NCBI GenBank assembly: GCA_017656305.1
Contig: JACDOG010000003.1
Coordinates: 124,001 to 188,000, forward strand
DNA length: 64,000 nucleotides
Direction: 5' to 3'
Source of the DNA: Thermoanaerobacteraceae bacterium
GTDB taxonomy: Bacteria; Bacillota; JADQBR01
Shown here: one piece after another, positions 1-64,000 of the stretch
Position numbering within the stretch: position 1 is the stretch's first letter
Layout: the number at the start of each line of letters is the position of its first letter
The notes under the pieces: generated by a model
Told to the model about the DNA's origin: nothing
Seen by the model: the letters and a program-made list of their open reading frames with translations, nothing else
The model's database searches: none
Translations under genes and position numbers: made by a program

Positions 1-601
1 CACCAACGGAGTGCATGGTATGTTTTTGCCGGCACCCGGTATTTTTGGCTATGCTCTGGACAGCGACGTGTCCTACTACTACCTGGTGTTAACCGCCTGT
101 ATTATCATGACTGTATTTTGTTTCAACCTGTTTCGCAGCAGGGTGGGGCGGGCTTTTATTGCCATCCGGGATCGGGACCTGGCGGCGGAGGTCATGGGAA
201 TTGACCTGTTTCGCTACAAAATCTACGCTTTTGCTCTCAGTTCCTTTTACGTCGGCATTGCCGGAGCTTTATGGGGGCATTACCTGAGGATTATCAGCCC
301 CGAGCACTTTACCATCGGCGTCTCCATCCAGTACCTGGCCATGGTTATTATCGGTGGGCTCGGCAGTGTCATGGGTTCCATTTACGGTGCCGTGTTTATT
401 ACCCTGCTGCCCATAGTGCTGCGGGAGTTAAGCGGGCTTCTGGCCAATTATTTGCCCAATATTGAAGCCGTGATTCTGGGCTTAAAGGAGGCGGTTTTCG
501 GCATAACAATCATCGTTTTTCTGATTTACGAGCCTGAAGGCCTGGCAAAAATCTGGCAGAACATCAAAGACTATTTTAAACTTTGGCCGTTTTCTTACTA
601 A
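1..601 (+). CDS. livM: LivM-type branched-chain amino acid ABC transporter permease, 5' truncated
   Basis: Inner-membrane permease subunit of a branched-chain amino acid (HAAT family) ABC importer. The reading frame is open from the left edge, and codons 2-16 read T-N-G-V-H, the usual LivM stretch, so the true start lies outside the window and the GTG at 11 is internal. About 199 codons remain. They contain several hydrophobic segments, the EAA-like loop (R-D-R-D-L-A-A-E-V-M-G) that contacts the ATPase, and the AGALWGH and GGLGSVMGSIYGA segments. It is followed by livK and livF on the same strand. No livG is seen between them, so livH and livG probably lie upstream. Identification is firm; substrate specificity is inferred from the family. 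Confidence 0.93.
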   Translation, partial: TNGVHGMFLPAPGIFGYALDSDVSYYYLVLTACIIMTVFCFNLFRSRVGRAFIAIRDRDLAAEVMGIDLFRYKIYAFALSSFYVGIAGALWGHYLRIISPEHFTIGVSIQYLAMVIIGGLGSVMGSIYGAVFITLLPIVLRELSGLLANYLPNIEAVILGLKEAVFGITIIVFLIYEPEGLAKIWQNIKDYFKLWPFSY

Positions 602-690
602 GGTTGAGCGTCCGGGGAAGGGAGGGAGGCCAGAACAAAAAGCTTTTGGGATTTGCTTGATACGCGATATTAAATTCAAAAGGAGGTATC

Positions 691-1872
691 GTGATGTTTC
701 ACAGGTTGTGCTGGTTGGCTGTGTTGACAAGTTTGCTGCTTGTGATTTCCCTGGCTGCTGGCTGCGGCAGTTCCGAAAACGTTAGGGAGCCGGTCAAGTT
801 GGGCGGTATTTTCGATATTACCGGGGCCACCGGTGACGTGGGAAAGCCCTATGCCGAGGGAGTGCAGGCCTATGTGAAATGGATTAACGAAAACGGCGGC
901 ATCAACGGGCGTACCGTTCAGTTGGTGGACATAGACTACGCGTACAAAATTCCGCAGGCGGTGGAGGCTTACAAGAAACTGGTTACCCAGGAAAAGGTAC
1001 CGGCCATTCTGGGCTGGGGTACCGGGGATACGGAGGCTATGGTGCCTTTTATCACCAAGGACAGAATTCCTTATATTTCCGGGTCGCTGTCGGAAAACCT
1101 GCTGACGGTGGAAAACCACCCCTATAACTTTATGGTTGCTGCATCCTACTCGGACCAGGCAAGGGTTCTTTTACGGTGGATTAAGGATAACGCCGCAGAG
1201 GAAAATCCCAAAGTTGCCTTGATTTACAATGATACCGGTTTTGGTCGGTCCCCCATAACCGATGCCGAGGCTTTTGCTGAAAAAATCGGCGTAGAAATAG
1301 TGGATAAGGAAATTGTGGACCTGAAGGCTCTGGATGCTACTTCACAGCTGTTAAATATTCAAAAAGCCGGTGCGGATTATGCCATTATTCAGGAAACATC
1401 CAACGCCACGGCAACCATTTTAAAGGATGCAAAAAGGCTGGGGCTGGATATCCAGTTTCTCGGCTTAAACTGGACTGCCGACGAGATTTCTCTGAAACTG
1501 GCCGGTGAAGCGGCTGAAGGATATATCGGCGTGGTACCATTTGCTTTTCCCTTTGAAGACGTTCCGGGCATGAAGGATGTCAGGGAAGGTTTTGCTTTGA
1601 TGGGTAAGAAACCGGAAGAGCTAACGCAAAAGCACATCCAGGGCTGGCTGTCAGCCATGATTATGCTGGAGGGATACAAGCGGGCCGGTGAAAATATCAC
1701 GGGTGAAAATATCAAGAAAGGCTTGGAAACTCTAAATGAATTTACTTCCGGGGATTTGGGCGCTCCGGTCAGCTTTTCCGCCAGCAGTCATCGCGGCAGC
1801 AGCAAGGTCAAACTTTACCAGGTGAAAAACGGCCAGTGGCAGCCCATTACCGACTGGATTGGTTACCAGTAA
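691..1872 (+). CDS. livK: Branched-chain amino acid ABC transporter substrate-binding lipoprotein
   Basis: Extracellular solute receptor of the Liv importer, 393 residues, periplasmic-binding-protein type I fold (Peripla_BP_6). The N-terminus is a lipoprotein signal: hydrophobic residues 8-20, then the lipobox L-A-A-G-C with the lipidated cysteine at residue 25. The mature start V-K-L-G-G-I-F-D-I-T-G and the block W-I-N-E-N-G-G-I-N-G-R are typical of LivJ/LivK receptors. AGGAGG at 681-686 supports the GTG at 691, although an ATG three bases on (694) has the better spacing. Encoded 89 bp after livM and before livF, so presumably one transport operon. The ligand could be a branched-chain amino acid, an amide or another compound; the sequence does not decide. 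Confidence 0.92.
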   Translation: MMFHRLCWLAVLTSLLLVISLAAGCGSSENVREPVKLGGIFDITGATGDVGKPYAEGVQAYVKWINENGGINGRTVQLVDIDYAYKIPQAVEAYKKLVTQEKVPAILGWGTGDTEAMVPFITKDRIPYISGSLSENLLTVENHPYNFMVAASYSDQARVLLRWIKDNAAEENPKVALIYNDTGFGRSPITDAEAFAEKIGVEIVDKEIVDLKALDATSQLLNIQKAGADYAIIQETSNATATILKDAKRLGLDIQFLGLNWTADEISLKLAGEAAEGYIGVVPFAFPFEDVPGMKDVREGFALMGKKPEELTQKHIQGWLSAMIMLEGYKRAGENITGENIKKGLETLNEFTSGDLGAPVSFSASSHRGSSKVKLYQVKNGQWQPITDWIGYQ

Positions 1873-2002
1873 CCTGGTCAATAGTAACTAAGTAATTGTT
1901 AAATCAACCAGGCCGGTGGTACTACTTGTTGCAGGAACCGTGGTACCCCCGGCCCTAACCGGATACTTGGAAGTTTCATTTTCAAGCGTTGGGGGTAAGT
2001 AT

Positions 2003-2794
2003 ATGTTACAGCTCAATAATATTGAAGTGATGTACGACCGGGTAATACTGGTTCTCAAAGGGTTATCTCTGAAGGTGCCCCAGGGGCGGATAGTGGCTCT
2101 CCTGGGCAGCAACGGTGCCGGTAAAACCACCACTTTGAAGGCGATTTCCGGACTGCTGACCGCGGAAGACGGGGAAGTAACGGATGGAAGCATTGTTTTC
2201 AAGGGTGAGGAAATACACGGCATGGAAGCGGATAAAATAGTGCGAAAGGGTATCTTTCAGGTAATGGAAGGACGGCGTGTTTTTGAGCATTTAACCGTAG
2301 AGGAAAACCTGCTGGCGGGAGCATTTACCCGCAGGGACCGGGCAGTCGTGAAAGGTGATCTCCAGCTTGTTTACGAGTATTTTCCCAAGCTGAAACAATT
2401 GCGGCACCGCACCGCTGGCTACCTGTCCGGGGGCGAGCAGCAGATGCTGGCCATTGGCAGGGGGTTGATGGCCAGACCGGAAATGATGCTGCTGGACGAA
2501 CCTTCCCTGGGTTTGGCGCCGCTTTTGGTACAGGAAATATTTGAAATAATCGAGCAGATCAACCGAAATGAGGGTACTACAATCCTGTTGGTGGAACAGA
2601 ATGCCAACATTGCGTTGTCTATTGCCCACTACGGCTACATCATGGAAAACGGGCGCATCGTACTGGAAGGTACCGTCGATAAACTGAAACGTAATGAGGA
2701 CGTGCAGGAATTTTATCTGGGCCTGTCAGAATTGGGGCAGCGGAAAAGCTATCGTGAGGTTAAACACTACAAACGGCGCAAGCGGTGGTTATAG
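2003..2794 (+). CDS. livF: Branched-chain amino acid ABC transporter ATP-binding protein
   Basis: Cytoplasmic ATPase subunit of the Liv importer, 263 residues, the usual LivF length plus a basic C-terminal tail (K-H-Y-K-R-R-K-R-W-L). Walker A G-S-N-G-A-G-K-T-T is at 35-43, signature L-S-G-G-E-Q-Q at 141-147, and Walker B ending in D165-E166. The ATG at 2003 is chosen because the family begins M-L-x-L-x-x-I and because GGGGGT at 1991-1996 precedes it; the frame is open further upstream but that part is not LivF-like. The last 28 bp overlap the 3' end of rluB on the other strand. Confidence 0.94.
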   Translation: MLQLNNIEVMYDRVILVLKGLSLKVPQGRIVALLGSNGAGKTTTLKAISGLLTAEDGEVTDGSIVFKGEEIHGMEADKIVRKGIFQVMEGRRVFEHLTVEENLLAGAFTRRDRAVVKGDLQLVYEYFPKLKQLRHRTAGYLSGGEQQMLAIGRGLMARPEMMLLDEPSLGLAPLLVQEIFEIIEQINRNEGTTILLVEQNANIALSIAHYGYIMENGRIVLEGTVDKLKRNEDVQEFYLGLSELGQRKSYREVKHYKRRKRWL

Positions 2795-3504
2795 TTGTTC
2801 GCGGTAGCTTTTTCAATCCTGACCCTGCTTACTTTAACGTACTGTTTGGGTTTGAGATTGCCCAGGGTTAAATCACCTATGGCTACTCGCTTCAAGTGAA
2901 GCACTGGATGGCCGATTGCCTCGCACATACGCCGTACCTGGCGGTTGCGGCCTTCGTGAATAATGATTTCCAGCAGGGTGTTGCCCTGTATTTTTTTTAA
3001 TCGGCGTACCTTTGCCGGTGCTGTGGGCCCGTCTTCTAACATGATACCCGTGCGCAGTTGCTGCAGCTTATCTTCCGGCGGGTGTCCCGCTACAAGAGCA
3101 TGGTAGACTTTATCTACCTCGTGCTTCGGGTGCGTCAGCCTGTATGTCAGGTCTCCGTCGTTGGTGAGGATGAGCAGGCCTTCGGTATCGTAATCCAGCC
3201 GGCCTACCGGGTAGACCCGCTGCGGCACATGAACCAGGTCGAGCACTGTGGGCCGCCCCTGGGGATCTTTCGCGGTGGTGACGTAACCCCGCGGTTTATA
3301 CAGCAGCAGGTAAACTTTTGGTTCTTCTCTGCCGGTGATGGGTTTACCATCTACTTCGACCAGGTCCTGATCCGGGTCTACTTTCATGCCCATTTCGGTG
3401 ACCACTTTTCCGTTCACCCTGACTCTTCCCGCGCGAATCAATTCTTCCGACTTTCTGCGGGAAGCCACACCTGCATGAGCCATTATTTTCTGCAGTCGTT
3501 CCAT
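2767..3504 (-). CDS. rluB: 23S rRNA pseudouridine synthase (RluB/RsuA family)
   Basis: Isomerises a uridine of large-subunit rRNA to pseudouridine (the RluB group modifies helix 93, near position 2605 in E. coli numbering). 245 residues. An S4 RNA-binding domain occupies about 1-60 (R-L-Q-K-I-M-A-H-A-G-V-A-S-R-R), and the catalytic domain carries G-R-L-D-Y-D-T-E-G-L-L-I with the nucleophile D104. Start: AGGAG lies 8 bases before the ATG at 3504, so this is preferred to the GTG at 3513. In many Firmicutes rluB sits next to scpB and spmAB; here it stands alone on the minus strand, converging on livF with a 28-bp overlap. Confidence 0.93.
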   Translation of the reverse strand: MERLQKIMAHAGVASRRKSEELIRAGRVRVNGKVVTEMGMKVDPDQDLVEVDGKPITGREEPKVYLLLYKPRGYVTTAKDPQGRPTVLDLVHVPQRVYPVGRLDYDTEGLLILTNDGDLTYRLTHPKHEVDKVYHALVAGHPPEDKLQQLRTGIMLEDGPTAPAKVRRLKKIQGNTLLEIIIHEGRNRQVRRMCEAIGHPVLHLKRVAIGDLTLGNLKPKQYVKVSRVRIEKATANNYNHRLRRL

Positions 3505-3679
3505 AGTACCCACTCCTGGTTGCGTGCTGTATTGCTAGGTTAAATGGCGTTGGCTATCAATATTTTATCATATATGTTTATCATGCCCAACTGATGCATA
3601 AATGTAACGCGGGAGTTTCAAGCTAATAGTGCGGTCATTATTCGGATAGCTAACTTATGTCGGATGAGGAGGAAAAATT

Positions 3680-4162
3680 ATGAGCACGCGTCGTACCATT
3701 GTAGGTGTGTTTAACGGGGTTCAGCAGGCTGTCGAAGCCGTAAAGCAAATTGAAGATAAAGGGCTGGCCAATAGTGGGATTTCGCTGGTAACTCCTATGC
3801 GCAAGCTGCGTGATACGGAAACTGCCGACGAGGTATCCATACCCGGTATTGATGCATTGGAAGGCTGGCTGGTGCAGGTTGGTGAGATAGACCTGCCCGA
3901 CGTGGGTACCGTTACTGCCGGTGGCCCGTTTGCCGGTGCCATCAGCCAACCGGACAAAAATATCAGTGACGCGTTGAACCATTACGGTGTTTCCGCTTCG
4001 GCAGCGAAAAAGTACCAGCAGGAAGTTAAAAACGGGAAAATCCTGGCGGTCATTGAAACCAACAACGACAAAGCGAACCAAACTGTCAACCTGCTGCGGG
4101 AACTGGGTGCGAAGGTGGAAAAGTGGAGTAAAAACAAGGACAAACCGGGAAGAAGGGGTTGA
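3680..4162 (+). CDS. General stress protein, YflT/17M-like domain
   Basis: Small soluble protein of 160 residues. The N-terminal pattern R-R-T-I-V-G-V-F-N-G-V-Q-Q-A-V-E-A-V matches the heat-induced stress protein YflT / general stress protein 17M family, whose biochemical role is not established. The middle part (G-T-V-T-A-G-G-P-F-A-G-A-I) is glycine-rich, as in related proteins; the C-terminus is basic and hydrophilic. GAGGAGG at 3666-3672 sets the ATG at 3680. It is followed 4 bp later by a small zinc-ribbon gene, so the two are probably cotranscribed. Confidence 0.7.
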   Translation: MSTRRTIVGVFNGVQQAVEAVKQIEDKGLANSGISLVTPMRKLRDTETADEVSIPGIDALEGWLVQVGEIDLPDVGTVTAGGPFAGAISQPDKNISDALNHYGVSASAAKKYQQEVKNGKILAVIETNNDKANQTVNLLRELGAKVEKWSKNKDKPGRRG

Positions 4163-4166
4163 TATT

Positions 4167-4406
4167 ATGCCGCGCTGCCTGGATTGTGGAAACCAGACCA
4201 GTTTTTTGTCCAGCGGTATCCCTTTGGGAACACCGTGGCTCGGGCAAATTGATTCCGGGTTGGCTGCGCATTTCAGTGACGGAGAGGTACGGCACATAGA
4301 AAATATGGGAGTGTCCTGCGAAACGGCACAGGATGCTTTACGCCGGCCGGAAAACTACTTTGATACTTGTCATCATTGCGGCTCCCGAAACATTGTCTGG
4401 CCATAA
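4167..4406 (+). CDS. Small zinc-ribbon protein, function unknown
   Basis: 79-residue protein beginning M-P-R-C-L-D-C-G and ending with C-H-H-C-G-S-R-N-I-V-W. The two CxxC pairs could bind one zinc ion in a ribbon fold. A conserved-looking block P-W-L-G-Q-I-D-S-G-L-A-A-H-F lies between them. The ATG at 4167 follows AAGGGG and lies 4 bp after the preceding stress gene, which suggests translational coupling. No specific family is recognised; a role as a metal-binding or nucleic-acid-associated accessory is only inference. Confidence 0.7.
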   Translation: MPRCLDCGNQTSFLSSGIPLGTPWLGQIDSGLAAHFSDGEVRHIENMGVSCETAQDALRRPENYFDTCHHCGSRNIVWP

Positions 4407-4495
4407 AAAGTGCACTGCTACAACAATTTTCCTAAAAAGGTTGCGTTAGGAAGGAAATGGTGGTACTGCTGACGAACAGAATAGTATGTAAGCTG

Positions 4496-4521
4496 CCCCG
4501 GCTCCGGTCGGGGAATTTTTA
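4496..4521 (+). terminator. Rho-independent terminator after the stress/zinc-ribbon pair
   Basis: CCCCG (4496-4500) pairs with CGGGG (4509-4513) around an 8-base loop that can itself form CCGG pairs, followed by AATTTTT. It lies between the zinc-ribbon gene and the adenosyltransferase gene. Confidence 0.65.
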
Positions 4522-4580
4522 TAATGCTTTTTTGCAAGTTTTAAACATCAAATGCAGTATGGGTAAGGAGTGGGTGAAAG

Positions 4581-5117
4581 TTGGCTGGTCAAACGCTGGA
4601 ACAAGGTTTAATTGAAATTTACACGGGCAATGCCAAAGGCAAGAGCACAGCGGCTTTCGGGTTGGCGCTGCGGGCTGCGGGGCACGGGTTTAAAGTACGC
4701 ATCGTGCAGTTTATGAAAACTGGAGATTACGGGGAAAATGCCGCCTTTCAAAAACTGCAGCCGGAAATTGAATGTAGGGCTTTTGGCCGCCGGGGGTTTA
4801 TCAAGAAAGGAGAGGGCACGCAAGAGGATAGGAGGCTGGCCAGGGAAGCAATGGAGCAGGCAGAACAGTGGCTGCTGGACCCGGAGACCGATATATTGAT
4901 TTTGGATGAAATCAACAACGCTATCTGGTTTGAACTGGTTACGGTGGAAGAGGTCCTGGCACTGCTGGACAAAAAGCCGGAGCAGACAGAGGTTGTGTTG
5001 ACCGGACGCAATGCGCCTGATGAGCTGGTTGAGAGGGCACACATGGTTACGGAAATGGTAGAAGTGAAACATCCCTACCAGCTCGGCATCGGAAGCCGTA
5101 AGGGCATTGAATTTTAA
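4581..5117 (+). CDS. cobO: Cob(I)yrinic acid a,c-diamide adenosyltransferase
   Basis: Transfers the adenosyl group of ATP to reduced corrinoid to make coenzyme B12 (BtuR/CobO/CobA family). 178 residues, the family's usual size. The P-loop T-G-N-A-K-G-K-S-T is at 15-23, followed by A-A-F-G-L-A-L-R-A-A-G-H-G and the Walker-B-like block I-L-I-L-D-E-I-N-N-A. The start is TTG 4581, ten bases after AAGGAG (4565-4570); no ATG is available in frame nearby. It stands alone, apart from any cobalamin biosynthesis cluster in this window. Confidence 0.92.
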   Translation: MAGQTLEQGLIEIYTGNAKGKSTAAFGLALRAAGHGFKVRIVQFMKTGDYGENAAFQKLQPEIECRAFGRRGFIKKGEGTQEDRRLAREAMEQAEQWLLDPETDILILDEINNAIWFELVTVEEVLALLDKKPEQTEVVLTGRNAPDELVERAHMVTEMVEVKHPYQLGIGSRKGIEF

Positions 5118-5177
5118 CATTTGAGACACTTCATAGGTCTTTTACTGCTGTTGAACAAGAAAAACGAGGTGAAGCAA

Positions 5178-5951
5178 ATGCGCTGGGTAAGATTTCAGGT
5201 TGGCGGGAATATCAAGTACGGTATCGAAGAGGATGGAGAAATTACCCCGGTCACAGGCTCACCTTTTGGAGACTACCAGGTTGAAACGGAGAAATTTAGT
5301 ACGGACCAGGTGACGCTGCTGGCTCCCTGCGAACCCAGTAAGATTCTCTGTGTCGGCCTGAACTACCGGGACCATGCAGCGGAAATGAAGCTTGACCTGC
5401 CTGAACAACCGGTAATTTTTATGAAACCGTCCACTGCTGTTATCGGGCCCGGTGCGGATATAGTTTATCCCGGCATCAGCAAACGGGTGGATTACGAAGC
5501 TGAACTGGCCGTAGTTGTGGGAAGGGAAGCCAGGGATGTCCCGGAAGTAGAGGCGGGCCGGTACATACTGGGGTATACCTGCGGCAATGACGTGACGGCC
5601 AGAGATTTACAGCCGGCCGACGGGCAGTGGACCATCAGCAAGTCCTTTGATACCTTTTGCCCGCTGGGACCGGTTATTGAAACGGACTGCAAGGCGGACA
5701 GCCTTGAAATTCGCCTGCTGCTTAACGGAGAGGAAAAGCAGCATTCAAATACCGGGCAAATGGTGTTTTCACCGCAGTACCTGGTCAGTTACCTGTCACG
5801 AGTCATGACGCTTCATCCGGGAGATGTCATTCTTACCGGCACGCCCAGCGGAGTAGGTCCGGTGGCACCGGGAGACCGGGTGGTTGTGGAAATTGAGGAG
5901 ATCGGCAGGCTCGTCAATGTCGTTGCCCGGCACTCAGCCACAGGTAAATAA
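5178..5951 (+). CDS. Fumarylacetoacetate hydrolase family protein
   Basis: 257-residue FAH-superfamily enzyme. Family members hydrolyse or decarboxylate beta-diketo or 2-oxo-dioate compounds in aromatic catabolism, or act on oxaloacetate or acylpyruvates. The C-terminal FAH fold is clear: C-V-G-L-N-Y-R-D-H-A near 60, the metal-binding V-D-Y-E-A-E-L (E-x-E ligands), D-x-Q-W-T-I-S-K-S-F-D-T-F, and L-T-G-T-P-S-G-V-G near the end. GAGGTGA at 5166-5172 precedes the ATG at 5178; the longer open frame from 5121 lacks such a site. The exact substrate cannot be read from the sequence or from its neighbours. Confidence 0.85.
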   Translation: MRWVRFQVGGNIKYGIEEDGEITPVTGSPFGDYQVETEKFSTDQVTLLAPCEPSKILCVGLNYRDHAAEMKLDLPEQPVIFMKPSTAVIGPGADIVYPGISKRVDYEAELAVVVGREARDVPEVEAGRYILGYTCGNDVTARDLQPADGQWTISKSFDTFCPLGPVIETDCKADSLEIRLLLNGEEKQHSNTGQMVFSPQYLVSYLSRVMTLHPGDVILTGTPSGVGPVAPGDRVVVEIEEIGRLVNVVARHSATGK

Positions 5952-5954
5952 TAT

Positions 5955-6020
5955 AGTTGTTAGCAAGATGCGAAACATACTGGTATTTTATACAGCTGAG
6001 TGCCGGGCAGGTCTAAGTCC
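5955..6020 (+). repeat. Dispersed intergenic repeat, copy A
   Basis: This intergenic stretch aligns over about 65 bp with 36266-36330 read on the minus strand. Shared blocks are AGTTGYTAGCAA, ATGC with AACATAC, and GAGTGCCGGGC-GGTCTAA. A shorter match to the last block lies at 20156-20176. It lies between the 3' ends of two convergent genes. It could be a small mobile repeat (MITE-like) or a conserved RNA; nothing here identifies a known family. Confidence 0.6.
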
Positions 6021-6062
6021 CTGCTTCAGTTTCCTTATCCCGCCTGGGATAAAGAGCTATTT

Positions 6063-6251
6063 TCAGCCGCCGCCGTACTTGTTGTACAGTTCCTGCAACC
6101 TTTCGTAGTTTTTCTGGTGTTCGCCGGCCAGTTCCAGCAGTACTTCCTTGACTTCCTGGTTGGTGGTGAGGGTGCCGTAATTTTGATAATTGCGAATCAG
6201 TGATGATTCATACGTCAGCAGTCTGGTAAGAATGTTTCTTACAGAGGCCAT
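6063..6251 (-). CDS. Small helical protein, unknown function
   Basis: 62-residue protein that looks entirely alpha-helical, with N-Y-Q-N-Y-G, L-L-E-L-A-G-E-H-Q-K-N-Y-E-R-L and a Y-G-G-G tail. The ATG at 6251 is preferred because GGAGGA (6258-6263) sits about six bases upstream; the ATG at 6257 would abut the site. The pattern resembles one helical hairpin of ferritin-like or CotF-like coat proteins, but this is only an impression. It is transcribed away from the gene at 6450 and converges on the FAH gene. Confidence 0.6.
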   Translation of the reverse strand: MASVRNILTRLLTYESSLIRNYQNYGTLTTNQEVKEVLLELAGEHQKNYERLQELYNKYGGG

Positions 6252-6449
6252 GGTCATTCCTCCCCGGGTGTTTGTGGTTTAAAACATTCTGTTACATTAT
6301 ACGCGTGTGAACATTAAGTGCCACAAAAATAAATTTGCGCGGGTCAATGGCCTCTTAAGCCAACTTTTTGGTAATACTCTGATTTTTTCCAGCGTAACAT
6401 AGTATATAACCTGTTGTTGGTTACAGGGGTGAATCGGGGAGGGATACTA

Positions 6450-6968
6450 GTGAAACCCAGGCGGCACCGGAAGGCGGTGCAGGATTTTACCTATTGGATG
6501 GACCGGCTGGAAAAATACTTGATTCGCGTTGTGGTCACCGGCGTTATCTTGCTGGTTATTGTACAGGCATATATCTTTCAGGACTCGACGCGTTTTTACA
6601 TGAGCTTTTCCGAACGGCTTAATCAGGAAGTGGCAAAGTTTTACCGGCAGTACCCCCGGGCCCGGCCGACCAGCAGCGAGGTTACGGCATTTGCCACCGT
6701 TACCATTCGCCTGGTGAATTTCTCCACTCTGCAAAAGGCCAGGCTGCTGATTAACGACGTGGAGGTTACCGACTTTCGGGAAAAGCAGGTTACGGTGAAG
6801 GTTAATCCCGGTGACGTGATTAGCATTGACGGCAGTTACTACATGCATAAACTGGTGTTTGAGGTGGTGGGAACTTCTGGCAACATTCTGTATCCCCAAG
6901 AGGGGGAAACTATTGAAGTTAACGGGGACGTGGTATCCCTGAGGCCCGTAAAACTCAGAAAAAAATAA
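6450..6968 (+). CDS. Single-pass membrane protein, unknown
   Basis: 172 residues. A basic cytoplasmic N-terminus (K-P-R-R-H-R-K) is followed by one transmembrane helix at about 26-45 (I-R-V-V-V-T-G-V-I-L-L-V-I-V-Q-A-Y), then an extracytoplasmic part with a beta-rich C-terminal half (V-T-V-K-V-N-P-G-D-V-I-S-I-D-G). GGGGAGGG at 6436-6443 lies six bases before the GTG at 6450, which is therefore the likely start. No family is recognised. It sits just upstream of the aromatic cluster, separated from the HutP-family gene by about 80 bp. Confidence 0.7.
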   Translation: MKPRRHRKAVQDFTYWMDRLEKYLIRVVVTGVILLVIVQAYIFQDSTRFYMSFSERLNQEVAKFYRQYPRARPTSSEVTAFATVTIRLVNFSTLQKARLLINDVEVTDFREKQVTVKVNPGDVISIDGSYYMHKLVFEVVGTSGNILYPQEGETIEVNGDVVSLRPVKLRKK

Positions 6969-7047
6969 TACTCTTACTTGTCAAACCGCCGCATAATTGG
7001 ATATAATGCTAGCAAGAATTGATACCGTGAAGAAGGAAGGAATGGGA

Positions 7048-7467
7048 ATGACGCAAAAATACGGCAGCAAGAAGGTTGCTGCTATAGCCATTCAGATGGC
7101 ATTAACCGAAAGCAGGGAAGAAGAATATCAACTGAAGGAGAAGTACTTGAAACTGGGAGTACATACTGCTGCGGTGGATTACGGCGGCGAGTTTATCAAT
7201 TCTGTGAATAAGATTGTGGAACGGGCTGTGGTAGCGGCCAAACGGGAAAATGTCATTAAAGATACTCATGCCGAGGAAGGGGCAGTGGCCGGTGCGACGC
7301 GAGAGGCGCTGTCACAGATAATGCCCAAGGCCGTGGGGCTGAACGTGGGCGGGAAAATCGGCATTGCCCGCCAGCATGACCATATCAGTGTAGCTATCTT
7401 TTTTGGCATAGGATTGCTGCACTTGGATGAAGTGGCAGTGGGTTTGGGGCACCGGGCCGTTTCCTGA
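7048..7467 (+). CDS. HutP-family RNA-binding protein homologue
   Basis: 139 residues. Segments align by eye with Bacillus HutP, the histidine-responsive antiterminator: V-I-K-D-T-H-A-E-E-G-A-V-A-G-A-T-R-E-A-L corresponds to HutP's central helix, and H-I-S-V-A-I-F-F-G-I-G with G-L-G-H-R-A-V to its C-terminal strand region. The two HutP histidines in the central helix that, as I recall, bind Mg2+ (His73, His77) are replaced by glycines, so ligand sensing probably differs. AAGGAAGG at 7033-7040 favours the ATG at 7048 over 7042. It heads the aromatic amino acid cluster (aroH follows 40 bp later), and a UAG-rich repeat array lies upstream of aroF. A role in controlling these genes is inference. 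Confidence 0.72.
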   Translation: MTQKYGSKKVAAIAIQMALTESREEEYQLKEKYLKLGVHTAAVDYGGEFINSVNKIVERAVVAAKRENVIKDTHAEEGAVAGATREALSQIMPKAVGLNVGGKIGIARQHDHISVAIFFGIGLLHLDEVAVGLGHRAVS

Positions 7468-7507
7468 CGGGTTTCTTAAAAAATTTAATATGCGGAGGGT
7501 TGGTAGT

Positions 7508-7867
7508 ATGGCAGTAAGAGGAATACGTGGTGCAACATCCGTGGAAAAAAATGATGCCGGTATGATTAAGGAAGCCACTCAGGAGCTTCTGCGCAGGATG
7601 GTAGAGGAGAATGCAATCGTTTTAGAAGACGTGGCAAGTGCATTGTTTACGGTTACCAGTGATTTGAATGCGGCTTTTCCGGCTGCTGCTGCCCGGGAAA
7701 TGGGCTGGACTAAGGTCCCCTTATTGTGCGCGACGGAAATAGATGTTCCGGGAAGTGAGATGGGGATTATCCGGGTGCTCATTCATGTCAACACCACTAA
7801 AGCACAGGATGAAATCAATCATGTTTACCTGCACAAGGCAGCAAAGTTGCGGGAGGATTTACGTTGA
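7508..7867 (+). CDS. aroH: Chorismate mutase, AroH type
   Basis: Converts chorismate to prephenate, the branch point to phenylalanine and tyrosine. 119 residues, a trimeric pseudo-alpha/beta-barrel family like Bacillus AroH. Active-site residues are in place: R7 in R-G-I-R-G-A-T-S, C74 and E77 in C-A-T-E, R89, and Y107, each at or one position from the Bacillus numbering. GGAGG at 7494-7498 precedes the ATG at 7508. Its stop overlaps the TTG start of the TrpF-like gene (TTGA), so the two are translationally coupled. Confidence 0.95.
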   Translation: MAVRGIRGATSVEKNDAGMIKEATQELLRRMVEENAIVLEDVASALFTVTSDLNAAFPAAAAREMGWTKVPLLCATEIDVPGSEMGIIRVLIHVNTTKAQDEINHVYLHKAAKLREDLR

Positions 7868-8376
7868 CACCGTTCATGATTGTTTCCGGAGTGACAGATG
7901 TTGAGCAGGCCAGACGGCTCGTAGATGCGGGAGTAGTGGGCATCGGTTTTGTCTTTCACGGTGACAGTGCCGTTACTCCTGAAACTGCTAGGGAGATTGC
8001 CCTGAAGCTGCCTCCTTTAATATCGCGAATTGGTTTTTTTAAAGATGAACCTTGGTACAGTGTGGCGGAAATTGCCACCCTCTGCCGCCTGGAAGTGCTG
8101 GCTTTTGAAGGCGAAGAGGATACCGCTTATTTGAATAAATTTAGTGAGCACGTGTTGAAATACCGGCCGAACCTTTCGACATACGGCGGCGAAGAAATGA
8201 TTATCACGGATTTTGCCGGTGTAAAACCGGGTATAAACGCAGGCAGCTTGATTGTACGCTGTAAGGCTAATGAGGAGCAGGTACGGGAAGCCAGGCAAGT
8301 TATCCGGCCTTACGGTATTGAGGTGCGTCTCACCGGGAGGGAAGACTTTCCTAATTTAATTAACATGCTTAAATAG
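7864..8376 (+). CDS. Degenerate TrpF-like (phosphoribosylanthranilate isomerase fold) protein
   Basis: 170 residues, shorter than genuine TrpF (about 200). The TrpF pattern is visible: I-V-S-G-V-T-D-V-E-Q-A-R-R-L-V-D-A-G-V-V-G-I-G-F-V-F matches K-I-C-G-x-T-x-x-x-D-A at the start of the barrel, and R-I-G-F-F-K-D-E-P corresponds to the V-G-V-F segment. The catalytic cysteine of the K-I-C-G motif is serine here, and the C-terminal aspartate and serine-rich phosphate-binding segments are not recognisable. It is therefore unlikely to be a working isomerase and may bind a ligand or regulate. TTG start overlapping the aroH stop by 4 bp. No other trp gene is present. Confidence 0.62.
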   Translation: MTPFMIVSGVTDVEQARRLVDAGVVGIGFVFHGDSAVTPETAREIALKLPPLISRIGFFKDEPWYSVAEIATLCRLEVLAFEGEEDTAYLNKFSEHVLKYRPNLSTYGGEEMIITDFAGVKPGINAGSLIVRCKANEEQVREARQVIRPYGIEVRLTGREDFPNLINMLK

Positions 8377-8410
8377 GATGTGTGAGCAATCATATATTTT
8401 GTTTGATATG

Positions 8411-8463
8411 TAGGATGGTAGGAGTGAAGGAAAAATCGGTAGGATGGTAGGACGGTAGGGGTA
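8411..8463 (+). repeat. Array of five TAGGAYGG-like octamers upstream of aroF
   Basis: Units are TAGGATGG (8411), TAGGAGTG (8419), TAGGATGG (8440), TAGGACGG (8448) and TAGGGGTA (8456), in two blocks of two and three with a 13-nt gap. As RNA this gives UAG triplets at an 8-nt period. HutP-class proteins bind UAG triplets spaced by four bases, and a HutP homologue is encoded 0.95 kb upstream. GGACGG (8450-8455) can also pair with CCGTCC (8476-8481), enclosing the last unit. It could be an RNA leader element or a DNA operator. Confidence 0.6.
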
Positions 8464-8575
8464 ATAACGTGATGCTCCGTCCAGGGGTACTTTTTTATGC
8501 CTTTTTCCCCGTTCCGTTCCTGCCCCAAAAAGGGGGGGATAAGGTGTTTTTTTATTAAAAGTTGGCAGTTAGTGG

Positions 8576-8581
8576 TATAAT
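8576..8581 (+). promoter_or_regulatory. Probable aroF promoter, extended -10
   Basis: TATAAT preceded by TGG, an extended -10 element, 31 bp before the aroF start codon. The -35 region is poor. If used, transcription would start downstream of the TAGGATGG array, which would then act as DNA or belong to a longer transcript from aroH. Confidence 0.55.
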
Positions 8582-8611
8582 GAAACTAGATTTTATTGGG
8601 GGGATTAAGGT

Positions 8612-9643
8612 ATGATAGTGGTTATGGACCCTGGTGCAAGGAAAGAGCAGATTGATGCGGTGGTTAACCGTTTACAAAAAGAAGGGTTTGATACTCACCT
8701 GTCCACCGGAGTTTCCCGGACCATTATCGGGATTATCGGCGATAAGACCCGTTTGACGGGCTTGGCTTTGGAAGCAATGCCCGGCGTGGAAAAGGTAGTA
8801 CCCATTCTCCAACCCTTTAAGCTGGCGGGTAGGGAATTTAAACCGGAGGATACAGTGGTGAAAGTAACTCCAGATGTTCATATGGGTGGAAAACAAGTGC
8901 ATGTAATAGCCGGTCCCTGTGCTGTGGAAAGCGAGCAGCAGCTCATGGAGGTTGCCAGGGAAGTAAAGGCTGCCGGGGCCACGCTGCTGCGCGGCGGGGC
9001 ATTTAAACCCCGGACCTCGCCCTATTCCTTCCAGGGACTGGAAGAAGAAGGATTAAAGCTGCTGGCAGCGGCCCGTGAGGAAACGGGTCTACCGGTAGTG
9101 ACGGAAGTAATGGATGTGAGAAGCATTCCACTGGTAGCTAAATATGCAGACGTACTCCAGGTAGGTGCCCGCAACATGCAGAACTTTTTCCTGTTAAAGG
9201 AACTGGGGCGCATAGATAAACCCGTTCTGCTAAAACGCGGGCCTGCGGCAACCATCGAGGAATGGATTTTGGCGGCAGAGTATATCATGTCCGAAGGAAA
9301 TTATAATGTCATTCTCTGTGAACGCGGTATCCGCACTTTTGAAACCTACACGCGCAATACGCTGGACTTAAGTGCTGTTCCGGCTGTCAAGCGCCTGAGC
9401 CACCTTCCGGTAATCGTGGATCCCAGTCACGGTACAGGTAAATGGCACCTGGTTGCACCTATGGCCAAGGCAGCGCTGGCAGCCGGTGCTGACGGGTTGA
9501 TGATTGAGACGCACTGTCGCCCGGCGGAAGCGCTGTCTGACGGGCAGCAGTCGCTGACACCGGAAAATTTCGCGGAAATGATGACGGAACTGAGGGAAAT
9601 AGCGAAGGTATTAGGAAAAGAAATTGGCGGAGGTAAACAGTGA
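8612..9643 (+). CDS. aroF: 3-deoxy-7-phosphoheptulonate synthase (DAHP synthase)
   Basis: Condenses phosphoenolpyruvate and erythrose 4-phosphate, the first step of the shikimate pathway. 343 residues, type I-beta with an N-terminal ferredoxin-like regulatory domain (about 1-70) ahead of the TIM barrel, as in Thermotoga-type enzymes. Motifs are V-I-A-G-P-C-A-V-E-S, R-G-G-A-F-K-P-R-T-S-P, Q-V-G-A-R-N-M-Q-N, L-L-K-R-G and D-P-S-H-G-T-G. The regulatory domain suggests feedback control by aromatic amino acids. Strong GGGGGGA at 8598-8604; ATG at 8612. Overlaps pheA by 4 bp. Confidence 0.96.
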   Translation: MIVVMDPGARKEQIDAVVNRLQKEGFDTHLSTGVSRTIIGIIGDKTRLTGLALEAMPGVEKVVPILQPFKLAGREFKPEDTVVKVTPDVHMGGKQVHVIAGPCAVESEQQLMEVAREVKAAGATLLRGGAFKPRTSPYSFQGLEEEGLKLLAAAREETGLPVVTEVMDVRSIPLVAKYADVLQVGARNMQNFFLLKELGRIDKPVLLKRGPAATIEEWILAAEYIMSEGNYNVILCERGIRTFETYTRNTLDLSAVPAVKRLSHLPVIVDPSHGTGKWHLVAPMAKAALAAGADGLMIETHCRPAEALSDGQQSLTPENFAEMMTELREIAKVLGKEIGGGKQ

Positions 9644-10467
9644 AATTAGGCTATCTGGGTCCACCAGGAACGTTTTCACACCAGGCAGCCCAAAGATGGC
9701 TGCACCGACAATTTGATATCCTGGTTGACTATTCAAACGTGATGGAAACGCTGATGGCGGTGGTTAAGGGGCAGGTGGATGCTGCCGTGGTTCCCGTAGA
9801 GAATTCCATTGAGGGCAGCGTCACGCTGACCATGGACCTGCTGGCCCAGGAACAGTTGAATATCCTGGGGGAAACGGTGCTGGACATAAACCACTGCCTG
9901 GTGTCCAAGGAAAAGGAAGAACCGCTGGCAGTTATCGTGTCGCACCCGCAAGCCTTGGCGCAATGCCGGGGCTATTTGCAAAAATACTATCCCCATGCCC
10001 GTCTGGAGCAGGCGGAGAGTACCGCCCATGCAGCGCAGCTGGTGGCGGCGCGCCCCCGGGGCTGGGGTGCCATCAGCTCACGTTATGCGGCGGAATATAA
10101 CAACCTGGTAGTGCGGGAAGAAGGATTGGCGGATTTTGCATACAACCAGACCAGGTTTTTACTGGTAGGACGCGGGAAAGTGGCGCCCACCGGTAATGAC
10201 AAAACTTCACTGGTTTTCAGCCTGCCCCAGGACAAACCCGGAGGCCTGCATGCCATCTTGTGGGAGTTTGCCAGGAAAAACATCAATTTAACGCGTATAG
10301 AATCCCGGCCCAGCAAAAAAGAGCTGGGTCAGTACATCTTTTTTATTGACTGCGAGGGGCACCAGGATACCGCCCCGTTAAAACAGGTGCTTGAGATTTT
10401 GAAGGAAAAAACCTCGTTGCTGCGAGTCCTGGGGTCGTACTCGGTTTGCGGAAATGGTGGGTCGTAA
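9640..10467 (+). CDS. pheA: Prephenate dehydratase
   Basis: Converts prephenate to phenylpyruvate for phenylalanine synthesis. 275 residues: the catalytic dehydratase domain, beginning K-L-G-Y-L-G-P-P-G-T-F-S-H-Q-A-A and containing V-P-V-E-N-S-I-E-G-S-V, then a C-terminal ACT domain (about 190-265, with the E-S-R-P phenylalanine-binding motif) for feedback inhibition. The GTG start at 9640 overlaps the aroF stop (GTGA), with GGAGG at 9629-9633. No chorismate mutase domain is fused; aroH supplies that step. Confidence 0.96.
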   Translation: MKLGYLGPPGTFSHQAAQRWLHRQFDILVDYSNVMETLMAVVKGQVDAAVVPVENSIEGSVTLTMDLLAQEQLNILGETVLDINHCLVSKEKEEPLAVIVSHPQALAQCRGYLQKYYPHARLEQAESTAHAAQLVAARPRGWGAISSRYAAEYNNLVVREEGLADFAYNQTRFLLVGRGKVAPTGNDKTSLVFSLPQDKPGGLHAILWEFARKNINLTRIESRPSKKELGQYIFFIDCEGHQDTAPLKQVLEILKEKTSLLRVLGSYSVCGNGGS

Positions 10468-10468
10468 T

Positions 10469-11569
10469 ATGGATACCTTTAAAAGAATAACCATTATTGG
10501 CTTAGGTCTCATTGGCGGTTCGCTCGGCCTGGCTTGGAAGAAGGCTGGTGCCGCCCGGGAGATAGTGGGAGTGGATACCCGGGCGGACACCTGCCGGCGG
10601 GCCTGGAGCATCGGCGCCGTCCACTGGGCTTCCCCGGATTTGCAGGCTGCCCTTGACGGTGCACAGGTTGTGGTTCTGGCTGTCCCGGTGGCAGTTATGG
10701 AAGATGTGGCCCGTGAGGTAGCGGAATACGTGCCGGAAAACTGTCTTGTCACCGATGTGGGCAGTACCAAAACCAAAATTGTACGCACTTTATCCCGGAT
10801 ATTTGCCGGCAGGTGCCGCTTTTTAGGCGGGCACCCCATGGCCGGTTCGGAGAAGGCCGGTATTGACGGGGCAGACCCTTACCTGTTTGAAAATGCGGCA
10901 TATATACTGACACCTACTGCTGCACAGCAACAGGAGCTGGCTGTTATGGAAAATCTGGTGGGCAAACTGGGCGCCCAGCCATTGGTCCTGTCCCCGGAGG
11001 AGCATGATGCCATTGTAGCTGCTGTCAGCCACCTGCCTCACGTTGTTGCCGCCGGTCTGGTCAATACCGTGGCCCAGGTGGAGGAACAGCTGCCGCAGAC
11101 GCTGATGCTGGCGGCTGGCGGTTTCCGTGATACGACACGAATTGCCTCGGGCAGTCCCGATTTGTGGCGGGGAATTTGCCTCAGCAACCGGGAATACTTA
11201 ATGGACATGCTGGAGCGGATGCAGTACAATCTGGAAACCTTCAAGGAACTGCTTGCTGCCGGTGACGGGGAGGCGATACGGGACTTTTTTACCAAAGCCC
11301 GTAACACGCGGGAAAGTATTCCGGGCAAGCGCAGGGGTTTTCTGCCCCGGGTATTTGATTTGGTGGTTACGGTACCGGACAGGCCGGGCGTTATCGGTTC
11401 GCTGGCCCGGCTGTTGGGTGATCATGGTATCAATATTGCGGATATCGAGATTCTCAGGGCCCGGGAGGGAGACGGCGGAACTATTCGCATCGGTGTGCAG
11501 AACAGGGAAACCCTGGACAAGGCTTTGAAACTGCTGGTAGCAGCGGGATATCCGGTGCGGGAATTATGA
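10469..11569 (+). CDS. tyrA: Prephenate dehydrogenase with C-terminal ACT domain
   Basis: NAD(P)-dependent oxidative decarboxylation of prephenate to 4-hydroxyphenylpyruvate for tyrosine. 366 residues: Rossmann motif G-L-G-L-I-G-G-S near 13-20, G-G-H-P-M-A-G-S-E with the catalytic histidine, S-H-L-P-H-V, then an ACT domain over about the last 75 residues (P-D-R-P-G-V-I-G-S-L-A-R). The ATG at 10469 is 1 bp after the pheA stop and has GGTGGG upstream; an ATG at 10454 is possible but has a weaker site. Confidence 0.95.
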   Translation: MDTFKRITIIGLGLIGGSLGLAWKKAGAAREIVGVDTRADTCRRAWSIGAVHWASPDLQAALDGAQVVVLAVPVAVMEDVAREVAEYVPENCLVTDVGSTKTKIVRTLSRIFAGRCRFLGGHPMAGSEKAGIDGADPYLFENAAYILTPTAAQQQELAVMENLVGKLGAQPLVLSPEEHDAIVAAVSHLPHVVAAGLVNTVAQVEEQLPQTLMLAAGGFRDTTRIASGSPDLWRGICLSNREYLMDMLERMQYNLETFKELLAAGDGEAIRDFFTKARNTRESIPGKRRGFLPRVFDLVVTVPDRPGVIGSLARLLGDHGINIADIEILRAREGDGGTIRIGVQNRETLDKALKLLVAAGYPVREL

Positions 11570-11605
11570 ATTAGGAGTCAGACACTCATGCCGCGTTTTT
11601 TTTTT
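11557..11605 (+). terminator. Possible terminator after tyrA
   Basis: GCGG (11557-11560, inside the tyrA end) pairs with CCGC (11591-11594), with an inner GAGT/ACTC pair, followed directly by a run of ten T. The outer stem is short, so the assignment is tentative. Confidence 0.45.
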
Positions 11606-11670
11606 GCTTAATTACTTATATTCAGGGTAGAATCAGAATTGAGAAGGTAGGAGTCGGGAGGAATAACGGT

Positions 11671-12960
11671 ATGGAAATGCAGGTGAAGCAGGTACGAGCA
11701 ATAAATGGTAAAATCACTGTGCCAGGGGACAAGTCCATTTCTCACCGGGCGGTGATGCTGGGAGCCTTGGCTTCGGGGACTACCGAAGTGGAAGGTTTTT
11801 TAATGGGAGCGGACTGCCTGAGTACAGTCAACTGTCTCCGGTTGCTAGGGGTACCGGTAAAGTTGGCAGAAGATAAAGTGACCGTTATCGGGTGCGGCGG
11901 GAAGGATTTGCAGGTCCCTGACTCCGTACTGGATACGGGAAATTCCGGCACCACCACCCGTTTACTCATGGGTATCCTTGCGTCCCAGCCTGGGATGTAC
12001 GCGGTTTTAAGCGGCGACAGTTCCCTGAACAGGCGGCCCATGGACCGGGTTACCCGGCCCCTGCGCCGGATGGGAGCGGAAATTTTGGGCCGCGATGATG
12101 CCGCCCTGCTGCCCGTGACCGTCGTGGGTCGGGAGTTGACAGGACTCACTTACCATACACCTGTGGCCAGTGCTCAGGTGAAATCTGCCATTTTGCTGGC
12201 CGGGTTGCGGGCAAAAGGACACACGACGGTGGTAGAGCCTTCTCTATCGCGGGACCACACCGAACGCATGCTGCAGGCATTCGGGGTGAGACTGGAGCGC
12301 CAGGGCACCGCCGTCACCCTGGCCGGTGGGCAGACTCTGACGGGACAAACCATCAAGGTTCCTGGCGACATTTCCTCGGCAGCCTTTTTTATGGTTGCCG
12401 CCCTGGTGGTGGCCAACGGCAGTCTCACCATCAAAAACGTCGGCATTAACCCTACCCGCAGCGGTATTATCGATGCCCTACGGCAGATGGGGGCTGGGAT
12501 AACCCTGGAAAACCCCCGCAAGTACGGCTTTGAGGAAGTTGCCGACATTAAGGTGGAAAGCAGTTCGCTGCGGGCAGCGGAGTTCGGCGGGGACCTGATA
12601 CCCCGGATGATTGATGAAATACCTGCTCTGGCAGTGGCAGCCCTGGCTGCCCGGGGTAAGACAGTCATTCGTGATGCCGCGGAACTGCGCGTCAAGGAAA
12701 GTGACAGGATTACCATGCTGGCCAGAGAACTGCGCAAGTTGGGGGCGGAAATCACCGAACGGCCGGACGGAATGGAAATAACGGGAGGGAGGGCACTTAC
12801 CGGTACCACGGTAACCAGTTACGGGGATCACCGCCTGGCCATGGCCCTGGCTGTTGCCGGGCTGGCGGCCCGAGGGGTTACAACTGTGTCCGGGGTAGAG
12901 AGCGTTACCGTCTCCTTTCCTGGTTTCCAGGACCTGCTCCGGTCCGTAATTGAGAGTTAA
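11671..12960 (+). CDS. aroA: 3-phosphoshikimate 1-carboxyvinyltransferase (EPSP synthase)
   Basis: Transfers the enolpyruvyl group from PEP to shikimate 3-phosphate. 429 residues, full length. Family motifs: P-G-D-K-S-I-S-H-R near 20, L-D-T-G-N-S-G-T-T-T-R near 90, R-P-M-x-R, the central P-G-D-I-S-S-A-A-F-F, the E-I-P-A-L catalytic region, and L-R-V-K-E-S-D-R followed by Y-G-D-H-R-L-A-M-A. A GTT at the N-A-G-T/S-G-T region makes it class II-like. GGGAGGA at 11656-11662 lies eight bases before ATG 11671. It follows tyrA with a gap that holds a probable terminator. Confidence 0.96.
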   Translation: MEMQVKQVRAINGKITVPGDKSISHRAVMLGALASGTTEVEGFLMGADCLSTVNCLRLLGVPVKLAEDKVTVIGCGGKDLQVPDSVLDTGNSGTTTRLLMGILASQPGMYAVLSGDSSLNRRPMDRVTRPLRRMGAEILGRDDAALLPVTVVGRELTGLTYHTPVASAQVKSAILLAGLRAKGHTTVVEPSLSRDHTERMLQAFGVRLERQGTAVTLAGGQTLTGQTIKVPGDISSAAFFMVAALVVANGSLTIKNVGINPTRSGIIDALRQMGAGITLENPRKYGFEEVADIKVESSSLRAAEFGGDLIPRMIDEIPALAVAALAARGKTVIRDAAELRVKESDRITMLARELRKLGAEITERPDGMEITGGRALTGTTVTSYGDHRLAMALAVAGLAARGVTTVSGVESVTVSFPGFQDLLRSVIES

Positions 12961-13045
12961 GTGTTCGGGAAAGCTTTTGTACCTAAATTGTAAATTGTGG
13001 CTGACTGCCGGAGAATTGTGGTAAAATGGGCAGGGAGGGATGCCA

Positions 13046-13711
13046 ATGTTTGTTAGTGTGGCCATAGACGGGCCTGCGGGAGCAGGTAAGAGCACGGTTG
13101 CCAAAATTGTAGCCGACAGGCTGGGCTACCTGTACGTGGATACCGGTGCCATGTACCGGGCACTGACCTGGAAGGTGCTGCAGGAGGGCCTTCCTTTTAC
13201 TGAGGAGGAGGAAATTGTCCGCCTGGCGCACGACACGGACATTGAGTTGAAATACGATGACCGGCAACAGCTCCGCGTGTTCTGTGACGGGCGGGATGTC
13301 ACCCGGGAAATTCGCCAGCACCAGGTATCGCAAAACGTGTCCCAAGTTGCCCGTATTCCCGGGGTGCGCCGGCGTATGGTGGAACTGCAGCGACAGCTGG
13401 CGCGCACCAGGTCTGTGGTGATGGACGGCAGGGACATCGGCAGTTACGTGCTGCCCGACGCCCGGCACAAGTTCTTCCTGACTGCATCTCTTGATGAAAG
13501 AGTGAGGCGCCGCTGCCAGCAGTTGGATGAACAAAATATTCCTTTTGACCCGGAGGCAATTAAAAAGGAAATCAAGGAAAGAGACGAAATGGACCGTTCG
13601 CGGGCTGTTGCCCCGCTGGTGAAAGCACCGGATGCCAGGTTGATTGATACCACCTGCCAGACCATAGATCAGGTTGTGGAAGAAATTATTACGGTGATTA
13701 GGGGAGAATAG
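13046..13711 (+). CDS. cmk: Cytidylate kinase
   Basis: Phosphorylates CMP and dCMP with ATP. 221 residues. P-loop I-D-G-P-A-G-A-G-K-S-T near 7-17, nucleotide-monophosphate site V-D-T-G-A-M-Y-R, and M-D-G-R-D-I-G-S. GGGAGGGA (13033-13040) fits the ATG at 13046 rather than the one at 13040. The order aroA-cmk-plsC-ispH/rpsA is common in Clostridia. Confidence 0.96.
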   Translation: MFVSVAIDGPAGAGKSTVAKIVADRLGYLYVDTGAMYRALTWKVLQEGLPFTEEEEIVRLAHDTDIELKYDDRQQLRVFCDGRDVTREIRQHQVSQNVSQVARIPGVRRRMVELQRQLARTRSVVMDGRDIGSYVLPDARHKFFLTASLDERVRRRCQQLDEQNIPFDPEAIKKEIKERDEMDRSRAVAPLVKAPDARLIDTTCQTIDQVVEEIITVIRGE

Positions 13712-13713
13712 CT

Positions 13714-14307
13714 ATGCTCTACAATTTTGCCAAGGGCTTACTCAACATTTTGGTGCGTGTCTGGTTTAAGTGGGAAGTTACAGGGCAGGAAAACCTGCCA
13801 CGTGAGGGCCCGGTGGTAGTGGTAGCAAACCACGTCAGCCTGTGGGACCCGGTGATAGTGGGTCTCGCGCTGCCCAGGAAAATACATTTCATGGCCAAGG
13901 CCGAACTGTTTCGCATTCCCGTGCTGAGACAACTGATTACAAATTTTGGCGCGTTTCCCGTTAAAAGGGGAAAGTCGGACAGGGCGGCATTAAAGGCTGG
14001 CTTGGATATCCTGAATCAGGGAAAAGTACTGGGCCTGTTTCCCGAGGGCACGCGTAGCAAGGACGGGAGCCTGATGGAATTTCAGCCTGGTGCCGGGTTA
14101 ATGGCTGTCAAAGGGAAAGCACCGATTGTTCCTGTGGCGGTTAAAGGTACCTATAAGCTGGGGTTTAAATTTAAAAAACCGGTCAGCGTCATTATCGGCA
14201 AGCCGATGTTGGTGGAAGATTTCCAACGGGGCAAGCGACTTAGCTCCAGAGAACTGACCGCACTGATGGCGGAACTGCGCGGCCAAATTGCCGATATGCT
14301 GCGGTAG
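13714..14307 (+). CDS. plsC: 1-acyl-sn-glycerol-3-phosphate acyltransferase
   Basis: Membrane-associated acyltransferase that makes phosphatidic acid from lysophosphatidic acid. 197 residues. Catalytic N-H-V-S-L-W-D-P (the HX4D motif) near 41, acyl-acceptor motif F-P-E-G-T-R-S near 109, and a hydrophobic N-terminal segment. Starts 2 bp after the cmk stop, so very likely cotranscribed with it. Confidence 0.95.
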   Translation: MLYNFAKGLLNILVRVWFKWEVTGQENLPREGPVVVVANHVSLWDPVIVGLALPRKIHFMAKAELFRIPVLRQLITNFGAFPVKRGKSDRAALKAGLDILNQGKVLGLFPEGTRSKDGSLMEFQPGAGLMAVKGKAPIVPVAVKGTYKLGFKFKKPVSVIIGKPMLVEDFQRGKRLSSRELTALMAELRGQIADMLR

Positions 14308-14452
14308 TGCTTTTTTCATGAAAATAAGACAATTTTTCTTGGCAGTTGCAGGATTCGGATATTTTTTAACGAACAAATAATAATGTTTGACTAAAAACTA
14401 CAAGCTAATAGTATGGCAGTTGTTACCTTGCAGGTTTTAAAGGTGTGATAGC

Positions 14453-16627
14453 TTGGAAATCATTGTCGCAGACTATGCCGGTTTTTGTTTTGGCGTAAAA
14501 CGGGCCATACAGATGGCGGAAGAAGCCCGAAAAGAGCATGAAACACTGCAAACCCTAGGTCCTTTGATACATAATCCCCAGGTGGTGGAGCGGCTGCACA
14601 AGCAGGGAGTTACGGCTGCTGAGGATCCAGATGCCGTCAACGAAGGCGCAGTAATCATCCGTTCCCACGGGATAACGCCTGAAGTTCTCGAACAACTGCG
14701 GGCCCGGGGCGTCACGGTTATTGACGCCACATGCCCTTTTGTCAGCAGGGCACAGAAGCTGGCGCGGGATTTGGCCGGCAAAGGCTATGATGTGGTTATT
14801 GTCGGCGATAAAAATCATCCCGAAGTTGTTGGTATTTTAGGATGGACCGGTGGGAAAGCTAAAATTGTAGAAAATGTCCAGGAGGCCCAGCAACTGGATA
14901 TAGGACCTCGGGTAGCTGTTATTGCCCAGACCACGCAGCTGGAGGAAAATTTCAACCGGGTAGTTGAAGTGTTAAGGGAAAAGACAGATAACCTGGTTGT
15001 ACATAATACCATTTGTCACGCTACCCGGGAGCGCCAGGAGGCGGCCAGCCGGTTAGCGGAAACAGTAGACCTGATGATTGTGGTAGGCGGAAAAAACAGT
15101 GCCAACACCAAAAAGCTGACAAAAATTTGTCGGGAGACAGGCACTCCTACTTACCACATTGAGCAGGCTACAGAATTATGTGCACCATGGTTTTATAATA
15201 TAAACAGGGTTGGAGTTACTGCAGGTGCTTCAACACCAGACTGGATTATTGAGGAGGTAGTGGTGAAAATGACAGAACTAAATAATGAAGACATCAAAAA
15301 AGAAGAGGAAATGAACCCAGCGGAAACTGCCGCGGAAAACGCTCCGGAGGAAGGTGTGGAGACTCAGGAAGCGGAAGCTGAAAACGCAACCAAAAACACC
15401 GCCGAGGGAGCTGCACCGGAGGATACTGCGGAAGCATCACAGGAGGCAGTGGAAGCACATTTGAATGAAAACATGCCTGAACTTCGCCGGGGTGCGGTTA
15501 TCACCGGTAAGGTGGTTCAGATTAACGATAACGATGTCATGGTAAGTGTTGGCGGCAAGTCGGAAGGTATTATCCCCATTAATGAGCTTTCCCTGCGCCG
15601 GGTGGAAAATCCTGAAGAAGTGATCAGTGTCGGTGATGAAGTGGAAGTAATGGTACTGCGTCCGGAGAATGAAGAAGGGCATCCCATTCTCTCCAGAAAA
15701 CGTGTTGAGAGAGAAAAGGTATGGGAGCGTTTGGAGAAGGCTGCGGAAACCGAAGAGGAAATCCGGGCTGAAGTAATTGAAGTGGTTAAAGGTGGCCTGC
15801 TAGTTGATGTGGGCATCAAGGGCTTTGTTCCTGCCAGCCTGGTGGAAAGGGGTTACGTGGAGGATTTAAGCCAGTATGTGGGCAAGACGTTGCGGCTGCA
15901 GGTGATTGAACTGGACCGCAGCAAGAATAAAGTGGTGCTGTCGCAAAAAGCCATCCTGGATAAGGAATACGAGCAAAAGCGTCAGGAAACCTGGGATTCT
16001 CTGGAAGAAGGCCAGGTGCGTAAAGGTATCGTAAGACGTATTACGGATTTCGGTGCTTTTGTTGACCTTGGTGGTGTGGATGGACTGCTCCACGTATCCG
16101 AATTATCCTGGGGACGTGTGGACCATCCCGGCGAAGTGCTGTCTGAAGGTGAAGAAATAGAAGTTAAGGTGCTGGGTGTAGACCGTGAAAAAGGGCGTGT
16201 TTCCCTGGGTCTCAAACAATTGACCCCCAACCCGTGGGAGACTGCTGCTGAAAGGTATCCTGAAGGAACCATAGTTGAAGGAGAGGTGCTGCGTATCGCC
16301 CCGTTTGGTGCTTTCGTGGAAGTGGAGCCGGGCATTGAAGGTCTGGTACATATTTCTCAGCTGTCCCACGAGCATGTGGAAAAAACGGAGGATGCCGTGA
16401 AGCCGGGAGATAAGGTGCAGGTTAAGGTGCTGGGCGTGGATGAAGAGGCACAGCGTATGAGCCTCAGTATTAAGGAAACCCAGCCGCGTCCCAAGCGGCA
16501 GGCGCCTAAGTCCAAACCCAGGGAGGCTGCTGTACCCAAAGTTCAAGAAGAAATCGGTATTAAATTAGCCGAAATCCTGGATGAAGATATCAGAAAGAAA
16601 CTGGAAGGAAAGGGCGAAGAAGCATAA
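14453..16627 (+). CDS. ispH: IspH - ribosomal protein S1 fusion
   Basis: 724-residue bifunctional protein. Residues 1-275 are 4-hydroxy-3-methylbut-2-enyl diphosphate reductase, the last step of the MEP isoprenoid pathway, with the three [4Fe-4S] ligands C12, C94 and C188 and the G-A-S-T-P-D-W motif near 258. A strongly acidic linker (about 276-344, rich in Glu and Ala) leads to four S1 RNA-binding domains at about 345-415, 436-502, 519-588 and 604-674, the third and fourth having the canonical F-G-A-F-V pattern, then a basic tail. Such fusions are known in Clostridia. TTG start at 14453 after AAGGTG. Its TAA stop overlaps the proposed AUA start of fni. Confidence 0.95.
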   Translation: MEIIVADYAGFCFGVKRAIQMAEEARKEHETLQTLGPLIHNPQVVERLHKQGVTAAEDPDAVNEGAVIIRSHGITPEVLEQLRARGVTVIDATCPFVSRAQKLARDLAGKGYDVVIVGDKNHPEVVGILGWTGGKAKIVENVQEAQQLDIGPRVAVIAQTTQLEENFNRVVEVLREKTDNLVVHNTICHATRERQEAASRLAETVDLMIVVGGKNSANTKKLTKICRETGTPTYHIEQATELCAPWFYNINRVGVTAGASTPDWIIEEVVVKMTELNNEDIKKEEEMNPAETAAENAPEEGVETQEAEAENATKNTAEGAAPEDTAEASQEAVEAHLNENMPELRRGAVITGKVVQINDNDVMVSVGGKSEGIIPINELSLRRVENPEEVISVGDEVEVMVLRPENEEGHPILSRKRVEREKVWERLEKAAETEEEIRAEVIEVVKGGLLVDVGIKGFVPASLVERGYVEDLSQYVGKTLRLQVIELDRSKNKVVLSQKAILDKEYEQKRQETWDSLEEGQVRKGIVRRITDFGAFVDLGGVDGLLHVSELSWGRVDHPGEVLSEGEEIEVKVLGVDREKGRVSLGLKQLTPNPWETAAERYPEGTIVEGEVLRIAPFGAFVEVEPGIEGLVHISQLSHEHVEKTEDAVKPGDKVQVKVLGVDEEAQRMSLSIKETQPRPKRQAPKSKPREAAVPKVQEEIGIKLAEILDEDIRKKLEGKGEEA

Positions 16628-17670
16628 AATCTCGCAAGGAAAGAAAGCTGGACCATATAAAATATTTTCTGGAGTTAGAAGACGGGCCTGGAACCACCGG
16701 CATGGAAGATGTTTGCCTGGTACACCAGGCCCTTTCTTGCTTGAACTGGCAGGATATTGATACCGGCTGCCTTTTTTTGGGAAAGCGGTTGGAAATGCCC
16801 CTGATTATCAACGCAATCACCGGTGGGCCCGGCGAGCTGACGGTGATTAACCGTGACTTGGCCCGAGCTGCACGCGAAACCGGTATTGCCATGGCAGTTG
16901 GTTCCCAGAGTATTGCCCTGCAGGATACCAGCGCCCGGGAAAGCTTTGAAGTCGTCCGCAGAGAAAACCCTGACGGTGTGGTGTTGGCCAATGTCAGTGC
17001 CCTGACACCGGTGGCGGATGTTGTGCAGGCGGTATCCATGTTGGAAGCGGATGCCGTGCAACTGCACTTAAATATCCCCCAGGAACTGGCCATGGCCGAA
17101 GGAGACCGGGATTTCTCCGTTTTGTTGGAAAGAATAGCAGCGGCGGTTGATAAACTGGATGTTCCCGTGATTGTAAAAGAGGTGGGGTTTGGCCTGTCCA
17201 GGGAAACTGCCTGCAGGCTCCAGCAGACGGGGGTAACATGGCTGGATGTGGGCGGTAAAGGAGGCACCAACTTTGCTGCCATTGAGGCCAGGCGCTTTCC
17301 GGAAGGGATAGGCAATGCCTTTAAGGAATGGGGTATTTCCACGGTGTGCAGTATCCTGGAAGTGAAGAGTACGGGGCTGCCGTATCATGTGATTGCCAGC
17401 GGCGGCATTCGCAGCGGCCTGGACATGGCCAAAGCTATTGCCCTGGGTGCTGACCTGACCGGTGTGGCCGGCCCGTTGTTGCGCGTGCTGCTGACAGATT
17501 CATATGCGGCGCTGCTGGCACAGCTGCAGCGTTATCAGCAAGAGTTGAAGGCTGCCATGATGTTAACCGGGGCTGGTGACTTGAAGCAGCTGCAGCAGCG
17601 GCCGTGGGTTGTTACCGGTGCCACCAGGGAGTGGTGTTTCGCCCGCGGATTGTTAACTGCTGCTGATTAG
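16624..17670 (+). CDS. fni: Isopentenyl-diphosphate delta-isomerase, type 2; apparent AUA start
   Basis: FMN- and NADPH-dependent interconversion of IPP and DMAPP. 348 residues if started at 16624. The conserved N-terminus S-R-K-E-R-K-L-D-H-I-K-Y is encoded between 16630 and 16665, and its R-K pair belongs to the family's substrate phosphate site, yet the first in-frame ATG is at 16702, beyond it. There is no ATG, GTG or TTG in frame between the upstream stop (16582) and 16702. The ATA at 16624 stands exactly where an ATGA overlap with the preceding stop would be expected, with GGAAAGG upstream. Further motifs are I-T-G-G, V-G-S-Q, V-K-E-V-G-F-G, D-V-G-G-K-G-G-T and A-S-G-G-I. The protein follows from ispH in the same pathway. 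Function is firm; the start needs checking. Confidence 0.9.
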   Translation: MKSRKERKLDHIKYFLELEDGPGTTGMEDVCLVHQALSCLNWQDIDTGCLFLGKRLEMPLIINAITGGPGELTVINRDLARAARETGIAMAVGSQSIALQDTSARESFEVVRRENPDGVVLANVSALTPVADVVQAVSMLEADAVQLHLNIPQELAMAEGDRDFSVLLERIAAAVDKLDVPVIVKEVGFGLSRETACRLQQTGVTWLDVGGKGGTNFAAIEARRFPEGIGNAFKEWGISTVCSILEVKSTGLPYHVIASGGIRSGLDMAKAIALGADLTGVAGPLLRVLLTDSYAALLAQLQRYQQELKAAMMLTGAGDLKQLQQRPWVVTGATREWCFARGLLTAAD

Positions 17671-17734
17671 CTGGCGATGACAAGGAAGAAATAGGAATTT
17701 AAATATTTATATTCAATACAGGGAGGTTCTATAA

Positions 17735-18406
17735 ATGTACGTGTTGGCTCTAGTGGGCAGTCCCCGGCAAGGAGGGAATACTGATATACTGGTGGACCGG
17801 GTTTTAAAAGGGTGTGCTGATAAGGATGCCAGGGTGGAAAAGGTACTGATAGGTGACTTGCATATTTTGCCCTGTACCGGCTGTATGGAATGCCGGCAGA
17901 CGGGCAAGTGTGAGCAGGAGGACGACCTGCATGCGGTGGTGCAAAAGGTGGAACAGGCAGACGCTGTGGTTGCCGGAGCACCGGTGTACGGTAATCATTT
18001 ACCCGGGCAGTTTAAGGTGCTGTTTGACCGGCTGGTGGGTGTCATGCATAGAATAGACAGCAGTGTCCCCGGAAAGCTTACCGTTTACAGCCGGCTGGAG
18101 CCCAAAAAGCGCAATGTGGCCTTAATTGCCGTGGCCGGTGCGCCCCGGGAAGAATCCTGCGAGCAGACTTTAAATTTTATGAAGCGGGTGTTTACGCCGG
18201 ATACCAATGGTGGAGAAATACGGGAAATGCGGGCCATTGGGCTCAGTGCCAAGGGTCAGGTGGCCATGGGCAGGGAAGAGCTGCGGGAAATTGCCGGCAG
18301 GTTACGTGTTCCCAATACGGAAGAATTGGTGGAACGAATGCTGCGGCGGAATCAAGCATATCTCGAAGAGGCATATAATATGGGCAGAAAATTGGTGGAG
18401 AAGTGA
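17735..18406 (+). CDS. Iron-sulfur flavoprotein / NADPH-dependent FMN reductase family
   Basis: 223 residues. Flavodoxin-like N-terminus with the FMN phosphate loop G-S-P-R-Q-G-G-N-T near 8, then the compact cysteine motif C-T-G-C-M-E-C-x5-C near 47-59, typical of archaeal and clostridial iron-sulfur flavoproteins that carry a [4Fe-4S] cluster. Such proteins shuttle electrons between ferredoxin-type donors and O2, peroxide or other acceptors. GGGAGG at 17721-17726 precedes ATG 17735. Physiological partner unknown. Confidence 0.85.
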   Translation: MYVLALVGSPRQGGNTDILVDRVLKGCADKDARVEKVLIGDLHILPCTGCMECRQTGKCEQEDDLHAVVQKVEQADAVVAGAPVYGNHLPGQFKVLFDRLVGVMHRIDSSVPGKLTVYSRLEPKKRNVALIAVAGAPREESCEQTLNFMKRVFTPDTNGGEIREMRAIGLSAKGQVAMGREELREIAGRLRVPNTEELVERMLRRNQAYLEEAYNMGRKLVEK

Positions 18407-18503
18407 AATCATGCTATTTTTCATTTGACCCGTGAGTCCTGAAACCCGGCTTCTCAAACTTGTCTGTAAATATTATTAAATTATCATACAGTAGGAGTTT
18501 GTT

Positions 18504-19313
18504 ATGCACGAGACAAAGTTACCGCCAAACTTTCTAAAAATTTTCGGCACTGCCGGTGCCAGGGTGGCCCAGTCCAAACAACTACGGGCCTCCGGCGGGG
18601 CATGGCTGCGGCTGGACGGTACCAACTTGCTGTTTGATCCCGGTCCCGGCACGCTGGTACACTGCTGGGCCAGTGAGCCGCCGTTAAACCCGGCGGAACT
18701 GGACGGGGTGCTCCTGTCCCACCGCCACTTGGATCACTCCAACGACTTTAACGTCATGGTGGAGGCCATGGTGGAGGGCGGATTTAGGCCCCACGGTATT
18801 GCGGCTGCGCCGGCAGATGCGTTAAACGGCAGGGAACCGGTCTTTTTTAATTACTTGCGGTCGGTTGTTGATAAAACTCTGGTGTTAAAGGCGGGGAGCT
18901 CGTTTAAGGTGGGGGAAATAACCGTTTCTACCCCGGTAAGGCATCATCACCCGGTGGAAACCTATGGCTTTGTTTTTTCCTCCCCGGGAATCAATTTCTC
19001 CGTTGTCACCGACACACGTTATTTTCCCGGCCTGATTGAAGCATACCAGGGTGCGGATTTATTAATTCTGAACGTTACTTTTCACAAGCCCTTTCACGGC
19101 AGCCGGGTCTTTCACCTGTCCTTGTTGGAAGTGGAACCGCTGATACAGGAAATCAGCCCGCAATTAACCGTGCTTACTCATTTTGGTGCCACCATGCTCC
19201 GCCATGACCCGCAGCAGTTGGCGGAGCAGTTAGGTAACAAGCTGGGTAAGGAAGTCGTGGCAGCCTATGATGGCATGCTGCTGGACCTGGATGTATTTCG
19301 ACACAGAAGCTAG
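18504..19313 (+). CDS. MBL-fold metallohydrolase (RNase Z-like subgroup)
   Basis: 269 residues with the metallo-beta-lactamase signature S-H-R-H-L-D-H-S near 72, a second metal-ligand region (V-R-H-H-H-P-V-E near 145) and T-D-T-R near 170 followed by a distal histidine (T-H-F-G). The N-terminal G-T-A-G-A-R-x5-K-Q-x-R-A-S-G-G resembles RNase Z-type and phosphodiesterase-type members. The substrate is not predictable. It precedes a metallophosphoesterase gene by 34 bp. Confidence 0.82.
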   Translation: MHETKLPPNFLKIFGTAGARVAQSKQLRASGGAWLRLDGTNLLFDPGPGTLVHCWASEPPLNPAELDGVLLSHRHLDHSNDFNVMVEAMVEGGFRPHGIAAAPADALNGREPVFFNYLRSVVDKTLVLKAGSSFKVGEITVSTPVRHHHPVETYGFVFSSPGINFSVVTDTRYFPGLIEAYQGADLLILNVTFHKPFHGSRVFHLSLLEVEPLIQEISPQLTVLTHFGATMLRHDPQQLAEQLGNKLGKEVVAAYDGMLLDLDVFRHRS

Positions 19314-19347
19314 AATTTGGCGCCTTGTTGGGAAAGGTGGTTTTAAT

Positions 19348-20073
19348 GTGAGGTTTTTTGCCATTGGAGACCTTCACCTGTCTTTTACCAAACCGGTGGA
19401 CCCCGGCAACTGGGAAACTACGGCAGAACACAAGCCCATGGGGTGTTTTGGTAACGGATGGGAGCATCATTACAGGAAAATATACCATAACTGGTTACAG
19501 CAGGTGGCACGGGAGGACCTGGTGTTAATTCCTGGAGATATCTCCTGGGCCATGAAGCTGCCCGAAACCCGTTATGATTTTGACTACATAGCCAAACTGC
19601 CGGGCACCAAAGTGCTTGTCCAGGGTAACCACGACTACTGGTGGCAGAGTATCAGCAAGGTGCGCGCTGTTCTGCCGTCCGGTAGTTACGCTCTGCAGAA
19701 TGACAGTATAACCTTCGGTGACATTACCGTTGCGGGTACGCGGGGCTGGCTCTGTCCCAATGACAGGCAGTTTACGGAACACGACCAAAAGATATACCGC
19801 CGGGAAGTGCTGCGGTTGGAAATGTCGCTGCAGAGCATTGAGGAACGCAGGCGATGGCTGGTGGTGATGCTCCATTACATGCCCACCAATGACAGGCACG
19901 AAAAAAACGAGTTCATTGAGCTGATGCAGCAGTACGGGGTGGATATTTGTATCTACGGGCACCTGCACGGCCAGGCTGCCCACAACATGCGTTTACCGGA
20001 TGAAAAATGGGGGATAAAATTTCACCTGGTCAGTGCGGATTTTTTAAATTTCTGTCCCAAGCTGATTATCTGA
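19348..20073 (+). CDS. Metallophosphoesterase (calcineurin-like)
   Basis: 241 residues. The five-block dimetal phosphoesterase signature is complete: G-D-L-H-L at the start, P-G-D-I-S-W (GDxx) near 63, Q-G-N-H-D-Y-W-W (GNHD) near 90, V-M-L-H-Y-M-P near 172, and G-H-L-H-G near 209. The start is GTG 19348, seven bases after GGAAAGGTGG; upstream in-frame codons overlap the MBL gene and are not family-like. Substrate unknown. Confidence 0.9.
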   Translation: MRFFAIGDLHLSFTKPVDPGNWETTAEHKPMGCFGNGWEHHYRKIYHNWLQQVAREDLVLIPGDISWAMKLPETRYDFDYIAKLPGTKVLVQGNHDYWWQSISKVRAVLPSGSYALQNDSITFGDITVAGTRGWLCPNDRQFTEHDQKIYRREVLRLEMSLQSIEERRRWLVVMLHYMPTNDRHEKNEFIELMQQYGVDICIYGHLHGQAAHNMRLPDEKWGIKFHLVSADFLNFCPKLII

Positions 20074-20074
20074 A

Positions 20075-20090
20075 TGTAACCGGGGTTACA
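20075..20090 (+). terminator. Hairpin after the metallophosphoesterase gene
   Basis: TGTAACC-GG-GGTTACA is an inverted repeat 2 bp past the stop codon. A T-run does not follow, so it may not terminate transcription by itself. Confidence 0.4.
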
Positions 20091-20142
20091 GACCTCGGTT
20101 TAGTTGTTAGCAAACCAGCCAGATTTAAAGCGCAGACTGATG

Positions 20143-20508
20143 TTAACACAGTGGCGGATTTAGGCCGGCCCGGCACGTGGTTACATGAAAAGCAATTATA
20201 TGGAACAAGGGACGATCTGCCCGGTCTTTTAACGTTTCCAGGTCGCATTTAATTTCTTCCTTAAGATCAGCCGGGTTCCTGCCTTGTTCCAGGGGGCCCA
20301 AGACGTTATAGCCCAGCAGGGCAATTTTGATGCCTTTTATCTTCACAACGGGCTTGCTATCATATCAGAAGTAAACTATGCCCTGCGACTGCAGGCTGTG
20401 GATGGTATCCCGGTACCCCTGTTTCAGAAAATCCATGGAATGATTGTTTGCCAGATTAACGACATCAATACTGCCCAACTTGAGGATTTTGTTGTAATCT
20501 TCCCATCC
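20143..20508 (-). pseudogene. CapA-family (poly-gamma-glutamate-type) phosphoesterase, degraded
   Basis: Read on the minus strand from 20508, the frame gives S-I-D-V-V-N-L-A-N-N-H-S-M-D-F, the hallmark of CapA/PgsA-type calcineurin-like proteins, then Q-G-I-V-Y-F, an in-frame TGA, and K-P-V-V-K-I-K-G-I-K-I-A-L-L-G-Y-N, which is the next conserved block of the family. A stop precedes the first block, and the rest of the protein on both sides is missing, including the C-terminal half. About 120 codons of a normal 350-400 remain. The 3' end runs into the dispersed repeat at 20156-20176. It is a decayed gene, not a functional small protein. Confidence 0.8.
20156..20176 (-). repeat. Dispersed intergenic repeat, partial copy B
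   Basis: On the minus strand it reads GTGCCGGGCCGGCCTAA followed by ATCC, nearly identical to the conserved core at 6000-6020 (+) and 36266-36286 (-). A TTGTTAGCAAA block resembling the other end of copy A occurs at 20104-20113, but in the opposite relative orientation. It lies at the broken end of the capA pseudogene. Confidence 0.5.
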
Positions 20509-20667
20509 TTAAAAATTCCTGCTGTGCTTTTTTCAATTTTCCCCAATAATGGAATTTCATTTTATAACTTACACCAAATCCCTGCTATAAAATTAAAAGT
20601 TTTTACAATAAATAACAACTATCGTTGTCCGGGACATAAAAAAGGTTAACAAATATCAAAAAAATGG
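20509..20667. other. AT-rich intergenic stretch upstream of the biotin promoter
   Basis: Between the capA remnant and the bioY promoter the sequence is AT-rich, with no convincing gene on either strand. It contains AAAAGGTTAAC at 20640-20650, which resembles half of a BirA site but has no partner at the right spacing. Confidence 0.5.
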
Positions 20668-20696
20668 TTGACAATAGATGGTAAATCTACTATATT
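20668..20696 (+). promoter_or_regulatory. Promoter of the biotin operon
   Basis: TTGACA at 20668-20673, a 17-bp spacer and TATATT at 20691-20696, a near-consensus vegetative promoter. The expected start, about 20703, falls inside the BirA operator. Confidence 0.85.
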
Positions 20697-20698
20697 AT

Positions 20699-20730
20699 AC
20701 GTAAACCTGAATAATTAACAAGGTTAACAA
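20699..20730 (+). promoter_or_regulatory. BirA operator
   Basis: ACGTAAACC (20699-20707), a 14-bp spacer and GGTTAACAA (20722-20730) match the bacterial BirA site (TTGTAAACC-N14-16-GGTTTACAA type). It covers the predicted transcription start of bioY, so biotin-bound BirA would block initiation. This predicts a BirA with a DNA-binding domain elsewhere in the genome. Confidence 0.88.
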
Positions 20731-20744
20731 AAGGAGGCTGGGGG

Positions 20745-21296
20745 ATGAAACCGAGAGATATGATTTTGGTTGGTACTTTTGCGGCGCTGACAGCAGTGGG
20801 AGCATTCATTAAAGTACCTGTTCCCGTGGTGCCTTTTACCCTGCAGCTGTTGTTTGTGCTGTTTGCCGGTATTTTGCTGGGCAGCCGGCTGGGGCTGTTG
20901 AGCCAGCTTGTTTACATACTGGTGGGATTGCTGGGTGTACCCATTTTTGCCAACGGCGGTGGCCCGGCCTATGTTTTACAGCCCACGTTTGGGTACTTGG
21001 TGGGGTTCGCCCTGGGTGCCTACATTACCGGTAAGGCTGTGGAACATTTCCGGCAGGTTGATTTCAAAAGGCTGTTGGGTGTCAACCTGCTGGCTTTAGC
21101 CGTAATTTACGGTATGGGTGTCAGTTATCTCTACGGCATTATGAACTGGGTGGCGGGAACACCCATATCGCTTGCCGATGCTGTCTGGTTTGGTGCTATA
21201 GTCTGTCTGCCCGGGGACTTTTTCCTGTCCGTCATTGCAGCAGCTGTTGGTGTTAAGGTGAGGCACGGTGTATCCATGGCCGTGCAGGGCAGGTGA
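20745..21296 (+). CDS. bioY: Biotin transporter, BioY
   Basis: Substrate-binding membrane component (S-component) of an ECF-type biotin transporter. 183 residues, six hydrophobic segments, and the family pattern V-P-V-V-P-F-T-L-Q, L-L-G-V-P-I-F-A-N-G-G-G-P-A and P-T-F-G-Y-L-V-G-F. AAAGGAGG lies upstream of ATG 20745. It is the first gene behind the BirA operator. Confidence 0.95.
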   Translation: MKPRDMILVGTFAALTAVGAFIKVPVPVVPFTLQLLFVLFAGILLGSRLGLLSQLVYILVGLLGVPIFANGGGPAYVLQPTFGYLVGFALGAYITGKAVEHFRQVDFKRLLGVNLLALAVIYGMGVSYLYGIMNWVAGTPISLADAVWFGAIVCLPGDFFLSVIAAAVGVKVRHGVSMAVQGR

Positions 21297-21300
21297 GACC

Positions 21301-22002
21301 ATGGCAGGATTGCTGGTTTCGGGAACTGACACGGGTGTTGGAAAAACGGTGATTACAGGCGGGCTGGTGGCGCTGTTTCGCAGTACTGGGAAAGACGTCA
21401 CGGCCATGAAACCACTGCAGACGGGGGTTTCTGGGTTTTCTCCGGAAGCTGATGCGTATTTTTACCAACAGATGGGGTCGCCCCTGTCGCCGGGGCAGTG
21501 TACCACCTATGTCATGGAGGAGCCCCTGGCACCGTGGGTGGCTGCCCGGCGGCAGGGGATAACGCTGGACAGGCAAAAAATTTTGGACCATTACTCCAAT
21601 CTCGCTGCACGGTATACCGGTGTCCTGGTGGAGGGTGCCGGGGGACTGGCAGTACCGCTGCTTGACAGTCAATATACCACGGTCCACTTGGCACGGGACC
21701 TGGGCATTCCCATTTTACTGGTGGCCCGGGCGGGACTGGGGACCGTCAATCATACCGTTTTATCTGTGGAGTATGCCAGGCAGCACGGGGTAGATGTAAT
21801 TGGCGTTATCCTGAATGAATATTCCGGTCACAGCGTGGCGGAACGCACAAATAAGGAGGTTATTGAAACAATGAGCGGTTTGCCCGTTTTGGGCCGGGTA
21901 CCACCCTTGGAGGACTTGCAGGACCGCCAGTCAGTGGTAGCGGTTTTAAACAGCTGTCTCGATAGTAATTACATATGGCAGGTGATGAATAATGCAGCGT
22001 AG
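21301..22002 (+). CDS. bioD: Dethiobiotin synthetase
   Basis: ATP-dependent ring closure of 7,8-diaminononanoate with CO2. 233 residues. P-loop G-T-D-T-G-V-G-K-T near 8-16, K-P-L-Q-T-G, and [10 protein letters not shown]. The ATG at 21301 is 4 bp after the bioY stop, with GGTGAG before it. Its last 11 bp overlap bioA. Confidence 0.95.
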
Positions 22003-23374
22003 TTATCCGGGCACCGCGCAACTGGAACAATGGGACAAGCAGTATGTGTGGCATCCCTTTACGCCCATGGAACGGTGGTGCCGGGAAGACCAACTGGTAA
22101 TTGAGCGGGGCGAAGGGTGTTATCTCTATGATACGGAGGGGAACCGTTACCTGGACGGCATCTCCTCGCTCTGGGTTACCGTACACGGGCACAATCACCC
22201 GGAACTGAACAAGGCCATTAAGGAACAGGTGGATAAAATATCCCACTCCACTCTGCTGGGCCTGGCCAACGTACCGGCCACCCTGCTGGCCAAAGAACTG
22301 GTGGAGATAACTCCGGAAGGACTGGACAGGGTCTTTTATTCCGACGCGGGAGCAACTGCGGTGGAAATAGCCATCAAGATTGCCTACCAGTACTGGCAGC
22401 AAAAAGACGGGGGACGGTACCGGCAGAAGACCAAATTTATTTCTCTGGGGAATGCCTACCACGGTGATACCATCGGTTCCGTCAGTGTGGGAGCTATCGA
22501 CTTGTTTCACAAGGTGTACCACCCGCTGCTATTTGACTGTTATACTGTTCCGTCACCGTACTGTTACCGGTGCCCGTTTGAGAGGGAACAAAGCAGCTGT
22601 AACCGCCAGTGCTTCCGGGCGGCGGAGGAGACTATTGCCGCTCATGCCGAGGAAGTAGCTGCTTTTATCATTGAACCGCTGGTGCAGGGGGCTGCCGGCA
22701 TTATCACGGCACCGGAGGGATACCTGCGTCACGTGGCAGACGCCTGCAAACGCCACAACGTCCTGTTAATAGCTGATGAGGTGGCGGTGGGATTCGGCAG
22801 GACGGGTAAAATGTTTGCCTGTGAGCACGAAGGGGTAAATCCGGACATCATGTGTCTGGCCAAGGGAATCACCGGCGGGTACCTACCCCTGGCGGCAACG
22901 CTGACTACTGAGGAGATATACCGGGCCTTTGTCGGGCGACCGGAGGAAGGTAAAACCTTTTACCACGGTCATACTTACACGGGTAACCCGGTGGCCAGTG
23001 CCGCGGCCTTGGCCAACCTGCGCCTGTTTAAAGAAACTGGGTTAATTGAAAAGCTGCCGGGGAAAATTGCCGCGCTGAAACGGGGCCTGGAGAAAATTGC
23101 CCGGCTGCCGCATGTCGGCGAAGTGCGGCAGCGGGGGATGATGGTGGGCATTGAGCTGGTTGCCGATAGGGCAACCAAAGAGCCCTATGCCGTGGAGAAA
23201 CAGGTTGGCCACCAGGTGGTGCTGGCTGCCAGAAAACGGGGAGTGATTGTGCGCCCGCTGGGTGACGTGCTAGTATTAATGCCTATCCTGGCAATGACGG
23301 AGGAGCAGCTTATGGAGTTAACGGAAACGGTTTATATTGCCATTACGGAAGTTACTGGGGGAGATGCACTATGA
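21992..23374 (+). CDS. bioA: Adenosylmethionine-8-amino-7-oxononanoate aminotransferase
   Basis: PLP-dependent class III aminotransferase that makes 7,8-diaminononanoate. 460 residues. W-H-P-F-T-P-M near 17, [13 protein letters not shown] near 54, [11 protein letters not shown], and the PLP lysine in [10 protein letters not shown]. Overlaps bioD by 11 bp and bioB by 4 bp (ATGA). Confidence 0.95.
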
Positions 23375-24333
23375 TCAAAAGCATTGTTGAAAAAATTCTT
23401 GCCGGTGGTTCCCTTTCCTATGAGGAAGCCTGCCGGCTGGCGGAAACCGGTGAACGGGACCTGCCCGAGCTTCTGGCAGCAGCCAATAGAGTCAGGGAAA
23501 AGTTTGCCGGAAACAAGGTGGACCTCTGCGCCATTATCAATGCCAAGTCCGGCAACTGCTCCGAGGATTGCAAGTACTGTGCCCAATCCGCCCACCACAA
23601 CTGTGAGGTGGATGTTTATGACCTGCTGCCGTTAGAGGAGATATTACAGCGAGCAAAAGAAGTGGAAAGGGAAGGTGTGCGGCGCTTTTCCCTGGTTACC
23701 AGCGGTAAGGGGATTAATGATAGAGACTTTGCCAAAGTGATTGAGATTTATAAGGTGTTGCGCCGGGAGACAAGTTTACATTTGTGTGCTTCCCTGGGGA
23801 TTATTGATTATGACAGGGCAATGGCTCTTAAGGAAGCAGGCGTGACCATGTACCATCACAATCTGGAGACTGCCAAAAGCTATTTTGATAAAATTTGCAC
23901 CACACATACTTATGAAGACCGGGTCAGCACCATTATGGCTGCAAAGCGGGCCGGGTTAAAGGTATGTAGCGGTGGTATCATTTCCATGGGTGAAACCATG
24001 GAACAGCGTATCGAGATGGCATTTGCTTTAAAGGAACTGGACGTGGCTTCAGTGCCCATCAACATTTTAAACCCCATACCGGGAACCGCCCTTGCAGGCG
24101 TGAAGGTAATTCCTCCCATGGAAATTTTAAAAACCATTGCCCTGTTTCGCCTGATTTTGCCGGACAAACTAATTCGCTTTGCCGGTGGTAGGGAGCAGGC
24201 GCTGCGCGACCTGCAATCACTGGGATACTTTGCAGGTATCAATGCTTCGCTAGTCGGAAGTTACCTTACTACTAAAGGACGAACAATTGTTGATGATAAA
24301 CAGCTGATTGCGGATATGGGTTTAGAAATATGA
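23371..24333 (+). CDS. bioB: Biotin synthase
   Basis: Radical-SAM enzyme inserting sulfur into dethiobiotin. 320 residues. Radical-SAM cysteines C63, C67 and C70 (N-C-S-E-D-C-K-Y-C); further conserved cysteines and Y-H-H-N-L-E-T. The C-terminal block G-R-E-x-A-L-R-D-L-Q-x-L-G and N-A-S-L-V-G is typical. Last gene of the operon, followed by a strong terminator. bioF and bioW/bioC/bioH are not in the window, so precursor synthesis must be encoded elsewhere or the cell takes up intermediates. Confidence 0.96.
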
Positions 24334-24369
24334 CTGCCAACCTCCTTGGTGTGATTCATATACATGATT

Positions 24370-24398
24370 GACTGCAGCTTTTGCTGCAGTCTTTTTTT
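24370..24398 (+). terminator. Terminator of the biotin operon
   Basis: GACTGCAGC (24370-24378), loop TTTT, GCTGCAGTC (24383-24391), then seven T. A perfect 9-bp stem. Confidence 0.93.
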
Positions 24399-24487
24399 AT
24401 TTGGCTTCTTTTTATGAAACGGAATAGATTTTTGCACCCAGGGAAGAATATCAGCGAAGAGGATTCACATTGAAAGGAGAATGTTTT

Positions 24488-25270
24488 ATGGCAGGATTTC
24501 CCATAGGAATGATTGCTTTATTGGTTGTTTCCATTTTGATTTATTTTGGCCTGGCCCAGCGGATACTGGACAGGATGCGCTTGACGGATAAAGCGGCACT
24601 GGCCATTATTGCCGCCATGATTATTGGCAGTTTTATTGATATTCCCGTTACCACGGGTACGGTGGATACCAGCATTAACGTGGGTGGCGGGGTAATTCCG
24701 GTACTGCTGGCACTGTACGTACTGCTGCGTGCCGGCACGTCAAAGGAGTGGATACGTACCATTGCCGCAACTGCCGCCACCGGCGCAGCTATTTGGTTTA
24801 TCGGCAGCAGAATCATGACTGGTGACCCGGGGGCTCCATTTGATGTTTTGGATCCCCTGTACGTTTACCCCATAGTGGGCGGGGGCATTGCCTACCTATT
24901 GGGGCGTTCCCGGAGAGCCGCCTTTATTGCTGCCACGTTGGGTGTGTTGAGCTTGGATATTAGCAACTATTTTTACCTGACGTCCCGTGGCATAGGGGGC
25001 ACGGTGTCCCTTGGCGGCGCTGGGGCCTTCGATGCTATCGTGCTGGCGGGTTTAATTGCCGTGCTGCTTGCCGAAGTAGTTGGTGAAAGCCGCGAGCGGC
25101 TGCAGGGTGGACCTGTAACCGAAGGTAGGCCGGAAGAGCTTGTACGGGGCCTGAGAAAACCTGGCTTGGATACTAAAGATGGTGCGGAACAGCAGCCGGA
25201 TACGGAGGAAACCGGGAAAAAAGCTGCTGGCCAACGGGATGATGGAGAAAGGAGTGGTGGCCGTGAATAA
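24488..25270 (+). CDS. DUF1614-family membrane protein
   Basis: 260 residues with about seven hydrophobic segments covering 5-200, followed by a hydrophilic charged tail. The N-terminal pattern G-L-A-Q-R-I-L-D-R-M-R-L-T-D-K-A-A-L, then G-S-F-I-D-I-P and the G-G-G-V-I-P block, match DUF1614, a family of unknown function found in spore formers and other Clostridia. AAAGGAGA (24473-24480) sets the ATG at 24488. Overlaps spoIIP by 8 bp, which suggests it belongs to the same sporulation-linked operon. Confidence 0.8.
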   Translation: MAGFPIGMIALLVVSILIYFGLAQRILDRMRLTDKAALAIIAAMIIGSFIDIPVTTGTVDTSINVGGGVIPVLLALYVLLRAGTSKEWIRTIAATAATGAAIWFIGSRIMTGDPGAPFDVLDPLYVYPIVGGGIAYLLGRSRRAAFIAATLGVLSLDISNYFYLTSRGIGGTVSLGGAGAFDAIVLAGLIAVLLAEVVGESRERLQGGPVTEGRPEELVRGLRKPGLDTKDGAEQQPDTEETGKKAAGQRDDGERSGGRE

Positions 25271-26576
25271 AAAGCTGCGTTTTACCATTGGTTTGGCCAT
25301 GCTGGTGCTGGGGATAGTAGTTTTTATAGGCAGCCAGCAGGCTTCTCAGACAACCATCAACGTGAAAATCGACCTACCTTCGGTGGGATTGTTTGAACGG
25401 GAACGGCAGGACGGAGGCTATTTTACCATAGTTGATGAGGAGGGAAGAGTCATCAGCAAAACCAGCCGCATGGTTTACCCGGAAGACGAGATAATTACGG
25501 AGGATGACAAGCTGTATCGTGTGGAACGAGTGTCCGGCGACACGGCTTACGCCAGGTATATTAGAGATGCGGAAATGCCGGTTGTTGATGCGGACGGTAC
25601 CATGCCGGTGACCGGCGAAACGGTTCCCGTACAGCAAAATAATGCGAGAAACCTAATTGCCATTTACCAGACGCATAACGATGAATCCTACGTGCCTACA
25701 GACGGCACAGAGGCTATCCAGGGAAAAGGCGGGGTAGTTGATGTGGGCAAGGCATTTGCAGATCAATTGCAGCGGATGGGCATTGATGTGGCCTGGAGTG
25801 ATGCCGGTCACCTGCCTCATGACCAGAATGCCTACAAGCGGTCACGCCGTACTGCCTTTAAATTGTTAAAAAAACAGCCCACAGCCATTTTTGATGTTCA
25901 CCGGGATGGAGTTCCCGATCCTGATTACTATAGAGCCCAGGTGGGCGGGCAAAAGGTTACCAGGTTGAGATTGGTGGTAGGACGGCAAAACCAAAACATG
26001 CAGTCCAACTTGGATTTTGCCAAGCGAATAAAAGCTCAGATCAACAAGAAATACCCCGGTTTAATTCGCGAGATATTCCTGGCTAAAGGGAACTATAACC
26101 AGGACCTGGCTCCCAGGTCACTGCTTATTGAAGTGGGGACGCATACCAATGATAAGCACAAGGCTATCAACGGCGTGCAGCTATTTGCCGACGTCTTGCC
26201 GGAAGTGCTGGGTATCGGTACCGGCCCCAGCAAGGCGGGACCGGGACCCAACAATGCCGGGCAGTCTCCCAACAACCCGCCCAGCACCGGCGGTGACTGG
26301 AGCAGCATCCTGTGGATACTGGCAGCCCTGCTGGTAGGCGGCGGTATCTTCCTCTTGATCAGCACCGGTAGCTGGCAGAAATCCTGGGAAAAATTGAAAC
26401 AGTTCGGCAGCGGCCAGGAATGGGCAAATTTCTTCGGCCGGGCCCGGAAAGAAGAGAAGTATCAGAAAGGGAATATGCTGGAATCGCAAATCAACGAGGA
26501 AAACTTCCGCATTGAAGAGGTTGAGAACAAACTGGTTGACACCAATGACGAGCGTGCGGAGTACCAAAAGGATTAG
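25263..26576 (+). CDS. spoIIP: Stage II sporulation protein P
   Basis: Peptidoglycan amidase/endopeptidase of the SpoIID-SpoIIM-SpoIIP machine that thins septal wall and drives engulfment. 437 residues: N-terminal membrane anchor (about 7-25), a variable extracytoplasmic part, and the SpoIIP catalytic domain with I-Y-Q-T-H-N-D-E-S-Y-V-P, I-F-D-V-H-R-D-G-V and L-L-I-E-V-G-T-H-T-N, where the conserved histidines and glutamate of the zinc site lie. Unusually, a proline/glycine/asparagine linker and a second membrane segment (about 340-360) follow, then a charged tail with an E-N-F-R-I-E-E-V-E-N-K stretch. GTG start at 25263, eight bases after GGAG. Confidence 0.92.
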   Translation: MNKKLRFTIGLAMLVLGIVVFIGSQQASQTTINVKIDLPSVGLFERERQDGGYFTIVDEEGRVISKTSRMVYPEDEIITEDDKLYRVERVSGDTAYARYIRDAEMPVVDADGTMPVTGETVPVQQNNARNLIAIYQTHNDESYVPTDGTEAIQGKGGVVDVGKAFADQLQRMGIDVAWSDAGHLPHDQNAYKRSRRTAFKLLKKQPTAIFDVHRDGVPDPDYYRAQVGGQKVTRLRLVVGRQNQNMQSNLDFAKRIKAQINKKYPGLIREIFLAKGNYNQDLAPRSLLIEVGTHTNDKHKAINGVQLFADVLPEVLGIGTGPSKAGPGPNNAGQSPNNPPSTGGDWSSILWILAALLVGGGIFLLISTGSWQKSWEKLKQFGSGQEWANFFGRARKEEKYQKGNMLESQINEENFRIEEVENKLVDTNDERAEYQKD

Positions 26577-26604
26577 AACATGATATGTGAGGGGGATAAT
26601 GGGA

Positions 26605-27495
26605 ATGAACAATTACGGCATTACTTTGGTGGTAGGCATCACCCTGGGTTTTCTGGCCCGGTTGTTCATGTTGCGTTCTGACTACCGGCAGTTTCCCGGT
26701 TATCCCCACGGGTACGTCACCCACCTGGGGTTAGGGCTTATTGCGGCTGCCCTGGGTGCGGTGGCTGTCCCGGCACTAGTGGAAAAGGAATACACGGCAG
26801 TTACCTTTCTGGCCTTAGCGGCGCAGCAGTTTCGCAGCATCCGCGATATGGAGCGCCAGTCCCTTGCTGAATTGGAGGAACTGGCCCTGGTGCCCCGGGG
26901 TAAGGATTATATTGAAGGTATTGCGAGAGTTTTTGAATCTCGTAGTTATCTTGTTATGGGAGTTTCCCTGGCAACCAGCCTGGTTACCTTTTTCACCGGC
27001 TGGCCTTACGGTATTTTAGCCGGAATTGTGGTCATGTTCATCAGCGGCTACCTGATGAAAGGTAAAACTATCGGCGATATTGCCGAGGTAATTCCCTCAA
27101 AACCTTATTTTAAAGGTGCGCTGTTAATGGTTGATAATGTCGTCATCATGAATGTAGGGCTTGCGGAATCCCGGGAAAAAATATTAAAGGAAGGTTTGGG
27201 GGTAGTAATCAAGCCCAAGGATGATAATGCCAGGGCTACTTTAAACAGTATCGGGCAGCGGCAGGCCATTTTGCAGGTGACGGCAAGCCTCCTGGGCAGC
27301 AAGAAGGAAATAGGTGAGTTGGACTGGACGCCGCTGGCCAGGAAAGACATAGATACCGGGAAAATAGCCCTGTTTATTCTGCCCGTTGAACCGGATATTG
27401 AGCCGCTCATCAAGGCGATCAAATTGACTCCCGTGTTGGAGAGCAGCAAGGTGAATCCGCTACAGTCCTTGCCGGGAAGTCAAGCAGCAGATTAG
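26605..27495 (+). CDS. YIEGIA-family membrane protein
   Basis: 296 residues. Contains the eponymous motif D-Y-I-E-G-I-A-R-V-F-E-S-R near 112-124. Membrane segments lie at about 5-20, 35-55, 125-145 and 148-165, followed by a soluble C-terminal half (G-L-G-V-V-I-K-P-K-D-D-N and following). The family is conserved in endospore formers and has no settled biochemical role. GAGGGGGA at 26589-26596 favours ATG 26605. Gene order (DUF1614, spoIIP, this gene, its small partner, DUF3189 pair) points to a sporulation or spore-envelope function. Confidence 0.83.
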   Translation: MNNYGITLVVGITLGFLARLFMLRSDYRQFPGYPHGYVTHLGLGLIAAALGAVAVPALVEKEYTAVTFLALAAQQFRSIRDMERQSLAELEELALVPRGKDYIEGIARVFESRSYLVMGVSLATSLVTFFTGWPYGILAGIVVMFISGYLMKGKTIGDIAEVIPSKPYFKGALLMVDNVVIMNVGLAESREKILKEGLGVVIKPKDDNARATLNSIGQRQAILQVTASLLGSKKEIGELDWTPLARKDIDTGKIALFILPVEPDIEPLIKAIKLTPVLESSKVNPLQSLPGSQAAD

Positions 27496-27504
27496 GGTGA
27501 TAGT

Positions 27505-27705
27505 ATGGACGTGGAATTAAAACAGCGTATTTTGGCCTTAATAGTGTTGGATGAAGCCCGGGACCGGGTATCTCCGGGAGAGGCACCTGCTTTTTATGTA
27601 AAGACGAAAAAGGAACAGGAATGGTTGGCTCTGGTCATGAGCCGGACTTTGATGGCCATGGCTCATGATTTGGAGAACGGCGTGTACATGCTGGTGAAGC
27701 ATTAG
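27505..27705 (+). CDS. Small partner of the YIEGIA protein
   Basis: 66-residue soluble protein (V-L-D-E-A-R-D-R-V, P-A-F-Y-V-K-T-K-K-E-Q-E-W-L-A-L-V-M-S-R). Its size and position match the small protein annotated in databases as capping complex subunit for YIEGIA. Separated from the YIEGIA gene by 9 bp. No motif reveals an activity. Confidence 0.75.
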   Translation: MDVELKQRILALIVLDEARDRVSPGEAPAFYVKTKKEQEWLALVMSRTLMAMAHDLENGVYMLVKH

Positions 27706-27719
27706 GAGGTAGCAGAGCG

Positions 27720-28196
27720 TTGAAAATAATCTATAATTGTTTTGGCGGTTCCCATTCCTCGGTTACGGCAGCGGCCATGCACCTGGGCCTGATTTCCGAA
27801 AACCGTGTTCCCACGGCGGAAGAATTGAAGGCCATTCCCTACTTTGACGAGCAGCTGGCCGAGGACCATGGGGATTTTAAATATATGGGAGAAGACGAGC
27901 AAGGCAATCAAGTTTATGTTGTCGGCAGACGCAACCTGGGGTCACTGTTTGAACCCCTGATTCACGGGATAGCCCGGATTTTTTCTATTTCACCTAAAGA
28001 ATACCTGATAGTAAACACCATGCCGTGCGTCAACTGGATTATGGTCCTCGGCGGTATTTTGTCCCGCAAGCTGGGTATGGTTTCTCTGGGCCGCCCGATT
28101 GTTATTTACGGAACACAGCAGGCGCACGGCAACTTTGTGAAACTGGTTAACAGGGTGAAGACAACAATCTTGCCGGCAAAGGAGAACAGCAAGTGA
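27720..28196 (+). CDS. DUF3189-family protein, first paralogue
   Basis: 158 residues starting K-I-I-Y-N-C-F-G-G-S-H-S-S-V-T-A-A-A-M-H-L-G, then L-P-Y-F-D-like and Y-M-G-E-D-E-x-G-N-Q-V-Y, the pattern of DUF3189, found with sporulation genes in Clostridia and Bacilli. TTG start at 27720, with AGGAGG at 27704-27709 overlapping the preceding stop. Its end overlaps its own paralogue by 4 bp. Function unknown; the G-x-H-S-S loop near the N-terminus could bind a phosphate. Confidence 0.8.
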   Translation: MKIIYNCFGGSHSSVTAAAMHLGLISENRVPTAEELKAIPYFDEQLAEDHGDFKYMGEDEQGNQVYVVGRRNLGSLFEPLIHGIARIFSISPKEYLIVNTMPCVNWIMVLGGILSRKLGMVSLGRPIVIYGTQQAHGNFVKLVNRVKTTILPAKENSK

Positions 28197-28657
28197 AAAT
28201 TATTTACTACTGTCACAGCGGGGTGCACGCCAGCGTTATTATGGCTGGCATACATCTGGGATTATTGCCGGAAACGGAAAAGATAGATAATGCAGCAATT
28301 TTGGCGCTGCCGTATTTTGATGACAGAAAGGGCAATCTGCCGGGAACGCCTCTCTATATGGGTGAAGATGAGAAAGGTAATCAAGTATACACTCTGGCCG
28401 TGGGCAATGAACGGTTTCTCGCACCGAAAACGGTACGCTCCTTTTTACGGCTGTTTCAACTGGATGACCGGGAGGTTTACATGGTAGACGCCCTGAAATA
28501 TACCGCGGCTGCTATGAAATGGGGCGGTTTTTTATCTGCTGATTGGGGTCTCAAGTTAATCGGCAGACCGCTGGTGCTGGCTGCCGTAAAGAAGGCCTAT
28601 CCCGACTATGTGCAGCAGGTAAGGCGGCTGAAACAGGAGCTGGGCTACCTGCAGTGA
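28193..28657 (+). CDS. DUF3189-family protein, second paralogue
   Basis: 154 residues, clearly related to the preceding gene: K-I-I-Y-Y-C-H-S-G-V-H-A-S-V-I-M-A-G-I-H-L-G and Y-M-G-E-D-E-K-G-N-Q-V-Y are shared. A tandem duplication that has diverged. GTG start overlapping the first paralogue's stop (GTGA). Probably acts with it, perhaps as a heterodimer; that is inference. Confidence 0.8.
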   Translation: MKIIYYCHSGVHASVIMAGIHLGLLPETEKIDNAAILALPYFDDRKGNLPGTPLYMGEDEKGNQVYTLAVGNERFLAPKTVRSFLRLFQLDDREVYMVDALKYTAAAMKWGGFLSADWGLKLIGRPLVLAAVKKAYPDYVQQVRRLKQELGYLQ

Positions 28658-28717
28658 CTTGACTCATGTTTTATTATGGTGGATAATAATGGGGATAATG
28701 GATAAGGTGGCTTGTTT

Positions 28718-30043
28718 ATGGAGCGTGGAATTCGTGTTAAAAGTGTCTACCCCGATTCTATTGCGGAAGAGCTGGGAGTGCAGCCGGGAGACCGGCTGGT
28801 GGCCATCAACGGGCAACCAGTAAGGGATATTTTGGACTACCGTTACCTGGTAGCTGACGAACAGCTTGAGGTGCTGGTACGCAAGCAGGATGGCGAGCAG
28901 TGGTTGCTGGATATTGAAAAAGAACCTGGTGAGGATTTGGGTCTGGAGCCGGAAGGGCTGGGCAAAATCTGGCAGTGTGCCAATAAGTGCCTGTTTTGTT
29001 TCGTTGACCAGATGCCCCGGGGCATGCGGGACAGCTTATACGTGAAAGATGATGATTATCGGCACTCTTTTTTGCACGGCAATTTCATCACTCTGACAAA
29101 TGTGACGCAGGCCCAGCTGGAGCGTATTGTTGCGCTGCGTCTTAGTCCCCTGTACATATCGGTACATACCACCAATCCCCGGCTGCGGGTGAAACTGCTG
29201 GGAAACGAGAGGGCGGCAAAAATACGGGAGCAGCTGCAATTCTTGGCGGAACATAACATCGTCATGCACACGCAAGTGGTAATGTGTCCGGGTTTAAACG
29301 ATGGCAGGGAACTGGAACGGACCATTGATGACCTGGCTGAACTGTGGCCGCAGGTGCAGTCGCTGGCCGTGGTGCCGGTGGGTCTTACCGATCACCGCCG
29401 GGGCCTGCCCGAGATACAGGCGGTGGATGCTGTCTTGGCGGCGGCAACCATAGACCTGGTCGAGAGCAGGCAGCAGTTTTTTTTACAGCGCCTGGGCAGC
29501 CGGTTTGTCTACGCTGCCGATGAGTTTTACTTGAAGTGCAGTCGTGAAATTCCCCTGTCTGAAGCTTATGAGGACTTCCCGCAGGTGGAAAACGGCGTTG
29601 GCTTGGTGCGCCTGTTTTTGGACGGTTGGCAGCGTTTAATGGCCCGGGATTTGGTGCAGCAAAGTGATACCAGGGTATTTGTGGGTACAGGCCGGTCGGC
29701 AGCACCGGTCATCCGCGGGCTGCTGGTTGACCTGGTCAATAAGTTCCCGGACGCCCGGGTCAAGGTGGTTGCCATAGACAACTATTTTTTTGGCGGCAGG
29801 GTAACTGTTGCCGGTTTGCTTACCGGCCGCGACGTTATCCGCAATGTCATGCAGAAACTGACTCCCGCGGAAAGAAAGGAGGGTATCCTGCTGCTACCTG
29901 ACGTCATGTTTAAAGAAGGGACAAATGTCTTTTTGGATGATTTGTCTGTGGACCAGGTATCTCAAGAACTGGGAATGGAGATAAAAGTACTGGATACATC
30001 GCCGGAAGCCCTGTTACAAGGTCTCGGGTTTGCAGCCAGGTAA
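28718..30043 (+). CDS. PDZ - radical SAM-like - DUF512 protein
   Basis: 441 residues. An N-terminal PDZ-like segment (I-A-E-E-L-G-V-Q-P-G-D-R-L-V-A-I-N-G) is followed by C-x3-C-x2-C at C87, C91 and C94 (C-A-N-K-C-L-F-C-F-V-D-Q), a radical-SAM-type cluster motif, and then the DUF512 region with V-F-V-G-T-G-R-S-A-A-P. It is widely conserved in Clostridia, often next to der, as here, but its reaction is unknown. AAGGTGG at 28704-28710 supports ATG 28718. Confidence 0.85.
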   Translation: MERGIRVKSVYPDSIAEELGVQPGDRLVAINGQPVRDILDYRYLVADEQLEVLVRKQDGEQWLLDIEKEPGEDLGLEPEGLGKIWQCANKCLFCFVDQMPRGMRDSLYVKDDDYRHSFLHGNFITLTNVTQAQLERIVALRLSPLYISVHTTNPRLRVKLLGNERAAKIREQLQFLAEHNIVMHTQVVMCPGLNDGRELERTIDDLAELWPQVQSLAVVPVGLTDHRRGLPEIQAVDAVLAAATIDLVESRQQFFLQRLGSRFVYAADEFYLKCSREIPLSEAYEDFPQVENGVGLVRLFLDGWQRLMARDLVQQSDTRVFVGTGRSAAPVIRGLLVDLVNKFPDARVKVVAIDNYFFGGRVTVAGLLTGRDVIRNVMQKLTPAERKEGILLLPDVMFKEGTNVFLDDLSVDQVSQELGMEIKVLDTSPEALLQGLGFAAR

Positions 30044-30101
30044 GACTTGTCTCCACCTCTGAGCAGGATAGGTTTGTACACCACTTGAGAGGTGATGCAT
30101 T

Positions 30102-31412
30102 GTGAAACCCATAGTTGCCATTGTAGGACGACCGAATGTGGGAAAATCCACGTTATTTAATAGAATAGTCGGTGGCCGCACCGCCATTGTGGAAGATACT
30201 CCCGGTGTCACCAGGGACAGGCTGTACCGGGACACCAGCTGGCGCGGCCGCAATTTCACGCTGGTGGATACCGGTGGGCTGGAGTTTAACAGGGATGATA
30301 CCATAACTACCATGGTCCGCCAGCAGGTGGAAGTGGCCATGGATGAGGCCGACGTCATTGTATTTGTTACCGACGGCAAGGAAGGCCTCAATCCCAACGA
30401 CCATATGGTGGCGGACATGCTGAGGCGCATCCGCAAGCCAGTTATTCTGGCGGTTAACAAGATAGAGCGGTTTAAAGACCCGGCATTTATGGAATTTTAC
30501 CAGCTTGGTCTGGGAGACCCCGTTCCCGTATCCGCCATGCACGGCATGAATATTGGCGATCTGCTGGACAAAATTTACGAGGCCCTACCCGACCTGCCTG
30601 ATGATGATTACGAGCCAGATGCCATTAAGATAGCCGTGGTGGGACGGCCCAATGTGGGTAAATCATCTCTGGTCAATGTCCTGCTCGGTCAGGAACGGGT
30701 AATAGTCAGTGATGTACCCGGCACCACCCGGGATGCCATTGATACCGTCTTTCAACGGGATAATCAGGAGTACGTCATTATCGACACGGCGGGACTGCGG
30801 CGCAAAAGCCGCGTTGAAGAGCCCACGGAACGTTACAGTGTCATTCGTTCCCTGCGGGCTATCGACCGCTCCGATGTGGTGCTGGTAGTGATTGATGCCA
30901 CCGAGGGTGTCACCGAACAGGATAAAAGGATTGCCGGTTATGCCCACGAGGCGGGCAAGGCAATAATTCTGGTTGTCAATAAGTGGGATTTGATTGAAAA
31001 GGATGCTAACACCATCAATCGTTTTGAGGAAGGCATTCGCATGGAGCTGCCATTTTTACACTATGCACCGACTGCCTTTGTATCCGCTCTGACCAGGAAG
31101 CGGGTTCCGAAGTTGTTTGACCTGGTGGATTTCGTTGCCGAGCAGGCTGCCCGCCGGGTGGCTACCAGTGTTCTTAATGAAGTGATACAGGAAGCGGTAC
31201 GCCTGACACCGCCTCCTTCCGATAAGGGGCGGCGGTTAAAGATTTTATATGCTACCCAGGCCGGGGTGAAGCCGCCCAAATTTATCCTGTTTGTCAACAA
31301 CCCGAAGCTGTTGCACTTTTCCTACAAACGCTACCTGGAAAACCAGCTGCGGCAGGCGTTCGGCTTTGAGGGAAACCCGGTTTGGCTGCTGGTGCGCAAG
31401 CGAGACGAGTAA
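30102..31412 (+). CDS. der: Ribosome-associated GTPase Der (EngA)
   Basis: Double-GTPase needed for 50S subunit assembly. 436 residues. First G domain: G-R-P-N-V-G-K-S near 8, D-T-P-G-V-T, D-T-G-G; second G domain: G-R-P-N-V-G-K-S-S near 184 with D-T-A-G and N-K-W-D; then the KH-like C-terminal domain. GTG start at 30102 behind GAGAGGTGA, a site that can pair with CACCTCT at 30054-30060. Confidence 0.96.
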
Positions 31413-31427
31413 AAGGAGGTCTCGAAA

Positions 31428-32018
31428 ATGATTGCATTGCTGGTAATCGTGATTAGCTACCTGCTGGGTTCTATACCCATGGCCTTCATCATAGGAAAAT
31501 ACTGGAGGGGCATTGACATCCGCCAGCACGGAAGCGGTAATGTAGGGGCCACCAACGCCTTTCGCGTCATGGGGACCGCTGCCGGCCTAACCGTGCTGCT
31601 GGCCGATGTTTTAAAAGGTGTCATTGCGGTACTGCTGGCAAAAAGTGCCGGCGGGCCCTACCTGGTGGTGCTTGCCGGTCTTACGGTAATTTTGGGTCAC
31701 ACCTTCTCTGTGTTTCTCAAATTTAAGGGGGGCAAAGGTGTGGCCACCGGAGGGGGTACCATTCTGGCCTTGGCGCCCAAAGTGGTCTTTTGGGCCGTGC
31801 TGGTTTTCATAGCGGTGGTGGTGCTGACCAAATACGTGTCGGTAGGTTCCATGACCGCAGCAGCTTCTGTCCCGATTTTATTAATATTTTTCCACCAGCC
31901 GTGGCAGTACGTGCTGTACGGGCTGGTTGCAGCCGCGTTTGTCATTTACAAACACCGGAGCAACATGGCACGCCTGCGGGATGGAATGGAACCGAAAATT
32001 ACTGAACGATTTCGTTAG
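31428..32018 (+). CDS. plsY: Glycerol-3-phosphate acyltransferase PlsY
   Basis: Membrane enzyme that acylates glycerol 3-phosphate from acyl phosphate, the first step of phospholipid synthesis. 196 residues, about five hydrophobic segments, with the three PlsY motifs: L-G-S-I-P near 13, G-S-G-N-V-G-A-T-N near 35, and G-G-K-G-V-A-T-G near 102. AAAAGGAGGT at 31411-31420. Followed by gpsA, which supplies its substrate. Confidence 0.95.
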   Translation: MIALLVIVISYLLGSIPMAFIIGKYWRGIDIRQHGSGNVGATNAFRVMGTAAGLTVLLADVLKGVIAVLLAKSAGGPYLVVLAGLTVILGHTFSVFLKFKGGKGVATGGGTILALAPKVVFWAVLVFIAVVVLTKYVSVGSMTAAASVPILLIFFHQPWQYVLYGLVAAAFVIYKHRSNMARLRDGMEPKITERFR

Positions 32019-32030
32019 GGGTGTTTGGCA

Positions 32031-33038
32031 GTGAAAAGGAAAGTTGCAGTTATTGGTGCCGGAAGTTGGGGAACTGCCCTGGCCATGGTGCTGGCGGACA
32101 AGGAAATGGACGTTACTCTCTGGGCCCGTAATCCCGAGTGTGCTGCGGAAATTAACGAACAGCGAACCAACCACAAGTATTTACCGGGAATACGGGTACC
32201 GGAAAACCTGACAGCGACCAGTGATTTGGAGGAAGCCGTGGCCGGTAAGGAATTTCTTATCATGGCTGTTCCGTCCCAGGCGGTGCGCAGTGTCATTAAA
32301 CAGATGGCGCCGCTCGTTGATACCCGGGCCATTGTGATTAATACGGCCAAAGGCTTGGAAAGGGAAACGGGCCTGCGGCTCAGCCAGGTGATGGTGGAGG
32401 AACTGCCTGCTGAGCTGAAACGCCGTGTGGCGGTGTTATCGGGGCCCAGCCATGCGGAGGAGGTGAGCCGCCGGTTGCCCACTGCAGTGGTTGCCACAGC
32501 GGTAGAAGAGGCCGTGGCCTACGAGGTGCAGGATTTATTTATGGCACCTTATTTTCGTGTGTACACTCACCCGGATATTATCGGTGTAGAACTGGGCGGA
32601 GCCCTGAAAAACGTCATCGCCCTCTGTACCGGTATCTCCGACGGCCTGGGCTACGGCGATAATAGCAAGGCTGCGTTAATGACCCGCGGCATGCGGGAAA
32701 TTGCCCGTTTGGGTGTGGCCATGGGAGCGGAGCTTTCAACCTTTGCCGGCCTGGCCGGAATGGGTGACCTGGTTGTTACATGTACCAGTATGCATTCCCG
32801 CAACCGCCGCGCCGGCATTCAACTGGGCCAGGGTAAAAAACTGTCCCAAATACTGGAGGAAATGGGCATGGTGGTGGAAGGTATCAAGACCACGGAGGTA
32901 GCCTACAGGCTGGCCCAGGAGAAAAATGTGGAAATGCCCATTACGGAGCAGGCTTATCAGGTAATATACAAGGGACAGGACCCGCGTGAAGGTGTGGGGA
33001 ACCTGATGCTTAGAGACAAAACAGAAGAGTGGAAGTAA
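32031..33038 (+). CDS. gpsA: Glycerol-3-phosphate dehydrogenase (NAD(P)+)
   Basis: Makes sn-glycerol 3-phosphate from dihydroxyacetone phosphate. 335 residues. Rossmann motif G-A-G-S-W-G-T-A near 8-15, S-G-P-S-H-A-E-E, and the catalytic lysine region G-G-A-L-K-N-V-I-A. AGGGGTG at 32017-32023 lies seven bases before the GTG at 32031, chosen over a TTG at 32025. Ends at a strong terminator. Confidence 0.95.
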   Translation: MKRKVAVIGAGSWGTALAMVLADKEMDVTLWARNPECAAEINEQRTNHKYLPGIRVPENLTATSDLEEAVAGKEFLIMAVPSQAVRSVIKQMAPLVDTRAIVINTAKGLERETGLRLSQVMVEELPAELKRRVAVLSGPSHAEEVSRRLPTAVVATAVEEAVAYEVQDLFMAPYFRVYTHPDIIGVELGGALKNVIALCTGISDGLGYGDNSKAALMTRGMREIARLGVAMGAELSTFAGLAGMGDLVVTCTSMHSRNRRAGIQLGQGKKLSQILEEMGMVVEGIKTTEVAYRLAQEKNVEMPITEQAYQVIYKGQDPREGVGNLMLRDKTEEWK

Positions 33039-33040
33039 AA

Positions 33041-33067
33041 AAGTGCCTGAAAAAGGCACTTTTTTTG
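33041..33067 (+). terminator. Terminator after gpsA
   Basis: AAGTGCCT and AGGCACTT form a stem around a GAAAA loop, followed by six further T. It begins 3 bp past the stop codon. Confidence 0.92.
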
Positions 33068-33088
33068 TAATATTTAATAAACAAGCTC

Positions 33089-33116
33089 ATATATTTGTAA
33101 TGTTAATATATACCTT
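33089..33116 (+). promoter_or_regulatory. Possible sigma-E promoter of spoIVA
   Basis: ATATATT (33089-33095), a 13-bp spacer and TATACCTT (33109-33116) resemble the mother-cell sigma-E consensus (-35 near ATATT, -10 CATACAAT). The -10 match is imperfect. It is supported mainly by knowledge that spoIVA is sigma-E controlled in Bacillus. Confidence 0.4.
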
Positions 33117-33243
33117 TACTTAACACAGACACAAAGTGCAAAATGCTAAATTTTTTAAAATTACACTGAAGGAGGGATCTCAGGGGGAAAAAGTAGGTCT
33201 TGTCGCGAGGAACCGGAGACTATTTATTGAGGGAGGGAAAATG

Positions 33244-34722
33244 ATGGAAAGGAACGATATCTTTAAGGATATTGCGGAACGTACTGGTGGTGACATTTAT
33301 TTAGGTGTTGTCGGTCCGGTACGTACGGGTAAGTCTACCTTTATCAAACGATTTATGGATTTGCTAGTATTACCCAATATAGTCAATCCCAACGACCGTA
33401 CCCGTGCTACTGATGAGCTGCCACAGAGCGGTGCCGGGAAAACCATCATGACTACGGAGCCGAAATTTATTCCCGCTGAAGCTGTCAAGATCCGCATTAA
33501 ACAGGGATTGGATATGAAAGTGCGCCTGGTGGACTGTGTGGGTTACACCGTTCCCGGCGCACTGGGATATGAGGAAGAAGAAGGACCGCGCATGGTAAAG
33601 ACGCCGTGGTTTGAGGAAGAAATACCCTTCCAGCAGGCTGCGGAAGTGGGTACCCGTAAGGTGATTCAGGACCATTCCACTATCGGACTGGTAGTGATTA
33701 CCGACGGGACTATTACCGATATTGACAGAGAAAGCTACCTGGAGGCGGAAACCAGGGTTATTGAAGAGTTAAAGCAACTGAACAAGCCTTTTGTCATCAT
33801 TCTTAACTCCATCAAGCCCTATTCTCAGACAACAGTGGCCCTGGCCAACGAGCTGGAGGCCAAATACAACGTACCGGTGCTGCCGCTGAACTGCCTGGAA
33901 ATGAGCTATGATGACGTGTACCGGGTGCTGGAGGAAGCGCTCTATGAATTCCCGGTAAACCAGATCAATGTCAACCTGCCCCAGTGGATAGAGGAACTGA
34001 ACGGGGACCACTGGCTGCGCCATGAATTTGAAAATGCAGTCACGGAATCTATTAAAAAGGTCAAGCGTCTCAGAGATATTGACGGCTCCATAGAGGAACT
34101 TGATGCTAAGGATTTTGTGGGCACGGTCACCCTGCGGCAGATGGACATGGGAACCGGTATTGCCGATATAGATATGACTACCAGAGAAGGACTGTTCTAT
34201 GAAGTGCTGCAGGAGGAAACCGGGTACACCATTGACGGGGATCATACCCTGTTCAAGCTTATTAAGGAACTGTCGGTGGTCAAGAAGGAATATGACCGGG
34301 TGGCCATGGGCTTTAATGAGGCCAAAGCAACCGGCTACGGCATCGTCTCGCCGGCCCTGGATGAAATGGAACTGGAAGAACCCGAACTAATTAAGAAAGG
34401 CGGTAACTTTGGCGTGAAGTTGACGGCCAAGGCACCTTCCTTCCATTTGATCAGGGCAGACATTACTACCAGCATTACGCCGCTTATCGGTACGGAAAAA
34501 CAGTGTGAGGAACTGGTCAACTATATTATGTCCGAATTTGAGGAGGACCCGCAGAAAATTTGGTCTACGGAAGTGTTCGGTAAGTCGCTGAGCGAGCTGG
34601 TTCGTGAAGGCATTCAGGGCAAGCTGTACCGCATGCCGGAAAATGCGCGGGAAAAACTGCAGGAAACGCTGCAGCGTATTGCTAATGACGGCAGCGGCGG
34701 TCTTATTTGCATCATTATATAA
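33244..34722 (+). CDS. spoIVA: Stage IV sporulation protein A
   Basis: ATPase that polymerises on the forespore surface as the basement layer of the spore coat. 492 residues, the same length as Bacillus SpoIVA and strongly similar throughout: I-F-K-D-I-A-E-R-T-G-G-D-I-Y-L, Walker A G-P-V-R-T-G-K-S-T at 24-32 (K30), D-E-L-P-Q-S, V-D-C-V-G-Y-T-V-P-G-A, and the C-terminal G-S-G-G-L-I. GGGAGGG at 33231-33237 fits the ATG at 33244 (33241 is closer than usual). Together with spoIIP it shows that the organism forms endospores. Confidence 0.97.
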   Translation: MERNDIFKDIAERTGGDIYLGVVGPVRTGKSTFIKRFMDLLVLPNIVNPNDRTRATDELPQSGAGKTIMTTEPKFIPAEAVKIRIKQGLDMKVRLVDCVGYTVPGALGYEEEEGPRMVKTPWFEEEIPFQQAAEVGTRKVIQDHSTIGLVVITDGTITDIDRESYLEAETRVIEELKQLNKPFVIILNSIKPYSQTTVALANELEAKYNVPVLPLNCLEMSYDDVYRVLEEALYEFPVNQINVNLPQWIEELNGDHWLRHEFENAVTESIKKVKRLRDIDGSIEELDAKDFVGTVTLRQMDMGTGIADIDMTTREGLFYEVLQEETGYTIDGDHTLFKLIKELSVVKKEYDRVAMGFNEAKATGYGIVSPALDEMELEEPELIKKGGNFGVKLTAKAPSFHLIRADITTSITPLIGTEKQCEELVNYIMSEFEEDPQKIWSTEVFGKSLSELVREGIQGKLYRMPENAREKLQETLQRIANDGSGGLICIII

Positions 34723-34750
34723 GCCGCATGGATTATCTGCAAGTTTAGTA

Positions 34751-34785
34751 TGATCGGGACAAAGGTTCCGGTCATTTTTATTTTT
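34751..34785 (+). terminator. Terminator after spoIVA
   Basis: TGATCGGGAC and GTTCCGGTCA form a 10-bp stem (two wobble pairs) around AAAG, followed by TTTTTATTTTT. Confidence 0.82.
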
Positions 34786-34824
34786 GCTTCACCTGCATGA
34801 AAAGAAAGGTGCGGTCATAAAAAA

Positions 34825-34853
34825 TTGACGCTGCTACCTGGTAGTGGTATAAT
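34825..34853 (+). promoter_or_regulatory. Promoter of the rib operon
   Basis: TTGACG (34825-34830), 17-bp spacer, TATAAT (34848-34853) with an upstream TGG. Transcription would begin near 34860, just ahead of the FMN riboswitch. Confidence 0.88.
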
Positions 34854-34886
34854 ATTAGCATTAAGTTACAATTTAATAAAAGATTG

Positions 34887-35005
34887 CAATTTCCTTCGGG
34901 GCAAGGTGAAATTCCTTACCGGCGGTGACAGCCCGCGAGCCTTTACGGCAGACCCGGTGCAATTCCGGGGCCGACAGTGAAAGTCTGGATGGGAGAAGGA
35001 AATGA
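34887..35005 (+). promoter_or_regulatory. FMN riboswitch (RFN element)
   Basis: The conserved RFN blocks occur in order: CTTCGGGGCAAGGTGAAATT, CCGGCGGTGACAGCCCGCGA, GACCCGGTGCAATTCCGGGG, CCGACAGTGAAAGTCTGGAT and GGGAGAAGGA. It precedes ribD, with a terminator between, so FMN binding should cause premature termination. Confidence 0.96.
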
Positions 35006-35034
35006 CGGCATACTGTGTCTTTCTGCCTCTATGT

Positions 35035-35066
35035 CCCCGGAGTAGTGTTCCGGGGCTTTATTTTTC
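35035..35066 (+). terminator. Regulated terminator of the FMN riboswitch
   Basis: CCCCGGA (35035-35041) and TCCGGGG (35049-35055) around a 7-base loop, then CTTTATTTTT. It is placed between the aptamer and ribD, as expected for the expression platform. Confidence 0.9.
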
Positions 35067-35104
35067 CTTAATGTCAATCAATTTCCGTAAGAAAGGTGTT
35101 CCTG

Positions 35105-36205
35105 ATGCAGCAAAATGATAGAGATATCAAGTACATGCAGCGAGCACTAGAACTGGCCAAGGAGGCCGAGGGCTGGACCAGCCCCAACCCGCTGGTCGGG
35201 GCCGTCATCGTACAAGATGGGAAGATTGTTGGGGAAGGCTATCATCAAAGGGCCGGCACGCCTCATGCTGAGGTACACGCGCTGCGGCAGGCCGGTGAAA
35301 AGGCCAGGGGGGCCACGGTTTACGTTACCCTGGAACCGTGCTCTCACTACGGCCGCACACCGCCCTGTGCCAAAGCGTTGGTTGAAGCGGGAGTACGGCG
35401 GGTGGTGGTGGCCATGGAGGACCCTAATCCCCTGGTGGCTGGGCGGGGCATCGAGCTGCTCAGGGAGGCAGGGATAGAGGTTACGGTCGGCCTGATGGAA
35501 GAAGAGGCCAAAGCTCTCAACCGTCCGTTTTTGAAATATATCACCACGAAAAAACCGCTGGTGGCCGCGAAAATGGCCGTCAGCCTGGACGGTAAAATTG
35601 CCACCAAAAGCGGCAGTTCCCGGTGGATAACGGGAGAGCAGGCACGGCTGGCCGGGCGGTACCTCAGGCATAAATATGATGCCATTTTGGTAGGCATCGG
35701 TACGGTGCTGGCGGATAACCCCCGCCTGACAACCCGGTTGGAAGGCATCAAGACCAAAAACCCGTTGCGCATTATTCTGGATTCCCGCCTGCGGCTGCCG
35801 CTGGATAGTCACGTGTGCGATACTTCCCAGGCGGATACCTGGGTAGTGACCACTGAAGACTGCAACAGGGATAAAAAGGCCCGGCTGGAAGCAGCCGGTA
35901 TCAGGGTTATTGTCCAGCAGACTCGGGGTAAGGTGGACCTGGAGCAGTTGTTGGCGGAACTGGGAAAACAGGAAATTACCGGTGTCCTGGTGGAAGGCGG
36001 TGCCGGGGTTCACGGCAGTTTTTTTGATAAGGACCTGGTGGATGTGGTGCACCTTTACCTGGCACCCAAGGTTATTGGTGGTGACCAGGCTCCCGGCCCC
36101 GTGGCCGGCGTGGGAGTGGAACAGGTGGCTCAGGCCAGGCGGTTCAAAATGGTCGATGTCCGGCGCTACGGTGAAGATTTGGGGATTACATATGTAAAAC
36201 AATGA
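35105..36205 (+). CDS. ribD: Bifunctional riboflavin deaminase/reductase RibD
   Basis: Deaminates diaminohydroxyphosphoribosylaminopyrimidine and reduces the ribosyl chain. 366 residues. Deaminase zinc site H-A-E-V-H-A near 51 and P-C-x-H-x-G-R-T-P-P-C near 80; reductase domain from about 150 (K-M-A-V-S-L-D-G-K-I-A, S-R-W-I-T-G, V-E-G-G-A). GAAAGG (35091-35096) fits ATG 35105, six bases past the adjoining TG. First gene behind the riboswitch. Confidence 0.96.
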   Translation: MQQNDRDIKYMQRALELAKEAEGWTSPNPLVGAVIVQDGKIVGEGYHQRAGTPHAEVHALRQAGEKARGATVYVTLEPCSHYGRTPPCAKALVEAGVRRVVVAMEDPNPLVAGRGIELLREAGIEVTVGLMEEEAKALNRPFLKYITTKKPLVAAKMAVSLDGKIATKSGSSRWITGEQARLAGRYLRHKYDAILVGIGTVLADNPRLTTRLEGIKTKNPLRIILDSRLRLPLDSHVCDTSQADTWVVTTEDCNRDKKARLEAAGIRVIVQQTRGKVDLEQLLAELGKQEITGVLVEGGAGVHGSFFDKDLVDVVHLYLAPKVIGGDQAPGPVAGVGVEQVAQARRFKMVDVRRYGEDLGITYVKQ

Positions 36206-36244
36206 AGACGGGTCGTTTGTTAATCAGTTTCTGAGAAACCAGGA

Positions 36245-36415
36245 GACCGATGGTCCCACGACGGAGGGTTTAGACCGGCCCGGCACTCTGTTTATAGGCA
36301 GTAGCGTGTATGTTGCATTTGCTAGCAACTGCCCAAATAAGTTTTCCTCAACATTTACCTGTGGCTAAGTGCCAGGTTTGCAAAAGGTTAGTGACGATGC
36401 GTGGTAACATCGGTC
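36245..36415. repeat. 171-bp MITE-like element between ribD and ribE
   Basis: Flanked by imperfect terminal inverted repeats: GACCGATGGTCCCACG (36245-36260) and CGTGGTAACATCGGTC (36400-36415), 14 of 16 matching. Inside, 36266-36330 on the minus strand is a copy of the dispersed repeat also seen at 5955-6020. No gene is present in the 244-bp gap, which interrupts an otherwise tightly packed rib operon. A small non-autonomous mobile element is the simplest reading; a structured RNA is the alternative. Confidence 0.6.
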
Positions 36416-36449
36416 GAAGGTGATTTAAAAATCAGGATTGGAGGTTATT

Positions 36450-37106
36450 ATGTTTACAGGACTAGTTGAAGAACTGGGGACCGTGAGAGGTATTCGTCAC
36501 GGGCCCAAGTCGGCAAAACTGGATATTGCCGCCAGAGAGGTACTGCAGGACGTCAAAATCGGGGACAGCATTGCCGTCAACGGGGTTTGCCTGACCGTCA
36601 CCTCCTTTACCGGTGACAGCTTTACCGCCGATGTCATGGCGGAAACGGTCAACCGTACCAATCTCAAGTGGTTGAAAGTGAACGACCGGGTAAACCTGGA
36701 GCGGGCCATGCGAATGGGTGACCGGCTGGGCGGTCACTTGGTCAGCGGTCACATAGACGGCGTGGGTACCATTACCAAGCAGGAGCAAGTGGATATTGCT
36801 GTGGTTACCTGGGTGGAGGCACCCCGGGAACTGTTGAAATATATTATCCCTAAGGGATCGGTTGCCCTGGACGGCATCAGCCTGACGGTGGTGGATGTAG
36901 ATGAAAATGGCTTCAGCGTTTCCCTGATTCCCCACACGGCCAAGGTTACCACCTTGGGGCTGAAACGCCTGGGTGACAGGGTCAATATTGAAGTGGACAT
37001 GCTGGCCAAGTACGTGGCCCGGCTGCTTGCCTGGGAGCAGGAAGGCCGGCAGTCCCGGGGGAAAGCAATTACCAAGGAATTTTTGGTGGAAAACGGTTTT
37101 ATTTAA
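36450..37106 (+). CDS. ribE: Riboflavin synthase
   Basis: Dismutates two 6,7-dimethyl-8-ribityllumazine molecules to riboflavin. 218 residues made of two repeated lumazine-binding barrels; starts [10 protein letters not shown], with V-N-G-V-C-L-T-V and the parallel L-D-G-I-S-L-T-V in the second repeat, and [19 protein letters not shown] at 36438-36444 sets ATG 36450. Confidence 0.96.
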
Positions 37107-37143
37107 ACAGTGTACCAGGGAACATAAAAAGGGGGGACCATCT

Positions 37144-38340
37144 ATGAAATTTAACACCATTGAAGAAGCGGTAGCGGATATCAAAGCGGGAAAAATGGTA
37201 GTAGTGGTGGATGATGAGGACCGGGAAAACGAGGGAGACCTGGTGATTGCCGCTGAAAAGGTCGATGCCGAGGCCATTAACTTTATGACCAAATATGCCC
37301 GCGGTCTGGTCTGTGTGCCCATGACGGGAGACAGGCTGGACGAACTGGAACTAGAGGCCATGGTGCAGCACAATACCGACAATCACGAAACCGCCTTTAC
37401 CGTTTCGGTGGATTACAAGGAAACTACCACGGGTATTTCCGCCCAGGAACGAGCCATGACAATCAAGGCACTGCTTGACCCCAAGACCAGGCCGGAGGAC
37501 CTGCGCCGGCCCGGACATATCTTCCCGCTGCGTGCCAAAAGGGGCGGCGTGCTGCGGCGTGCCGGTCATACGGAAGCAGCCGTGGACCTGGCGAAAATGG
37601 CCGGGCTGTATCCCGCTGGAGTAATCTGCGAGATTATGAATGAGGACGGTACCATGGCACGGGTACCACAGCTCATGGAGTTTGTGAAGAAACACGGGCT
37701 AAAAATTATCACTATTGCTGATTTAATTGAGTACCGGCGGCGCAGCGAGAAACTGGTCAGAAGGGTGGAAACCATTGACCTGCCCACGGCCTACGGCCAC
37801 TTTAAGGCTACGGCCTACGAAAGCATCATGGATAAGGATGTGCATATTGCCCTGGTTAAGGGAGACGTCAATACCTATGAACCGGTGCTGGTGCGGGTGC
37901 ATTCCGAGTGCCTGACCGGTGACGTCTTCGGTTCCCGCCGCTGTGACTGCGGCGAACAGCTGGCAACCGCCCTGAAGAAGATTGAAAAGGAAGGAAGGGG
38001 TGTATTGCTGTACATGCGCCAGGAAGGGCGCGGTATCGGCCTGTTGAACAAGATCAGGGCGTACAAGCTGCAGGAAGAGGGCAAGGACACGGTGGAAGCC
38101 AACGAAGCACTGGGCTTTCCGCCGGACCTCCGGGATTACGGTATCGGCGCCCAGATACTGGCTGACCTGGGGATTAAAAAAATTCGCCTGATGACCAACA
38201 ATCCGAGAAAAATCAAGGGCCTGGAAGGATACGGCCTGGAAGTGGTGGAACGGGTGCCCATCGAGATCTGCCCCGTTGAGACCAACAAGTTTTACTTGCA
38301 GACCAAAAAGACCAAACTGGGACATTTACTAAGCAGCTGA
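37144..38340 (+). CDS. ribBA: 3,4-dihydroxy-2-butanone-4-phosphate synthase / GTP cyclohydrolase II
   Basis: Bifunctional enzyme of 398 residues. RibB part (about 1-200): [27 protein letters not shown]. RibA part (about 205-398): [18 protein letters not shown] with the zinc cysteines, and R-Q-E-G-R-G-I-G-L. It supplies both precursors of lumazine. AGGGGGGAC precedes ATG 37144; the frame opens upstream inside ribE, but that part is not real. Confidence 0.96.
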
Positions 38341-38355
38341 TAAGGAGGTAGTTGA

Positions 38356-38820
38356 ATGAAGGTTTACGAAGGAAAATTATTAGGCAAAGGTAAGCGTTTT
38401 GGACTGGTTGTCGGCAGGTTTAACGAGTTTATCACCAGCAAGCTGCTGGATGGCGCACTGGATGCGCTAAAACGTCACGGCGTGGCGGAAGATGATATCG
38501 AGGTTGCCTGGGTTCCCGGGGCCTTTGAGATTCCGCTGGTGGCCAAAGCCATGGCCCGGAAAGATTACGACGCCGTTATCTGCCTGGGTACGGTAATTCG
38601 GGGAGCCACCCCGCACTTTGATTATGTGGCCAACGAGGTGGCCAAGGGGATTGCCAAAGTAGGATTGGACAGCAACAAGCCGGTGATTTTCGGTGTCATT
38701 ACAGCGGATACCATAGAGCAGGCCATTGAAAGGGCGGGCACCAAGGCAGGTAACAAGGGCTGGGATGCGGCGGTCACCGCCCTGGAAATGAGCAATCTTA
38801 TGCCCTCGTTAAACGAGTAA
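38356..38820 (+). CDS. ribH: 6,7-dimethyl-8-ribityllumazine synthase
   Basis: Forms the icosahedral or pentameric lumazine synthase. 154 residues. [20 protein letters not shown][13 protein letters not shown] with the catalytic histidine, and F-G-V-I-T-A-D-T-x-E-Q-A. AAGGAGG at 38342-38348. Last gene of the rib operon. Confidence 0.97.
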
Positions 38821-38840
38821 AAGAAATTATCATTTTTTCC

Positions 38841-38869
38841 TTGACATTCCAGGAGTATTAATGTATAGT
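38841..38869 (+). promoter_or_regulatory. Promoter of metY-metX
   Basis: TTGACA (38841-38846), 17-bp spacer, TATAGT (38864-38869), about 30 bp ahead of the SAM riboswitch. Confidence 0.88.
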
Positions 38870-38898
38870 ACAATTAAAATTTCAAAGCGCTTTGGAAA

Positions 38899-39001
38899 CT
38901 CTTATCAAGAGTGGTGGAGGGACTGGCCCAGTGAAGCCCGGCAACCTTCCCGCAGGGGGAAAGGTGCTAATTCCTGCAGGATTTATCCTGGGAGATAAGA
39001 G
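38899..39001 (+). promoter_or_regulatory. SAM-I riboswitch (S box)
   Basis: P1 stem CTCTTATC / GATAAGAG encloses the S-box core: AGAGTGGTGGAGGGACTGGC, CCAGTGAAGCCCGGCAACC, AAAGGTGCTAATTCCTGCAG and GGGAGATAAG. SAM binding would favour the terminator at 39025. Confidence 0.96.
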
Positions 39002-39024
39002 GAGGACTATCGATGTGCACTTGG

Positions 39025-39053
39025 ACCTCTTCTTATCAAGAAGAGGTTTTTTT
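39025..39053 (+). terminator. Regulated terminator of the SAM riboswitch
   Basis: ACCTCTTCTT and AAGAAGAGGT form a 10-bp stem around ATC, followed by a T-run. Its left arm shares CTTATC-like sequence with the P1 region, consistent with an antiterminator switch. Confidence 0.92.
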
Positions 39054-39084
39054 CATGTCCAGAAAAAACCTCGTCATGTGCTGA

Positions 39085-40392
<1,308 letters not shown>

Positions 40393-40417
40393 AAATAGGG
40401 AGGTCTAGAGACAGTAA

Positions 40418-41551
40418 ATGAAGCTGGACAAGGGAGTAGGCCTGGTAGAAACAAAATACGAGACTGTTGCCGTTCCTCCAAACGACCTGCAGCTGGAGTG
40501 CGGTACCCGTTTTGGTCCCGTCACCGTGGCTTATGAAACCTACGGGGAATTAAACGATCGGGGGGACAACTGCATTCTGGTACTGCATGCCCTGACCGGG
40601 GATGCTCATGTGGCTGGCTGGCATTCGGAAGAAGACCGCAAACCCGGCTGGTGGCATGACTTAATCGGCCCCGGTAGGGCGCTGGATACCGGTAAATATT
40701 TTGTGGTCTGTTCCAACGTGTTGGGCGGGTGTTATGGTACCACCGGCCCGCCCAGCATCAATCCCGATACCGGGAAATTTTACGGCCCCGATTTTCCCGT
40801 TATCACAATCAGGGACATGGTAAAAGTACAGTACCTGTTGTTGAAAAAGCTGGGCGTGAAGCATATTAAAGCTGCCATTGGCGGCTCCATGGGTGGCATG
40901 CAGGTGCTGGAGTGGGCCATGATGTATCCGGGCATGCTGGACGCCGTCATTCCCATTGCCACCTCGGGGCGCCTGTCTGCCCAGTGTATTGCCTTTAACG
41001 CTGTGCAGCGCCAGGCGATATTAATGGACCCGGAATATAAGGAGGGGCGGTACGAGCCGGGCAAAGGCCCCTGCCGGGGATTGGCTCTGGCCAGGCAAAT
41101 CGGAACTATCACGTACAAGAGTGATGAATCCTGGGCCTTTAAATTTGGCCGTACTTTTTCCAGTTTAAGGGAAGAGGATTACTACTGCTTTGACGGCAAA
41201 TTCGAGGTGGAAAACTACCTGGATTACCAGGGGGAAAAGCTGGTGAAACGCTTTGACGCCAACAGTTACCTCTACCTGACCAAGGCAATGGACCTGCACG
41301 ACATCAGCCGCGGCCGTGGGAACTATTCCAAGGTATTTTCCCGGTTCCGCGGGAAGGTGTTGACTATCGGCATCAGTTCGGATTTCCTGTATCCCAAACA
41401 CTACCAGGAAGAAATTTACCGGTATTTTAAAGATAACGGTGCCGAAAGCTATTACTGGGAATTGGAGTCACCCTACGGGCATGATGCTTTTTTAATTGAA
41501 TTTGACAAAATGTCCAGGAAAATAGGTCAATTTATGGCTACCATAAGCTAG
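40418..41551 (+). CDS. metX: Homoserine O-acetyltransferase
   Basis: Activates homoserine with acetyl-CoA for homocysteine synthesis; alpha/beta-hydrolase fold. 377 residues. L-H-A-L-T-G-D-A-H near 56, nucleophile G-G-S-M-G-G-M-Q-V-L near 154, and the C-terminal G-H-D-A-F catalytic His/Asp region. GGGAGG lies 14 bases before ATG 40418, a long spacing. Product feeds metY. Confidence 0.94.
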   Translation: MKLDKGVGLVETKYETVAVPPNDLQLECGTRFGPVTVAYETYGELNDRGDNCILVLHALTGDAHVAGWHSEEDRKPGWWHDLIGPGRALDTGKYFVVCSNVLGGCYGTTGPPSINPDTGKFYGPDFPVITIRDMVKVQYLLLKKLGVKHIKAAIGGSMGGMQVLEWAMMYPGMLDAVIPIATSGRLSAQCIAFNAVQRQAILMDPEYKEGRYEPGKGPCRGLALARQIGTITYKSDESWAFKFGRTFSSLREEDYYCFDGKFEVENYLDYQGEKLVKRFDANSYLYLTKAMDLHDISRGRGNYSKVFSRFRGKVLTIGISSDFLYPKHYQEEIYRYFKDNGAESYYWELESPYGHDAFLIEFDKMSRKIGQFMATIS

Positions 41552-41565
41552 CCATAATTTTTTTT
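41534..41565 (+). terminator. Terminator embedded in the metX 3' end
   Basis: ATGGCTA (41534-41540, coding) and TAGCCAT (41549-41555, containing the stop codon) form a 7-bp stem with an 8-base loop, followed by a run of eight T. Confidence 0.75.
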
Positions 41566-41606
41566 AAAATTTTTTTAAGTATCTTCCCTTTAAAAAGGTT
41601 ATGTGC

Positions 41607-41612
41607 TATAAT
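41607..41612 (+). promoter_or_regulatory. Promoter of the threonine/lysine operon, extended -10
   Basis: TATAAT preceded by TGC. The -35 is weak. The predicted start near 41618 rules out the ATG at 41611 as a start codon for the next gene. Confidence 0.6.
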
Positions 41613-41667
41613 GTCTGCCATACGTGGAAGGATGTATATTAATCAAAGACAAAAGCGGGTGAGATTG

Positions 41668-42114
41668 GTGAGTCCTACGGATAAGGAGTTTTATATTGTA
41701 GACGCGTCTATTTTGCCAGAAGCCATTGTGAAGACTGCCCGTGCCAAAGAGCTTCTCGCCCGGGGAGAAGCGCATACCGTGCATGAAGCGGTGAGCAAGG
41801 TGGGCCTGAGCCGCAGTGCGTTCTACAAGTACCGGGACGGTATTTTTGCTTTCCACCATGGCAATAAGGAGAAAATAGTCACCATCAACCTGTTGCTGGA
41901 GCATCAGGCTGGAGTGCTGTCCCGGTTGTTAAACACCGTTGCTGCTGCCCAGGCAAATGTGCTGACCATCAACCAAAATATTCCCCTGCAGGGCGTTGCT
42001 AATGTTTCCATTTCCATCGAAATTGCGGACATGCTTATGGGAGTGGAAGAATTGCTGGAAAAGATTGAGGAACTACCCGGCGTCAAAAAGGTGGAAATTG
42101 TCGGGCAAACTTAA
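41668..42114 (+). CDS. ACT-domain transcriptional regulator, PheB/ThrR-like
   Basis: 148 residues. N-terminal helix-turn-helix-like segment (A-R-G-E-A-H-T-V-H-E-A-V-S-K-V-G-L-S-R-S-A-F-Y-K-Y) and a C-terminal ACT domain (about 75-145). Very similar in layout to Bacillus PheB, which as far as I recall has been described as ThrR, repressor of threonine biosynthesis genes. Its place directly before hom-thrC-thrB-lysC supports that role here. GTG 41668 is chosen after GCGGGTGAG; the ATG at 41611 lies within the promoter and the ATG at 41632 gives a non-conserved basic extension. Confidence 0.82.
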   Translation: MSPTDKEFYIVDASILPEAIVKTARAKELLARGEAHTVHEAVSKVGLSRSAFYKYRDGIFAFHHGNKEKIVTINLLLEHQAGVLSRLLNTVAAAQANVLTINQNIPLQGVANVSISIEIADMLMGVEELLEKIEELPGVKKVEIVGQT

Positions 42115-42183
42115 AATTTTGGCGGTGGGAAAAACGTACCACTATACACTCATCAAAACTGGCTTTACGGAGAGGTGAAAGTT

Positions 42184-43479
42184 ATGAGCAAAAGCATAAA
42201 AGTGGGACTGTTGGGCCTGGGAACGGTGGGAACCGGTGTTTACAAGGTGTTAACTCAAAATGCCGAGATCATTGCCCAGCGGGTAGGCACTCCCGTAACT
42301 GTCGAAAAGATAGTGGTCAATAATGTCAATAAAAAGCGGGATATTGACCTGCCTCCGGGTATCATTACCGACCGGGCGGAAGCAGTGCTGGACAATCCGG
42401 ATATTGACATAGTGGTTGAAGTCATGGGCGGCATTGAGCCGGCTCGTGAATATATTCTCAAGGCCCTCCGGGGTGGCAAGCACGTGGTGACGGCCAACAA
42501 GGATTTGATTGCCGAATATGGTGAGGAACTGTTTGATGCGGAAAAAGAACACCATACCGACCTCTTTTTTGAAGCCAGTGTGGCCGGGGGTATTCCCATT
42601 ATCAGGCCGCTCAAGCAGTGCCTGGCTGCCAACCGGGTAACGGAAGTAATGGGAATCATCAACGGCACTACCAACTTTATCCTGACTAAAATGACCCAGG
42701 AAGGCAGTGATTTTGACGAGGTGCTGGCTGAAGCACAGGCTTTGGGTTACGCGGAAGCAGACCCTACGGCAGATGTGGATGGCCTGGATGCGGCACGGAA
42801 AATTGCCATTCTTGCTTCAGTGGCATTTAACACCCGGGTTACCTACCGGGATGTCTACGTGGAGGGTATCCGAAATATCGGTGCCATGGACATTAAATAT
42901 GCCAGCGAACTGGGGTACACGGTGAAACTGCTGGGAATTGCCAAGGACCAGGACGGGCAGGTGGAGGTGAGAGTACACCCGGTGCTTATCCCCAACTCCC
43001 ACCCGCTGGCCGCTGTTAACGAGGCTTTTAACGCCATCTTTGTGCGCGGTAATGCCGTGGGCGAGACCATGTTTTACGGCCCCGGAGCCGGGGAATTACC
43101 CACCGCCAGTGCAGTAGTGGCGGATATCATTGAGGTGGCGCGTAATATCATCAGCAGTGTCACCGGGCGCATTAGCTGTACCTGTTATGAACAGAGAGCC
43201 ATTAAGCCTATAGGTGAGATTTTCTCCAAATATTACCTGCGCCTGATTGTCAAGGATGAACCCGGGGTTCTGGCCAGTATTGCCAGCGTTTTGGGCAACC
43301 AAAACGTCAGTATTGCCACGGTAATCCAAAAGCGCAGTATTGAGGACCTGGCGGAAATTGTCCTGATTACCCACCAAGTGCAGGAGCAGAACTTGCAGGA
43401 TGCCCTGGCGGTTATCAAGGGCATGTCCATCACGAAGGAAATTGCCAATGTAATTCGCGTTGAGGGAGAGGATGAATAA
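42184..43479 (+). CDS. hom: Homoserine dehydrogenase
   Basis: Reduces aspartate semialdehyde to homoserine. 431 residues. Rossmann G-L-G-T-V-G-T-G near 13, V-V-T-A-N-K near 105, [12 protein letters not shown]-x-G-x-D-A-A-R-K, and a C-terminal ACT domain (about 350-431) for threonine feedback. GAGAGGTGAAA precedes ATG 42184. Supplies homoserine to both thrB and metX. Confidence 0.96.
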
Positions 43480-43480
43480 T

Positions 43481-44530
43481 ATGGAATGGGCTGGAGTTTT
43501 GCAAACCTACAAGGAATTTCTACCGGTAACCGAGAAAACCCCGCTGATTTCCCTGAAAGAGGGCAATACTCCCTTGATCAAGGCGGAAAATTTATCTGAA
43601 GAACTGGGAGTAAACATATATTTCAAGTACGAGGGGTTAAACCCCACCGGCTCCTTTAAGGACCGGGGAATGGTCATGGCCGTGGCCAAGGCTGTTGAAG
43701 AGGGCTCAAAGGCCATCATGTGCGCTTCTACCGGTAATACCTCTGCTGCTGCGGCGGCCTATGCGGCCCGCTGCGGCCTGACCTGCAGCGTGGTCATACC
43801 CGAGGGGAATATCGCACTGGGCAAGCTAGCCCAGGCTTTAATCTACGGTGCCAAGGTAATAGCTATTCGGGGCAATTTTGACGATGCCTTAAACATAGTG
43901 CGCAGCATCACGGAGAAACACCCCATTACTCTGGTAAACTCTCTGAACCCTTATCGCATTGAGGGGCAGACCACGGCGGCTTACGAGATTTGCGACGTGC
44001 TGGGCGACGCACCGGATTACCTGGCCATACCGGTGGGCAACGCCGGCAACATCACCGCTTACTGGCGGGGATTCTGCCGCTATCGCCATGCTGGGCGTTC
44101 GCGGAAACTGCCAAAAATGATTGGTTTTCAGGCGGCTGGTGCGGCGCCCATCGTGCATAACAGGGTGGTGGAAAATCCGGAAACGGTGGCTACAGCCATT
44201 CGCATCGGCAACCCGGCCAGCTGGCAGAGTGCGGTCCAGGCCGCCCAGGATTCCCAAGGTTTTATCAAGATGGTTACCGATGAGGAAATTCTGGCGGCGC
44301 AGCGGCTGCTGGCCAGCAGGGAAGGTATCTTTGCCGAACCGGCTTCCGCGGCTTCCCTGGCCGGTGTTATCAAGGAAGCCCGGCAAGGGCTATTTAATAG
44401 GGAAGATATTGTGGTTTGCGTGCTGACGGGTAACGGCTTGAAAGATCCCGATACAGCCATCAAGCAGATAAAAGAGCCTTATTCCGTTCCCGCTGATGAA
44501 GAAGCGGTTTTAGAAATTGTAAATAGTTAA
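43481..44530 (+). CDS. thrC: Threonine synthase
   Basis: PLP enzyme that converts O-phosphohomoserine to threonine. 349 residues. [15 protein letters not shown] lysine in [10 protein letters not shown], phosphate loop G-N-A-G-N-I-T-A-Y. The ATG at 43481 (M-E-W-A-G-V) aligns with the Bacillus start and lies nine bases after GAGAGG; an ATG at 43472 overlaps hom. Confidence 0.96.
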
Positions 44531-44596
44531 CAAGGTGGTCAATTGGCTTTTCTGTAACAGAGGATAGGGATAATGATTATAATGGAGAGAGCAGCT

Positions 44597-45526
44597 ATGG
44601 TTCGAGTAAGAGTACCGGCGACCACGGCAAATATGGGACCAGGATTTGATACTATTGGCATGGCTTTAAAACTGTATAACTACCTTGAAATGGAAGAGAT
44701 TTCCGGTGGCCTGCAGATTGAGATTACTGGTGAGGAGGACAGCGGGGATATTCCCCGGGATGAACGCAACATTGTCTACCAGGCAGCGGAACGCGTGTTT
44801 GCGAAAACAGGCTACCGTCCTGCCGGCTTAACAATCCGGCAGGAAATCAATATACCGGCTGCCAGGGGTATGGGTAGCAGTGCAGCGGCCATAGTGGGCG
44901 GCTTAATAGCTGCCAACTGGTTGTCGGGAAATAAGCTTTCCGCCGATGAACTGCTTCACATGGCCGTGGCCATGGAAGGGCACCCGGACAATGTGGCGCC
45001 GGCCATGCTGGGTGGGGTAGTGGTTTCAGCGTTGATGGATGAGAAACTGTTTTACCGGTATATTGCCCCGCCTGAGGACCTGGAACTGGTGGTGGCAGTA
45101 CCGGAGTTTCAGTTGTCCACCAGGGTAGCCCGGGACATTCTGCCTTTAAATGTACCCGTTCAGGATGCCGTGTTTAATGTGAGCCGGGCCAGTTTGCTGG
45201 TGCTGGCACTGGTTCAGAAAGATTATGAATTGCTGGGCCAGATGATGGATGACAAGCTGCACCAGCCTTACCGGTTAAACCTGGTTCCCGGCATGCAGGA
45301 CGTGTTTGCTGCTGCCAGGGACAACGGCGCCCTGGCTGTTGCCCTGAGCGGCGCCGGGCCGACGCTAATAGCTTTTGTCAAAGATAAGGATAAGCTGCGT
45401 GACGTTGGCGACAGCATGCGCCAGGCGTTTCTGCAGGCGGGAGTCACCTGCAGTATTAAATACCTGTCTGCCTGTCCCGCAGGTGCTGAAGTTGAACTGG
45501 AGGGGGAGTGGGTAACGTGCTTGTAG
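44597..45526 (+). CDS. thrB: Homoserine kinase
   Basis: GHMP kinase that phosphorylates homoserine. 309 residues. [15 protein letters not shown] at the N-terminus, [12 protein letters not shown] phosphate loop near 92, and A-L-S-G-A-G-P-T near the C-terminus. GGAGAGA (44584-44590) fits ATG 44597 better than ATGs at 44573 and 44582. Overlaps lysC by 10 bp. Confidence 0.95.
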
Positions 45527-46752
45527 TGCAAAAATTTGGTGGAAGTTCGGTGGCAACTCCGGAACGAATAAAAAAAGTGGCCAAACGGGTGGTGGATACC
45601 AAACGGGCTGGTAACCAGGTGGTAGTGGTGGTCTCGGCAATGGGCGATACCACCGACAATTTAATTGACCTGGCCAGGCAGCTCACCGATAATCCCTCGG
45701 ACCGGGAAATGGATATGCTGCTTTCCACCGGCGAACAGGTATCCATTGCGCTGTTAGCCATGGCTATAGATAGTTTGGGCGAAGCGGTGACTTCATTGAC
45801 CGGCCCGCAGGCCGGCATCACCACCAATGACGTGCACGCCAAGGCGAGAATTACCGGCATTAATACGGAACGCCTGTTTAAGGAACTGGATGACGGTAAA
45901 ATAGTGGTGGTGGCCGGTTTCCAGGGGCAGAACGACAATGGTGATATCACCACCCTGGGGCGCGGCGGTTCCGATACCACGGCAGTGGCCATCGCTGCCG
46001 CCATTGATGCCGATATTTGCGAGATATTCACCGATGTTGACGGGGTGTACACCTGCGACCCGCGGGTAGTGCCCCGGGCGCGCAAGCTGGACTGTATTTC
46101 CTATGACGAAATGCTGGAACTGGCCAGCCTGGGTGCGGTGGTTTTGCAGCCGAGAGCGGTTGAATTTGCCAAGCATCACAATGTGGTACTGCATGTGCGC
46201 AGCAGTTTCAACAAAAATCCGGGAACAATAGTACAGGAGGTTAGTTCCATGGAAAAACAGATGGTAGTAAGCGGTGTAGCTCATGACTTAAACGTGGTGA
46301 AAATGGCCTTATACGATGTACCCGACAGACCGGGAATTGCCATGCAGGTTTTCAGTGCCCTGGCGGAGCGGAACATCAACGTGGACATGATTATCCAGAG
46401 TGCCAACAGGAACGAAGTCAACGACATCAGCTTTACCATCACCAGGGATGACCTGCCCAAGGCGCTTCCGGTGATGGAGGCGGTGACAGAGCAAATAGCG
46501 GCCAAAGGGTTTACCTATGATGACAATGTTGCTAAGGTGTCCATAGTGGGTGCCGGCATGGTGAGCAACCCGGGTGTGGCCGCTTCCATGTTTGATGCTC
46601 TGGCAGAAGCGGGAATAAACATCCAGATGATCAGTACGTCGGAAATCAAGGTATCCTGTATCATCAGGGCTGACCAAGTGGAAAAGGCTGTCAGTGCTAT
46701 TCATAGCAAGTTTGGCTTGGACAGCGAGAATGAGGCATCCACTGCCTGCTAA
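45517..46752 (+). CDS. lysC: Aspartate kinase
   Basis: First enzyme of the aspartate family pathway. 411 residues. [10 protein letters not shown] near 3, F-T-D-V-D-G-V-Y-T-x-D-P-R, and two C-terminal ACT domains (about 265-335 and 345-405) for allosteric control. The internal segment around residue 245, with a methionine and an upstream AGGAGG (46236-46241), may start a separate small subunit, as in Bacillus aspartokinase II; that is possible but not shown. GTG 45517 is eight bases after GGGGGAG. Confidence 0.94.
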
Positions 46753-46818
46753 AAGTGGCGGCCTTTAGGTAGGATATCATTGCCAGGGACAGCATATGAT
46801 TTATCGGGAGGTATATTT

Positions 46819-47889
46819 ATGTTCTGGAAATCTATGCTGTTTCTTTTTGTCCTGGCAGTTATTTTACTTGCCCCGGTGCAGTTGCTTGCCCGGCAGGACG
46901 TGCTGGTGTATTTTACCCAGCAGAGTGCAATTGGCGAACGGTTTTATGTAGCGGACCCCAATGACCCTGTCAACGTATATGTGGACGGTTGCCAGGTCAG
47001 CTACGAGATTCCCGCCCTGGTTTTTCATGACAGGTACCTCCAGGGCAGGACCATGGTACCGCTGCGTACAACGGTGGAATTTATCGGTGCTACTGTAACC
47101 TGGCATGAGGATACCCGTTCCATTCTTGTTGTACATGAAGGAAAGACGGTATTTCTCACGGTAGACAAACACTGGGGGGAGGCCAATGGTAAGACTTTTA
47201 CCCTGGATATAGCGCCGGCAATAGTCAGCGGCCGTACGCTGATTCCCCTGCGCTTTTTCAGTGAAGCCCTGGGGTTTTACGTTTACTGGGATGGGGCCAA
47301 CCGTTCGGTCTACATCAATACTTCCGGTAAAAAATTTCCCCTGGGCAAACGCAGCGGCATTTACCGGCATTTTGATGGGTTGATGCGGCAGGAAGCGGTT
47401 CTTTACGGCAAAGCACACCGCTATCGGGGTTTAGATACTTTTTACAGGGAATGGACGGTTCCTGCGGAGAATGCTGCCAACGACGGCATTTTTGCCAGGG
47501 TGGAAACGCCCTTTTTGGCTGTGGCACAGGCGGCGCGCATTGCCGCCAAGTCCGACTGCAGTTTGACCAGCCAGGGCATTTGGGAGATGATTGAGGATCA
47601 TAAAGAAAAAATTCCCTTTTACGTTTACCTGCAGGGCAGTAAGCTGGATTTTGCCAGGCGCTATACCGCGTACCTGGAACAGGGGGGCAGAAAAACCACG
47701 CCGCGGGAAAGAATAATAGAGGATGAGGTTTACCAAAAGGAATACTTTGGAGAGGATCAGTACCGTGCTGTTATCAAGTTTATCTTTGATGCCGACGACT
47801 TTATCACCTCAAAGCCGGTGGTGCTGGTGGTGGAGGGAGAGGATGACAGGCAGTGGCGCTTCAATTTTGACCTGCCAAATATTCGCTAA
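46819..47889 (+). CDS. Secreted protein with copper amine oxidase-like (stalk) domains
   Basis: 356 residues. Signal peptide at about 1-22 (F-L-F-V-L-A-V-I-L-L-A-P-V-Q-L-L-A-R). Two stalk-domain repeats follow: R-T-M-V-P-L-R-T-T-V-E-F-I-G-A-T-V-T-W and R-T-L-I-P-L-R-F-F-S-E-A-L-G-F-Y-V-Y-W. These domains occur in wall-associated proteins of Clostridia and carry no copper enzyme activity. The C-terminal half is not recognised. CGGGAGG at 46805-46811 sets ATG 46819. Confidence 0.82.
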   Translation: MFWKSMLFLFVLAVILLAPVQLLARQDVLVYFTQQSAIGERFYVADPNDPVNVYVDGCQVSYEIPALVFHDRYLQGRTMVPLRTTVEFIGATVTWHEDTRSILVVHEGKTVFLTVDKHWGEANGKTFTLDIAPAIVSGRTLIPLRFFSEALGFYVYWDGANRSVYINTSGKKFPLGKRSGIYRHFDGLMRQEAVLYGKAHRYRGLDTFYREWTVPAENAANDGIFARVETPFLAVAQAARIAAKSDCSLTSQGIWEMIEDHKEKIPFYVYLQGSKLDFARRYTAYLEQGGRKTTPRERIIEDEVYQKEYFGEDQYRAVIKFIFDADDFITSKPVVLVVEGEDDRQWRFNFDLPNIR

Positions 47890-47943
47890 ACGGCCCGAGG
47901 CTATAACAATAAATGGTAATAAGACGAATACCTCTCCAGACGC

Positions 47944-47972
47944 TTGACAAAACAGTGCAAAGTAGTTACAAT
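47944..47972 (+). promoter_or_regulatory. Promoter of tRNA-Pro
   Basis: TTGACA (47944-47949), 17-bp spacer, TACAAT (47967-47972), about 38 bp before the tRNA. Confidence 0.88.
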
Positions 47973-48009
47973 ATACGGTGCAGCTGAAAATTAACTTTAA
48001 CTTTTGTGT

Positions 48010-48086
48010 CGGGGCGTGGCTCAGCTTGGTAGAGCGCTACCTTGGGGTGGTAGAGGTCGCTGGTTCAAATCCAGTCGCTCCGACCA
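48010..48086 (+). tRNA. tRNA-Pro (anticodon GGG)
   Basis: 77-nt cloverleaf. Acceptor stem CGGGGCG / CGCTCCG with one G-U pair, C1-G72 as expected for proline, D arm with GGCTCAGCTTGGTAGAGC, anticodon stem CTACC / GGTAG around loop TTGGGGT (anticodon GGG), T arm GCTGGTTCAAATCCAGT, and an encoded CCA end. Confidence 0.97.
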
Positions 48087-48088
48087 TT

Positions 48089-48130
48089 GAAACTAAAGGG
48101 TTTGCGGAAATTCGCAAACCCTTTAGTTTC
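48089..48130 (+). terminator. Long perfect hairpin after tRNA-Pro
   Basis: GAAACTAAAGGGTTTGCG (48089-48106) and its exact complement (48113-48130) form an 18-bp stem with a GAAATT loop. No T-run follows. It may serve as a terminator, and the symmetric arms also resemble an integrase core site. Confidence 0.6.
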
Positions 48131-48135
48131 GTCAA

Positions 48136-48157
48136 AGTAATGCAACGGTAATGCAAC
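48136..48157 (+). repeat. Tandem 11-mers next to tRNA-Pro
   Basis: AGTAATGCAAC and GGTAATGCAAC are directly adjacent. Tandem short direct repeats just outside a tRNA 3' end are typical of arm-type integrase sites of tyrosine-recombinase elements, so this may be the footprint of an old integration. No integrase gene is present in the window. Confidence 0.4.
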
Positions 48158-48276
48158 CGGGTTACAAAAAATTTATGAGCTATTTTTTCTGAGTTTCATA
48201 GAATTCACGTCAATAAGTCTCAACTAAATGTAGCCTGACCCTGTTGACAAATCGGGGCGCAGTACACAAAAACTTC

Positions 48277-48302
48277 GGGTGGTACCTGAAAAAGTACCAC
48301 CC
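48277..48302 (-). terminator. Hairpin downstream of the multicopper oxidase gene
   Basis: GGGTGGTAC and GTACCACCC form a 9-bp stem with an 8-base loop, 25 bp past the oxidase stop. The following T-stretch is interrupted on both strands, but TTTT directly follows on the + strand and GAAGTTTTT on the minus strand. Confidence 0.6.
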
Positions 48303-48326
48303 TTTTCTATAGAAAAATTAAATTTA

Positions 48327-50231
48327 CTATGGCACCACTTTTACCGGTCTCATCATTTCATTATCTTCGTGATCCAGAATGTGACAATGCCAAACATATC
48401 CTGGACCGCTGGTGGGATCAAAAGGATACAGGTTAACGCCGGGTAGGGTCAAGGCCGGATTAGCATCTTGTGGAGCATAACGGACTCTTATCCGAGTAAC
48501 CTCACCCGGATTTGCTCTAACAGTGTCCTTCCATCCCATCTCATTAGGTGCCGGACTAATAGGTTCGCCTTTGAGATATCTGTCAATAGGTAACGGTACG
48601 GTGGGTTTTGTAAGCGGTGGTGTTCCATTAATCAAAGTCCAATCTGTTTTATACCTATCAACTTCGATTTTCTGGCGGTTTATTATTAGGAACTGAACCA
48701 AGTGTAGATGGATTGGGTGAGTATCTCCTGTCAAGTTAACAATATACCAATCTTCCGTAGCTCCAACTTTAGGCAATTCGCTGGTTGGGGCATCCCACTT
48801 CTGCCCGTCCAAAAGAGCTATCACCGGGCCATCAGGGCCCATTACTTCATTAAGAGTCAATGTTCTGGTTGGTGCGGTAGGTGTTAAAACAGGTATAGTG
48901 TTTAGGGTATCAGGTAACTCCGGCGGGATGACTGGTGATGGAGCTGTGAATGGGACAGTAAATTGCATAATTTGACCAACTGTTTCTGGATCTGGAGGAT
49001 CTCCGTCAGGGTAAGGAGCACTGGCATCATTTTCAAGAATAATTGATGTACCCGGAGAGACAGCCGAGAAATCAACTAGGATATCAGCACGCTCGCCTGG
49101 AGCTATAAGAAGAGAGGTTAGTGTCACCGGTGAGGGTAAAAAACCACCATCAGAACCAATTTGTACAAAAGATTGTCCGTTTGAAAATTTAAGATTATAG
49201 AAACGGGCGTTCGAGCCATTCAAGATCCTGAAACGATATTGCCGTGGTTCTACGTTCAGGTTTGGCCACACCTTACCATTTACCATGATAGTATTACCGA
49301 AAAATTCCGGTACCCAGTATGGATGGATAGTGCGGTTAGTGCCAACTTTATCAAAGAAGAAAGAACCATTTAACCTAAAAGTCCTATCCTGGATTACCAA
49401 GGGGATTTCATATTTTCCGGTGGGAAGAATAGATGACTCTGGATTTTCAAGGTGGTTATTTGGATCTCGTAGTAGGTAGAAGCCGGCAAGTCCTGCATAT
49501 ACATTAAGTCGGGTCATACCTAGGGCATGGTCGTGATACCAGAGAGTAGTAGGTTGCTGTTCGTTTGGATAAATATAATGTGATGTTGTAAAGGACTTGC
49601 CCCTAATTGTACCAGCGGTAAACCACGCGTTAGGATGACCATCGAAAGCCGACGGAACTTCACCACCGTGCAAATGCGGGACTATCGGGACCGGTCTTTG
49701 TGCGTTTGGGAATCCTGGCGGAAATGGTGGCCAGGGAAGGGGTGGATTCATTGGCATCATATTGGGATTTGCCCAATGTAAGGTTGGGTCCACCGCAAAT
49801 AGATGTGGTCCGGTGAGGTTATTTACCCATTGTACATGAATAGGAATACCCCGGATAGCTTCAAACGTAGGACCGGGTGTGCTTCTAAAATAGACGGTTT
49901 CTCCAGTATCCGGGTCCTTGACCAGACCTCCGTAACCCCATACAGTCGTTTTCGGGAACCCAGGTGGAAGAATTTGTTGTTTGAACTCACTCACATCAAC
50001 TGTATATTCATGTCTTAGTACATCACCCGTAGTTTGGTCAGTTATTATGGTTGGTTCATATACAGGTGGAATATCTAACTGGTTTACATATTTAGGAATA
50101 GATCTTGGATTAAGAATTGTAAAGTGACGATCTGAAGCAGGTGATTCTTCATTGATCCAGTCTTGATGCATTTCATGATTATCCTTATATTTATTTGATA
50201 TACTTTCAAATTTTTCGCTGTTTTCACTCAT
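48327..50231 (-). CDS. Multicopper oxidase (CotA laccase / bilirubin oxidase-like)
   Basis: Couples one-electron oxidation of phenolic or metal substrates to O2 reduction. 634 residues, three cupredoxin domains. All copper-site motifs are present: H-L-H-G-G (H186, H188), W-Y-H-D-H-A-L-G-M-T at 231-240, H-P-I-H-L-H-L-V near 510, and W-H-C-H-I-L-D-H-E-D-N-E-M at 614-626, including the type 1 Cys616 and a Met axial ligand. No signal peptide, as in spore-coat CotA. AGGAGG lies upstream of ATG 50231. The gene is visibly more AT-rich than its neighbours and lies beside tRNA-Pro, which suggests transfer. An O2-using enzyme is unusual for a strict anaerobe; a coat location would fit. Confidence 0.92.
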   Translation of the reverse strand: MSENSEKFESISNKYKDNHEMHQDWINEESPASDRHFTILNPRSIPKYVNQLDIPPVYEPTIITDQTTGDVLRHEYTVDVSEFKQQILPPGFPKTTVWGYGGLVKDPDTGETVYFRSTPGPTFEAIRGIPIHVQWVNNLTGPHLFAVDPTLHWANPNMMPMNPPLPWPPFPPGFPNAQRPVPIVPHLHGGEVPSAFDGHPNAWFTAGTIRGKSFTTSHYIYPNEQQPTTLWYHDHALGMTRLNVYAGLAGFYLLRDPNNHLENPESSILPTGKYEIPLVIQDRTFRLNGSFFFDKVGTNRTIHPYWVPEFFGNTIMVNGKVWPNLNVEPRQYRFRILNGSNARFYNLKFSNGQSFVQIGSDGGFLPSPVTLTSLLIAPGERADILVDFSAVSPGTSIILENDASAPYPDGDPPDPETVGQIMQFTVPFTAPSPVIPPELPDTLNTIPVLTPTAPTRTLTLNEVMGPDGPVIALLDGQKWDAPTSELPKVGATEDWYIVNLTGDTHPIHLHLVQFLIINRQKIEVDRYKTDWTLINGTPPLTKPTVPLPIDRYLKGEPISPAPNEMGWKDTVRANPGEVTRIRVRYAPQDANPALTLPGVNLYPFDPTSGPGYVWHCHILDHEDNEMMRPVKVVP

Positions 50232-50293
50232 TACAATTCCTCCTTTTTTAATACTTTAATTTATAATATTAACCATGTGAGGAAAACGTTACC

Positions 50294-50353
50294 TTGATTC
50301 CGGGCTCCGGCTGTACCTTTTGTCCACACTGCGGGTGGTTAAAGTGCGGGTAA
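50294..50353 (+). CDS. Possible 19-residue cysteine-rich peptide
   Basis: The frame reads M-I-P-G-S-G-C-T-F-C-P-H-C-G-W-L-K-C-G then TAA, a compact CxxCxxC-x4-C zinc-ribbon pattern that resembles the C-terminal tail of some large enzymes such as B12-dependent ribonucleotide reductase. A stop codon lies at 50270-50272, so no longer frame exists. TTG at 50294 has only a weak AGGAAAA upstream. Its end overlaps the GTG start of the next small gene by 10 bp. It is either a mini-protein or the relic of a lost larger gene. Confidence 0.4.
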   Translation: MIPGSGCTFCPHCGWLKCG

Positions 50354-50562
50354 GCGATATTGAACGTAAAATGTTTATTATGATTCGGAACTCGTTTCAT
50401 ACGTCTGGGCGGCCACTAACTATTAAAGAGTTCGGTGTGCGGACCGGGCGGACAAAGAAAAAAGTTAAAGAGGTTCTGGAGACCCTGGTTGAAAAGAAGA
50501 ACATAAGGTGGGCCGGGGAAGAAATAGAATTACTAAGGGAGTATGGAGGAGAAGGTCGCTAA
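50344..50562 (+). CDS. Small winged-helix-like DNA-binding protein
   Basis: 72 residues from GTG 50344 (80 if TTG 50320 is used). Pattern I-R-N-S-F-H-T-S-G-R-P-L-T-I-K-E-F-G-V-R-T-G-R-T-K-K-K-V-K-E-V-L-E-T-L-V-E-K-K resembles a LexA/MarR-type winged helix: a helix, a helix-turn-helix and a beta hairpin (N-I-R-W-A-G-E-E-I). GGGTGG before the GTG overlaps the mini-ORF above. The terminator at 50587 closes this small unit. Confidence 0.6.
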   Translation: MRVSDIERKMFIMIRNSFHTSGRPLTIKEFGVRTGRTKKKVKEVLETLVEKKNIRWAGEEIELLREYGGEGR

Positions 50563-50575
50563 TGCTCGTGAGCAT
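50562..50575 (+). promoter_or_regulatory. ATGC-N6-GCAT palindrome 1, upstream of the aminotransferase gene
   Basis: ATGCTCGTGAGCAT, flanked by TA on both sides to give an 18-bp TAATGC-N6-GCATTA. Located about 158 bp upstream of the -24 element at 50726, a normal distance for a sigma-54 enhancer site. Confidence 0.68.
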
Positions 50576-50586
50576 TAATGTAATGC

Positions 50587-50615
50587 GCGCAGGCAGTAAA
50601 AGCCTGCGCTTTTTT
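50587..50615 (+). terminator. Terminator after the small winged-helix gene
   Basis: GCGCAGGC (50587-50594) and GCCTGCGC (50602-50609) around AGTAAAA, followed by six T. Confidence 0.9.
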
Positions 50616-50723
50616 CAAACATTAATGTAAATTTGCGTAATTTTACAAATATTAACACACCGGAAACCCTTGCCGCTTAAGGACTGTAGCGATTTGTATA
50701 AAAAGAAGCGTTTTTGCATTTTC

Positions 50724-50741
50724 TTGGCATTTCTTTTGCTT
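50724..50741 (+). promoter_or_regulatory. Sigma-54 promoter of the class III aminotransferase gene
   Basis: TTGGCATTTCTTTTGCTT: invariant GG (50726-50727) and GC (50738-50739) separated by ten bases, matching the -24/-12 consensus TTGGCACG-N4-TTGCW well. It is 120 bp upstream of the start codon. Confidence 0.85.
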
Positions 50742-50861
50742 GTAAAATTGAGAAAAAGCACAGCTTGCACTCAACTTAAATTGTAAAAATATTCGTTCTA
50801 AGCCAGTGAGTGCAGAGAATTTTTATAATCTTTTTAAATTTTAGAAGGAGGTAACCAAAAT

Positions 50862-52190
50862 ATGGCGAAAATTGTAACAGAAGTTCCAGGTCCAAAGTCT
50901 CAGGAATTGATGAAACTGCGTCAAAAATATGTATCCCGTGGTCCGGGTAACGTGACGCCCATCTTTATTGAAAAGGCCAAGGGTGCCGTAATAACCGACG
51001 TGGACGGTAATGAATACATTGATTTTGCCGGCGGTATCGGCGTAATCAATGTGGGCCACTGTCCTGACGAGGTGGTAAGTGCGGTCAAGGAGCAGGTGGA
51101 AAAGTATATTCACCCCTGTTTCCACGTTAACATGTACGAACCTTACATTAAGCTGGCGCAGAAACTGGCGGAAATTACTCCGGGCGATTTTGCCAAAAAG
51201 TCAATGTTTGCCAACAGCGGTGCGGAAGCCGTGGAAAACGCTGTTAAAATTGCCCGCAAGTACACCAAGCGCATGGGAATTGTATCCCTGGAATGTGCTT
51301 TCCACGGCAGAACGTTAATGACCATGTCGCTGACCAGCAAGGTGAAGCCTTACAAGTTCGGTTTCGGTCCCTATGCTCCCGAAACCTACAAGATTCCTTC
51401 GGCTTACTGCTATCGTTGTGCTTTTAACTCAACCTATCCTGAATGTGGCATGCACTGTGTTGAGCATTTGGATAGATTCTTTACCACTGAATACCCTGCC
51501 GAGGATATTGCAGCTATTATTGTGGAGCCGGTACAGGGTGAAGGTGGCTTTATTGTTCCGCCCAAGGAGTTTATCCAGGGAGTCAAGAAGGTTTGCGAGG
51601 AGCACGGCATCCTCTATATTTCCGACGAGGTGCAGGCCGGCTTTGGCCGCACGGGAAAAATGTTTGCCATTGAGCACTTTGATGTAGAGCCTGACCTGAT
51701 TACCATGTCCAAGTCGCTTGCTGCCGGCATGCCGTTAAGTGCGGTGACCGGTAAGGCGGAAATCATGGACGCGCCCAGTCCTGGCGAGATTGGCGGCACC
51801 TTCGGCGGCAACCCGTTGAGCTGTGTGGCCGCTTTGGAGGTTATCAACAAGATTGAAAAGGACAACTTGCTTGAAAGATCCCGGCAAATCGGTGAACAGA
51901 TGGTGGGCCGCCTGAAGGAGATGCAGGAGAAATATCCTGCTATCGGTGACATACGTGCGCTGGGTGCCATGGTTGGCATCGAGCTGGTCAAGGATCCCAA
52001 GACCAAGGAGCCCGATAAAGAGTTGACCGGTAAACTGGTGAAAGCCTGCTATGAAAATGGGCTCATTGCTCTCAGTGCCGGTGTCTTTGGCAATGTTCTC
52101 CGTTTCCTGACCCCGCTGGTAATTACCGATGACCAGTTGGAGGAAGGCCTGGACATTCTGGAAAAAGCCTTTGCAATGCATGCCAGGTAA
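50862..52190 (+). CDS. Class III aminotransferase, 4-aminobutyrate aminotransferase-like
   Basis: PLP enzyme of 442 residues that most resembles 4-aminobutyrate/omega-amino acid:2-oxoglutarate (or pyruvate) aminotransferases. D-F-A-G-G-I-G-V-I-N-V-G-H near 62, N-S-G-A-E-A-V-E-N-A near 115, S-D-E-V-Q-A-G-F-G-R-T-G near 252, PLP lysine in M-S-K-S-L-A-A-G-M-P, and G-T-F-G-G-N-P. A cysteine-rich stretch (C-Y-R-C-A-F-x5-C-G-M-H-C) is shared with clostridial members. GGAGG at 50847-50851. Transcribed from a sigma-54 promoter and followed by an amino acid permease. The true amino donor (GABA, beta-alanine, ornithine or another) is not settled. Confidence 0.9.
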   Translation: MAKIVTEVPGPKSQELMKLRQKYVSRGPGNVTPIFIEKAKGAVITDVDGNEYIDFAGGIGVINVGHCPDEVVSAVKEQVEKYIHPCFHVNMYEPYIKLAQKLAEITPGDFAKKSMFANSGAEAVENAVKIARKYTKRMGIVSLECAFHGRTLMTMSLTSKVKPYKFGFGPYAPETYKIPSAYCYRCAFNSTYPECGMHCVEHLDRFFTTEYPAEDIAAIIVEPVQGEGGFIVPPKEFIQGVKKVCEEHGILYISDEVQAGFGRTGKMFAIEHFDVEPDLITMSKSLAAGMPLSAVTGKAEIMDAPSPGEIGGTFGGNPLSCVAALEVINKIEKDNLLERSRQIGEQMVGRLKEMQEKYPAIGDIRALGAMVGIELVKDPKTKEPDKELTGKLVKACYENGLIALSAGVFGNVLRFLTPLVITDDQLEEGLDILEKAFAMHAR

Positions 52191-52214
52191 TTAAAAAGGT
52201 TTCAACACAGGGGT

Positions 52215-52285
52215 TGGGCGCTGGTCTTAGGTTGAAAATTACGACACTGGAGCCCCCTTAACGGGTACTGGCGCCCTCCTTTGTT
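52215..52285 (+). terminator. Possible terminator after the aminotransferase gene
   Basis: GGGCGC near 52216 pairs with GCGCCC near 52271, followed by a T-rich stretch (TCCTTTGTTT). The loop is long, so partial readthrough into the permease gene is plausible. Confidence 0.35.
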
Positions 52286-52313
52286 TCACTAAAACGGGTG
52301 GGGATATTACGTG

Positions 52314-52347
52314 AATATTACTGCCGCGGCAGACTGCGGGTAATATT
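52314..52347 (+). promoter_or_regulatory. Nested palindrome upstream of the permease gene
   Basis: AATATTAC (52314-52321) and GTAATATT (52340-52347) bracket a perfect CTGCCGCGGCAG (52321-52332). It could be an operator or an mRNA hairpin. No ATGC-N6-GCAT site or sigma-54 promoter is seen in this gap. Confidence 0.4.
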
Positions 52348-52426
52348 TGCAATATTCATATTTTATTAACAATAAAGACGAGAAAGAGAAAAGCTAAATT
52401 TAGGACTCTGGGAGGTTGGTAGCACA

Positions 52427-53836
52427 ATGCACAATGAAGAGAACCAACTGGTAAGGGTACTGGGACGTAGAGACGTACTGTTTTTAGCTTTTGGCGCCAT
52501 GATTGGCTGGGGTTGGGTTGTCCTGGCCGGTACTTGGGTTAAGACCGCCGGCTCTGTGGGCGCGATGCTGGCGTTTGTTATCGGCGGCATTATGGTGGCC
52601 CTAGTAGGTCTGACTTATTCGGAACTGGTAGCTGCCATGCCGTATGTAGGCGGCGAGCATGTGTTCACGTTTAGGGGCCTGGGTACCAACTGGTCCTTTA
52701 TCGCCACTTGGGCGATTATACTGGGGTATGTTTCCGTTGTTGCTTTTGAAGCTGTTGCTCTGCCCACGGTACTTGACTATCTAGTTCCCGGCTACCAGAA
52801 GGTGTTTCTCTGGAATATAGCGGGCTGGGATGTCTACCTGACATGGGCTTTGGTTGGTGTGATTGGTTCAATAGTGATCACTTACATTAATTATATTGGA
52901 ATTAAGATGGCCGCGTTTGTGCAGATGGTATTTACCCTGCTTATTGCAGCGGTGGGTGTGTTGTTTATTACGGGAAGTCTCTTTAACGGTTCCGGGGTCA
53001 ACATGCAGCCGCTGTTCGTGGACGGTGCCAAAGGCCTGTTTGCCGTGGTAATCATGACACCGTTCATGTTTGTAGGTTTTGACGTTATTCCCCAGGCTGC
53101 CGAAGAAATTGACTTGCCTTACGGAGTAATCGGTAAGTTGCTCATTATATCCGTTATTATGGCTGCGGCATGGTATATTCTCATTATTCTCGGTGTGGCA
53201 AGAGCTCTCACACCGGCTCAACTGTCCGAGACAACACTGGCTACTGCCGACTCCATGGCTGCAGTGTTCGGATCGCAGTTCTGGGGCAATATCATGGTGC
53301 TGGGCGGTATTGGCGGTATTCTCACCAGCTGGAATGCCTTCTATGTTGGTGGCAGCCGGGCTATCTACGCCATGGCTGAAGCAAAAATGCTGCCGGCGTT
53401 TCTGGCCAAGCTGCATCCCAAGTACAAGACGCCGAGCAACGCTATTCTGTTAATTGGTGTCCTGTCCACCATTGCTCCGTTCTTCGGAAGAAAGATGCTG
53501 GTCTGGCTGGTTGATGCCGGAGGGTTGAGCATTGTTCTTGCTTACCTGCTGGTGTCACTGTCCTTCCTGGTATTGAGATACCGCGAGCCGGACATGGAAC
53601 GCCCGTTTAAGGTGAGCTACGGCAAGGCTGTCGGGTATGCAGCCGTAATCCTGGCTCTGGGTTTTGTGCTGTTATACCTGCCGGGTATGCCTGCAGCCCT
53701 GGTGTGGCCGTATGAATGGGTCATTGTCGGCGGATGGACAATCCTGGGTATTATTTTCTGGATAAAAGCCCGTGCTACATTTGGCAAGACTGCTTCTTAC
53801 GAAATTATGTCCGCTAAGCTCAACTTGAACCAGTAG
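52427..53836 (+). CDS. APC-superfamily amino acid permease
   Basis: 469 residues, about 12 transmembrane segments. The first helix has G-A-M-I-G-W-G-W, the unwound substrate-binding motif of APC transporters, and helix 6 has P-F-M-F-V-G-F-D-V-I-P-Q-A-A-E-E. Imports an amino acid or amine by proton or sodium coupling, or exchange. GGGAGG at 52410-52415 precedes ATG 52427. Genomic context suggests it feeds the aminotransferase and glutamate dehydrogenase. Confidence 0.9.
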   Translation: MHNEENQLVRVLGRRDVLFLAFGAMIGWGWVVLAGTWVKTAGSVGAMLAFVIGGIMVALVGLTYSELVAAMPYVGGEHVFTFRGLGTNWSFIATWAIILGYVSVVAFEAVALPTVLDYLVPGYQKVFLWNIAGWDVYLTWALVGVIGSIVITYINYIGIKMAAFVQMVFTLLIAAVGVLFITGSLFNGSGVNMQPLFVDGAKGLFAVVIMTPFMFVGFDVIPQAAEEIDLPYGVIGKLLIISVIMAAAWYILIILGVARALTPAQLSETTLATADSMAAVFGSQFWGNIMVLGGIGGILTSWNAFYVGGSRAIYAMAEAKMLPAFLAKLHPKYKTPSNAILLIGVLSTIAPFFGRKMLVWLVDAGGLSIVLAYLLVSLSFLVLRYREPDMERPFKVSYGKAVGYAAVILALGFVLLYLPGMPAALVWPYEWVIVGGWTILGIIFWIKARATFGKTASYEIMSAKLNLNQ

Positions 53837-53869
53837 TAAAACGGGGGCTGGTGTCGTAAAACTTGCATC

Positions 53870-53903
53870 CGGGAGACCGAAACTGGACTCCCGCTTTCCT
53901 TTG
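53870..53903 (+). terminator. Terminator after the permease gene
   Basis: CGGGAG (53870-53875) and CTCCCG (53888-53893) around a 12-base loop, followed by CTTTCCTTT. A short stem with an interrupted T-run. Confidence 0.5.
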
Positions 53904-53911
53904 CGGACTTA

Positions 53912-53925
53912 ATGCATGGGTGCAT
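53912..53925 (+). promoter_or_regulatory. ATGC-N6-GCAT palindrome 2, upstream of the regulator gene
   Basis: ATGCATGGGTGCAT. It is part of a 13-bp direct repeat GGACTTAATGCAT found at 53905-53917 and again at 53953-53965; the second copy holds only a half site. Confidence 0.6.
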
Positions 53926-54014
53926 GCGCGTTAAATGATATTTGCATAAAAAGGACTTAATGCATTTATGAGATAATAGACATCAAACTTTGAAATACGC
54001 TACATATTCATAAA

Positions 54015-54028
54015 ATGCTCCTGAGCAT
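54015..54028 (+). promoter_or_regulatory. ATGC-N6-GCAT palindrome 3, immediately upstream of the regulator start
   Basis: ATGCTCCTGAGCAT, 23 bp before the TTG start of the sigma-54 activator and just before its ribosome binding site. With a possible weak promoter (TTGAAA at 53990, TAAAAT at 54011) it would sit at the transcription start, suggesting autorepression. Confidence 0.62.
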
Positions 54029-54050
54029 CATTTGCCGAGGAGGGGTTAGC

Positions 54051-55817
54051 TTGCAGTCGCTGTTGGATTCCATTCATAACGGCCTGTTGATGATTGACAT
54101 TCATGCCAACATTCGTTTCGTCAACAAAGCGGCGGAACGGCTGCTGGGAATCGACCGGGCAGAAGTTCTGGGCAAGCCCATTAAAGAGGTGCTGCCGGAT
54201 ACCCGGTTAACGGAAGTTTTGGAAACGGAAGAAACCCAGGTCAGCCAGGAACAGACCGTTGACAACTGTACCCTGGTGGTCAACAGGACGCCCGTTTACG
54301 ACGAGAGCGGGCAGCTGACCGGTGCCGTTGCCGTGTTTCAGGATATCACCGAATTGGAAACCCTGTCCCGGGAGCTTTCCAAGGTCAAGCAGTTGAAAAA
54401 TGAACTGGAAGCGGTCTTTGATGCTTCTTATGACGAGATTTATGTTACCGATGGCAACGGGATTACCACCAGAATCAACAGGGTAGGCGAAAGCTACTAC
54501 GGTGTAAAAGCGGAAGAGATGGTGGGCAAGAATGTCCGGGAACTGGAAAAACAGGGTTATTTCAGTCCTTCGGTTGTAAGCATCGTACTGAAAGAAAAGC
54601 GTCGCGTTACCATCCCGCAGCAGACCAAGACCGGCAAGCAGTTAATTGTAACAGCCAACCCGGTTTTTGACGAGGATGGGAACATTGTACGTATTGTGGT
54701 CAACTCCCGGGATGTGACCGAGCTTACCAACCTGAGACAGAAGCTGCAGGAGACGGAGAAACTGGCCGAGACCTACCGCAACCAGATTATACAGATGAAG
54801 GGAAAACAGGACCAGAGCGTGACCATTGTGGCCGAAAGCGAGCAGATGAAGCAGATTCTAGAAATGGTCACCAGGGTGGCCCAGGTGGAGTCCACGGTGC
54901 TGTTGGTAGGTGAATCCGGTGTGGGTAAGGGTGTTCTGGCCAAAAAGATCCATGACCTCAGCCGGCGTGCCGACGGTCCTTTTATTACCATTAACTGCGG
55001 CGCCATTCCGGAAAACCTCCTGGAGTCCGAACTGTTTGGCTACGAACCCGGTGCCTTTACCGGAGCCCGGAAAGAGGGCAAGAAAGGGCTTATCGAAATG
55101 GCAGACGGCGGCACCTTGCTGTTGGATGAGGTGGGTGAGTTACCTTTAAACCTGCAGGTTAAGCTGCTGACCGTAATCCAGGAACGAAAGGTAATGCGCG
55201 TGGGGGGCAGCGAGCCCAAACCGGTTGACATCCGCATTATTGCCGCCACCAACCGTGACATTCAAAAAATGGTCAAGGAAGGGCGTTTTCGTGAAGACCT
55301 CTATTACCGGCTGAATGTTATTCCGGTAATTGTTCCCCCGTTGCGCCACCGCCGGGAGGACATACCGCCGTTGATATACCATTTTCTGGCCAAGTTCAAT
55401 GCCAAGTACCAGATTAATAAGAAAATCTCTCCCGAGGCACTGGAGTTGCTGACCAACTACCAGTGGAAGGGCAACGTGCGTGAAGTGGAAAATATCGTTG
55501 AGCGGCTGGTGGTTACCACCGACAGCAACGTCATTGAACCGGCGCACCTGCCTGATTACATTCTCAACTCCAGTACCAGTGCCGGCAGCCGGGTTTATGT
55601 CATGGACCTGTGCCCGCTGCGGGAGGCTACAGAAGAGGTGGAACGGCAGTTGATAACGAAAGCCTACGAACGTTACGACAACACATATAAGATGGCGGAA
55701 GTACTGCAAGTGAACCAGTCCACGGTAGTGCGGAAAATGAAAAAGTACATCGGTAAGGAAAACCGGCCGCGGGGTCGGCGACCGAAAAACAGTGCTGCTG
55801 TCCAGTTGGAAAGATAG
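54051..55817 (+). CDS. Sigma-54-dependent activator, PAS-PAS-AAA+-TyrR-type HTH
   Basis: 588 residues. Two PAS sensor domains (about 1-110 and 118-225), a short coiled linker, then the AAA+ domain with Walker A G-E-S-G-V-G-K-G near 287, the sigma-54-contact loop G-A-F-T-G-A at 334-339, L-L-D-E-V-G-E, and the arginine-finger block F-R-E-D-L-Y-Y-R-L. The C-terminal helix-turn-helix (N-T-Y-K-M-A-E-V-L-Q-V-N-Q-S-T-V-V-R-K-M) is of the TyrR/PrdR type rather than Fis/NtrC. TTG start at 54051, six bases after GAGGAGGGG. Its neighbours carry -24/-12 promoters and a shared palindrome, so it is the likely local activator. Effector unknown; an amino acid or a derived acid is a fair guess. Confidence 0.93.
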   Translation: MQSLLDSIHNGLLMIDIHANIRFVNKAAERLLGIDRAEVLGKPIKEVLPDTRLTEVLETEETQVSQEQTVDNCTLVVNRTPVYDESGQLTGAVAVFQDITELETLSRELSKVKQLKNELEAVFDASYDEIYVTDGNGITTRINRVGESYYGVKAEEMVGKNVRELEKQGYFSPSVVSIVLKEKRRVTIPQQTKTGKQLIVTANPVFDEDGNIVRIVVNSRDVTELTNLRQKLQETEKLAETYRNQIIQMKGKQDQSVTIVAESEQMKQILEMVTRVAQVESTVLLVGESGVGKGVLAKKIHDLSRRADGPFITINCGAIPENLLESELFGYEPGAFTGARKEGKKGLIEMADGGTLLLDEVGELPLNLQVKLLTVIQERKVMRVGGSEPKPVDIRIIAATNRDIQKMVKEGRFREDLYYRLNVIPVIVPPLRHRREDIPPLIYHFLAKFNAKYQINKKISPEALELLTNYQWKGNVREVENIVERLVVTTDSNVIEPAHLPDYILNSSTSAGSRVYVMDLCPLREATEEVERQLITKAYERYDNTYKMAEVLQVNQSTVVRKMKKYIGKENRPRGRRPKNSAAVQLER

Positions 55818-55847
55818 TTATGTAAACATTAAAAAGGAAGTCTCTGG

Positions 55848-56175
55848 ATAAAGGGTTTTTATCGAAAGTTACTGCGGGTAAACCTGACTGACAAATCCCT
55901 TTGGAAGAAATACCTGAACGTGTACTGCGGCGCTTTTTGGAAGGTAAGAGTTTGGGAAGTTACCTGCTGGCAAAACATGTTGCCGGTGATTGTGCCCCCC
56001 TGTGAGCGGAAAACAAGCTGTTTTTTGTTACCGGCAGTGTCTGTGACACGGGACTGTTGGGTGCCAGTTGGTACGGTGTGTGTTGACGGGTGGCTACGGC
56101 GGGTCTTACGGCGGTGGCAGGCTGGGGCCCGCCCTGAAGCGTACGGGCTATGATGCTGTCATTTGCAATTTTTAA
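55848..56175 (+). pseudogene. Aldehyde:ferredoxin oxidoreductase, N-terminal remnant
   Basis: Three frames together spell the start of a tungsten-type AOR. Frame one from 55848 reads K-G-F-Y-R-K-L-L-R-V-N-L-T-D-K-S; after a frameshift near 55895 comes L-E-E-I-P-E-R-V-L-R-R-F-L-E-G-K-S-L-G-S-Y-L-L-A-K, then a TGA, then A-E-N-K-L-F-F-V-T-G-S; after a deletion and second shift near 56090 comes G-G-Y-G-G-S-Y-G-G-G-R-L-G-P-A-L-K-R-T-G-Y-D-A-V-I. The start codon is ATA (55848) behind AAAAAGGAAG. Only about 110 of some 600 codons remain. The loss fits a region for amino acid fermentation, where AOR oxidises aldehydes from 2-oxo acids. Confidence 0.85.
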
Positions 56176-56233
56176 TTAGTGCTCTATTGACACCATAGAT
56201 TAGCCGGGATTTTTCCCGGCTACTGAAAATTGA

Positions 56234-56247
56234 ATGCACCGGTGCAT
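56234..56247 (+). promoter_or_regulatory. ATGC-N6-GCAT palindrome 4, upstream of glutamate dehydrogenase
   Basis: ATGCACCGGTGCAT, a perfect palindrome, about 206 bp upstream of the -24 element at 56447. Confidence 0.68.
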
Positions 56248-56334
56248 GCAAGTTAAAGATTTCATGCATGAGAGGCAAAAATGCTTTGTTGCTGTCTCCG
56301 AAATGAATGTACAGCATAAAAAGGTTGCAAATAA

Positions 56335-56348
56335 ATGCGCGAAAGCAT
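56335..56348 (+). promoter_or_regulatory. ATGC-N6-GCAT palindrome 5, upstream of glutamate dehydrogenase
   Basis: ATGCGCGAAAGCAT, flanked by AA and TT, about 106 bp upstream of the -24 element. Confidence 0.66.
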
Positions 56349-56444
56349 TTAAAAAGCAAATAACTGTCAGGGAGACAGTTTATATACTGTATACAAACCC
56401 TGAAATTACGCAGTTTTCCGGCAAATTACCGGACGAACGTCAAG

Positions 56445-56462
56445 TTGGCACGCTTATTGCTC
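56445..56462 (+). promoter_or_regulatory. Sigma-54 promoter of glutamate dehydrogenase
   Basis: TTGGCACGCTTATTGCTC, an essentially perfect -24/-12 element with GG at 56447-56448 and GC at 56459-56460. It is 61 bp upstream of the start codon. Confidence 0.92.
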
Positions 56463-56522
56463 GCGTTTTTTGTGTGTAAGTTCTGAAAATGAAAAAAATT
56501 CAGTTACACAGGAGGGATTACC

Positions 56523-57818
56523 TTGAGTAAGGAGTTGAACAGCTACCAAATTGCACAGGAACAGATTAAGGAGGCGGTTAAAAAGCTGGGTTTATCCTCA
56601 ACAGTATTTGACATATTGAAACAGCCGGAACGCGAGCTGACCGTAGCTGTGCCTGTAGAAATGGATAACGGCGATATCAGGGTGTTTACCGGTTACCGTG
56701 TACAGCACAACTCCGCCCTGGGACCCACAAAAGGCGGTATTCGCTTCCACCCGGATGTAACATTGGATGAGGTTCGCGCTCTGGCTTTATGGATGACTTT
56801 TAAGTCGGCAGTTGTGGGACTGCCCTACGGCGGCGGCAAGGGCGGCGTTGCCTGTAACCCGAAGGAAATGTCCCCGAGAGAAATCCAGCGCCTGAGCCGG
56901 GAATACATCCGTGCCATAGCGCCAATAATCGGACCGGAAAAGGACATTCCGGCACCGGATGTTTATACCAACCCTCAGGTAATGTCTTGGATGATGGACG
57001 AGTACTCCAAGTATAAAGGCTACAATGATTTTGGCATTATTACCGGCAAGCCGGTCATTGTGGGTGGATCCCTGGGGCGCAACGAGGCCACTGCCCGCGG
57101 CTGCAGCTTTGTGATAAGAGAGGCCGCCAAAGCAATCGGCCTGGATATGAAGGGAGCCACCGTTGCCGTACAGGGTTACGGTAATGCCGGCAGCATCGTT
57201 GCCAGGCTGCTCCATGAAATGGGATGCCAAATTATCGCAGCAGTGGACTCGACAGGCGGAGCATATAACCCGCAGGGTCTGGACCCGGTTAAACTGGCGG
57301 AATACAAGAAGGAAAACGGTACAGTGAAGGGATACCCGGGCAGCAAGGAGATCTCTAACGAGGAACTGCTGACCATGAAATGCGATATTCTTATTCCCGC
57401 TGCCCTGGAGAACCAGATTACCGAAGATATTGCCAAAGACGTTCAGGCCAAAATTATCGGTGAAGCGGCAAACGGGCCGACTACGCCGGGTGCCGACAGG
57501 ATTCTCACTGAAAAAGGTGTTCTGGTTCTGCCCGATATCCTGGCTAATGCCGGCGGTGTAACCGTATCCTACTTTGAATGGGTACAAAACAACATGGGCT
57601 ACTACTGGTCAGAAGAGGAAGTAAACAGCAAGCTGGAGGTAAAGATGGTAAACGCCTTCAATGAAGTTTACAAGATGTTTAAGAACAATAAGGGCGTAGA
57701 CATGCGCACCGCTGCCTACATGGTATCCATCAGCTATGTAAGCGAGGCTATGCGCGTCCGCGGCTGGCTGGGTCAAGAGCCGGCGGTTGCAAAAAGCCGC
57801 CAGGTTAACTTGGCATAA
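56523..57818 (+). CDS. Glu/Leu/Phe/Val-family dehydrogenase, probably glutamate dehydrogenase
   Basis: Oxidative deamination of glutamate to 2-oxoglutarate and ammonia. 431 residues. G-P-x-K-G-G-I-R-F-H-P near 78, catalytic lysine in L-P-Y-G-G-G-K-G-G-V near 100, D-I-P-A-P-D-V, Rossmann G-Y-G-N-A-G near 218 and a G-E-A-A-N-G-P-T-T-P block. Length and start (S-K-E-L-N-S-Y-Q-I-A) fit the NAD-type GudB/RocG group. TTG start behind AGGAGGG. It would recycle the glutamate made by the aminotransferase. Sigma-54 control resembles Bacillus rocG in principle. Confidence 0.92.
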   Translation: MSKELNSYQIAQEQIKEAVKKLGLSSTVFDILKQPERELTVAVPVEMDNGDIRVFTGYRVQHNSALGPTKGGIRFHPDVTLDEVRALALWMTFKSAVVGLPYGGGKGGVACNPKEMSPREIQRLSREYIRAIAPIIGPEKDIPAPDVYTNPQVMSWMMDEYSKYKGYNDFGIITGKPVIVGGSLGRNEATARGCSFVIREAAKAIGLDMKGATVAVQGYGNAGSIVARLLHEMGCQIIAAVDSTGGAYNPQGLDPVKLAEYKKENGTVKGYPGSKEISNEELLTMKCDILIPAALENQITEDIAKDVQAKIIGEAANGPTTPGADRILTEKGVLVLPDILANAGGVTVSYFEWVQNNMGYYWSEEEVNSKLEVKMVNAFNEVYKMFKNNKGVDMRTAAYMVSISYVSEAMRVRGWLGQEPAVAKSRQVNLA

Positions 57819-57900
57819 ATCACATTTGCTACCATTCTCCTAAATATCTTTGTCTTGGGCTGGGCTGCCCCTGCTGGGGGTGGTGCCGGCCTCTTTTTTA

Positions 57901-57914
57901 ATGCAAAAATGCAA
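57901..57914 (+). promoter_or_regulatory. Near-match to the ATGC-N6-GCAT palindrome, upstream of acyl-CoA synthetase
   Basis: ATGCAAAAATGCAA, seven of the eight specified bases. About 117 bp upstream of the -24 element at 58025, similar to the spacing at the glutamate dehydrogenase gene. Confidence 0.45.
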
Positions 57915-58022
57915 GGAAAAACGACATATCCACAGCATTGGTGCAGTAAATTGAGGGCGGTGGAAACGGTGAGAGGAGGCTTTATTTCGGGAGAAATGCC
58001 TGACGCCGGAAAAGCGGGATGA

Positions 58023-58040
58023 TTGGCACAAAAGTTGCAA
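58023..58040 (+). promoter_or_regulatory. Sigma-54 promoter of the acyl-CoA synthetase/CoA-transferase pair
   Basis: TTGGCACAAAAGTTGCAA with GG at 58025-58026 and GC at 58037-58038, ten bases apart; a near-perfect -24/-12 element, 42 bp before the start codon. Confidence 0.92.
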
Positions 58041-58081
58041 GAATATTTTAAAAAGTAAATCTGTAAGGAGGTTGTTGCGTT

Positions 58082-60214
58082 TTGGAGGCATTCTTTAACC
58101 CCCGGTCCATTGCTATCATCGGCGCTTCCAAGGATTTTACGTCCATCAGCGGTAAGCCCATCAAATACCTGTTGAGTCACGGTTACGAGGGCAAGATTTT
58201 TCCCGTTAACCCTAAATATAAAGAAATCGGCAGCTTGCAGTGCTATCCCAGCGTTCTGGATATTCCCGAACCGGTAGATATGGCTCTGGTTGCCATCAAC
58301 TACAAGCGGGTGCTGCCGGTGCTGGAGCAGTGTCATGAAAAAGGCATCAAGTTTGCCATTATCTTTAGCTCGGGTTTTGCCGAGGCGGGAGAAGAGGGTA
58401 AGCGGCTTCAGGAGGAAATCACCGCCCTGGCCAGGAGAACCGGTATGCGGGTGCTGGGGCCCAATTGCCAGGGACTGGTTAACTTGCAGAAAAATATCAC
58501 GGCCTGTTTCAGTGCCTCGCTGGAAAACAAGCCGCTGGTTCCCGGGCGCACCGGGTTTGTCACCCAGAGTGGTGCGCTGGGTTATTCCATTTTCAATATG
58601 GCCCAGGAAATGGGTGTAGGTTTCAGCTTTATTGTCAGCACCGGCAACGAGGTGGACATCCACTCGCTGGAACTGCTGGAGTACATGGTGGAACATCCGG
58701 ACACCGACCTGCTGGTTGCTTACCTGGAAGGGATTAAGGACGGCAAGTTATTCAGGAAGGTTGCTGGCCGTGCCCTGGAACTGGGTAAGCCTATTGTCAG
58801 CCTGAAAGTAGGCCGTTCGGAAGTGGGCCAGAAAGCAGCCTCTTCACACACGGCGTCACTGACCGGCTCGGATAAGGTAGTGGATGCCTTTTTTAAACAA
58901 AACGGCATCATCCGGGTGGATGACATTCAGGACATTACCGACATTGCCGGATTATTCAGCAAAATACCCACCCCAATAGGAAAGGGGCTCGGGATAGTAA
59001 CCACCTCCGGTGGTGCGGGCATCCTTGCCGCCGATACCGCCGTGGAACTGGGCCTGGAGGTGCCCGAACTAACTGAGGAAACCAGGATGAAAATCAGCAA
59101 GGTAATTCCCGACTACGGTTCCGCCATGAATCCCGTCGATGTTACGGCACAGGTAATCAATGACCCCGAAGGCTTCATGAATGTGCTGGATGCCATGCTG
59201 GACAGTCCGGATATTGATGCCCTGGTCATCGTGGTGACCATGATCTACGGTGCCGCAGGAGAACGGCTGGCCCGGGACATTGTCGACGTTTACAAGCGGG
59301 CGCAGAAGCCCATTGCCCTGTGCTGGACTGCGGGAGACCGGTTGATGGAAAACTGTTTTGCTATTCTCAGAAAAGGCGAGGTGCCGTACTTCAAATCGCC
59401 GGTGCGCTGTGTCAAAGCCCTGGGAGCCCTGATGCGTTACGGTGCTTTCCGCCGGTCATGGCTGGAAAGTAAGGACGCCTTAGCCCAGGTCGGTGCTGCT
59501 GTCGAGGCGGAGGCGGCACCTGCAGTCCGGGAATTTTTAACTGCATGTGACAGCAGGTTGACGGAACACCAGGGCAAAGAACTGCTGTCCAGGTACGGCA
59601 TTCCGGTTACTGCGGAAAAGGTTGCTGCCTCGGAGGAGCAGGCGGTAGCCATTGCCAGTGAGATTGGCTATCCCGTGGCCGTTAAGGTGGATTCTCCCGA
59701 CATCTTACACAAGACCGAAGCGGGAGCATTGAAACTGTTTATCAAGAACGAAGAAGAACTTAAAGCAGCCTTTCACGAGGTGCTCACGAATGCGCGTTCT
59801 TACAACCCCGGTGCCCGTATTAACGGCGCCCTAATTCAGGAAATGGTCCAGGGCGGTACGGAGGTTATTGTGGGCATCAATAATGACCCGCAGTTTGGAC
59901 CGGTGGTTATCTTTGGCCTGGGCGGCATCTTTGTGGAAATCTTAAAGGACGTCTCCATGCGGGTGGCGCCGTTTAGCTACGAAGAGGCCCTGGCCATGAT
60001 TAGGGAAATCAGAGGCTATGGCGTGCTGGCCGGTGCCAGGGGCCAAAGCAGAAAAGACATTGCCGCCCTGGCTGACGTGTTGGTGAAAGTGAGCCGTATG
60101 GCGGTTGAGCTGGAAGACGAAATCAGGGAATTGGATATTAACCCGCTGCTGGTACTGCCCGAAGGGCAGGGAGTTAAGGTGGCAGATGCGTTAGTGATAC
60201 GGAAGGAGGGCTAA
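58082..60214 (+). CDS. Acetate/acyl-CoA ligase (ADP-forming), fused alpha-beta form
   Basis: 710 residues. CoA-binding domain (about 5-100, N-P-R-S-I-A-I-I-G-A-S), succinyl-CoA-ligase-like domains with the phosphohistidine motif S-S-H-T-A-S-L (H256), and a C-terminal ATP-grasp domain (about 490-705) with Y-P-V-A-V-K-V-D-S-P-D-I-L-H-K-T-E-A-G. In archaea and some bacteria such enzymes convert acyl-CoA, ADP and phosphate to acid, CoA and ATP, the energy-yielding end of amino acid fermentation. AAGGAGG (58065-58071) is ten bases before TTG 58082. Behind a sigma-54 promoter and 3 bp from the CoA-transferase. Confidence 0.9.
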   Translation: MEAFFNPRSIAIIGASKDFTSISGKPIKYLLSHGYEGKIFPVNPKYKEIGSLQCYPSVLDIPEPVDMALVAINYKRVLPVLEQCHEKGIKFAIIFSSGFAEAGEEGKRLQEEITALARRTGMRVLGPNCQGLVNLQKNITACFSASLENKPLVPGRTGFVTQSGALGYSIFNMAQEMGVGFSFIVSTGNEVDIHSLELLEYMVEHPDTDLLVAYLEGIKDGKLFRKVAGRALELGKPIVSLKVGRSEVGQKAASSHTASLTGSDKVVDAFFKQNGIIRVDDIQDITDIAGLFSKIPTPIGKGLGIVTTSGGAGILAADTAVELGLEVPELTEETRMKISKVIPDYGSAMNPVDVTAQVINDPEGFMNVLDAMLDSPDIDALVIVVTMIYGAAGERLARDIVDVYKRAQKPIALCWTAGDRLMENCFAILRKGEVPYFKSPVRCVKALGALMRYGAFRRSWLESKDALAQVGAAVEAEAAPAVREFLTACDSRLTEHQGKELLSRYGIPVTAEKVAASEEQAVAIASEIGYPVAVKVDSPDILHKTEAGALKLFIKNEEELKAAFHEVLTNARSYNPGARINGALIQEMVQGGTEVIVGINNDPQFGPVVIFGLGGIFVEILKDVSMRVAPFSYEEALAMIREIRGYGVLAGARGQSRKDIAALADVLVKVSRMAVELEDEIRELDINPLLVLPEGQGVKVADALVIRKEG

Positions 60215-60217
60215 CAC

Positions 60218-61450
60218 ATGACCAGACCGTTAGAGGGGATCAAGATACTGGATGTAACCACATTTTTGTCCGGCCCGTACTGTACGCTACTGCTTGGGGG
60301 GTTAGGCGCCGAGGTTATCAAGGTGGAAAATCCCCGGGGCGGTGATCCCAGCCGCATCAGCCCGCCTTTTGCTGGGCCCAAAGGTGCTTCCGGCAGCAGG
60401 CAAACCGAGGAAGACCTGTCATTTGGTTTTTTGAAGCGGTGTCGGAACAAGAAGAGCATTACCATCAACTTGAAAGACCCCAGAGGAAAAGAACTGTTTA
60501 AGGAACTGGCCAAAAAGGTGGACGTGGTAATGGAAAACTTTCGCCCTGGCACCATGGACCGCCTGGGACTGGGTGCTGAAACCCTGCGGGAGCTAAACCC
60601 GCGCTTGATTTACTGTTCTCTTTCCGGATTTGGTTTGAGCGGAGCCTATGCCAAGCTTCCCGCTTTTGATATTGTCATTCAGGCCATGAGCGGTATCATG
60701 TCCATCAACGGTGACCCGGCATCGCCGCCGGTAAAAGCAGGGTTGACCCTGGGCGACCTGGCGGGCGGCCTGTTTTCTGCCATCGGTATCTTGGCGGCAC
60801 TGCAGCAGCGCCACGTGACAGGAGAAGGACAGGTAGTGGAAGTATCCATGCTGGATGCCATGATTGCCCTGCTCCTGGATGAGGCCCATGACTTCTGGGC
60901 CGGCCAGGGAAAAAGTTTGCGCATGGGTAACCGGCTGCTCCGGCTGACTCCCTTTAATTCCTATCCAACCAAGGACGGTTTTGTGGTCATTGCGAGCGGC
61001 AATGACAAGCACTGGGAGCGCATTCTCAAGGCCATTGAGAGAGACGATTTAATCGGTGATGCCCGTTACGCCGTGCAGGCGGAGCGAACGGCCAGGGCTG
61101 ATGAGGTGGACGAAATCATCACGGCCTGGACTAAAAACAGGGAAACGGAAACAGTGGTCAAACGCCTGCAGGATTTCGAAGTTCCCTGTGCACCGGTACG
61201 CGAGATGCAGGAGGTACTGCAGGATGAGGAACTGCGCAAACGGGGCACTCTTACCAGCCTGGTACATCCCACTGCCGGGTCTTTGGAGGAATATGCCAGC
61301 TGGGATATGCCGGTAAGGTTTTCCAATGCCCGGGTCGGTTTTGACCAGCCGGCCCCCCGGTTGGGCCAGCACAACAATGAAGTGTTTGGTAGTGTGCTGG
61401 GATTGACGGAAAGGGAAATCAGCCAGTTAAAAGAGCAGGGGGTAATTTAA
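60218..61450 (+). CDS. Family III CoA-transferase (CaiB/BaiF)
   Basis: 410 residues. N-terminal L-E-G-I-K-I-L-D-V-T, G-A-E-V-I-K-V-E-N-P, and the catalytic aspartate D180 in G-L-T-L-G-D-L-A-G-G; C-terminal P-x-R-x-x-x-E motif region. Transfers CoA between carboxylic acids. Starts 3 bp after the acyl-CoA ligase, so cotranscribed from the sigma-54 promoter. Substrates are not predictable. Confidence 0.92.
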   Translation: MTRPLEGIKILDVTTFLSGPYCTLLLGGLGAEVIKVENPRGGDPSRISPPFAGPKGASGSRQTEEDLSFGFLKRCRNKKSITINLKDPRGKELFKELAKKVDVVMENFRPGTMDRLGLGAETLRELNPRLIYCSLSGFGLSGAYAKLPAFDIVIQAMSGIMSINGDPASPPVKAGLTLGDLAGGLFSAIGILAALQQRHVTGEGQVVEVSMLDAMIALLLDEAHDFWAGQGKSLRMGNRLLRLTPFNSYPTKDGFVVIASGNDKHWERILKAIERDDLIGDARYAVQAERTARADEVDEIITAWTKNRETETVVKRLQDFEVPCAPVREMQEVLQDEELRKRGTLTSLVHPTAGSLEEYASWDMPVRFSNARVGFDQPAPRLGQHNNEVFGSVLGLTEREISQLKEQGVI

Positions 61451-61493
61451 CCCTCCGCGTGTTAACATTAATCCAATACGGTAACGAGTTACT

Positions 61494-61514
61494 GCCGCTT
61501 AGGCGGCTTTTTTT
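61494..61514 (+). terminator. Terminator after the CoA-transferase gene
   Basis: GCCGC (61494-61498), loop TTAG, GCGGC (61503-61507), followed by a run of eight T. Confidence 0.88.
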
Positions 61515-61843
61515 TATGTTGTTTTCAGGCCGGAAAGCACTGCTTTCTTCAGCCCGGGGCGCTCTGGAGAAATTTCCTCAAAAAAATCGACAAATTTTTC
61601 AAAAATAAGCAGGAATTTTTGAAAAGGAGGTTGAATGTAAGATAACAATAAACCGGTCGTCAATGATGAGGAGCCAAGCTGTTTTTAAACAGGGGGTTTG
61701 TGAAAAGTTTCATTAAAAAAACTAAAAAAAATCTAAGACTTACCATGGAGGTGGTACATGACAGGAGCCTGACCGGGGGTTTGTTACAAGGATGTGTTGT
61801 AGCTATTGGTTTTGAAACGTGCTAAAAATTCAGGAGGTGCAAC
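61515..61843 (+). other. Leader region of the permease gene
   Basis: 329 bp without a proper gene. TTCAAAAAT-N8-ATTTTTGAA (about 61597-61622) is a 9-bp inverted repeat right before a strong AAAAGGAGG site (61622-61630) that serves only a 4-codon frame (TTG-AAT-GTA-AGA-stop). A second good site, GGAGGTGG near 61747, precedes another 4-codon frame (ATG-ACA-GGA-GCC-stop). Neither encodes a real protein; they may be relics or leader mini-ORFs. No convincing promoter is seen. Confidence 0.45.
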
Positions 61844-63232
61844 ATGACTACAGCTCACTGGCTTTATGTTATTGGTGTTTTGGTTGTTGTTGCCACAATG
61901 ATTTTCCGTCGTAATGTCGTTATTCCTTGTGTGCTTTTTACATTTCTTATTGGCTGGCTTTATAAGGCAAGTTTTGTCGGTGGATTGCAAGCGGTTTTCA
62001 ATGCAAGTTTCACAGCTGGCAAAGGTTTATTTAGCATTTTCTTAATCATTGGTATTATGGTGGCGTTACTGAAGGCCATCAGTAGAGAAGGCGCAGACGA
62101 GTTGATGGTTAAGCCGCTGAAGGGCGTTATGTCTACTCCATTAATCAGTTACGTGGTAATTATCATTGCCACAGTGATTATTTCATTATTTTTCTGGCCC
62201 ACTCCGGCTGCTCCGCTGCTGGGTGCATTGCTGGTGCCCGCGGCAATAAGGGTAGGTTTGCCACCGATGATGGCAGCTATAGCATTGGCGCTGGCCGGTC
62301 AGGGTATGACTCTTGCTGGTGACACTATTATTCAAGGTGCACCTGGATTGACAGCTAAAGCAGCAGGTGTACCGGTTGAAATGGTTACTACCAAAGGAAC
62401 TATCTTAACACTGATTGCCGGTGTGATAGCCATTGTGTTAGCCTGGATTCTGAACAGGAAAGAAATTAAGGAGTTTGATCCGGAAGCGTATGAAGCTGAG
62501 GCAGCTGCCACTGCAGAAGAAGCAGTTCAGCAAGCTGCCGGGACGCAGGCATCTGAAGGAAAAGCCAGGATATTGGCTTGGATTATGTCAATCGGTTTAA
62601 TAGCTGTTATTATCTTTATGTTTGCCTTTGATATTAAGGGCGGTGACTCCTCAGCTCTTCTCGGTGGTATGGCAATTATCATCATTTCCCTTGCAGCTCT
62701 AATTAGTGACGGCGCAGGGGGACTTGACAGTGTTGCCGATTATATTGCAGAAGGTCTGGTGTTTGCTTTTAAAGTAATGGGCCCCATTATTCCTATTGCA
62801 GGCTTCTTCTTCATGGGAAGTCCGGAAACTGCTCCCGCCATTCTTGGTGAGGGTGCCCCTGGCTTCTTGTTTGATATCGGGGAAATGGTTTCCCAGGTGA
62901 TTCCGGCTAACGGATTTGCTGCAGCTTTTGGTTTGCTAATCCTCGGAGCAATTACAGGTTTGGATGGCTCCGGTTTCTCCGGGCTACCAGTAGTTGGTAC
63001 ACTGGCCGGTGCTATGGCTGGCGGAGATGCCAACGTAGCATCTACTCTCGGTGCTATCGGTCAAATGGGCGCCATTTGGTTTGGTGGCGGAGCATTGGTT
63101 GCTTGGAGTTCTCTGGTTGCAGTAGCCGGTATCTGTGGCGTATCTGTTCTGGACCTGGTTCGCAAGAACCTGGTACCGGTATTGACAGGACTAGTTGTTT
63201 GTACAGTATTTGGTGTATTATTCTTAATGTAA
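61844..63232 (+). CDS. Multi-pass membrane permease, ion-transporter-like
   Basis: 462 residues with about 11-12 hydrophobic segments in two halves separated by a hydrophilic alanine/glutamate-rich loop (about 205-245). Repeated re-entrant-like features: L-A-G-Q-G-M-T-L-A-G-D-T-I-I-Q-G-A-P-G in the first half and I-T-G-L-D-G-S-G-F-S-G-L-P in the second. This is the inverted-repeat layout of IT-superfamily carriers (GntP, CitM, NhaC-like). AGGAGGTG precedes ATG 61844. Substrate unknown; an organic acid product or substrate of the neighbouring pathway is plausible. Base composition is more AT-rich than the upstream genes. Confidence 0.78.
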   Translation: MTTAHWLYVIGVLVVVATMIFRRNVVIPCVLFTFLIGWLYKASFVGGLQAVFNASFTAGKGLFSIFLIIGIMVALLKAISREGADELMVKPLKGVMSTPLISYVVIIIATVIISLFFWPTPAAPLLGALLVPAAIRVGLPPMMAAIALALAGQGMTLAGDTIIQGAPGLTAKAAGVPVEMVTTKGTILTLIAGVIAIVLAWILNRKEIKEFDPEAYEAEAAATAEEAVQQAAGTQASEGKARILAWIMSIGLIAVIIFMFAFDIKGGDSSALLGGMAIIIISLAALISDGAGGLDSVADYIAEGLVFAFKVMGPIIPIAGFFFMGSPETAPAILGEGAPGFLFDIGEMVSQVIPANGFAAAFGLLILGAITGLDGSGFSGLPVVGTLAGAMAGGDANVASTLGAIGQMGAIWFGGGALVAWSSLVAVAGICGVSVLDLVRKNLVPVLTGLVVCTVFGVLFLM

Positions 63233-63248
63233 TCAGGTAAAACCAGGT

Positions 63249-63269
63249 GGAGGGGTTTATCACCCCTCC
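63249..63269 (+). terminator. Hairpin after the permease gene
   Basis: GGAGGGG (63249-63255) and CCCCTCC (63263-63269) around TTTATCA. A T-rich stretch follows but is interrupted. Confidence 0.6.
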
Positions 63270-63346
63270 GCTTAAAATTTGCTTAACACTTCTCATCTAT
63301 GATGATGATAGTATTTGGATACCACCAGTCTAAGGGAGGACAATTG

Positions 63347-64000
63347 ATGACTACTGCACTGACCTTAATCATTAGTTTTGTCTTTATTATGGCCGGTGCC
63401 GAGCTGTTCACCAACGGGGTGGAATGGGTGGGCAAGCGTTTCGGTCTTCCGGAAGGTGCGGTGGGCAGCCTGCTGGCTGCTGTGGCCACGGCCTTGCCGG
63501 AAACCATGGTACCTATTATCGCCATTATTTTCGGCGGTGGTGCTCACGGTGAGGAGATTGGTACCGGCGCCATTCTCGGTGCGCCGTTCATGCTGGGAAC
63601 GCTGGCCTTTTGCGTTACCGGTTTGGCTGTGGTTGTTTTCTCCCGGTCGGGCAGGAGGGCGCCCAGGGTGGAGATTAACCGGAAAGTGATGTTGAGAGAC
63701 CTGTCCTTTTTCTTGAAAGTTTATGCCCTTGCCATTCTAGCAGCGTTCATTCGCAGTCACCTGTTGAAGGTTGTGGTTGCCCTGGGCCTGTTTACCATGT
63801 ACGGTATCTATGCCTACAAAACCATTACCGATGAAGACGAGGAAGATGAGGAAGAGGAATTACACCCGCTGTTTCTGGCCAAAAAGTCGGCCAACCCGCC
63901 TACCGGCCTGATTCTCCTGCAGGTTGCGCTGGCTATGGGAGCCATAATTTACGGTGCTCACATGTTTGTCGGCGGCCTCGAGGTGGTGGCCGAGCACCTG
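63347..64000 (+). CDS. Sodium/calcium exchanger-family (CaCA) membrane protein, 3' truncated
   Basis: 218 codons to the right edge of the window, frame open. F-I-M-A-G-A-E-L-F-T-N-G-V-E-W, then G-S-L-L-A-A-V-A-T-A-L-P-E-T-M-V-P matches the alpha-1 repeat of CaCA antiporters (the P-E glutamate is the ion ligand), and G-A-I-L-G-A-P-F continues it. A cytoplasmic acidic cluster (D-E-D-E-E-D-E-E-E-E) follows at about 165-177, then the start of the second half. AAGGGAGGA (63332-63340) precedes ATG 63347. Ion specificity is not readable. Confidence 0.85.
   Translation, partial: MTTALTLIISFVFIMAGAELFTNGVEWVGKRFGLPEGAVGSLLAAVATALPETMVPIIAIIFGGGAHGEEIGTGAILGAPFMLGTLAFCVTGLAVVVFSRSGRRAPRVEINRKVMLRDLSFFLKVYALAILAAFIRSHLLKVVVALGLFTMYGIYAYKTITDEDEEDEEEELHPLFLAKKSANPPTGLILLQVALAMGAIIYGAHMFVGGLEVVAEHL

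Follow-up and report, generated by a model that had tools for sequence, protein, structure and literature searches.

A HutP-family protein and a two-cluster NAG-repeat leader as a candidate regulatory system for aromatic amino acid genes

The hutP–aro gene cluster

The window (the whole 64-kb stretch of DNA that was analysed) carries a cluster of aromatic amino acid genes that is headed, as the original prediction had it and as Pfam profiles confirm for all but the weakly matched TrpF-like ORF, by a hutP-like gene (7048..7467, +; ATG at 7048, stop at 7467). A candidate sigma-70 promoter, TTGTCA-18-TATAAT (6978..7007, +), was found for the cluster by pattern scan; it agrees with 11 of 12 consensus bases and is a consensus match only. 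The next gene is aroH, encoding a type I chorismate mutase (7508..7867, +; Pfam CM_1, 1.5e-46; NCBIfam TIGR01796), followed by a TrpF-like ORF of 170 amino acids (7864..8376, +) with a weak PRAI match below cut-off. The presumed regulated gene, aroF, encodes DAHP synthase (8612..9643, +; Pfam DAHP_synth_1, 5e-85) and leads into pheA, tyrA and aroA (9640..12960, +; gene starts at 9640, 10454 and 11671, respectively), which were recognized by Pfam PDT, PDH_N and EPSP_synthase and whose order is kept in relatives. The TrpF-like protein starts with a sequence that reads VSG here and in loci L032 and L033 of the same family, at the position where an ICG motif with the catalytic Cys would presumably be expected in TrpF; judged by its sequence, this conserved protein may not be a TrpF enzyme. 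Elsewhere the window encodes a PAS/sigma-54-like regulator (54015–55817) and contains an FMN riboswitch (34888–35004) and a SAM riboswitch (38899–39001), both ordinary, the first preceding riboflavin-type genes and the second sulfur amino acid genes.

The HutP-like protein of the window was matched in 64 of 101 related genomes. In most of the loci fetched, hutP lies immediately 5' of aroH, and often also before trp genes, aroF, pheA, tyrA, aroA and cmk; its conservation in these loci is usually higher than that of aroH. Of 399 genomes sampled from the phylum, 257 contain a member of the HutP family; these proteins are largely of one well-conserved type found beside aromatic genes. Several genomes, G027, G069, G081, G040 and G041 among them, encode a divergent second member of the family, with about 30% identity and frequently within ORFs of 260–280 amino acids.

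A HutP-family protein with an altered ligand site

HutP is known from the Bacillus hut operon. The product of the hutP-like gene, an aromatic-type HutP of 139 amino acids, is a member of this family by both profile and fold and is a predicted RNA-binding protein. Its match to Pfam PF09021 (HutP) scores 174.7 bits against a cut-off of 25 (1.2e-51) and covers positions 1–128 of 128. An AlphaFold model built from four sequences reached a pLDDT of 90, compared with only 48 for a prediction from the single sequence. When the model was compared with the folds in the PDB, 11 matches had E <= 0.001 and every one was a HutP structure, the best being 1vea (E 2.6e-9, TM 0.78; TM range 0.69–0.78). This comparison led to B. 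subtilis HutP, which is about 25% identical to the protein and was missed when PDB sequences were searched by profile.

In B. subtilis HutP, the ligands of metal and histidine are His73, His77 and His138. In the alignment to 1VEA, the positions of His73 and His77 are occupied by Gly78 and Gly82, two glycines that do not vary among 15 diverse relatives, and no histidine of the protein was aligned with His138. The claim that the homologue lacks the central-helix histidines is thus borne out. Because His73 and His77 are replaced by invariant glycines, the ligand site appears to have been rebuilt, and the aligned sequences indicate a pocket that no longer suits the histidine/Mg2+ mode. An assignment to the histidine-sensing hut type does not fit, as the ligand histidines are absent and the targets are aromatic and transport genes rather than histidine utilisation genes.

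Two clusters of NAG triplets before aroF

TAGG words occur 5' of aroF at 8411, 8419, 8440, 8448 and 8456; a sixth, at 8374, is out of register and overlaps the stop codon of the TrpF-like ORF. These five words had been described as octamers giving UAG every 8 nt, which holds for the words themselves but not for their even spacing: the array consists of two clusters of three NAG triplets each, with 5-nt spacers within clusters and 21 nt from 8419 to 8440. Site I (8411..8429, +) has its triplets at 8411, 8419 and 8427, and site II (GGTAGGATGGTAGGACGGTAG; 8438..8458, +; E 1.8e-16 with the covariance model R1 described below) at 8440, 8448 and 8456, both with a period of 8. The 18-mer of the array at 8438 fits GGYAGGAYGGYAGGAYGG at 18 of 18 positions, and no other place in the 64-kb window exceeds 15/18 on either strand. 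The sites of B. subtilis HutP are quoted with 4-nt spacers and a period of 7; the spacing here is different. The TAGGAGTC words reported at 11572 and 11648 do flank the tyrA–aroA junction, but they were rejected as members of the array, since the tyrA–aroA gap of seven relatives contains no such array. Two further NAG triplets with an 8-nt period (7504 and 7512; 7502..7514, +) lie over the aroH start codon and score 14/18 (p 0.055 in the window). A similar TAGnATGG is found in L032 and L033, and the pair is a possible weak translational site, suggestive only.

Downstream of the array, pattern scanning identified an intrinsic terminator, a TGCTCC-GTCCA-GGGGTA hairpin followed by a U-run (8473..8496, +), whose hairpin is conserved. 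A second C/G hairpin with its own U-run (8523..8553, +), similar in L032 and L033, is a possible tandem terminator. In leaders in general, a CACTCC...GGAGTG-type hairpin and then a U-run come after site II with its three NAG triplets, and five of the seven hairpin pairs show compensatory changes among 23 leaders. A TATAAT at 8576–8581, 3' of both terminators and just 5' of aroF, is also present in L032 and L033; by its sequence and position, it may be an internal promoter from which transcription would avoid the attenuator.

Site I is general in leaders. In a set of 76 leaders chosen by the repeat or the model, site I, which played no part in the choice, scores at least 10/11 in 38, against 0.6 expected; its AG spacing is enriched at 8 only (z=5.2), and the gap between the two clusters is mostly 17–33 nt. 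In the first two NAG triplets, A and G are 96–100% conserved, and the following base is G in about 66–75%; the conservation of site II is partly due to selection, because the repeat or model was used to choose the leaders.

Searches for known RNA elements returned nothing on the aroF leader. At the gathering threshold, Rfam matches in the window were FMN, SAM and tRNA, all away from the leader, and T-box RF00230 was unmatched; the genome of the window has 13 above-cut-off T-boxes elsewhere. A search of six element-bearing loci at E up to 0.5 gave a single c-di-AMP riboswitch, located elsewhere in its locus. A T-box or other Rfam element was therefore rejected as the identity of the aroF leader.

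Recurrence of the array and its association with hutP

The exact 18-mer has eight matches in the 101 related genomes, all eight within hutP–aro loci. In 60 hutP loci (691 kb), the coding strand has 33 places that reach at least 16/18 and the opposite strand has none; all 33 near-exact copies are intergenic and 5' of aroF, hutP or aroH. The 18-mer pattern is identical when reversed, which makes the backward pattern worthless as a search control. Scores of upstream regions for the repeat are bimodal against dinucleotide shuffles. In a control of 30 regions upstream of aroF from genomes lacking hutP, scores were at most 14 with the sole exception of G052. This genome carries the leader both at aroF and at other places without a detectable hutP; its congener G006 has hutP near a contig end. 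Several relatives lacking hutP have a T-box-like sequence before aroF instead of the repeat. When the 18-mer was scanned across a wider genome collection, the matches listed were mostly at chance level in other phyla. Among those listed, a few from Bacillota lie at aro loci (L144, L154, L156, L158 and L179), and L174 (Thermincola) has the same array and a terminator.

The association was also measured with R1, a covariance model of site II and the terminator, using E<=1e-6 as the match threshold. In the genomes used for the model, R1 was found in 46 of 64 with hutP and in 2 of 37 without. In 298 genomes outside model building, the corresponding counts were 94 of 193 and 4 of 105 (p=8e-18), although p values for R1 overstate independence because the genomes are related. 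The four exceptions lacking hutP in this set include two assemblies that are 80–87% complete and one congener of a species that has hutP. In the wide sample, R1 finds no match at 1e-6 in about half of the genomes with hutP, in part because R1 needs the terminator and because divergent HutPs were counted. When cis arrays and R1 are taken together, at least 54 of the 64 related genomes with hutP have the element, not always before aroF; absence of the array from such relatives had been put forward as evidence against the original prediction, and on this point the outcome is mixed but favourable.

Copies of the element unlinked to hutP lie directly 5' of aroF, tyrA, a hisC-like aminotransferase gene, TrpX genes and genes for SSF symporters, as well as of genes for DctP-type binding proteins, tryptophanase/tyrosine phenol-lyase and phenylacetate-CoA ligase. 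Most of these targets were named by reading the sequence, and a sample was scanned against family libraries. TrpX, a tryptophan-binding protein of a transporter, is encoded behind unlinked copies in about 10 genomes; the two TrpX proteins scanned had NCBIfam TrpX as best match at 340 and 372 bits, just below the cut-off of 390. In the window's own genome, an SSF sodium symporter gene (G000:C12:59534; L350) has the array on its RBS, as do the genes of related symporters in seven or more further genomes. A tryptophanase/tyrosine phenol-lyase-like gene in L102 (G078:C206) has a full leader with terminator. In L328 (G004:C70), the gene behind a copy of the element encodes a relative of PrdR and TyrR, a PAS/sigma-54 regulator.

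A proposed mechanism and its alternatives

In the minimum free energy fold of the window leader, GGACGG (8450–8455) pairs with CCGTCC (8477–8482), forming a possible antiterminator (8450..8482, +). The computed terminator probability is 0.00 with this pairing and 0.94 when site II is forced to be single-stranded. Over the leaders, forcing site II single-stranded raises terminator probability by a mean of 0.44 (Wilcoxon p=1.5e-6), with an increase in nearly all of 28. Order-shuffled arrays pair with the terminator arm equally well (combined p=0.34). A specific antiterminator pairing of the array was rejected for this reason, and the array–terminator switch is a plausible candidate. In front of several aroF genes and symporter genes, the array instead covers the RBS or the start codon.

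The explanation that we favour, and hold to be reasonably probable, is a regulon repressed by the HutP-family protein. The protein would recognize leader RNAs that carry two NAG clusters with an 8-nt period, each cluster serving one face of a presumed hexamer. When its ligand is plentiful, the protein would bind the array. The list of target genes points to an aromatic amino acid as the probable ligand, with tryptophan as a first guess. In leaders of the terminator type, binding would keep the array off the 5' arm of the terminator, which could then form and stop transcription into aroF; in leaders of the RBS type, the bound array would block translation. Conversely, when the ligand is scarce, the genes would be expressed. 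Repression is favoured over antitermination because arrays overlap the RBS and because, in silico, the terminator is freed once the array is blocked; both layouts suggest an effect opposite to that in hut, with expression lowered by binding. A tryptophanase-like target is a poor fit to an end-product repressor.

The same protein and array could also work with the opposite sign, binding of HutP causing antitermination or activation as in hut, which we judge unlikely. B. subtilis HutP is an antiterminator (PMC7430163), most arrays are followed by a terminator, and the tryptophanase-like target would suit activation. However, the array precedes the terminator stem instead of lying within it, blocking the array favours the terminator, and arrays over an RBS or start codon suggest a block. 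An end product that activates its own biosynthesis makes little sense, although a ligand signalling starvation would. Of the original prediction of a HutP-class antiterminator that senses another ligand and binds this array to control aromatic biosynthesis, comparative evidence supports the class, the altered ligand site and the action on this array to control aromatic genes; the antiterminator role is unsupported.

It is less likely still that a different factor reads the array, or that the RNA works by itself as a G-quadruplex or a ribosome standby site, with hutP merely sharing the operon. Binding of HutP to the array is itself a prediction from sequence, which leaves room for such a reading, and the best arrays, in which GG recurs every 4 nt, could form two-layer quadruplexes. 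Nevertheless, the array occurs almost only with hutP, unlinked genes included, and its layout copies the known HutP operator. Site I is often without GG runs, and conservation follows the A and G of NAG rather than the less conserved G after it, which fits a reading of NAG; the G-quadruplex was therefore rejected. Ribosome-mediated attenuation of aroF through a leader peptide from the ORF at 8472–8558 (MLRPGVLFYAFFPVPFLPQKGGDKVFFY), which has six Phe codons and two Tyr codons across the terminators, is very improbable and was rejected, since L032 has no in-frame ATG with RBS, L033 has stops, and the Phe codons are the U-runs of the two terminators.

Comparison with known systems

In B. subtilis, HutP prevents formation of the terminator in hut, and its operator consists of two clusters of NAG repeats in the target leader near that terminator (PMC7430163). 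The system proposed here shares with it the Pfam family, the fold and two NAG clusters beside a terminator. It differs in its low sequence identity, the change of His73 and His77 to Gly, a period of 8 instead of 7, many targets among aromatic rather than histidine genes, and an array that precedes the terminator or covers the RBS, with a probable opposite sign. TRAP (MtrB) of Bacillus, which reads 11 G/UAG repeats 2–3 nt apart, is alike by analogy, as it acts on NAG-repeat leaders of aromatic genes with a downstream terminator and RBS sites and has tryptophan uptake genes in its regulon (PMC7430163). Its fold, however, is unrelated, and the leaders described here have two clusters of about three NAG triplets with 5-nt spacers. 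The protein of the window has a HutP fold, and its aroF leader has six NAG triplets with those spacers, in place of the 11-mer protein and some 11 close G/UAG repeats of TRAP. T-box leaders control the same set of aromatic genes, also by terminators, and trpX is under T-box control in Streptococcus suis (PMC9382623); the aroF leader of the window, in contrast, has no T-box.

Among open-access papers, a search turned up none of relevance that links HutP to aromatic amino acids, to chorismate mutase or to Desulfotomaculum. The HutP family is known; what is new here is the changed ligand site, the changed RNA period, the proposed regulon and perhaps a changed sign. Whether these add up to an undescribed, phylum-wide aromatic regulon, with a HutP-family aromatic sensor acting on two-cluster 8-nt NAG arrays through termination and translation block, TRAP-like and independently evolved from the HutP fold, we consider an evenly balanced question. 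If true, it would name a regulator of aromatic amino acid supply for a large group of anaerobes and give a rule by which to annotate both "HutP family" genes and an RNA element that Rfam lacks. It would also present a case of one fold changing its ligand, its RNA period and perhaps the sign of its regulation.
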